From a virus: DNA of 29,312 nt. Positions 1 through 29,312 of this stretch are shown here, in pieces (the first letter of the stretch is position 1; every line of letters starts with the position of its first letter). The stretch is from IMG/VR virus record IMGVR_UViG_3300027977_000148, positions 1-29,312 of that record; one strand, 5' to 3'. Below the pieces are notes generated by a model, which was not told where the DNA came from, did not search any database, and saw only the letters and a list, made by a program, of their open reading frames with translations. The position numbers and the translations under genes were made by a program.

Positions 1-3000
1 TCAGTAATTATGGAGAGGGTATTTTTGTCGCTCTCTTTCGGAACTTTCACGGTCTTCTTCTGTGATCCCTTCGCCTTCCTGTACATGTCCGCCAAAAAAC
101 CGCTCGCCTCCCTGCCTTTCGGGACGAGTTCTTTCGTAAGTGTCTTATAGAGCTTTTCGTCTGTACCGCCACGAGCGAACGTAGACTCGTACGCCTCTAC
201 AAAGTATGCAGGATCATTCAGTCGTGCCGTATCCACTGTCTCGCCAGTGATTGTTCTGACGTACGGTTTGAAGCCTTCGGGAACGGTTATCGGAGTCGCA
301 CGGAGTATTTCGGTAAATGCCTTATCCACAATCGCCTGCTCCTCCTTCGTCATTTTGAGGTACGGGAATGGGTCATTGTTTTCTTGCGCCTCTTTAATAA
401 GTGCGTTCATTCTCGGAGTGTACGACTCATCGCTGTCCATTAGTCCTATTTGCTTCACCTCTTTCGCCGCCGCCTCAACGCGAGGAACCGTTACTTCCTT
501 TGCAACCTTTTCGTCCTTCTCTATGGCAACCACTTTACGCTTAGAACGCACGGCTTCTGCCGCAGTAACGCCTGATCCCGCGAATGGGTCAAGTACCACA
601 TCCCCTTCCTCGGTGGTCATTTCAATCAGGGCTTTCAGCATTTCCGCTGGCTTTTCCGTTTGGTATCCTTTCGGACGCACCAGCTTGAAGTTCAGATTTC
701 CGATTTTATCGGACATTCCACTCTGGTTGAAGACCAGTATACCCTCTGGCTCTATGATATTGCCCCGCATATTACGGACACGAGTAACGCCGTCCAATTG
801 GAGCTTCGTATATTCGCCGCGTCCGATAGGAGTGAACCCTTTAGTGGGGAATAGATCGTTGTACTTTTGCATGGCTTTGAGGCCACTCGCCGCCTGCGAG
901 TACATGTGAATGACGGGACTATCTTTTGTACGAAGAATGGTCTTTACGCTATCCAACAGTTTGTCGAAGTTGTCTACTGAAATGAGGTTGTATTTCACTC
1001 CCCTATTTCCGCCCTTCACGGCTGGAGTGTTATAAGGGATGTCGAGGAATACCATATCCGCCTTAAAACCCTGCTTGGCGAGCTTCGGAAGGGTAAGGAG
1101 CGCGTCTGCGGGGATAACGAACGCAACGTCTTGGTCGCCAACCTTGATCGTGTACACGCCGTCTGCCACTCTTTCAAAGTCTCCCTCCTTTGCGCCCACT
1201 CCGAGAATACGTCGAATGTTCGGCTCCAAAATACCTGTCTCATCGGCAACTTCTTTGATAGACGCTTTGCCCTTTTTCTGTATTGCGTCCTTCACTTTTT
1301 CCTTCTGGGTCTTCTTTGCAAGGTCAATGCGATGAGCACGCCAGATACCTTTGCGAGACTCCTCTGCAACCCATGTGCCGCCGTCAGTTTGTTCGAGCGA
1401 GGCGGCGTACTTTACAGCCTCCGCTTTGTCGTCAAACTCTACCGCTCCCCATTCCTGCACGTATTTCCATGCCTTTTCCGTGTAGTTACTTTTCTTTAAT
1501 TGTGGCTCTTTTTTGTCTTTTAGAGGCGTTTTAGACGATTTTTCGGCCGAAACGGGCTTATTTGCTCCACTTTTGACCGTATCCACCTGTTTTGCCACGA
1601 TGTCTTTGATACTGGAAGCGAACGACGTTTTGAGCGCAGTCGGGTCGGTGATTTGAATAGCGATGTCGTCTATGAGATCGCTCTGCTGTTCGTCAGTGAG
1701 TCCCAAGTCTGCGAAGTTCTGCTTAATATACCCGCCCAAGAATGTACGGAAGCTCTCTGCCTTCTTCGACATGTCTGCACTAAAGTTTTTCTCCGCCATT
1801 TTGAGCTGTGCTTGCTGATCCGCGAGTTCTTTTTTGAGTTCCTTCTTTGTTTGCGTACCGTCTTTTGCTCCCGCAATACTCTCTTTCAAACGCTCGATTT
1901 CGCTCACAATATCTTTCGTACCAGTCTCCATTTCTTCGGTGAGTGCAGTAAACTCCTCTTGCAAATCAGCAGGGGTCTTTTCGAGCACCTTATCGTCCAC
2001 ATCCGAGAGTGCCTTCTTCGTGTCGGCGAGTGTAGTCTTCTTTGCTACAACTGGCTTGGGAGCGGGTGTGGCCGTTTCGCGTGAAACCACGTCGGTAACA
2101 AGCGCAATAGCGTCTTCTGTTCCTATTTTACTGGAGAGTTCAAGTGCGACTTGGTTTGGACTTTTACCAGAGGAGAGTTCAGCTCGTACGGTTTCCTCCG
2201 TTGGAGTATTTCGTACGGTTTCAAATACCTCCTTTGTCGCCGTTGCCGACCGCTGGTTTTCTTCTTCAACTGCTCGCACTGCGTCCTGTACTCCCCTCTC
2301 ATCAGCGGCCGCTACCTTATCGAGAAACGCCTGCTTCTCGGTTACGGTTTTCAACTTGCTATACGCGTCAGTCCACTCCACGCCTAAATTGAGAGCCACC
2401 TGATCAAGATACTTTTCTCGTATCTTTTCTTCCCCAAATTGATTGATACGTCCGCCCGCTTGGAATATCACACCCATGACAGCTCCAATAAAGCCACTTT
2501 CCTGCGCCTTTGGATCAGAGAGTGCAAGTTCAAGCGACGAAAGGTCAGTAAGCCCCAGCGCACGCTGTTGCGCTCCGTATTGAAATACCTCCTCACCTCC
2601 CTCTGTCGCCCCTCCTACGGCAAGCGCGGCGGTTTCCATAAGGATCTTCGACATGATAGAGCCACTCCCCAGCTTCAAAGGAGAAAGCGCGAGTGCAACC
2701 TGTACTGCGTCAAGTCCTAAGAGTTTCATGTTATCCTCGAAGACCTGCCTTCCCGCGGCAATGGCTTCCTTTTCGCCCATGCCGTTGTGTTTTGCGTTTT
2801 TGTATGTTTCCTCTGCTTCTGCCGAACTCTCAAACGCTCGCATGGTTGTACCTCCTGTTACCGCTCCTGCCACGCCTGCCGCTACTTTAGCGAAGGTCGA
2901 AGATCCGAGGAGTGCCGAGACTGCATTCGATGTTGCGGCATAGGGAATAGCCGCCGCTTTCATAAAAGCAAGCGTAACTGGTGTATTCTCTGCAACAGTC

Positions 3001-3773
3001 GTGAGCCAGAAGTCAGGGTTCCCCATTTTGTCCAGCCCGAACTCCTGTGCAGAGGCCGCACGCGATCGTTCAGTTGAAAACGTCTCGCGCATTTGTTCTG
3101 AAAAGTCTGCAAAGAAGTCCCCCATTGCGTTGCTCTTTCCGTAAATAGAACGAGTCGCGAAGTTGAGAGGCGACGCAATCATAGTGTCAATGATGTTCGC
3201 TGTACCACGCCCAGAGAATGACTTACTAGCTTCCGTAAGATTGCCCGTGAGTTCTTGTGCAAGGAAGTCCAGTGTTTCACCTTGCGCTTCCCCACTTTCT
3301 ACCACATTTAGCCCTTCGGCCACTTCCCTAAACATCGTGGTTTCGGAGAGCTTGTTCGTGATTGTGTCGAAAAACGACTTGGAGCTGTCAAAGAGAAACT
3401 TCGCTGTATGCGTGCCAAAGGTATCTTTCTTACTCTCTACTACGTCGCGCGGTGCTGGCTTTTCTTCGTTATAGAGAGACTCTGCCATTCGTCTCTGTGC
3501 CGCGGCTTTTTCTTCGCCTGTGGTCAGCCCCTCGGCCGCTTCTTGGAAGAACTTTGTGTTACCGAGCACACCGAGTCCCCTGTCGCCCATTATTGCGCTT
3601 CCGATTGATTTGAGTGTGTTGCCGACCGCGCTCGTAAAGCCAGTATCAAACTCCACCTGATCTTTGTAGGCGGGATGTTTGGCAATGATTTTCTCCGCAA
3701 GTTGCTTGTCGTCTACACTGGCATATTGCGGGTACTTTGCCTTGATTTGCTTTGCAAAGTCGGTGTACTTCAT
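1..3773 (-). CDS. Giant polyvalent/ejection-type protein with winged helix and DNA methyltransferase domain (3' end outside window)
   Basis: An open frame of at least 1257 codons starts at the ATG ending at 3773, two bases after the LysM gene stops, and runs off the left edge. The N-terminus (about residues 1-45, MKYTDFAKQIKAKYPQY) resembles the short opening module of large phage virion proteins. Long helical and Ala/Glu/Lys-rich stretches follow. About residues 824-876 look like a winged helix (KASIKEVADETGILEPNIRR, then a short hairpin). About residues 880-1090 look like a beta-class amino-methyltransferase: a motif IV variant DIPYN at residue 911 (usually DPPY), a TEKP segment, then motif I DPFAGSG at residue 1062 and VVAIEKDE. 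Order IV then I defines the beta class (N6-adenine or N4-cytosine). Being last in the tail module suggests an injected virion protein that protects incoming DNA; that role is inferred. The DIPY variant leaves activity uncertain. Confidence 0.8.
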   Translation of the reverse strand, partial: MKYTDFAKQIKAKYPQYASVDDKQLAEKIIAKHPAYKDQVEFDTGFTSAVGNTLKSIGSAIMGDRGLGVLGNTKFFQEAAEGLTTGEEKAAAQRRMAESLYNEEKPAPRDVVESKKDTFGTHTAKFLFDSSKSFFDTITNKLSETTMFREVAEGLNVVESGEAQGETLDFLAQELTGNLTEASKSFSGRGTANIIDTMIASPLNFATRSIYGKSNAMGDFFADFSEQMRETFSTERSRAASAQEFGLDKMGNPDFWLTTVAENTPVTLAFMKAAAIPYAATSNAVSALLGSSTFAKVAAGVAGAVTGGTTMRAFESSAEAEETYKNAKHNGMGEKEAIAAGRQVFEDNMKLLGLDAVQVALALSPLKLGSGSIMSKILMETAALAVGGATEGGEEVFQYGAQQRALGLTDLSSLELALSDPKAQESGFIGAVMGVIFQAGGRINQFGEEKIREKYLDQVALNLGVEWTDAYSKLKTVTEKQAFLDKVAAADERGVQDAVRAVEEENQRSATATKEVFETVRNTPTEETVRAELSSGKSPNQVALELSSKIGTEDAIALVTDVVSRETATPAPKPVVAKKTTLADTKKALSDVDDKVLEKTPADLQEEFTALTEEMETGTKDIVSEIERLKESIAGAKDGTQTKKELKKELADQQAQLKMAEKNFSADMSKKAESFRTFLGGYIKQNFADLGLTDEQQSDLIDDIAIQITDPTALKTSFASSIKDIVAKQVDTVKSGANKPVSAEKSSKTPLKDKKEPQLKKSNYTEKAWKYVQEWGAVEFDDKAEAVKYAASLEQTDGGTWVAEESRKGIWRAHRIDLAKKTQKEKVKDAIQKKGKASIKEVADETGILEPNIRRILGVGAKEGDFERVADGVYTIKVGDQDVAFVIPADALLTLPKLAKQGFKADMVFLDIPYNTPAVKGGNRGVKYNLISVDNFDKLLDSVKTILRTKDSPVIHMYSQAASGLKAMQKYNDLFPTKGFTPIGRGEYTKLQLDGVTRVRNMRGNIIEPEGILVFNQSGMSDKIGNLNFKLVRPKGYQTEKPAEMLKALIEMTTEEGDVVLDPFAGSGVTAAEAVRSKRKVVAIEKDEKVAKEVTVPRVEAAAKEVKQIGLMDSDESYTPRMNALIKEAQENNDPFPYLKMTKEEQAIVDKAFTEILRATPITVPEGFKPYVRTITGETVDTARLNDPAYFVEAYESTFARGGTDEKLYKTLTKELVPKGREASGFLADMYRKAKGSQKKTVKVPKESDKNTLSIIT

Positions 3774-3775
3774 AG

Positions 3776-5191
3776 TTATTCTCCTAGTATACCAAGCGGA
3801 TCGTCTGCACTCCCACCTTCTCCACCGATGTCATAGGAGTATTCCTCGTCTTCTTTGTTGTAGAAAATGTTGTCCCAATACTCCTTCCCTTTTTCGCCGT
3901 ACTTCTTCACGAACGCCTTGCGCTTTGTTTCGGCTTCGGCCGCACTGGTAAAGGTGTCAGGAACATCGCCTTGCATAGCAGACTGGTTCTTCTTATCGGT
4001 GTTTACTACAGCCGCGTCAGCCCATGACTTTGCGGCAGAGGCATTCCGAGCACCTGTGAGAGCGTTCGACGCTTGAATATCAGACTCTTTCTTCTTAATA
4101 TCGAGTTTATCTTTCGTTGCCGTCATTATGGACGTTTCGAGCGTCGAGTAGACGGTCGCGTAGTCAAGCCCCGTTTGCTGTGCGAGTTTCGTAATAAACG
4201 CGTCGCGTTCCTCTGGAGACATACCCTCATAATCGCCCGCATACTGTGGAGCGAGCGCGGCAAGACGCTCCTTCATTTTAGTTACTTGCGCCGCATGTTT
4301 TGTTTCTTCTTCCTTACGCAAATCACGGAGCAGTTTGTACTGCGACTCTGCTTCGCGTTCAACGTCCTCCAGTTGTGCGCGCATACTGCTCTCGACTTTT
4401 TCGAGGTCGTCCAGCTTGTCGCGAAGGAGTCCGCTTGCGCCCGCGTCTCGTGCAGACTTCGCCTGTGCGATGAGTGAGTTTCTCTGATTATCGAGTTCAG
4501 AAATCTTGTCAGACGCTTCTTGCTCTCGTAGCGAAATAGCGTCGCGGAAAGCGATCGGCGTATACTGTCCGCCGTTTCCAAGTCCATACGCTTTTACACG
4601 GTCAATGTTCAGTTGGTTGATACGACGCTGTTCGTCGGTGCGTTTATCATAACTTGTATTGATACGGTCAATCGTTGCCTGTGTGGTTGCGTCTACAGCG
4701 GCAAGAGAAGTGGTGTACAGATTTTCGTATTCTTTCTTTCGAGTTGTCGCCTCGACTTCAAATTGTGCCGCCTGATCCTTTTCCCACTTATTGAGTTTAT
4801 CGAGCAAAGGATCGCCCGTTGTTTGAACCTCTCCCGCCGCGTCTTTTTTTTCTCCTGTTGCAAATGGAGTTTGCTCGGTGGTTTTAGTTTCTGTCTTGGT
4901 TTTACCAAGTACACTATCAGAAAAAGCAGTATCTATGCCGCTTATTTTGTCGCTATCATCGCGAAACTGTTGCTCGTTGTCTTTTGAAGACACGACGGGA
5001 CTGCCTTGTTGGAGTGTCTTAATCGCGTTCGGGTCGTAATTGCCGAGATTGATTTCCTCTCCCTCCCTAATCAAGTCAAAGTTGCCGCTTGGCACACTGT
5101 TGATACCTGCGGCTTTGTAGTTAGCAAACCCGTAGTTTTGAGAGATTTTGTTCAGGGTGTCCCCCTTTTTTACTTTATAGACGAAAGCCAT
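3776..5191 (-). CDS. LysM-domain coiled-coil virion protein
   Basis: A 471-residue protein. Residues about 4-50 form a LysM repeat (YKVKKGDTLNKISQNYGFAN, then an isolated INLG end), a peptidoglycan-binding fold. The middle, about residues 130-330, is charged and rich in Glu, Lys, Gln and Arg with heptad-like spacing, so a long coiled coil is likely. The C-terminus is acidic and Gly/Asp-rich. No catalytic wall-hydrolase motif is visible. It lies 2 bases upstream of the giant methyltransferase protein and 4 bases after the glycine-rich fibre. A tail or ejection protein that contacts the cell wall during DNA entry fits this position, but that is inferred from LysM and context. Confidence 0.7.
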   Translation of the reverse strand: MAFVYKVKKGDTLNKISQNYGFANYKAAGINSVPSGNFDLIREGEEINLGNYDPNAIKTLQQGSPVVSSKDNEQQFRDDSDKISGIDTAFSDSVLGKTKTETKTTEQTPFATGEKKDAAGEVQTTGDPLLDKLNKWEKDQAAQFEVEATTRKKEYENLYTTSLAAVDATTQATIDRINTSYDKRTDEQRRINQLNIDRVKAYGLGNGGQYTPIAFRDAISLREQEASDKISELDNQRNSLIAQAKSARDAGASGLLRDKLDDLEKVESSMRAQLEDVEREAESQYKLLRDLRKEEETKHAAQVTKMKERLAALAPQYAGDYEGMSPEERDAFITKLAQQTGLDYATVYSTLETSIMTATKDKLDIKKKESDIQASNALTGARNASAAKSWADAAVVNTDKKNQSAMQGDVPDTFTSAAEAETKRKAFVKKYGEKGKEYWDNIFYNKEDEEYSYDIGGEGGSADDPLGILGE

Positions 5192-5195
5192 AGGG

Positions 5196-7178
5196 TTACA
5201 TGTATGTTATGACGATGATGAGTCCGCTACCGCCAGCCGCACCTGCGCCCGACGTTGTTTCTGACGCTCCACCGCCTCCACCGCCAGAGCCGTTTATTCC
5301 AGCACCGCCGATAGTACCCGCTCCAGCCGAACCGTTTGCCGCACCTCCGCCACCACCTGTTCCGCCATAGAGCTTACTGCTGTTCGAGTTTCCAATAGTA
5401 CCTACAGCACCACCAGCGGCGACAAAGTTTGTGATGAAACCACCGCCGACACCAGGGGCTTTAACTGTTCCAACAGAGTTCAGTCCTCCGCCTGCTCCAC
5501 CACCACGAGCAGAACGTAGTGCGGCTGTATCGGTTCCTGCCGCGCCGCCTGCGTCCGCCGCCGTGCCTGTACCTCCCATACCGCCTGCTTCAAGCAAGTC
5601 TCCGTTTTTGTCAGCCGCACCTCCCTCACCCCCCACTGATGTCGAAACCGTACCACCCGCACCTCCCAATCCTGGCTGTGCCGCAAGGAGTGTTGCTGTT
5701 CCAAACGAAGTCGCTCCGCCCGTCGAACCTGCGTTTCCGTCGTTATCGGAACCTGTAACAGTCGCTCCGCCCGCTCCACCTGCGCCGATAGTAACGGTTT
5801 CAGTTGCGCCAAGACCTGCGGCAAGAAACGCCTTATGTGCAAACGAACCGCCCCCGCCCCCTCCACCACCACCCGCAGTCGTTCCGTCAGCTTCACGACG
5901 GCCTGATCCACCGCCTCCACCTGCACCCCACATATACACTTCGACAGTGAGTGCTCCCGAAGGCTTCGTCCATGTCCCTGATGATGTAAATGTTTGAATA
6001 TCAACCGTTGCAGGTGCAACTGCCGCCTGACTCTGCATTTGAAAGTCAGTACCGTCGTACACCACTTCAACGATTTGCCCTGCCTCGATGTCTCCTGTTG
6101 CGAGATCTGCGTCATTGAGCTTCTTGATAGCGAGAGCGGAAAGACCAGAGACAGCGAGTGTTGCCGCCCCCGTATTTGCTACATCCGCAAGGAAACGGAA
6201 GTGCATACCCGTAACGTATGCGGTGATTGCGGGGGTGATAGTTATTGCATACGAATCCGTACCAACGGCAGAGGCCGCATACCACGCTGTGCCCGCTTCC
6301 AGTTTTTCAATGAGATCCTGCTGGTTTTCGGTAATCTGCTGGTCAAATCGTGGCTTCAAATAGAACTTCGTTGTGGTGTGGGCATATCCAATGGATACCT
6401 CCTTTGTTCCTGGGGTCGTAGAGAATCCGCCCGCAGTGTTTGAAGCGTAGTATTTCGTATTGGCAGTAAAGATCGCACTTGCCGCTTCGTGTGTTCCACC
6501 AACCGTAACACCGCCTGCAATAGCTCCTCCGTCGGTTCCCGCGCCTCGCGTAATTCCAAGCATTGAGTTTTCAACTTGTGCCGCGGTATCCGCGTCGGCA
6601 GGCTTCCACTCCCCGTCCGCGACATCGAGATATACGAATTGGTCTACGGTGAGAACTGCGCCACCCGTCGCAGGGACTACGATAGGAGTGAGTGTCAGCG
6701 TTCCAATAACAGCCGCGTCGAGCTGGCTCTTTCGCACCAACTCGTTTGCCGCGCTTGCGTCTGCGCTCGATATTGGAGCAAGTGTAAATGTCTGGAGAGC
6801 CGCCCATGTTTGTGCGTTATTAAGATTTCCGAATTGTGAAACAGTGAGCGGGTCGTTCGTTACAATTACTTCTGCGCCCGATGAAAAGGCATTTCCTGTG
6901 GAAGATCCCGCGTATGGAGTAGTGGGGTTTAAGTTGCGACCGCTTGAAGCAACTGTGAGCGTCGCCGTACCGTCCACTGCTGTAGAAATGGCCGAAAACT
7001 TGATCATTTCTATCGTATCTCCTTGCTTGATTACGATAACGCCCCACGCACCAAAGTTCGCGAGTGTAAGATTGTTTTCCTTACTGTCTTGGAGCTTCCG
7101 AAGGACGACTGACGTTGCTGTAGTCGTCAGTGGAACTTTAAGATAGGTCTTTAATGCTTTTACAATGTATTGCGCCAT
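5196..7178 (-). CDS. Tail fibre/receptor-binding protein with large glycine-rich C-terminal domain
   Basis: A 660-residue protein. The N-terminal 150 residues include a linker typical of fibres (NELVRKSQLDAAV). Residues 308-381 are a beta module shared, at about 62 percent identity by eye, with the fibre at 11820-12827. From about residue 392 the pattern FTSSGTWTKP opens a glycine-rich domain with many runs of G, ending SGLIIVITYM. Such domains occur at the tips of phage fibres, where glycine-rich loops bind receptors. The start is the ATG ending at 7178. A TGATACAAT motif lies 6 bases upstream, so the gene may have its own promoter. Assignment as a receptor-binding protein comes from composition and location. 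Confidence 0.75.
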   Translation of the reverse strand: MAQYIVKALKTYLKVPLTTTATSVVLRKLQDSKENNLTLANFGAWGVIVIKQGDTIEMIKFSAISTAVDGTATLTVASSGRNLNPTTPYAGSSTGNAFSSGAEVIVTNDPLTVSQFGNLNNAQTWAALQTFTLAPISSADASAANELVRKSQLDAAVIGTLTLTPIVVPATGGAVLTVDQFVYLDVADGEWKPADADTAAQVENSMLGITRGAGTDGGAIAGGVTVGGTHEAASAIFTANTKYYASNTAGGFSTTPGTKEVSIGYAHTTTKFYLKPRFDQQITENQQDLIEKLEAGTAWYAASAVGTDSYAITITPAITAYVTGMHFRFLADVANTGAATLAVSGLSALAIKKLNDADLATGDIEAGQIVEVVYDGTDFQMQSQAAVAPATVDIQTFTSSGTWTKPSGALTVEVYMWGAGGGGGSGRREADGTTAGGGGGGGGGSFAHKAFLAAGLGATETVTIGAGGAGGATVTGSDNDGNAGSTGGATSFGTATLLAAQPGLGGAGGTVSTSVGGEGGAADKNGDLLEAGGMGGTGTAADAGGAAGTDTAALRSARGGGAGGGLNSVGTVKAPGVGGGFITNFVAAGGAVGTIGNSNSSKLYGGTGGGGGAANGSAGAGTIGGAGINGSGGGGGGASETTSGAGAAGGSGLIIVITYM

Positions 7179-7184
7179 AAAGGT

Positions 7185-7193
7185 ATTGTATCA
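7185..7193 (-). promoter_or_regulatory. Extended -10 promoter candidate for the glycine-rich fibre gene
   Basis: The minus strand reads TGATACAAT, a TG-n-TATAAT type extended -10, followed by ACCTTT and the ATG. Transcription starting about 7 bases past the -10 would begin at or near the start codon, giving a leaderless message. No good -35 is visible. The same nonamer precedes the portal gene. Confidence 0.4.
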
Positions 7194-7208
7194 CTGATAA
7201 ATATGTCT

Positions 7209-9023
7209 CTACTTACTAATGAACAGGTCGTTCCCTATTTTTCGCGGAGCGGCTTGTTCGTCAATCCACCACGCGAGCAAATGGAACTCGTTGTCTATTC
7301 CCGTGATCGTTATTTTGAGTCCGAAGTCGAACCACGATACCGCGTTGAACTTCGAGAACACAGGTACGCGGCGAAGCTCTGACACTTCCATGTCCGCTCC
7401 CGCCCAGCTTCGATCGGCGTATGGGTGTGTTGCCCAGCTCACGTCGTCATTGACCGCATAGGAGGTAACAGTGGAGCCGTCTATCTCGAAATTGGTGGTT
7501 GTTTTGCCTGCCTCCTCCTCGAAATACTGGTCTACTGTGGCAACGGTATCCACCGTCATGCGAGCCGAAAGACCGATCATAGTGTGCTGTTTGTAGCGGA
7601 GTGGGTGGTCGCCATGAAGGTATCCGAAAGCGATTATTGCCTCGATAGGAGTATCCAGGTCGTCTCGCCCTGAAAATATCTTGTACGTCTCGTTTTGGGC
7701 GCTGTGGTGGCCGTACTTTATGCCGTCTATAATGCTCATACAGTTGATTGGAAGCCCTTGTGGTGGCTGAAAATACCCCTCCACCAAGTCCAAAATGATC
7801 ATAGTGCTGTCCACAGGACAAATGAGGTAAATGGCGCGTTCAACGTAGTACACACGCACGTCAGAGAGGTCTACACGCTGGAGCAGTCCTTCCACGTCGT
7901 CAGAAATGAGCCGTATTTCGTCCACGCCCAACACCTCGTTCGAGGTTACTCGCTGGAGCGTGCTGTCCTGCGCGACATAAATGATGTCTCCCTTGTACTT
8001 GGCACAGGCCATAGGAAGTGCACCTTTGTTTTCTCCCGTTTCAAACTTCTCCACGTCCACCCACAAACTGTAGGCATTCACTTCGAGCGACTTAGTTACC
8101 TTGTACCAGTCGTCGTTGTCGGAGATCCAGAGCACATTTTTGCGTGCCACCATTGCGGTAAAGTTCCCGTCGAGGCGCATAAAAATAGGGGTAAGGGCAG
8201 TACGACTCCCCGCGGAAGGCATGACAAAGTTGAGTCCAGTAGCGAGCACATACGTTTCGATATGAGAAAAGTACACGCTCGTGCTGTTGTAGTTGGCAAC
8301 GACAATGTGGTTCTTGAACGAGTACACCACGTCTATATCAAACCCAGCCGAGATCACGTCAGACACCTTCGTGGGTTTTGTAATGACTACATCACCCGCG
8401 ACAGGGACAGGGTTCGGGGTCGTGCTTAGTGTCAAATCCTGTGCGGCGGTAGGATCGTTGGTGTAGGTGTATTCGTCGGTATCATCAACGTCCCCATTCC
8501 CGTCGAGGGAGTACACTATGACTGTCTGCGTGGTTACGTTGCCCGCGTCAAACCCCTCCTGTGCAAGCGTATTGTCCCCCGCGATCGTAATAACATCGAG
8601 TGCGTAACTCTCCACCTCCACAATCGCCCCGTTCCATTGGTAAATAGCAGTTGAACCGTCCACAAAAAAGAGACGCTTCTTCACAATGGAGCCATTATTA
8701 TCCACCCACGTTGCAAAAAATACGCGTACCGTATCAGCGTCGAGCGCAGTGTAGATCGTGTACCACTTGCTGTTGTATTTAACTTGCACTGTCTGACCGT
8801 GCACACGAATAGGACGTACACCGCCAAGCGCGTCTTTCCATACAAACTCGGAGTGGACTGCTTCGGCTACCGTTGCCAGTGTCCCGTCGTTTACCAATCC
8901 TCCGCGTGTCGTGATCTTCCCTTTGTTCACGACGACGTTCTTGGAAGGATATGCGAGGTTTTGTGGCGGGATTTTGGTAATGTCCGCACCCTCCATGTAA
9001 CCCTTAAAGTCCTCTACAATCAT
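7209..9023 (-). CDS. Probable tail nozzle/stabilisation protein (podovirus-like)
   Basis: A 604-residue protein if started at the ATG ending at 9023 (MIVEDFKGYMEGADITKIPP), 1 base after the upstream stop; an in-frame upstream extension is not needed. The N-terminal region (SKNVVVNKGKITTRGG) resembles the opening of beta-propeller tail-hub proteins of short-tailed phages, in which a list of named values is mapped onto a repeated beta fold. The rest is rich in beta-strand patterns (Val/Ile/Tyr alternation, many Asp-Gly turns) without enzyme motifs. Its place next to the 391-residue protein and the fibres supports a tail-nozzle or stabilisation role. It is a distant resemblance only, so the specific role is uncertain. 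Confidence 0.55.
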   Translation of the reverse strand: MIVEDFKGYMEGADITKIPPQNLAYPSKNVVVNKGKITTRGGLVNDGTLATVAEAVHSEFVWKDALGGVRPIRVHGQTVQVKYNSKWYTIYTALDADTVRVFFATWVDNNGSIVKKRLFFVDGSTAIYQWNGAIVEVESYALDVITIAGDNTLAQEGFDAGNVTTQTVIVYSLDGNGDVDDTDEYTYTNDPTAAQDLTLSTTPNPVPVAGDVVITKPTKVSDVISAGFDIDVVYSFKNHIVVANYNSTSVYFSHIETYVLATGLNFVMPSAGSRTALTPIFMRLDGNFTAMVARKNVLWISDNDDWYKVTKSLEVNAYSLWVDVEKFETGENKGALPMACAKYKGDIIYVAQDSTLQRVTSNEVLGVDEIRLISDDVEGLLQRVDLSDVRVYYVERAIYLICPVDSTMIILDLVEGYFQPPQGLPINCMSIIDGIKYGHHSAQNETYKIFSGRDDLDTPIEAIIAFGYLHGDHPLRYKQHTMIGLSARMTVDTVATVDQYFEEEAGKTTTNFEIDGSTVTSYAVNDDVSWATHPYADRSWAGADMEVSELRRVPVFSKFNAVSWFDFGLKITITGIDNEFHLLAWWIDEQAAPRKIGNDLFISK

Positions 9024-9024
9024 A

Positions 9025-10200
9025 TTATGTCTCGATACTCTCCGTATTGTCCTGCAACTGACCAAATGCAGTGTCCATACTGATGTCTATTTCAGGAGAT
9101 TTGCTATAAGAAAGCGGTGCTTCGCTTGACGGGTGGCTACTCCAATACGCCTCATACTTGCGGCGCAGTTGCCCTTCAAAACGCTTGCTGGCCTGCCCGT
9201 CTACTGCGTCAAATGTCGAAGACTGCGTTACCAAGAGGCACAGCTCGTAGTGCAAAATACCCGATGTATCACGATCCACATTTATCTTGTCGTCCTGTGA
9301 ATAAGAGACGGTGCTCTGCCAAAATGCGCCCGTCGTACCACTAATGAAGACACGGTTCGAGTAGTATTCAAGATAATACGGGTTAAACTTCTGGAGTGTA
9401 AACTTGTCGAATATCAGCGTCATTGTCGTACCTGACGCAGTTGTACCGATGATTTTCCACGACGTAATCGTGTTAGTGGGACTGCCCGATGTCGTTTTGT
9501 TTGCCATATCGAACTTCACGATATTCCAGCCGTCAATGAAGTAGTCCCCGATACTATCTGCTGTCGAAATAACTTTGTGGTAGTTCCCCACACTCGAAAG
9601 AAGCTGTATCTCGATCGAAACGAGATTATCTGCCGTCGGAATGTACGTTGGCAGAAGTACCACGCCTTTGAGATAGTCCTCGATGTCGAGGGATGTTGAA
9701 AGAGTGTCGGAGAGCGTTACTCCCGCGTCAGTAAACGTCGCCTGTATTGACCCACTTCCTACGATGAAGTTGTGGCTGTTGAGTGCGGCACTTCCTCCTG
9801 TCTTCGTTCCGAGCGTCTCCATTGTATCAATGGTGAGAGAAGCCACTGTCTGATTGTGTCGTACCACGAGAAACCGCTGACCGTTGATGTACTCAATGGT
9901 ATAGGTATTTTCGTCGAGGTTTCTATAGAACACCGCCGAAGGAACATAGCTGAACTTCCGCAAGCCGTCGTTCGAGTACACGTCCGAAGGAACGAGCACA
10001 TCCGTCGGGCAATAGTACATATACACTTCCTGCGCCAGGCCGCCGTAAATAGGCACTCTGCGTTTGAGTGTTTCTGGGCGGCAGTTGTCCATGAGGTTTT
10101 CAACTGCTCGGCGGATGAGAATATCCCAATCTACCGAGAGTGAATTGCCCCCCTCGAACTCCCCCTGTACGTCTTCGACGAGTGTACTTGCTTCAATCAT
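9025..10200 (-). CDS. Virion structural protein, possible head-tail adaptor or tail tube protein
   Basis: A 391-residue protein. The first 60 residues are mainly helical (DWDILIRRAVENLMDNCRPE), followed by beta-rich segments. Around residues 195-270 there is a jelly-roll-like stretch (YFIDGWNIVKFDM, then SWKIIGTTASGTTMTLIFDK) of the sort found in carbohydrate-binding modules. The C-terminal 60 residues return to helix (RFEGQLRRKYEAYWSSH). Helical ends flanking a beta domain and a position beside the nozzle-like gene suggest a tail adaptor. I do not recognise a named family. Confidence 0.5.
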   Translation of the reverse strand: MIEASTLVEDVQGEFEGGNSLSVDWDILIRRAVENLMDNCRPETLKRRVPIYGGLAQEVYMYYCPTDVLVPSDVYSNDGLRKFSYVPSAVFYRNLDENTYTIEYINGQRFLVVRHNQTVASLTIDTMETLGTKTGGSAALNSHNFIVGSGSIQATFTDAGVTLSDTLSTSLDIEDYLKGVVLLPTYIPTADNLVSIEIQLLSSVGNYHKVISTADSIGDYFIDGWNIVKFDMANKTTSGSPTNTITSWKIIGTTASGTTMTLIFDKFTLQKFNPYYLEYYSNRVFISGTTGAFWQSTVSYSQDDKINVDRDTSGILHYELCLLVTQSSTFDAVDGQASKRFEGQLRRKYEAYWSSHPSSEAPLSYSKSPEIDISMDTAFGQLQDNTESIET

Positions 10201-10203
10201 AGG

Positions 10204-10461
10204 TTACTCTTTGTCGGCAAAGTATTGCATGTATATCTTACGCAGTGCTCCAAAGAGGATCATGCAGACGGATATAGCACCCGCAATAGTCTGTACCGCT
10301 TGCACAATTATATCAGTGAGAGGAGAAATCTCTGCGACTGCTTCCGCTGGGATTACTCCAACAACGGTAAGCAAGGTAACAAGGCCCGTGAGAATACCCT
10401 TTATCGTGAGAGAAAGTTTCTCTGGGTCTGCTGATGAGCGCAAAAGTGGGTGTAGTGTCAT
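10204..10461 (-). CDS. Small two-helix membrane protein, holin-like
   Basis: An 85-residue protein with two hydrophobic segments, about residues 19-41 (TIKGILTGLVTLLTVVGVIP) and 50-72 (IIVQAVQTIAGAISVCMILF), a charged N-terminus and a C-terminus YMQYFADKE. Size and layout match small phage membrane proteins often found beside holins. It starts 4 bases after the holin gene stops, so the two are probably co-expressed and may act together in lysis timing. Family not identified from sequence. Confidence 0.6.
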   Translation of the reverse strand: MTLHPLLRSSADPEKLSLTIKGILTGLVTLLTVVGVIPAEAVAEISPLTDIIVQAVQTIAGAISVCMILFGALRKIYMQYFADKE

Positions 10462-10465
10462 AGTA

Positions 10466-11008
10466 TTATTTGCTAGTTTCTTGTAATGCTCGACCGTCCT
10501 CCTCTTTCTTAAAAGCGACAGAGGTTTCGTGCGGAGGAGTCGAGGTCTGTTCGAGTATGTTAGTGTGCTTTGTCTCGTCTTTGAGGAGTCGCTCTATTGT
10601 CTTCTGGAGACGGTGGAGCACCCACGATACCGCGTCAAACTCCTGTACGTCCTTCCCTACTCGAATTGAATAGACGTTGCCCAGGATCGAATAAAACTGG
10701 GCAAGGATGAGCATACTGATTGCTCCTTGCGCTACCATGACGAGATTTATTCCCACTCCCTGTCCCGCCCATGCGATCATCAACGGAACGCCAATTATCG
10801 TGAGCTTGGAAAGTATTCCCGCACTAAGGCGGTAACTCCTAATATGCTCGCCTCCGTGAACTATCCCAACGCGTAATACTCCAAATATCGTGTCCACCAC
10901 CATGAGCACTGCGAGTATCGTGTAGCTTTGTGCAGACAATCCAATGAAGATAGCGGGAATGTATGCCGCGTTTTTCACTATTGTTACAAAAGTTATTTCT
11001 TCTGTCAT
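10466..11008 (-). CDS. Holin-like membrane protein (phage_holin_4-like)
   Basis: A 180-residue protein with about four hydrophobic segments (near residues 10-25, 28-46, 68-81 and 87-112) and a charged cytoplasmic tail of about 65 residues. The stretch VLMVVDTIFGVLRVGIVHGG followed by SYRLSAGILSKL resembles the D-x-x-x-G-V-x-x-A and S-x-x-G-x-x-x-K patterns of the phage holin 4 (toxin secretion/lysis) family. Such proteins form holes in the inner membrane at the end of infection. No endolysin gene is adjacent. The tail is longer than in most family members. Confidence 0.65.
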   Translation of the reverse strand: MTEEITFVTIVKNAAYIPAIFIGLSAQSYTILAVLMVVDTIFGVLRVGIVHGGEHIRSYRLSAGILSKLTIIGVPLMIAWAGQGVGINLVMVAQGAISMLILAQFYSILGNVYSIRVGKDVQEFDAVSWVLHRLQKTIERLLKDETKHTNILEQTSTPPHETSVAFKKEEDGRALQETSK

Positions 11009-11009
11009 A

Positions 11010-11813
11010 TTAGGAAACGATTATTACCCTCCTTGCTGGAACTCCAACGGCAAGTGCGACTGCCGTGAATGTGCCACTCGAATTGAATGTGTGGACTGTA
11101 TTTGCCCCGTCAGTCGTAATGTCCCCTCCAGTACACGTCCCCCATTCGGCAGTAACGTAACTAAATATGACAACGCCCTTACCGCCTGCGCCACCTGCTT
11201 TTGGATATGACGGGAATGAACAGTCTATATTTCCGCCACTGCCTCCATTTCCACGATTCGCTGTCCCCGCAGTCCCAGCGGAGTTGCCCGCAACTTCTGT
11301 GCCTCCTGCTCCTCCTGCGGCGTATGTTACAGCAGACCCCGTGATTGAGTTTGATGTACCAGCACCAGCGGCATTAGCTACAGCGGCGGTTGATGAACCA
11401 CCTCCACCACCTCCGTATTGCCCCCCAGGACACGACCCAGAGTTTAGCCCTGCCGCTCCTGCATTTCCCGCACTCGCTGTACCACCCGATCCTGCGGCTC
11501 CTCCTGAATGCTGACCTGTTGAGCCACCACCCGAAGCACCGTTGCCACCGTTCGCGGCGTTTGCACCACTTCCATATCCGCCACCTACCGCAGTTAGTAA
11601 TGCCCCCACTGATGATGTTCCACCCACACCTCCGTTGCCGATACTACCCGCAGTACCACCGTTTCCGACGGTTATAACATGTTCACCAGGAGCAAGTTCG
11701 TAGGCGGCATCATAGTTGAATTGCCCAGCTCCTCCCCCTCCTCCACCTCCTGCGTTATCTGGGCCGCCAGCACCTCCGCCACCACCCACGACCAAGATTT
11801 TCATTGTAGCCAT
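11010..11813 (-). CDS. Glycine-rich fibre-tip-like protein, domain apparently circularly permuted
   Basis: A 267-residue protein. It opens directly with MKILVVGGGGGAGG, the part that normally lies inside a glycine-rich fibre domain, runs through many glycine-rich turns and ends that domain at KGVVIFSYV. Then comes NTVHTFNSSGTFTAV, which looks like the start of a second glycine-rich domain, ending at RRVIIVS just before its glycine stretch would begin. A second in-frame ATG lies 9 bases downstream of the annotated start (at 11804). Likely a fibre tip or accessory adhesin by analogy with the 660-residue fibre; function inferred from composition. Confidence 0.6.
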   Translation of the reverse strand: MATMKILVVGGGGGAGGPDNAGGGGGGGAGQFNYDAAYELAPGEHVITVGNGGTAGSIGNGGVGGTSSVGALLTAVGGGYGSGANAANGGNGASGGGSTGQHSGGAAGSGGTASAGNAGAAGLNSGSCPGGQYGGGGGGSSTAAVANAAGAGTSNSITGSAVTYAAGGAGGTEVAGNSAGTAGTANRGNGGSGGNIDCSFPSYPKAGGAGGKGVVIFSYVTAEWGTCTGGDITTDGANTVHTFNSSGTFTAVALAVGVPARRVIIVS

Positions 11814-11819
11814 ATCAGT

Positions 11820-12827
11820 TTATGGGAGTCGGAACTCCATGCTGACCATAAGACCTTTTGCGGCCGTAGTGCTCACTGCGTCCACGTCTATGCGAAGAAT
11901 GTCGCCACTGGCAACGTCGTCGTTTCCTCCGTCAATGACGGCTGGAGTAGCGGCTGTTGAAGTGTCAAGCTCTGCACTATCAATCGTGAGCTTAGTCGTG
12001 AGCATGTCTGCCGCTTGCGTGAGATTGTGGATCTGCACGTCTGTCGTGTTCGTCGTACCCGCTGTGATTACATGTGCGGCAACAGATACCAAGTCCATGC
12101 CTCCCATAGAAGGCGGTACGCGGAAATATGCCTTTCCGTCGCCCGTTGCAGTGTCCGTAGTGAAGTCAAAGACCACTATTTGTACCGCTTTTGTGCCCAG
12201 ATTAGAACCAGCCAACGCGTCAGGAGAGACTGCCCTGCCTGCGTCTGTGCCCGTATTTACTTCCGAAGCGATCGCTATTTCAACGACTCCTTCGGTCGTA
12301 GTATTGGCCGTTGGCTCGTCTCCTGTGTTTGTACCACTCGTGTTTCCGATAACTACCTTTTCAGCGTCGGTTACATAGTTGTCGTCAGCTCCCTTTGTCG
12401 GCTCCTTTTCGGTGGCAAGTTCATCAATAGCCGCTTGTACGGTCGTTGCCGCAATACTGCCCGCGGGAGTGTTAGCGATCTCCGCCGCACTTACGTTCGC
12501 GTCGGAACTGGTCATTTGGAAGCTCGTACCGTCATAGGTAACGGTTACGATTGACCCTGCTTCAATGTCGCCTGTCGCCAGCGCGACATTGTTTTGTTTC
12601 AATATATTTTTAGCTCCTAGCGCGTTTACATTGAGGGTAGCACCTCCTGTATTGGCGGTGTTTGCCTTAAACTTAAACGTCTGCCCTGCGGCGTACGCAG
12701 TAACAGCAGGCGAGAGTGTAATCGCGTATGCGTCGCTCGCCTCCGCGTCTGCGGCGTAGGTATATGAGGAGTTCTGGATCACCACGGCGATAATCGAACT
12801 TGACGCTTGTGGTTGGTCGTAGCTCAT
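11820..12827 (-). CDS. Tail fibre protein with module shared with the 660-residue fibre
   Basis: A 335-residue protein with a composition typical of fibres (Ala, Thr, Asn, Asp, Gly, almost no Cys). Residues 32-105 (DAYAITLSPAVTAY to DGTSFQM) match residues 308-381 of the glycine-rich fibre in 46 of 74 ungapped positions. Residues about 110-185 contain a fibre-shaft pattern (AATTVQAAIDELATEKE, then VTDAEKVVIGNTSGTNTGDE). The C-terminal 120 residues look like a beta-sandwich head (GKAYFRVPPSMGG). It starts 7 bases after the upstream stop. Receptor-binding or fibre role inferred. Confidence 0.65.
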   Translation of the reverse strand: MSYDQPQASSSIIAVVIQNSSYTYAADAEASDAYAITLSPAVTAYAAGQTFKFKANTANTGGATLNVNALGAKNILKQNNVALATGDIEAGSIVTVTYDGTSFQMTSSDANVSAAEIANTPAGSIAATTVQAAIDELATEKEPTKGADDNYVTDAEKVVIGNTSGTNTGDEPTANTTTEGVVEIAIASEVNTGTDAGRAVSPDALAGSNLGTKAVQIVVFDFTTDTATGDGKAYFRVPPSMGGMDLVSVAAHVITAGTTNTTDVQIHNLTQAADMLTTKLTIDSAELDTSTAATPAVIDGGNDDVASGDILRIDVDAVSTTAAKGLMVSMEFRLP

Positions 12828-12834
12828 AGTCGTA

Positions 12835-13200
12835 TTAGACGATCTCTCCTACCGTAAGGTAGAGATCAAGGTCTTCATCCGTGCTTGCCGCTTTGACGCG
12901 TACACGGATCTTCTCGGCGACTGTCGGAAAGGCGTATGCAAAGGCCGCTTCGGTACAAGTTATTTCCATGAGATTGAGACTCGATCCGCTTTTTTCAGTT
13001 CGAGGAACCCACCCTGTGAGTGCGCTGAAATACTCGTCCACGATGAACGTAATGCTCGTACCACTCGTGCGAAGGAATGTAAGCACCACTTGACCGCCGT
13101 GCTGGTATACCGCCCCCAAAGACGCAGGAAAGTCCACGGTCTGATACGACGTGGTGAGGTTCATGTCCTCTGTCATTATTTCTGTTTTTGCGTTACGCAT
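12835..13200 (-). CDS. Small virion protein (beta-rich), unknown
   Basis: A 121-residue protein if begun at the ATG ending at 13200 (MRNAKTEIMTEDMN); the ATG ending at 13176 (MTEDMNLTTSYQ) is an equally possible start, and a TTG extension to 13248 looks less likely. The sequence is beta-rich (GGQVVLTFLRTSGTSITFIV, then EKIRVRVKAAS) and ends DLYLTVGEIV. It has no enzyme motif or membrane segment. Between the exported protein and the fibre, it is probably a virion decoration or fibre-base protein. Confidence 0.5.
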   Translation of the reverse strand: MRNAKTEIMTEDMNLTTSYQTVDFPASLGAVYQHGGQVVLTFLRTSGTSITFIVDEYFSALTGWVPRTEKSGSSLNLMEITCTEAAFAYAFPTVAEKIRVRVKAASTDEDLDLYLTVGEIV

Positions 13201-13282
13201 GGTGTTTTTGTTATGGATAACTGGCCTTCCGCCCTCATTCCCGACCAATTTCCCCGTGGAGAAAATGGTCAGAGTGAAGGCA

Positions 13283-13834
13283 TTAGTCGCCCTCTGAAAG
13301 AATGGCTACCTGACAGTGAACGTCAGTATTTGCGAGCCGCACACAAGTGAGACGAGCTGATCCGTCTGGCGGTATCTGTACGTTATTTAACGTATTTGAA
13401 GTCAAGTTGATACCAGTGCCAGCCGCAATCCCCGCGGTAATGGCTGATGTGGATGTCCCGTTGAGGAGCGTCCACGTCCGCGTATCGCCGACGGCAGGAA
13501 TGAGCGAAGTCATAGTTGAAGTCGCCGCCAGTGTTGTCGTTGCTGACGTTACGTTCGGGGTCATAGTGATAACCGAACTTACCAACATTTGCGCCTGCGA
13601 GAGCGCACCAAACGTCGTGCCAGAAGTCGAGGTTGCAACAGCCGTACCTCCCTGTGTGAACGCGTCCACCACAAGGGCGGTATTGCGAGGGGAGATTTCT
13701 ACCCTGTTCTGGATCTTCTGCCAAATCGGTACGTCTTGTCCAATAACTGCCGTGCCGAAGGTCAGGAATATACCTGCCAGCCCTCCGATGATCACCGATG
13801 TGATCCCAAGACGTTTAGTTGTTGAAGTAAACAT
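13283..13834 (-). CDS. Membrane-anchored or exported Ala/Thr/Ser-rich protein
   Basis: A 183-residue protein from the ATG ending at 13834, overlapping the upstream gene by 20 bases; a purine-rich GAGGGAG lies about 6 bases upstream on the minus strand. An alternative ATG lies at 13849. Residues 10-32 are a hydrophobic anchor or uncleaved signal (GITSVIIGGLAGIFLTFGTA). The ectodomain is rich in Thr, Ser and Ala (SATTTLAATSTMTS, AITAGIAAGTGINL) and ends TDVHCQVAILSEGD. From memory this style of ectodomain is frequent in surface proteins of Patescibacteria, which hints at the host. Role unknown; a spike or host-mimic surface protein is possible. Confidence 0.55.
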   Translation of the reverse strand: MFTSTTKRLGITSVIIGGLAGIFLTFGTAVIGQDVPIWQKIQNRVEISPRNTALVVDAFTQGGTAVATSTSGTTFGALSQAQMLVSSVITMTPNVTSATTTLAATSTMTSLIPAVGDTRTWTLLNGTSTSAITAGIAAGTGINLTSNTLNNVQIPPDGSARLTCVRLANTDVHCQVAILSEGD

Positions 13835-14123
13835 ACGAGACTCCCTCACCGCTCACTACAGCGTCAAGGTATAGCTTATTGAGATCTGTTACCCGAAGCG
13901 AGACTGTTGCCCCAGGTACTAATGCGATTCCACGTCGTGAGGCCGCCGCCGCAACGACTGTCGAAGCACCGACCACTATGGAGTCAGTGTTCTCGGGCTT
14001 CGCTTGGATTTCAACCATGCGACATGCAACTGAACTCGTCGAGAGCTGTACCGCAGTACCCGCTGTCGTTACGTTCTTCGTTCCGTCCGCGATTGTGCTG
14101 AAAGAGTATTCTTTGTCTGCCAT
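13815..14123 (-). CDS. Small beta-sandwich virion protein
   Basis: A 102-residue protein with a clear beta pattern (TAGTAVQLSTSSVACRMVEI, then VGASTVVAAAASRRGI, then VSLRVTDLNKLYLDAVVSGE) and a VSYVYFNN end. Proteins of this size and pattern, lying just after the major capsid gene, are common in phages as decoration or head-fibre base proteins. It lies about 70 bases downstream of the capsid gene with a strong hairpin between. No named family assigned. Confidence 0.5.
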   Translation of the reverse strand: MADKEYSFSTIADGTKNVTTAGTAVQLSTSSVACRMVEIQAKPENTDSIVVGASTVVAAAASRRGIALVPGATVSLRVTDLNKLYLDAVVSGEGVSYVYFNN

Positions 14124-14149
14124 ACATGAAGTGTGAACTGATAATCTTC

Positions 14150-14188
14150 GGTGCTCTGTCCCACCCCCGAAGGAGCAGGCAGAGCACC
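14150..14188 (-). terminator. Strong hairpin after the major capsid gene
   Basis: Arms GGTGCTCTG (14150-14158) and CAGAGCACC (14180-14188) form a perfect 9-bp stem. On the minus strand the inside contains CTCC-TTCG-GGGG, a TTCG-capped helix. No run of T follows on the minus strand, so it is more likely an RNA-stabilising or processing hairpin, or a weak terminator, than a full intrinsic terminator. Confidence 0.5.
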
Positions 14189-14195
14189 CAAGTGC

Positions 14196-15200
14196 TTACG
14201 CGGTTGCTTGAACTTGGAGCATTCCCTTTCCAGAGACAGCACCAATGCCGTAGCAGGCGCGACCAGTGTACGAGAGTGTCCACTTGTCCTGATTGATCTC
14301 GACAGGAGCAACCTGTGGAGAGAGCCACGAGACGTAGTACGCCTGAAACGAGGTTTCTGGCATACCGCCGAGTGCGCCCAAGTACCAGTAGAACGATTTT
14401 GTGCTATCGGTGATATTGAGAGCAGTAACGTCGAACTCAACAACAAGGTGTTTGTACTTGTTCTTGTAGGTATTTTTGACACCTGCGTTCGCGTTGGCTG
14501 TGTTCTCAATAGCTTCTGGAGACATACTGCCCATAGTACGATCTACACGGTTCTTCATCGTCGCCTTTTCAGACGTGATGATCGTGTTCGCCTTCATGGT
14601 AATACGCTGACCGTTGTTATCGAGCACGTTGTACGAGAAGTAGTCCTCTGCGCTTTCGAGTGAACTCTCGCTGAACGACGGTGCGCCAGAGAGAATGTTC
14701 GAGTACGTTGTGGAGCTATTCTTCAACGTGTGTGCGGTATAGAAGACAGGGTTGCCGTCTCCTACGGTCGTGCTAACAGTGAACCCACCGTTATCTGTGT
14801 ATGAGGAGCTTGCCCCGTAGCCGAGGAAGTTCCGCATATCGAGTTCGATCTTGTCAATAACATCCGCTCCCGTTTGGGTGGCATATTGAGCAAGTTTGTG
14901 CGCGGTAAGAGCCTTGTATGCCTCACCTGACACGAGACGAGTAACGGACACGGTGAATCGGGTAATATCCTTGTAATACCCCTGCGAAATACCGCGCTGT
15001 GCTGACGCTTGTCCCTCGACTTTCCGCTCTCCGAAACGATCGCGGTCAATTTCATGGATACGCTTTGTGTCTGAACTCCAGTCGCCGACTTCCTTGTGGA
15101 AGATACGTCGCACATCCCCTGCGGGACGGAACGTCTCTTTGACGAATGACTTTTTCACAAGGTCATTGATCGCTGGAGCTGTCATTGTACTAACCAACAT
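14196..15200 (-). CDS. Major capsid protein (HK97-like fold likely)
   Basis: A 334-residue protein located downstream of portal, scaffold candidate and decoration-like gene, at the usual place for the major capsid protein. Sequence features fit an HK97-type shell protein: an N-terminal arm, a helical segment (GADVIDKIELDMRNFLGYGA), an E-loop-like stretch and a P-domain-like stretch (NGQRITMKANTIITSEKATM followed by KNRVDRTMGSMSP), and a beta-rich end. The start is the ATG ending at 15200; a second ATG ending at 15185 (MTAPAIND) is also possible. No protease domain is fused. Family level is certain only from context. Confidence 0.8.
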   Translation of the reverse strand: MLVSTMTAPAINDLVKKSFVKETFRPAGDVRRIFHKEVGDWSSDTKRIHEIDRDRFGERKVEGQASAQRGISQGYYKDITRFTVSVTRLVSGEAYKALTAHKLAQYATQTGADVIDKIELDMRNFLGYGASSSYTDNGGFTVSTTVGDGNPVFYTAHTLKNSSTTYSNILSGAPSFSESSLESAEDYFSYNVLDNNGQRITMKANTIITSEKATMKNRVDRTMGSMSPEAIENTANANAGVKNTYKNKYKHLVVEFDVTALNITDSTKSFYWYLGALGGMPETSFQAYYVSWLSPQVAPVEINQDKWTLSYTGRACYGIGAVSGKGMLQVQATA

Positions 15201-15229
15201 ATTGTATGAGATTTAGAAGACTAATAAGA

Positions 15230-16030
15230 TTACGCGGCCTGATACCAGAACAGTGTAACGGTAAGTTGCCCTGCCGATACGTTAGTAAAGTCCGCATTTG
15301 ACGTGATATGCACGTCTGGAACGACTGCCGCTGTGTGCCAAAGTGTCCCCGAAGGAGCACCCATATCGGTTCCTGCCGCCGCTGTGGTGAACACAGACGG
15401 AGTACCAGTGTTGTAACGGTCTACGTCTCCGCCTACGTCTCCAATCGTGATAGCCGCAGAGGTATCGCCGATGAATCCTGTAATGTCGGTAACGAGAGCG
15501 CGAGAGAACACTGCCCCAGCAGGAATGGTTACACCGAGCGCGAGTGTACCGAGGGTGCTTCCACCGTCAGTGAACTCTGCACGAGTAATCGTTTGCTGGT
15601 ATGACACCAGTTGCATACGGTCGCCACTGGTAATAAAACGACCACGAACCTTCGTTGTTGAGAGAACCTTCGTGATCTTAAAGCTCTTTTGGAGCGTTGC
15701 GTTCACATTCAAACCGTCCTCGTCGTTGAGGTCGAAAAACTTGCCGCGCATTGCGGCAACGGCTGTTCCTGTATCAACGTCTGCGTCGAACTCGGACTCT
15801 GGGTTATTGAACTCCAACACGGCTACGCTTTTATCAGAAGCATAGTCGCTATCCGTTGAAAGGATAGTGCGCTGGATCAAGCCCAAAAGCTCCGATCGCG
15901 GAGTTGTTGCTGTTGCTTTGGCGAGCTTACCTGCACTGTCGCGTGTAACTACGTCGTTGAAATCGAACGCAGTTGAAGCGGGTGCAATGTAGTCGGTGAT
16001 TTCGACTTCGCCGCGGTTATGCTTAATCAT
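15230..16030 (-). CDS. Capsid decoration or head-fibre-like protein
   Basis: A 266-residue protein from the ATG ending at 16030 (MIKHNRGEVEITDY). The N-terminal third (STAFDFNDVVTRDSAGKLAK, then RSELLGLIQRTI) resembles the short beta-barrel of capsid-cement proteins, which usually sit just before the major capsid gene as here. The C-terminal half is beta-rich with repeated Thr/Gly/Ala turns. It is the first gene after the long structured leader at 16031-16285, so its expression may be tied to that leader. Decoration role inferred from position and pattern. Confidence 0.6.
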   Translation of the reverse strand: MIKHNRGEVEITDYIAPASTAFDFNDVVTRDSAGKLAKATATTPRSELLGLIQRTILSTDSDYASDKSVAVLEFNNPESEFDADVDTGTAVAAMRGKFFDLNDEDGLNVNATLQKSFKITKVLSTTKVRGRFITSGDRMQLVSYQQTITRAEFTDGGSTLGTLALGVTIPAGAVFSRALVTDITGFIGDTSAAITIGDVGGDVDRYNTGTPSVFTTAAAGTDMGAPSGTLWHTAAVVPDVHITSNADFTNVSAGQLTVTLFWYQAA

Positions 16031-16285
16031 AGCAAATCTAACTGATGAACGAATAATGGTTTCCAACGCAAAATCGCGTTGGTTTGATCCAACGCGCGAT
16101 GAGGCAACGTCAGATCGTTGCCCCTGCTATTTGATAACCGAGGTGCAAACTCGGATTGTTCGGGGTTGGAGAACTGACCCACTGCCTTGCGGCAACTGCT
16201 CTCCACGGGATAAATTGTCAAGGTTGGCTTCGGAACACTTTGCTGTCGGTGTCTCACCGTTTCCGAAACCTACTTACCTTTCGGT
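16031..16285 (-). ncRNA. Highly structured leader RNA candidate upstream of the capsid genes
   Basis: This 255-base stretch before the decoration gene has no supported gene but many inverted repeats. In order from the 5' end on the minus strand: a 10-bp helix (16261-16270 with 16226-16235, one G-T pair) enclosing a CGGTG/CACCG hairpin; a GGAGA/TCTCC helix (16200-16204 with 16168-16172) enclosing a TGCC-GCAA-GGCA hairpin with a GNRA loop; then hairpins at 16138-16154, 16103-16122 and 16075-16096 (5, 7 and 8 bp). The segment TTTCGG (complement of 16263-16268) can pair either with CCGAAA at 16279-16284 or within the 10-bp helix, so two folds exclude each other. Known riboswitch class not recognised. 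Confidence 0.45.
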
Positions 16286-16291
16286 ACTTAC

Positions 16292-16300
16292 AATATACCA
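16292..16300 (-). promoter_or_regulatory. Promoter candidate for the capsid gene leader
   Basis: The minus strand reads TGGTATATT, an extended -10. A start about 7 bases further would lie near 16285, exactly where the structured leader begins. The -35 region is not convincing. Confidence 0.35.
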
Positions 16301-16325
16301 CGCTTTTTTTCTGCAATGTGTCATG

Positions 16326-16334
16326 TGTGGATAA
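16326..16334 (-). promoter_or_regulatory. DnaA box
   Basis: The minus strand reads TTATCCACA, a perfect consensus DnaA box. A second identical box in the same orientation lies 117 bases away. Confidence 0.5.
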
Positions 16335-16353
16335 CCGACTGAAAGTTAGAAAA

Positions 16354-16381
16354 CCAAAACACCCCCGAAGGGGTGTTTTGG
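16354..16381. terminator. Bidirectional intrinsic terminator
   Basis: CCAAAACACCCC (16354-16365) and GGGGTGTTTTGG (16370-16381) form a perfect 12-bp stem with a 4-base loop (TTCG on the minus strand). The arms end in T runs on both strands, and on the minus strand it is followed by TTTTC. It would stop transcription coming from the upstream head genes. Confidence 0.75.
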
Positions 16382-16407
16382 TGCGTGCGCCACATAAATG
16401 TAGCAAG

Positions 16408-16440
16408 TTAGTTGATGTTGTATACACCAACATCAACTAA
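16408..16440. repeat. 13-bp perfect inverted repeat
   Basis: TTAGTTGATGTTG (16408-16420) and CAACATCAACTAA (16428-16440) are perfect complements around a 7-base loop. It is AT-rich, lies between two DnaA boxes and has no T run, so it looks more like a protein-binding operator or an origin element than a terminator. Confidence 0.65.
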
Positions 16441-16442
16441 TC

Positions 16443-16451
16443 TGTGGATAA
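16443..16451 (-). promoter_or_regulatory. DnaA box
   Basis: The minus strand reads TTATCCACA, identical to and in the same orientation as the box at 16326-16334. It touches the end of the 13-bp palindrome and lies 2 bases after the stop of the 45-residue membrane protein. Confidence 0.5.
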
Positions 16452-16453
16452 GT

Positions 16454-16591
16454 TTATTTGCCCCCGATTGCAAACACTATGGCCGCAATCCAGAACAGTA
16501 CGACTCCGCCCACTGACAGAGCGCAAATAGCATAAAGGAATGCCATTGCCGCGCTGTCCCGTATCTTTCGTATTGCCTCATTCATACTCAT
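16454..16591 (-). CDS. Small single-pass membrane protein
   Basis: A 45-residue protein, MSMNEAIRKIRDSAAMAF at the start, with a long hydrophobic segment (AMAFLYAICALSVGGVV continuing to IAAIVFAIGGK). It has a positively charged N-terminus and a lone Lys at the end. The second ATG (ending 16585) is an alternative start. It is the last gene before the non-coding control region. Function not recognisable. Confidence 0.55.
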   Translation of the reverse strand: MSMNEAIRKIRDSAAMAFLYAICALSVGGVVLFWIAAIVFAIGGK

Positions 16592-16599
16592 ATATTACG

Positions 16600-17136
16600 C
16601 TACTTTTTTGGTTTGTCAATACCCTTGTTGTGGTGGGTATCAAACACCTCCTTAGCGTAGTCGGCCGCATGACGCATGTTGAATGGTGCACCGAACTTCG
16701 TCTTTGCAACATGGAGAAGCACTTCGAGAGCTTTGTTGAAGGCGGTTGTGCCCGCGCTTACGATTGTTTGCCCCACCATTGCACCGAGTTCCTGCGAGAG
16801 TGTATCAACGAGGCGATACTCTATCCCGTACTCCTCAAAGAGCTTCGTGATATTGACTCGAACCTCGTCGTTTTGCTCGCGCAACTTCTTCCGTGCGCTC
16901 TCACTCGCGAACTCTGGTATGTACGCTATCTTCTGGATCTCTGCGAGAATGAGAGGAAACAGTGCTGACACTTTGTCGTCATGTTCCACTTGATAGAGAT
17001 AGTCGCTATACTCTCCTGCAAGAAGCGGCTGAAACTTATTGCGCTTGCAGTATTCTGCGAGCACGTTGTTATTGACTGGTTTACCGCGGAAGTGCCTAAC
17101 GATATTTCCTAGCTCCGCTCGACGCTTTTCGTCCAT
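16600..17136 (-). CDS. Hypothetical head-module protein
   Basis: A 178-residue, mostly helical protein without Cys-rich, membrane or catalytic motifs. Conserved-looking segments are EYGIEYRLVDTLSQELGAMV and FNKALEVLLHVAKTKFGAPF. It starts 1 base after the stop of the 227-residue gene (TAGTATG arrangement). Position among head genes suggests a virion or assembly protein. Not recognised. Confidence 0.55.
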   Translation of the reverse strand: MDEKRRAELGNIVRHFRGKPVNNNVLAEYCKRNKFQPLLAGEYSDYLYQVEHDDKVSALFPLILAEIQKIAYIPEFASESARKKLREQNDEVRVNITKLFEEYGIEYRLVDTLSQELGAMVGQTIVSAGTTAFNKALEVLLHVAKTKFGAPFNMRHAADYAKEVFDTHHNKGIDKPKK

Positions 17137-17137
17137 A

Positions 17138-17821
17138 CTACGCGTTCGCGAGACGTGCCTCTATCTCGACCTGGCTTCCGTCGGGGAGCTTAATCGTGAA
17201 CCAGTTTTTGACTTCGGTTCGCACCATTTCAACAGGAAGCCCTGTTTCACGGCTGATAGTCTCTCCCTCGATGATTGGAGTAGTGCTTGTTTTGTGGTCT
17301 ATAACCTCACATGGCACGCGTTCCGAGTTGATGAACTTCGAGTAAAGGATCGGTTTGAACTCCTCCTCCCCGTAAAACTGAACACGGATAAGGTGTCGCT
17401 CCACTTCGCGGCGATTTTCTGGATCACTCACCAGTCCGAGGTATGCGTTCTCGAAGTTCGCTATCATTTTGCCGTCAATACGACGCAAGTTGATAATGGG
17501 ATTCCTCTGCTTGCGCTCGCGAGAGTCTGGAGTCGCGGCGAGCATTGATTTGAGTGTCTGCAACTGCTCGCGACTCATTTTCGAGAGGTCAAAAGGTAGT
17601 GGAGACTCTGCATGTACCTCTCCTTCCACCTTCTGCTGTGCGGTACTTTCCCCTGCGAGTCGCTGTTGTACGCTCTCCACAACTGACGCTGGAGCGGTTG
17701 GAGTAGGGATTACTTCTTCGGGTGCGGTTGGTGGGAACTCTGCTGTGCCGTTGTCCCCATTTGGAAACATCGGATCGTCCTTTCCCAAGTCGCCTGTGCC
17801 CTGTGTGTTTTCGTCGTCCAT
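17138..17821 (-). CDS. Hypothetical head-module protein with Pro/Gly-rich acidic N-terminus
   Basis: A 227-residue protein. The first about 85 residues are disordered, rich in Pro, Asp, Glu and Thr (EEVIPTPTAPASVVESVQQR). The remainder is a compact alpha-beta domain (NPIINLRRIDGKMIANFENA, then RHLIRVQFYGEEEFKP, then KNWFTIKLPDGSQVEIEARL), ending NA. The layout, a flexible tail plus beta domain, is similar to small head-attachment proteins but I cannot place it. It lies between the scaffold candidate and the 178-residue gene. Confidence 0.55.
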   Translation of the reverse strand: MDDENTQGTGDLGKDDPMFPNGDNGTAEFPPTAPEEVIPTPTAPASVVESVQQRLAGESTAQQKVEGEVHAESPLPFDLSKMSREQLQTLKSMLAATPDSRERKQRNPIINLRRIDGKMIANFENAYLGLVSDPENRREVERHLIRVQFYGEEEFKPILYSKFINSERVPCEVIDHKTSTTPIIEGETISRETGLPVEMVRTEVKNWFTIKLPDGSQVEIEARLANA

Positions 17822-17839
17822 AGTTGAATAGTTATGCTA

Positions 17840-18670
17840 TTAGAGTGAGTATGTGCCGTCTGAACCCTTTGTCGCTTCCTCGACTATCTTATCCACGCCG
17901 AACGGATCGCTCCCCGCGGCAGTATCCTTGACTGTCTTACCATGCGTGGTTGTCTGTTCTTTCGGTGGTGTGTAAGTAGGAAGTAACTTTGCCGCGCTCA
18001 TCACGCGCTCTTTCACTGTCTTCTCATCGAGTCCAGCGAGGTTGAACTGCTTGGAACTTTCGATGATTTGGTTGGCGAGTTCGACGTTATCCTTGCCACC
18101 ATTCGCCTCTCTTGCGAGCACGGTTGCTGTTGTCTGCACGAGTGTATTGAGATCATTCACTGCCTCTGTTTCCTGCGCCTTCTTGCTCGTATCCTCCTCC
18201 TTATTTTTCTTTTGGGAGTCAGCGTACATTTTGTTTTGCGCTTCCTGCATGTCAGCAATCTGATCCATTTGGCGGATTTCGGTATCGGTCATGTCGTCGC
18301 GTTCCTCTTTGGTGAGGTCTTTACTGCGCTTGATGTCCTTGAACAGTACATCAGGAGTACCACCCTCTCCTTCGATCACCTTACCATTCGAGAGTGCCTC
18401 AATTTTGTCATTGAGCGTCTTTATGAGTTCGCGCTGACCTGAAAGATTGCCTCCATACTCGGTCTTTACCGAGTCAATCTGCGCTTTGAGTGCAACAATC
18501 GTCGGATGATCCTCTGGGATAGCGTCAAACTTCTTTTCTGGCTTCTGCTCGCCCTCACCTTCTGGTGCTGGTGCTGGAGGATTGGGTGCTTGCCCAAACG
18601 CGTCTGGCTCCGCCTTTTCTGCCGCTTCTTTTGCCGCCGCCTCTGCCGCGGCCTTTTCAGTTTCGTCCAT
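17840..18670 (-). CDS. Scaffolding protein candidate
   Basis: A 276-residue acidic, highly charged, predicted largely helical protein. The start is an Ala/Glu/Lys run (EKAAAEAAAKEAAEKAEPD) followed by a Pro-rich linker, a coiled-coil-like segment (VALKAQIDSVKTEYGG to LNDKIEALSNGK), a second helical block (AQNKMYADSQKKNKEEDTSK) and a C-terminal region ending DGTYSL. Low complexity, acidic charge and coiled coils with location between portal and capsid genes are typical of scaffolding proteins, which fill the procapsid and are then lost. No sequence family is evident. Confidence 0.6.
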   Translation of the reverse strand: MDETEKAAAEAAAKEAAEKAEPDAFGQAPNPPAPAPEGEGEQKPEKKFDAIPEDHPTIVALKAQIDSVKTEYGGNLSGQRELIKTLNDKIEALSNGKVIEGEGGTPDVLFKDIKRSKDLTKEERDDMTDTEIRQMDQIADMQEAQNKMYADSQKKNKEEDTSKKAQETEAVNDLNTLVQTTATVLAREANGGKDNVELANQIIESSKQFNLAGLDEKTVKERVMSAAKLLPTYTPPKEQTTTHGKTVKDTAAGSDPFGVDKIVEEATKGSDGTYSL

Positions 18671-18688
18671 ATCTATACAAAAATTATC

Positions 18689-19060
18689 CTATAATGACCC
18701 TTCCTTCCCTTCTTCGGGCTGGACTGGCTCTGCTGATAAAGTGTTGTCTTCATTGGAAGTTGCCGCTTTGCGGCGTAGGCTCTCACCCTTGTATTTCTCG
18801 AAGTCCGTAACAATCGCACCCAATTCAACGAGTGATTGCCGCAGTACCAAGACTTCTTCGGGTTGAGCTTTTTCGAGTATCTGTTTTGCTATCGCGTTTA
18901 TGCGTGCCTGCAACACCATTGTGATGAGGTTCTTTTTACCTTCCCACAATTCACCCGCTTCATTGATGAGCTGTTCGCTCTCCATAATAGGGTCGGTATC
19001 CACCTCGACTGGATCGAGAGAGAGTCCGCGTGTACGCAAATATTCTGAAATTGAAGACAT
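18689..19060 (-). CDS. Hypothetical small helical protein next to portal
   Basis: A 123-residue protein, helical in the middle (KKNLITMVLQARINAIAKQI), charged at the end (EEGKEGSL). It begins 1 base after the portal stop. Its place between portal and scaffold suggests a head-assembly accessory. Not recognised. Confidence 0.5.
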   Translation of the reverse strand: MSSISEYLRTRGLSLDPVEVDTDPIMESEQLINEAGELWEGKKNLITMVLQARINAIAKQILEKAQPEEVLVLRQSLVELGAIVTDFEKYKGESLRRKAATSNEDNTLSAEPVQPEEGKEGSL

Positions 19061-19061
19061 A

Positions 19062-21056
19062 TTACTTTGCTACTCCTTTCTCTTGTAGCTGTGCATTTTT
19101 GACTGTTGGCTTACCAAAGCTCCCCATATTCGTGCCACCCTCAACTTCTTCAAGACGCTGGTACATTTGAGATACGAAGATTGTATCAGGTTTCCCCGAT
19201 GTTTCGAGGTACTCTTTCTTCATTTCGTCCACGTTGTTTTGATTGCCGAATATCTCAATGCGCTGTCTGAAATCATCCCACATTTGGATAAGCTGGAGCT
19301 GGCTGTCTTTCATTCGCTCTGGATACACTTCGATGTCGAGGTGATACCTGCTCTCGCGCATGGCAATCGGGTTCGCAAGATAATACTCTGTTGGCGATCC
19401 TGCCTTCTTGTCCTTAAACGACTTCTGGAACAGCTCGTCCTTCTTACCTTGCTCGTCATATCCCACCGACCCAACCTGCTCGTCGAACACCACGACATTC
19501 TCAATACCTGCCACGTTCACGGAGAAGTTCTGGTACACGGGGATAGTCTTGCCGTCTACGACTGTCTCTTTCTGCTTGATCGTGTATTTTGCTTCAACAG
19601 TTTCGGCGCGGCGCAAGTACATGTCCATAAAGCCATTCATCAAACCGTCGAGGAGATAGCCGAGCTTGTCGGTCTGTGCTTGGTCTACCTTAGCGATTTC
19701 AAAGGCAGTGTTGCCGCTTGAAAGCTCCCCTGTCGTGGTCTGATTGAGCGACTGACTCTCGACAATTTCTTTGAGAGAGTTCACAAAATTAAACTCGGCG
19801 TTGGTTACTCCCTTGTTGTCGGGGTCTGCCTTCTCGAAGTCTGCCTTCTTCACACCATGTGTAACCTGTCCGCCGCGGAACATGTCGCGCGTGAGCGTGT
19901 ATTTGCCCATAGTCAAGATTGCTGGATCAACGCCCTGCTCGAACTTGTTGGCGAGCATTTTAAGTGCCCAGTCTACGAAGTCCGCATTGAACTTCACCTT
20001 TGCAGGAGTCGAGCGTGAATAGATAGATCCACGGAGCCGCTCTGCGGGGATGTTGCTGATAGGATAGTTGCCGCGTGGGTAAAAGAGCGTCATTGGTGTC
20101 TTGCTTGGCAATATCATTACTCCGTTCACATATACATTAAAACGATTGAGTTGCTTACTCAACTTGCGGTGCACGATGTATGTTTTGGCTGGATCTTTGT
20201 GCCGCTTCGTATCAAAGAGCGTCGTCTTCTCACCCACCATTGTTGTAATGTCGTCGTAGGTCTTCGGGACTGCCGCCCAGCGTTTGAGCGATCCAAATAT
20301 CTGCACTGCTTCCGCGTCGGTCAGTTCTTCTTCGAGCGTAATGTGCGGTTGTTCTTGTAGTTCCTCTATCTCTGGGTTGCCAAAGATAACTTGGCGACCG
20401 TCGAGCACACGAGAGATTGCGCGGCGCGTCTGTATGTCCTGTCCTTCTTCGTAGGTAAGCGAGTCAAGAAACTCGTAGGTGTAGTCCATGTTGTCGGCAG
20501 TAACGAGTGTCTTCTCTCCGTTCTCCGCCTGTGTGAACGCCTTTGGCATATTACGAAGTCGTACTTCCCAATCTTCGAGCACGAACGCGTTGCCTTGTGT
20601 GAACACTTCCCAATAGATAAGAGCAACTTTCTTCTTGAACTGCTCCAGCTTGTATGAAAAATCTATGGCAAGGTCGTATATCTCCCCCATGCCTTTGATG
20701 AGTCGTCCCTTCTCGTCGTAACAACGGGTACGCCGCTTAAAGACGTACTTCAAAAAGAGCGCGGCAAAGCCGATTATCTTCTCGTGTACCAGCCCCATGC
20801 TTACTTCTCTGTCGTCCTTTGGGTTGCGTGGCGGCGAGTAGTTGATCGCTTTACGCTGGTTGTATTCGTATGCGTTCGAGTATGAAATGCCGTTGAACAC
20901 CAGTGAGTTCTTCTCGCGCAGTTCGAGATCGTCGTTGATTTCCTGTATTTCTTTCTGCGCGTAATTAAACTCCTCCTCTGTTCCGTAGACTTCCGTGAGC
21001 TTCGCAATGACTTCTGGTGTCCGCTCTGTCTTTTTCTCTACTGTCTCGGTATCCAT
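19062..21056 (-). CDS. Portal protein
   Basis: A 664-residue protein directly downstream of the large terminase, the normal order in tailed phages. Portal proteins form the dodecameric DNA-entry vertex. Supporting features are size, order, a mixed alpha-beta layout with a wing-like region and a long helical segment (FKKKVALIYWEVFTQGNAFV) followed by loop-rich stretches, and a C-terminal helical tail (MYQRLEEVEGG). The start ATG ends at 21056 with TGATACAAT 9 bases upstream. Homology is inferred from order and general pattern; I cannot name the family. Confidence 0.8.
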   Translation of the reverse strand: MDTETVEKKTERTPEVIAKLTEVYGTEEEFNYAQKEIQEINDDLELREKNSLVFNGISYSNAYEYNQRKAINYSPPRNPKDDREVSMGLVHEKIIGFAALFLKYVFKRRTRCYDEKGRLIKGMGEIYDLAIDFSYKLEQFKKKVALIYWEVFTQGNAFVLEDWEVRLRNMPKAFTQAENGEKTLVTADNMDYTYEFLDSLTYEEGQDIQTRRAISRVLDGRQVIFGNPEIEELQEQPHITLEEELTDAEAVQIFGSLKRWAAVPKTYDDITTMVGEKTTLFDTKRHKDPAKTYIVHRKLSKQLNRFNVYVNGVMILPSKTPMTLFYPRGNYPISNIPAERLRGSIYSRSTPAKVKFNADFVDWALKMLANKFEQGVDPAILTMGKYTLTRDMFRGGQVTHGVKKADFEKADPDNKGVTNAEFNFVNSLKEIVESQSLNQTTTGELSSGNTAFEIAKVDQAQTDKLGYLLDGLMNGFMDMYLRRAETVEAKYTIKQKETVVDGKTIPVYQNFSVNVAGIENVVVFDEQVGSVGYDEQGKKDELFQKSFKDKKAGSPTEYYLANPIAMRESRYHLDIEVYPERMKDSQLQLIQMWDDFRQRIEIFGNQNNVDEMKKEYLETSGKPDTIFVSQMYQRLEEVEGGTNMGSFGKPTVKNAQLQEKGVAK

Positions 21057-21065
21057 ATTGGATTT

Positions 21066-21074
21066 ATTGTATCA
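21066..21074 (-). promoter_or_regulatory. Promoter candidate for the portal gene
   Basis: The minus strand reads TGATACAAT, 9 bases before the ATG, with TTGACA further upstream (21086-21091) but separated by only 14 bases from TACAAT, shorter than the usual 17. If active it would give a very short leader of about 2-3 bases. It lies in the 51-base gap after the large terminase. Confidence 0.4.
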
Positions 21075-21107
21075 TTGTTTTTGGCTGTCAAGTGTCATTT
21101 GTGCACA

Positions 21108-22799
21108 CTACATCGAGGAGTAGTTCTGTCCTGCCCCCGCGACAGACTCGACTCGCTGTGCCTCCTGTGCGCGGCGCAACCATTCAGCGTTCTCCTTCGT
21201 TTCGAGCTGTGCTTTGGTGAGGTGTACAGGCATAGTTGGCTCGTCTTTGAAGAAGGTCATGCAGGCCGCGTCAAAACGATCGGGAGAAAACCCGTACTCT
21301 TTCTTAAAAGTAACCTTGTCCATGAGCATGACGCGCCCTTGTGCGTCCCGCTTGTACTTCATTTTCTCCATTTCCCGTAGCCATTCCTTGCCGTTGTTCG
21401 TGATGATGATACCCCCCTTAGAGAGCCATTCCCGCAATAGCCACCCCAGCTCCGATCGGTATGTGTGGTATTTGTCTTTCACTTCCTCTCTCGGCTTGTC
21501 AGTCAGGATTGCCATAACATTCTCCCCCATTTTGGTCTGTATATTAGCCACCACCTTCGCCCCCAAACCAAACGCCTCGACTCCAATATCGTTACTGGAG
21601 CAGTTGTATGCGTCGCGTATCGTCTCTATCTTTCGAGCCAGGTCTTTCTCGTGTGAGGTTGTTTCATTGAGCACTTCTTTGAGGTAAATAGTATCCCTTA
21701 TGTGCACAATAGAGCGGTCGCGCCCCTTACCCGCAGGATCTACTCCAATCACGCCGCGGTTGATTATCTGTCCTTGCTCTGCTTCAAACAAAATGGTCAT
21801 GTTGGCAAAAAGCGGTATCCAGCCCTTGTCGTCCATTTCAGCAAGCCCCGCAAACTCTCCGTCCACGCGAATAAGCACCTCGTCGCTACCCTTCCCGTAG
21901 TCGGCTTCCATTTTCTCGATATAGCCTTCTTCAACGATCGGCGAGTGTCGTGTGTTGAATGAGAGCTGTGTGAATGCCGCGCCTTTCTTGTGGCTATCGA
22001 AAAACTCCCCCTCGGTACGGGTCGGGTTGCTCGTGTAGATAACGATGTAGTTATACCCCGTCAGTGCTCCCTTCATAACCTCGAACACTTTGTTGTGGAC
22101 TGCACTCGCCTCATCAACGAGAACGAGGATGAACTTACCGTGGAGTCCCGCCAGTGCCTCTGGCTTTTCAGGTCGGGCAACCCTCGCTCGAAGAAACCAG
22201 TCTTTCTCTCCCGATACTCGAACGAAGTCGTCGAGCACTTCGATGTTGTCTTGGAGATACTGTGGCAGTTTCATGCGCCAGTACGAAAGCTCTTTGAGGA
22301 AAATATCTTTGAGCTGGTCTTCGGTGTTTGCTGTTACTCCAATCTGTGAGCCGAAATAGCAAATGAGGAAGTGAAGCGATACGACCGAGAGGAAGCTCGT
22401 CTTCCCTATACCGTGTCCCGACTTTATGCTGATCCACCGCTTTACTGCGTCGAATGAGTCCTTGTCGAAAGTGTTGATCGCTCTGTTGTATGCCTCTAGC
22501 TCGACTGTCTGTTGCCATGTAAAACGCGTGCCTTTGTACTTCTTGAACAGTCCCCTGCTCTGGTTCTTGAACATATCCACCGTGTAAAAGGCAAGGTCTG
22601 GGTATGTCAGGTTGCCGTCCACATCGAACAAAATAGTGGAACGCTCTATGCCGAAGGTGTCTTTGTAAGTGATTGCTTTGCCCCGCAACTCATCAATAGG
22701 GTCGCTCGGCCGCATATTCATACACTCGTCTGCAAACAGAAACACATCCTTGCTCCATAGCTCTATCTGTCGCAGGTTGTTCTTAACTGTGGGGTTCAT
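21108..22799 (-). CDS. Large terminase subunit (TerL)
   Basis: A 563-residue protein starting at the ATG ending at 22799 (MNPTVKNNLRQIELW); an upstream in-frame extension overlaps the tmRNA and is rejected. It packages DNA into the procapsid: an N-terminal ATPase and a C-terminal nuclease. Visible motifs, by residue: Walker A SGHGIGKT (127-134), Walker B FILVLVDE (223-230), a TSN coupling motif (256-258), and nuclease residues GVDPAG (Asp354), VEAFG (Glu408) and PDRFD (Asp507, Asp510). All main catalytic positions are present, so the enzyme looks intact. It starts 1 base after the 33-residue zinc protein. Confidence 0.93.
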   Translation of the reverse strand: MNPTVKNNLRQIELWSKDVFLFADECMNMRPSDPIDELRGKAITYKDTFGIERSTILFDVDGNLTYPDLAFYTVDMFKNQSRGLFKKYKGTRFTWQQTVELEAYNRAINTFDKDSFDAVKRWISIKSGHGIGKTSFLSVVSLHFLICYFGSQIGVTANTEDQLKDIFLKELSYWRMKLPQYLQDNIEVLDDFVRVSGEKDWFLRARVARPEKPEALAGLHGKFILVLVDEASAVHNKVFEVMKGALTGYNYIVIYTSNPTRTEGEFFDSHKKGAAFTQLSFNTRHSPIVEEGYIEKMEADYGKGSDEVLIRVDGEFAGLAEMDDKGWIPLFANMTILFEAEQGQIINRGVIGVDPAGKGRDRSIVHIRDTIYLKEVLNETTSHEKDLARKIETIRDAYNCSSNDIGVEAFGLGAKVVANIQTKMGENVMAILTDKPREEVKDKYHTYRSELGWLLREWLSKGGIIITNNGKEWLREMEKMKYKRDAQGRVMLMDKVTFKKEYGFSPDRFDAACMTFFKDEPTMPVHLTKAQLETKENAEWLRRAQEAQRVESVAGAGQNYSSM

Positions 22800-22800
22800 A

Positions 22801-22902
22801 CTATTTCTTTGGTGCGCAAAGGTCGCATACGATGATATTACTCCCGTCGTTTCCGCAACGGATACACTCTCCCCCTCGTTCTTTGTATATTCTCCTCTGC
22901 AT
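22801..22902 (-). CDS. Tiny zinc-knuckle protein
   Basis: A 33-residue protein, MQRRIYKERGGECIRCGNDG, then a second CxxC pair (VCDLCAPKK). Two Cys-x2-Cys pairs form a classic zinc knuckle. Its stop is followed by T and the terminase ATG (TAGTATG), and its start lies 6 bases after the tmRNA 3' end. Its tight fit between these two elements supports it being real. It could be coupled to terminase translation; function unknown. Confidence 0.55.
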   Translation of the reverse strand: MQRRIYKERGGECIRCGNDGSNIIVCDLCAPKK

Positions 22903-22908
22903 AAAATG

Positions 22909-23290
22909 TGGAGTAGGCGGGTATTGCCCCCGCGTCCGATACTGTTACTAAGCCCTGCGTGTACGAGACATAGCGAACCTTTATTGCGTGCGGGTTGGAG
23001 GGTTCGCACACCTCCCCGCCCCTGCGCTGATTTGCTACTCTTGACGATTACACCAGCACTATCGCCCTAGCACTACGCTGTTATATGACAACTCGTACCC
23101 CCGCATAGACGGGACACAAGCCGCTTCGATTACGCGAACTGGAGATCCCTTTCGAGATCGCCTGCTGTAACGTAAAACGGAGAAGGTATGAGTGCTTTTG
23201 CAGTTACCTTGTGCCCACTTTTAGGAATGTGGTGCGGTTTCCGCCTCGTGGCATGACTTTTCAAAGTACCGTCGAAACTATATCTACCCC
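22909..23290 (-). ncRNA. ssrA: tmRNA (transfer-messenger RNA)
   Basis: A 382-base RNA on the minus strand. The 5' end GGGGTAG (23290-23284) pairs with CTACTCC (22916-22910); the third pair is G-T, the G3-U70 alanine identity pair. TTCGACGG follows, as in known tmRNAs. Helix 2 pairs CGGTACT (23271-23265) with AGTATCG (22943-22937). The 3' part CGGACGCGGG... CCCGCC lines up with the E. coli ssrA 3' end, but the T loop (22922-22928) reads GGCAATA where TTCAACT is expected. A resume codon GCA (23201-23199), preceded by GTAACT, opens a 23-codon tag starting AKALIPSPFY and ending LERDLQFA, stop TAA at 23132-23130. A GGAGG/CCTCC hairpin with its loop able to pair to GCGAACC (22973-22979) forms a late pseudoknot. 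The CCA end is not fully encoded (A then CA). tmRNA rescues stalled ribosomes and tags the peptide for proteolysis. Confidence 0.92.
23130..23201 (-). other. tmRNA tag reading frame (23 codons plus stop)
   Basis: Begins with GCA at 23201-23199, in the sequence context GTAACTGCAAAAG, matching the position of the resume codon in E. coli (ATAGTCGCAAACG). It opens AKALIPSPFY and ends LERDLQFA before TAA. Bacterial tags usually end in LAA-type residues; an end in AFA is known in some Mollicutes. The reading frame is chosen by alignment to the resume codon, so it is probable, not proven. Confidence 0.6.
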
Positions 23291-23294
23291 TGGA

Positions 23295-23313
23295 CAGGGC
23301 TTGGCTCTCCCTG
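23295..23313 (-). other. Hairpin just before the tmRNA 5' end
   Basis: CAGGG (23313-23309 on the minus strand) and CCCTG (23299-23295) form a 5-bp stem with a 9-base loop, ending 4 bases before the tmRNA 5' end. Such a stem can help the 5' maturation cut. The role is inferred. Confidence 0.3.
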
Positions 23314-23424
23314 AATGGTTGCCCCTCTGTGTTCGCTTTGTCTTTCGACTACGCCAGCAACGAGACATTGGCTTCCCTCTGTCTGCATTGCTACCCGAAT
23401 TGCAACTCGCCTTCCGACCTCTGT

Positions 23425-23433
23425 ATTATATCA
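23425..23433 (-). promoter_or_regulatory. Extended -10 promoter candidate for the tmRNA
   Basis: The minus strand reads TGATATAAT, a perfect TG-n-TATAAT extended -10, about 135 bases upstream of the tmRNA 5' end. The -35 region is weak. The 23291-23425 stretch between has no convincing gene on the minus strand, so it would be a 5' leader removed during maturation. Confidence 0.5.
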
Positions 23434-23487
23434 CTCAAAAAGCACACCCTCGTGCGCTGTGCAGTATGGGTGTGAGTAGGGAGGAGA

Positions 23488-23685
23488 TTATCGCCTTCGG
23501 GGACTGTACCCGTGAGCAAAGGTTGAGCGCGTGTCGGGCTGGTCAGTAGCGTCATGCCCGTTCACTTCCTCGTGCTTGCGCGAGTCGCCACCCGATCGTC
23601 GGTAGAACCATTCGTGTTCGGTACTACAGAACTGTCCGCCCCGTCCCTCTGGGATAGGGTCGTCGCACCATAGGCAGTTGTGCAT
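23488..23685 (-). CDS. Small zinc-binding protein
   Basis: A 65-residue protein starting at the ATG ending at 23685 (MHNCLWCDDPIPEG). This start is chosen because AGGAGG lies 5 bases upstream; a TTG extension to 23700 would bury that site. It has a Cys-x2-Cys pair followed by FCSTEHEW, a Cys-x4-His type second pair, giving a zinc-ribbon-like site, then a charged C-terminal tail (ending HGYSPRRR). It lies between the small and large terminase genes. Function unknown. Confidence 0.6.
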   Translation of the reverse strand: MHNCLWCDDPIPEGRGGQFCSTEHEWFYRRSGGDSRKHEEVNGHDATDQPDTRSTFAHGYSPRRR

Positions 23686-23690
23686 GTCGT

Positions 23691-23696
23691 CCTCCT
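23691..23696 (-). promoter_or_regulatory. Strong Shine-Dalgarno site
   Basis: The minus strand reads AGGAGG, followed by 5 bases and the ATG ending at 23685. It is the clearest ribosome-binding site in the window and fixes the start of the zinc protein; most other genes lack one. Confidence 0.7.
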
Positions 23697-23731
23697 GCAA
23701 CTACTGTTCCTATCATAGCGCACATATCGTG

Positions 23732-23923
23732 TCAGAGCGGTAGTATTTCCACAACTTCGTCCTTCACCTTGTCTCGTACTTCCCGTGCGCGTGCAAATGC
23801 ACTTTGTTTTATTATGGCGAGCACTTTCTTTTTTGCGTCTTCCTCACTGACTGCCAAAACTTCAAAGAAAGCGTACTTGCCGCGGCGAACTTCGACTCGA
23901 TACTTTTTTTCGTGATCATCCAT
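23732..23923 (-). CDS. Small hypothetical protein (DpnD/PcfM-like pattern)
   Basis: A 63-residue basic protein (KKYRVEVRRGKYAFFEVLAV then SEEDAKKKVLAIIK). The strand-strand-helix pattern resembles the small DpnD/PcfM-like domain of phage and plasmid proteins, but this is only a pattern match. It lies in the packaging gene cluster. Confidence 0.5.
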   Translation of the reverse strand: MDDHEKKYRVEVRRGKYAFFEVLAVSEEDAKKKVLAIIKQSAFARAREVRDKVKDEVVEILPL

Positions 23924-23977
23924 ACGTCTTCGTAAATTAAACTCGTCCTAGCGCAGTATAGAAGGCCGTTTTATGGC

Positions 23978-24034
23978 TTACTTGCTGGACTTTCTGCTTT
24001 TTTGCAAATCAAACGAGACATAAAATGGTTTCAT
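23978..24034 (-). CDS. Possible micro-ORF (18 residues)
   Basis: ATG ending at 24034, 7 bases after the small terminase stop, encodes MKPFYVSFDLQKSRKSSK then TAA. It is the only candidate in the 118-base gap 23924-24041 and has the packed spacing of the neighbours, but length alone gives little support. Confidence 0.2.
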   Translation of the reverse strand: MKPFYVSFDLQKSRKSSK

Positions 24035-24041
24035 AGCCGTC

Positions 24042-24656
24042 TTACTGTATATGGAATGGTTCATTTTCCTCTTGTCCGCTTCCTTCCTTAGCGCGGCGCA
24101 GATCTGCGAGAGAGAAGACTAAATGCTTGTGTTCCCCTCTCTCCACACGACCGTAGTGCTTGCTATCGAGGCGTTCGGTAACATACTTTGCCGTGTCCAT
24201 TTGCACGCGCAGTAGATTGTGATTCTCTCTGCGTACAATCTCTCCTTTTTCGTTTTTGATTATGCCGAACATTCCCACGACTGGTAGGTTTGTTCTGATA
24301 CGAAGCGTCCTCTGCATTTTGCGTTCGGCTTCTTCGATCATGTCATTTTGCCTACGCTCTCTCACACTAGCCCTGTACTCTGCTCTCGCCTTGTCTAGCA
24401 TGGTACGCAATGGTATTCCCAGCTCTGGAACTACATTGCTCCTGGCTATCCAGTGATTGAGTGTGGTACGAGGTAACAATGCCTCTCTCCCGTCCTCCAT
24501 AGTAATCTCTATAGTTCCTTTGGCTCCTTCTGATGTCCAAAGATTCTCGCCCGCCTTTATCTTCTGGACGAGCGCGATAGCGACTTCTTTAGAGAGTGAG
24601 ACATCCTTCCTCTGTTTCGCCCCGTTTTCTTTGAATACCAACGCTGTTTCGGCCAT
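24042..24656 (-). CDS. Small terminase subunit candidate (TerS)
   Basis: A 204-residue mostly helical protein. An N-terminal helical region with a helix-turn-helix-like segment (RTTLNHWIARSNVVPELGIP, residues 63-82) is followed by a long basic helix (RAEYRASVRERRQNDMIEEA) and a C-terminal part with LLRVQMDTAKYVTERLDSKH then YG, resembling the end of many small terminases (R-x-D-A-K-W-x-x-E-R-x-x-P-x-x-Y-G). Small terminases bind the packaging start site and regulate TerL. It lies upstream of TerL, as expected. Confidence 0.5.
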   Translation of the reverse strand: MAETALVFKENGAKQRKDVSLSKEVAIALVQKIKAGENLWTSEGAKGTIEITMEDGREALLPRTTLNHWIARSNVVPELGIPLRTMLDKARAEYRASVRERRQNDMIEEAERKMQRTLRIRTNLPVVGMFGIIKNEKGEIVRRENHNLLRVQMDTAKYVTERLDSKHYGRVERGEHKHLVFSLADLRRAKEGSGQEENEPFHIQ

Positions 24657-24663
24657 ACTCGTA

Positions 24664-25017
24664 TTATGCCACAGCTACCTTCCCCTGCCCTATAGTGGCG
24701 AGTGTATTGCGGAACGCTTGTGCTCCCTGTTTGTCCCAATAGTTTTTACCCTTTGCCAGATCGCGCATGACATGGCGGTTGATAGCTACGGCCGCGGACT
24801 CATCGTCATTGGCTATTGCGACCTGCTTCTGATCTCCATTCTTATAGCGTACGAGGAGTTTGCCCGTGGTGTGATACCAGTCGAATACGCCGAAATACTC
24901 CTCATGCACCACTTTGAGGTGGTAGGAGTTCACTACCTGGCTTTTCAGCCCGTATGCCTCTAGCAAGAACTTCTTTGCCGCGGGTATGTCTATGGTGTTT
25001 CTACGCTTTTTGCTCAT
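24664..25017 (-). CDS. Hypothetical small phage protein
   Basis: A 117-residue protein with an N-terminal basic helix (RRNTIDIPAAKKFLLEAYGL) and a beta segment (VVHEEYFGVFDWYHTTGKLL) of a kind seen in small phage proteins. No catalytic or metal motif. It overlaps the 125-residue gene by 17 bases. Not recognised. Confidence 0.5.
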   Translation of the reverse strand: MSKKRRNTIDIPAAKKFLLEAYGLKSQVVNSYHLKVVHEEYFGVFDWYHTTGKLLVRYKNGDQKQVAIANDDESAAVAINRHVMRDLAKGKNYWDKQGAQAFRNTLATIGQGKVAVA

Positions 25018-25378
25018 ATAGTGTTTTGAAGAAAATCTCCGCGTCTTTTCCCTTCACAATGTGATCAACGAGACGGTGCATGAAATATTGCTCTGGGTTA
25101 TCGCAGAAACATTTAGAGTTCATGTGCATTTTCTTACCAAACTGCCCCTCCACCATGAGATTGTCCCACCCCCTCGCTTTACCGAGAGCTTGCCAGAAAG
25201 ACGGGTCAAGACCTATCTCCTGCCAGAGCATGTGGAAAGCAAACTCTCTTGTACTGTCTGTCAGATTGAATGCAACCCCCCCCATTACTCTTGACGCGAA
25301 AAAGACATCCTCCCTACCACGCGGTCGCCAATCGCCGCTTTCCATTGCTAGTGCCACTGATTGTTCGAGATATTCCAT
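25001..25378 (-). CDS. Hypothetical protein
   Basis: A 125-residue protein from the ATG ending at 25378 (MEYLEQSVALAMESG), 4 bases after the nuclease gene stop. Mixed helical with aromatic-rich segments (WQEIGLDPSFWQALGKARGW) and a Lys-His-Met patch (FGKKMHMNSKCFC). Family not recognised. Its 3' end overlaps the 117-residue gene. Confidence 0.5.
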   Translation of the reverse strand: MEYLEQSVALAMESGDWRPRGREDVFFASRVMGGVAFNLTDSTREFAFHMLWQEIGLDPSFWQALGKARGWDNLMVEGQFGKKMHMNSKCFCDNPEQYFMHRLVDHIVKGKDAEIFFKTLYEQKA

Positions 25379-25382
25379 ATTT

Positions 25383-26291
25383 TTATATTGTTTCAGCACG
25401 CAGGGCTTTCTTGACCTTAGTAATTTCTGCGATTCCTCCTTGCAGAGTTCCAATCGCACTCTCAATGCTCCGCACTTGATAATTAAGCGAGTCCTCGTCT
25501 AATGAGAGCGCAACTTTGACGTACATACCGACGGACTTTGCGTACTCCTTGCCCCGCCACTCCTCCAACTTGATACCCGACGCTTTCTCGAACTCTTGGA
25601 CATACTCACGCAAACGCTTTAGACTTTCCTCGGTCTGTTTTCCGTTGTAGCCCCTCGCGTCTTCATATCCTTTCTTTCGCGCCGCCTCAATCTCTCCCGC
25701 AATGTCCTCGCGCCTGATATATTGGCCGCGTATGCGATCCACTTCGTCGCCACTCCTGCGTAGGATCGAGGCAATGAAGTAATCAGGCATAGGCTCTTTC
25801 CTCGTAGTGATTGCCCGAACCTTTTGCGCCAACTTCCCGTCTTTGAGTACGAGCAGTCCCCAATTTTTCGGTAACTCCCCCTCTTTAACAATGCTTGCGT
25901 CAGGCACGACGAGAAACCACTTGTCGCAATAACTCATAATCTCGTCGGACTTCGACATGTCTTTCAATTCGGAAAGGAAGTCGGAGCGGGATACCTTAAT
26001 CTCAAAGCCCAATATCTCATATCCCGTGCTCCCGTACATATTGAAAGCCATTGCGTCCGCAACACGATTCGCACTGCCTGTACTTGAACGTACTTGTGTC
26101 AGAAAAAACCATTGTCTGCTGTCGCAATATCTTTCAGAGAGGTAGCCCTCCATAGATTTTGCGTTGAATACCTCCGAGCAATCAGTCTTTCCAGAACACT
26201 CACAACATACCGACTGACCACCGATATTGTGCTTGTTGCACACCGAGTGTGTGCCTTCTTCCCCATGCTGAAATGTTTGTAGGTCGTTCAT
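25383..26291 (-). CDS. PD-(D/E)XK nuclease-like protein (MmcB-like) with Cys-rich N-terminus
   Basis: A 302-residue protein. Residues about 18-38 hold a Cys cluster (VCNKHNIGGQSVCCECSGK, then DC) that could bind zinc. Residues about 75-140 carry a PD-(D/E)XK-type core: Asp79 in ADAMAFNM, then FEIKVSRSDFLSELK (Glu97, Lys99), then YCDKWFLVVPD. The EIKVSRSDFL pattern is that of the MmcB (DNA-repair nuclease) family. The C-terminal half is helical and charged (about residues 190-290). A role in phage DNA recombination, repair or host-DNA cleavage is likely, but the exact substrate is not known. Confidence 0.6.
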   Translation of the reverse strand: MNDLQTFQHGEEGTHSVCNKHNIGGQSVCCECSGKTDCSEVFNAKSMEGYLSERYCDSRQWFFLTQVRSSTGSANRVADAMAFNMYGSTGYEILGFEIKVSRSDFLSELKDMSKSDEIMSYCDKWFLVVPDASIVKEGELPKNWGLLVLKDGKLAQKVRAITTRKEPMPDYFIASILRRSGDEVDRIRGQYIRREDIAGEIEAARKKGYEDARGYNGKQTEESLKRLREYVQEFEKASGIKLEEWRGKEYAKSVGMYVKVALSLDEDSLNYQVRSIESAIGTLQGGIAEITKVKKALRAETI

Positions 26292-26295
26292 AACT

Positions 26296-26439
26296 TTATA
26301 TACAACGCCCAGGAACGTGAGTAAACAACCAAAACGCTTGTACGGTGGAGCAGTCGGCGATGTAGAAAAGCCAGCCAGAAAACGCCAGTATTATTATCGC
26401 GGGCACATAAAACAGGTACGGCAGGTAAAACTTCTTCAT
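26296..26439 (-). CDS. Small membrane protein
   Basis: A 47-residue protein, MKKFYLPYLFYVPAIIILAF at the start, with a single hydrophobic segment and a Cys-containing end (HVPGRCI). Positioned 4 bases after the nuclease start region in the packed array. Function unknown. Confidence 0.45.
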   Translation of the reverse strand: MKKFYLPYLFYVPAIIILAFSGWLFYIADCSTVQAFWLFTHVPGRCI

Positions 26440-26440
26440 A

Positions 26441-26569
26441 TCAGAAGGATTGCACAATAAGCCACATCACCCGAACAATACCCAACAAAACGAGCACGGT
26501 CGCCCCAACACCGATCGCTTTCAAACATTGCTCTGCAAGCTGATCTCCCCTCATATCTTTGTAGCTCAT
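26441..26569 (-). CDS. Small membrane protein
   Basis: A 42-residue protein, MSYKDMRGDQLAEQCLKAIG then a hydrophobic segment (VGATVLVLLGIVRVMWLIV). Stop TGA and the start of the 47-residue gene are separated by 1 base. Unrecognised. Confidence 0.45.
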   Translation of the reverse strand: MSYKDMRGDQLAEQCLKAIGVGATVLVLLGIVRVMWLIVQSF

Positions 26570-26573
26570 ACAA

Positions 26574-26747
26574 CTATTCGTTTTCTGCTAATGCTAAATC
26601 ATCCTCGTACTCATCACCGCCCTCTACACACAAGCAAACCTGCTCGACTTCATCCACGATATTGCCGCCGCTTTGGTACGCTGGTGTCGTTACCACCCCC
26701 GTGCCGCCACACATATCGCAGTTTGGATCTGATTCTTGTCTAGCCAT
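26574..26747 (-). CDS. Small zinc-finger-like protein
   Basis: A 57-residue protein with NCDMCGGTGVV, which is like the CxxCxGxG repeats of DnaJ-type zinc modules, and a second pair (VCLCVEGGDEYEDD) before an acidic end. Size and Cys pairs suggest a zinc-binding regulator or adapter; role unknown. Confidence 0.5.
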   Translation of the reverse strand: MARQESDPNCDMCGGTGVVTTPAYQSGGNIVDEVEQVCLCVEGGDEYEDDLALAENE

Positions 26748-26751
26748 ACCG

Positions 26752-26907
26752 TTATATCTTCAAGTAAGTAAGCCATTTCGGGCGACGACTCGACACGTTT
26801 TGTACAATCACACGGCGGTCTGTTTCGACAATCGTTTGCTCTCCAACCGAAAGACTCACGAGCGTCTCCCCGTTCAGTAACCGTTCAAGCCAGCTTACTC
26901 TTTTCAT
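26752..26907 (-). CDS. Small hypothetical protein
   Basis: A 51-residue basic protein (MKRVSWLERLLNGETLVSLS then VGEQTIVETDRRVIVQNVSS). The beta pattern with Arg-rich end suggests a small nucleic-acid-associated protein, but nothing specific is visible. Confidence 0.4.
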   Translation of the reverse strand: MKRVSWLERLLNGETLVSLSVGEQTIVETDRRVIVQNVSSRRPKWLTYLKI

Positions 26908-26911
26908 ATTG

Positions 26912-27148
26912 TTATCGTAGTACAAGCTCTCTGCGCTTCAACTTCACACTTCGGTCGCATACCATGACTCCAACCATTTCGAGAGCACGTCTGACACTCT
27001 TGCCCTCGTTGCGAGTGAGTCGCTGTACCTCTGCGTACTTACTTGGAAACTGCTCTTTGAGCAGATCTACCACAGGCATGAGCCACGACTCATCGCTTAC
27101 TTCTTCGACAATATGCCCCTTTTCGTCTATGTCAGGTAGAAGTGCCAT
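26912..27148 (-). CDS. Small hypothetical protein
   Basis: A 78-residue protein, acidic at the start (MALLPDIDEKGHIVEEVSDE) and helical and basic after (YAEVQRLTRNEGKSVRRALE, then CDRSVKLKRREL). A helix-turn-helix-like fold is possible (RNEGKSVRRALEMVGV) but not secure. It may regulate genes or bind DNA; inferred only. Confidence 0.4.
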   Translation of the reverse strand: MALLPDIDEKGHIVEEVSDESWLMPVVDLLKEQFPSKYAEVQRLTRNEGKSVRRALEMVGVMVCDRSVKLKRRELVLR

Positions 27149-27151
27149 ATA

Positions 27152-27283
27152 TTATTTATCGCTTGATCGCCATTCCCTTTGAGCGCGACAACCGAACCAA
27201 CCGTTGCGCTTACAGTAGAAGTCATTGCCTCGCCGCGTCCGTATCCATTTGTGGAAACCGAGATAGCAAAGAGGGTGCTTCAT
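27152..27283 (-). CDS. Small zinc-binding-like protein
   Basis: A 43-residue protein, MKHPLCYLGFHKWIRTRRGN then DFYCKRNGWFGCRAQREW. The C-x-x-G-x-H-x-W pattern with later Cys is common in small phage proteins and may bind zinc. It starts in a 4-base ATGA overlap with the end of the 160-residue gene, supporting translational coupling. Confidence 0.5.
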   Translation of the reverse strand: MKHPLCYLGFHKWIRTRRGNDFYCKRNGWFGCRAQREWRSSDK

Positions 27284-27762
27284 ACGCCAGTAGGAGCAGG
27301 ATCGTCCCCGCCTGTCTTCCGAATGTTCATGTTGCCCCCTAACCGACCAGAGAGGGCTTCAATAAGCAAATGGAAGATATTTTTGATGTTCTTAAACTCC
27401 ACATTCACTACTGATATGTGGAACTTATCAACTCTGAACGGACTGCCCAGAAGCATGTCGTCGAAGGTAACGATGATAGCCGCTCTTGATCTTGTGGTTG
27501 CAAGCACTTCTTGAAACAGACTCTCTGGTATGTCTTTGTGGCTCCTGTCTTCTTGTTTGCCCTGTATGACCCCGAACGAGTGAGTATCAGCGTCCGCACC
27601 AAACATAATTTCTGCAACCGAAAGCGGCGAGGGTTGTGGAGACTCGTCTACATCACGAATATCGCCACAGAGCTTACATATTTCCCTGCCAACAGCAGTT
27701 TCCAAGACGAATTGATGAACTCCGTCTGTCGCTTTATTGCATTGTGTTTTTTTCTCATTCAT
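27280..27762 (-). CDS. Hypothetical protein with Cys-x2-Cys pair
   Basis: A 160-residue protein from the ATG ending at 27762 (MNEKKTQCNKATDGVHQFVL). Residues about 8-40 carry ICKLCGD after GVHQFVLETAVGRE, a small zinc-site pattern. The rest is a hydrophobic-patterned alpha-beta domain (AAIIVTFDDMLLG, then DKFHISVVNVEFKNIKNIFH). Not recognised. Confidence 0.5.
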   Translation of the reverse strand: MNEKKTQCNKATDGVHQFVLETAVGREICKLCGDIRDVDESPQPSPLSVAEIMFGADADTHSFGVIQGKQEDRSHKDIPESLFQEVLATTRSRAAIIVTFDDMLLGSPFRVDKFHISVVNVEFKNIKNIFHLLIEALSGRLGGNMNIRKTGGDDPAPTGV

Positions 27763-27808
27763 ACGCTGGTTTGGAGAGGCAGTAGTGCCTCCCCTGACCA
27801 GAGCACGA

Positions 27809-28159
27809 TTACGCGCCGATGTCGTCGCCCTCACCTTCTGGAGCTGGAGGTGTTACCTCCGCGCCTTCGGTGGACTCACCTGCTGTTTCACCAGCAACTT
27901 CGCCTTCCGCGCCCACCGTAGTGTTCGCAGTGTCGCCAGTCGTGTCCGCACCATTTTCAGGTGTGGTATTCGCTGACTCATCAGACGATCCGTTTGCAGT
28001 ATCTCCTGCCGCTTCTGGGTTGTTAGCGATGTGCCCGCGCAACTGCGCGATCTTGTCGCTATCTACCCCGAAATCACTCACGATTGACTCATCCGTTGCC
28101 CCCGCAACGATAGCGTCGCAAATTGCCTTATCCTGTGCGTCCAAGTTCTCAAATGACAT
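27809..28159 (-). CDS. Acidic low-complexity protein
   Basis: A 116-residue acidic protein. The N-terminal 45 residues look helical (MSFENLDAQDKAICDAIVAG, then DESIVSDFGVDSDKIAQLRG), possibly a small helix-turn-helix. The rest is a disordered, Asn/Thr/Glu/Gly-rich tail ending APEGEGDDIGA, similar in style to the linker of the scaffold candidate. Function unknown. Confidence 0.4.
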   Translation of the reverse strand: MSFENLDAQDKAICDAIVAGATDESIVSDFGVDSDKIAQLRGHIANNPEAAGDTANGSSDESANTTPENGADTTGDTANTTVGAEGEVAGETAGESTEGAEVTPPAPEGEGDDIGA

Positions 28160-28199
28160 ATATTCTAAGCGATATTATTCTCTAATAAGTATACGACCA

Positions 28200-28697
28200 T
28201 TATACACCTTTCTTGGTGCTCTTTCGTGAAGTTTTCCCCCTCCGAATAGGGACATTTCTCGGCGTTTCTGTGTCGCTTTTAGCGGTCGTTTCTGTCTCCT
28301 TATCCTTGACTTCAACATTAAGTCCGTCTTTGTCAAATGACACTGAAAGAGACGACTTCCCGCCGAAAATCTCGTCGGCAATTTCGTGTATCTTGGTCAT
28401 GGCAAGTAAACGAATAACGGCAGTGTGCTTCCCATTCTCGCGAGCCAGGTTGTGTGAGTAATGGAGAGTACCAAACATCGCAACAATTTGTACGACGAAC
28501 AATCCAACTTCTATCCATATTGGCAACTCTACCTTCGAGAGAGACAGGCCAAGATCGGCCACGACGAAACCGATAAGCGCAATTATCCACACCATGCCCC
28601 AGAAACTATAGTTGCGTATATTCCTGTGCAACTCTTTGTGATACCCCTTCGCCATTTTGAGAAGTGAGTCGAACTCGCTGTTAGTGCTATCTTTCAT
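28200..28697 (-). CDS. Two-helix membrane protein with basic tail
   Basis: A 165-residue protein with two hydrophobic segments (about residues 31-51 and 59-79) separated by a short loop. The C-terminal half is polar, and its last 20 residues are basic (RRGKTSRKSTKKGV). A membrane-anchored protein with a cytoplasmic nucleic-acid-like tail is a possible reading. Superinfection-exclusion proteins can look like this, but nothing specific supports that. It overlaps the 69-residue gene by 11 bases. Confidence 0.5.
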   Translation of the reverse strand: MKDSTNSEFDSLLKMAKGYHKELHRNIRNYSFWGMVWIIALIGFVVADLGLSLSKVELPIWIEVGLFVVQIVAMFGTLHYSHNLARENGKHTAVIRLLAMTKIHEIADEIFGGKSSLSVSFDKDGLNVEVKDKETETTAKSDTETPRNVPIRRGKTSRKSTKKGV

Positions 28698-28896
28698 ACT
28701 TTAATTTTAGATTACCGCGTAATACTTGGAAACTCCTGACCTCTGCTTTAGCAATGCGCCCTGCCGACACCAAAATGATGTGGCTCTTTGTCCGCTCGTG
28801 GAAAACGTCTGTGATTACTTCTCCATTGTGGAGCTTCAAAAGAACCTTCGTACCTCGCCTGCAACCAGTATGCCTCGCTCCGTCGGCTTTCGACAT
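28687..28896 (-). CDS. Small basic protein
   Basis: A 69-residue protein with an SH3-like beta pattern (RRGTKVLLKLHNGEVITDVF, then HIILVSAGRIAKAEVRSFQV). Its basic charge suggests nucleic-acid binding. It overlaps the start of the 165-residue gene. Not recognised. Confidence 0.45.
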   Translation of the reverse strand: MSKADGARHTGCRRGTKVLLKLHNGEVITDVFHERTKSHIILVSAGRIAKAEVRSFQVLRGNLKLKYER

Positions 28897-28899
28897 ACG

Positions 28900-29136
28900 T
28901 TATTCCTCCTGCTGGCCGCCCTGCCTCTGCCGTGCGTGTCGTGCCGCGTCTCCGAAAGGAGAGTTCGACTCACGCTTCTTACGATCGCGACAGTCTTTGC
29001 ACCGCTTAGGAAGTTGAAATCCCTCCTTGCTTGCAAAGAACTCTTGCTCGCCTGCGGTGATAATAAACTCTTTCCCGCAATCCCTTTCAATGCACTGCCG
29101 CGTAATGTCTTCGTACTGCTTCCCTTCGTCGTCCAT
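28900..29136 (-). CDS. Probable zinc-ribbon protein
   Basis: A 78-residue protein with CIERDCGKEFIITAGEQEFF then GFQLPKRCKDCRDRKK. Cys pairs, the EFIITAGEQEFFASKEGF-type core and the following RxCxxCRxxKK match the probable zinc-ribbon domain (PF13451 type) as I remember it. The C-terminal 20 residues are basic and Gln-rich. Likely nucleic-acid or protein binding. Confidence 0.6.
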   Translation of the reverse strand: MDDEGKQYEDITRQCIERDCGKEFIITAGEQEFFASKEGFQLPKRCKDCRDRKKRESNSPFGDAARHARQRQGGQQEE

Positions 29137-29138
29137 AT

Positions 29139-29312
29139 CTACATTTGCGCTAAGACCCTAACTTTTAATGTTCGCACGCCCCATTTGTACGCCTCGTTTT
29201 TTGTTACTACCCAAATATCAAAGCGTTCCTGCCCTCGATACCTCGGATTCATCCTGTCCTCACAGGTATACAAGGTATCGTTGATCTCCACCTTCGTACC
29301 AAACTTGTATAC
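29139..29312 (-). CDS. 3D-domain cell-wall enzyme, C-terminal part (5' end outside window)
   Basis: The open frame runs in from the right edge and ends at TAG, 29139-29141, giving the last 57 residues. VYKFGTKVEINDTLYTCEDR, then FDIWVVTKNEAYKWGVRTLK, match the 3D domain (named for conserved Asp residues), found in lytic transglycosylase-type and Rpf-like wall enzymes: an Asp in the ED pair, the FDIW pair and the closing VKVRVL strand. It probably degrades peptidoglycan. No catalytic domain besides this is visible in the window. Confidence 0.65.
   Translation of the reverse strand, partial: VYKFGTKVEINDTLYTCEDRMNPRYRGQERFDIWVVTKNEAYKWGVRTLKVRVLAQM

Follow-up and report, generated by a model that had tools for sequence, protein, structure and literature searches.

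A predicted winged helix and beta-class DNA methyltransferase module within a giant, polyvalent-type protein of a tailed phage

The locus and its giant open reading frame

The window (the whole stretch of 29,312 bases analysed here, i.e. positions 1-29,312 of IMG/VR virus record IMGVR_UViG_3300027977_000148) carries a phage gene block in which nearly all genes, from the terminase at 21-23 kb to a giant gene at the contig edge, lie on the minus strand (Table 1). The block ends with genes for a conserved protein of 391 aa, one of 618 aa (without PDB matches by profile), a glycine-rich fibre protein, a LysM-type protein and the giant gene, which follows the LysM gene after 2 bp. The same order is found in G001 and G008, two of the relatives obtained by scans with the module described below and with the terminase, in agreement with the earlier sequence-only reading that this is the last gene of the tail module.

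Table 1. Coordinates of the features at the locus (residue numbers refer to the giant protein)
Feature	Position	Strand	Basis or remark
Giant gene, putatively polyvalent; N-terminal 1257 residues	3..3773	-	3' part past the contig end; homologues complete
All-helical Gly/Ala-rich domain, residues 181-480	2334..3233	-	Shared with giant proteins; AlphaFold
Winged helix-turn-helix (wHTH), residues 823-887	1113..1307	-	AlphaFold model elements and alignments
Beta-class DNA methyltransferase core, residues 888-1109	447..1112	-	Pfam, PHROGs, PDB profile, predicted fold
Motif IV, D-I-P-Y, residues 911-914	1032..1043	-	Translation and alignments
Invariant G-N-R after motif IV, residues 922-924	1002..1010	-	Alignments
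Motif X region, GYQTEKP, residues 1036-1042	648..668	-	Alignment and PDB profile
Motif I, SAM-binding DPFAGSG, residues 1062-1068	570..590	-	Alignment and PDB profile
C-terminal visible stretch, residues 1110-1257	3..446	-	No match in the libraries and relatives searched
LysM-type protein, directly upstream of the giant gene	3776..5191	-	Syntenic in G001 and G008
Glycine-rich tail-fibre-like protein (PF21722, phrog_863)	5196..7178	-	Pfam, PHROGs, synteny
Conserved protein of the presumed tail block (618 aa)	7209..9065	-	Syntenic in relatives
Terminase large subunit (P1 PacB-like), phage clade anchor	21108..23009	-	Listed start probably too early

The structural block contains a second glycine-rich fibre-type protein (PF21722; 11010-11813, minus strand) besides the one at 5196-7178. 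A tmRNA-like gene (22906-23290, minus strand) is found immediately upstream of the terminase and overlaps with the start of the over-long terminase ORF; it matches RF00023 over the full model length, scoring 61 bits (gathering score 47), and is not called by ARAGORN. In two relatives (L006 and L009) a tRNA is found near the terminase in its place.

From its ATG start at position 3773 down to position 3, the giant ORF runs through 1257 codons without a stop and is open at the contig edge, where the last full codon is followed by two bases, GA-, and the frame therefore does not end there. The protein of more than 1250 residues that had been read from the letters is thus encoded by an uninterrupted frame, with no frameshift in 3..3773, but the window covers only about the first third of it, since complete homologues measure 3,345 and 4,510 aa. 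The former is encoded in G001 (90-bp terminal direct repeat) as one ORF across the contig junction and is 40% identical to the window protein over 941 residues, and the latter in G008 (123-bp terminal repeat). Judged by these far longer syntenic homologues, the window ORF covers the N-terminal portion of a giant product. The window itself was considered as a circular genome, which was rejected for want of a terminal repeat. That the contig stops within the gene could be taken to mean that the assembly had produced the long frame artefactually or had fused unrelated genes into a chimera. This is hardly credible and can be regarded as already refuted, because independent contigs show the same arrangement: G001 keeps the N-terminal region, the wHTH and the methyltransferase in the same order over those 941 residues, and both G001 and G008 have complete giant ORFs on contigs with terminal repeats.

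Residues 181-480 form an all-helical domain in the AlphaFold model (pLDDT 81, pTM 0.77), with conserved R-x-x-E and TEGGEEV motifs. Giant proteins encoded on 15 viral contigs share this domain; one of them is that of G001, and the others lack the methyltransferase module, so that inheritance of the two, helical region and module, seems to be independent. In Pfam the domain has no match, and in the PDB no significant fold match, including any solved ejection protein. Of the helical ejection-protein sections proposed earlier, the helical character is thus supported by the model and the ejection identity is not, and because of the missing fold match the term "ejection protein" derives from position and composition. 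Possibly, the all-helical stretch is a domain of ejected proteins that has yet to be named.

The winged helix-methyltransferase module and its family

Downstream of the helical region, a Pfam match to PF01555 (N6_N4_Mtase) at residues 1029-1092 (E 6.7e-18), PHROGs DNA methyltransferase families across residues 902-1137 (phrog_67, E 5.7e-19) and profile matches in the PDB to CcrM, M1.HpyAVI and M.RsrI (E down to 2.5e-12) all point to a methyltransferase, at a level well beyond chance. An AlphaFold model of residues 815-1125, built on an alignment of 17 related modules (pLDDT 84, pTM 0.75), shows a wHTH with three helices and a two-stranded wing (H9-20, H25-32, H36-43, E60-64, E67-73), followed by an alternating alpha/beta methyltransferase core. 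With Foldseek, the top PDB matches to this model were the A. vaga cytosine-N4 methyltransferase, CcrM and M1.HpyAVI (E 2e-11 to 3e-10; TM-score on target 0.5 to 0.78). Motifs IV, X and I follow one another in the beta-class order and a Rossmann methyltransferase fold is predicted, so that both the fused winged helix and the intact-looking beta-class core of the sequence-only reading, for which a structure prediction had been proposed as the check, were recovered. Compared with the beta-class N6-adenine and N4-cytosine enzymes of PF01555 (CcrM, M1.HpyAVI, M.RsrI and the A. vaga N4 enzyme), the module has the predicted fold, the IV-X-I order, the SAM motif and the catalytic D..Y in common, at ~14-21% identity in the fold alignments, while it differs in having DIPY instead of DPPY or SPPY, an extra invariant GNR, the wHTH on its N-terminal side and its embedding in a giant protein.

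Beta-class methyltransferases usually, though not absolutely, carry (D/S)PP(Y/F/W) at motif IV; the DIPY of the window falls outside this pattern, with D and Y kept and the first P replaced. The module was found in 20 contigs besides the window, 18 of them viral (16 distinct module sequences) and two belonging to an Omnitrophota MAG. In 18 of the 20 it lies within long ORFs, whose lengths range from 1,047 aa (G001, truncated where the contig stops) to 4,637 aa or more, the remaining two being a large phage contig in which it stands alone (L045, 312 aa) and one where it is cut by the contig end (L046). Across the family, window included, motif IV reads DIPY in 12 of 21 sequences, DPAY in seven, and DPPY and DAPY in one each, while the 17 aligned modules are invariant in its D and Y, in the GNR that follows and, within motif I, in the aspartate and the key glycines. 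The earlier description of DIPY as unusual is therefore right with respect to the usual DPPY and wrong within this family, where it is the commonest form; it is also given as motif IV of HindIII-type methyltransferases (PMC12294265). These enzymes (e.g. M.PsaI) resemble the module in this tetrapeptide, on which the likeness rests, but they are solo enzymes of restriction-modification systems.

Being the commonest motif IV of a family in which D, Y and GNR do not vary, DIPY is no sign of decay. The variability of the motif (DIPY, DPPY, DPAY, DAPY) could still be taken to mean that the module is catalytically dead and has a purely structural role, binding DNA or SAM. This is very unlikely, given the constancy of these residues and of the motif I glycines and aspartate in 17 sequences, the report of DIPY as a catalytic motif IV in HindIII-type enzymes (PMC12294265) and strong purifying selection. 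The latter is indicated by a dN/dS of ~0.10 for the module between two near-alike copies (L114 and L115); for other module pairs synonymous sites are saturated, with pN at 0.25-0.31. As far as such comparisons tell, the module is under purifying selection.

Outside these contigs, relatives are distant. A close-relative scan with the whole window protein as query gave no matches, annotated phages yielded only generic low-identity methyltransferase matches, and an initial genome scan, in which five modules served as queries, returned no hits. A second genome scan returned the two Omnitrophota MAG contigs and two solo methyltransferases with DIPY and GGNR in Campylobacterota MAGs, which are too few to name a host. 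The plasmid matches listed are annotated as ordinary DNA methyltransferases, and the one that was opened, from a Malaciobacter mytili plasmid, is a solo enzyme (36% identical).

Complete homologues and the polyvalent architecture

LPD1 is present in the homologues of G001, G008, G009 and G006. The G001 homologue further contains ART-PolyVal and a sub-threshold LPD5, and those of G008 and G009 a gamma-class Eco57I-like methyltransferase with GNPPY and a SNF2 helicase, the G008 protein thereby holding both kinds of methyltransferase (the beta-class module and the gamma-class enzyme). Other module-bearing proteins carry LPD38 (L036, L037 and L049) or, in G002, an InPase together with a DNA clamp domain, and HExxH motifs occur in several of the homologous giant proteins. 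G009 (terminase ~61% identical) has, at the corresponding position, a gene for a protein of 4,247 aa without the beta-class module, by which comparison the module is an optional insert in giant proteins. The visible 1257 residues of the window, whose own C-terminus lies beyond the contig, contain no polyvalent-specific domain by Pfam and no NPPY or NPPF; SNF2 helicase is absent from this visible part (the contig ending there) and, by Pfam, from G001, and is present in G008.

The window ORF joins several unrelated domains (helical domain, wHTH and methyltransferase) in one very long chain, and its giant syntenic homologues carry LPD1, ART-PolyVal, HExxH and a gamma-class methyltransferase with SNF2 helicase, from which the product is predicted to be a large polyvalent protein, encoded last in a structural gene block, as the sequence-only reading had held. 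These are among the domains (LPDs, ART-PolyVal, MPTase and others) that Iyer et al. (2017, PMC5512222) assign to polyvalent proteins, which (with P1 DarB as the methyltransferase archetype) are likewise giant multi-domain late proteins; the homologues match this type in LPD1, LPD38, ART-PolyVal, InPase and HExxH, and in the combination of gamma-class methyltransferase and SNF2 helicase in G008. According to Iyer et al., polyvalent methyltransferases mostly belong to one gamma-class group (EcoKI/TaqI-like, NPPY/F), with LPD36 and an SF2 helicase fused to it in nearly all cases (PMC5512222). The window enzyme, in contrast, is of the beta class with DIPY instead of the NPP(Y/F) of the DarB-type dyad, is preceded by a winged helix and has no helicase directly attached. 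No description of a beta-class methyltransferase within polyvalent proteins was found in open-access text (for Iyer et al., the main article), and since published ones are mostly gamma class with a helicase, the methyltransferase class and its wHTH partner appear to be new for polyvalent proteins; rare non-gamma exceptions may have been seen by Iyer et al., whose wording is "mostly" (PMC5512222).

In G002 (L023:5248-19998), a giant ORF (at least 4,917 aa) combines the wHTH-methyltransferase module, a DNA polymerase III beta-clamp domain, an InPase and a SNF2 helicase, with a second, gamma-type methyltransferase that seemingly has NIPF instead of NPPY.

Proposed delivery and role

The reading that we favour, with some reservation, is that this giant multi-domain late protein of a tailed phage would be packaged with the genome into the virion and ejected into the host at infection. 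Packaging or passage would be the task of the helical N-terminal region. The wHTH-methyltransferase module would bind to the DNA as it enters and add a methyl to an amino group, probably N6 of adenine and less probably N4 of cytosine, ahead of cleavage by host restriction enzymes. What the analysis establishes is the ORF, the predicted fold, the motifs, the family, purifying selection, late-gene synteny and the polyvalent architecture of the homologues; that the enzyme is active, which base it modifies, and that the protein sits in the virion, is ejected and counters restriction is what we infer. Virion delivery and anti-restriction would follow from synteny and from the precedent of two proteins, P1 DarB and the N4 virion RNA polymerase. 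DarB is reportedly ejected into the host. Iyer et al. describe it as a component of the head, protecting DNA in cis, and place polyvalent proteins beside virion genes (PMC5512222). Phage N4 ejects its virion RNA polymerase, a giant beads-on-a-string protein of ~3,500 residues (PMC12633501), which, compared by description, resembles the present protein in build but is an RNA polymerase and not a methyltransferase. With these two, both halves of the idea (delivery and protection) have natural precedents. Against this reading stand the departure of DIPY, DPAY and DAPY from DPPY, the helical domain without a fold match and the existence of solo modules; because the module occurs alone in phage contig L045 and has distant solo DIPY relatives in Campylobacterota, it seems to be useful without virion delivery as well.

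The methyltransferase might instead act late, on new phage DNA before packaging, thereby imprinting protection, in which case the protein or its enzymatic part need not be ejected. A gene in the late block would indeed be expressed while progeny DNA is packaged, and a standalone phage methyltransferase of the same family exists (L045), but for this purpose a solo enzyme would suffice, and the fusion of the homologues to LPD, ART, peptidase-like and helicase domains is the pattern that Iyer et al. tie to delivery at entry (PMC5512222), which makes late imprinting rather unlikely. It is more doubtful still that the module methylates host DNA, altering host expression or masking host sites as a take-over effector instead of a shield. 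The winged helix is often a sequence-reading domain and the ART-PolyVal of the G001 homologue is a host-modifying kind of domain, but the nearest characterised virion methyltransferase protein, P1 DarB, protects DNA in cis (PMC5512222).

Provided that the module is delivered and active, such phages would bring more than one class of DNA-modifying enzyme into the cell with the genome, the DarB-type route of restriction evasion would be widened, and a compact enzyme (~300 residues) with an unusual catalytic tetrapeptide would be available for recombinant testing. A more tentative and on balance doubtful extension is that the wHTH and beta-class methyltransferase form a mobile cassette, with its own motif IV variants, that is swapped among giant virion-delivered proteins; in G008, one ejected chain might then provide two independent methylations (by the beta-class module and the gamma-class methyltransferase-helicase) that shield the genome against different restriction systems.

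The two Omnitrophota contigs (L114 and L115; JAJVIE010000015.1 and JAJVIE010000008.1) are phage-like and come from one MAG, with their near-alike modules in ORFs of ~2,700 residues; their presence there is possibly a hint to the host, or possibly misbinning.
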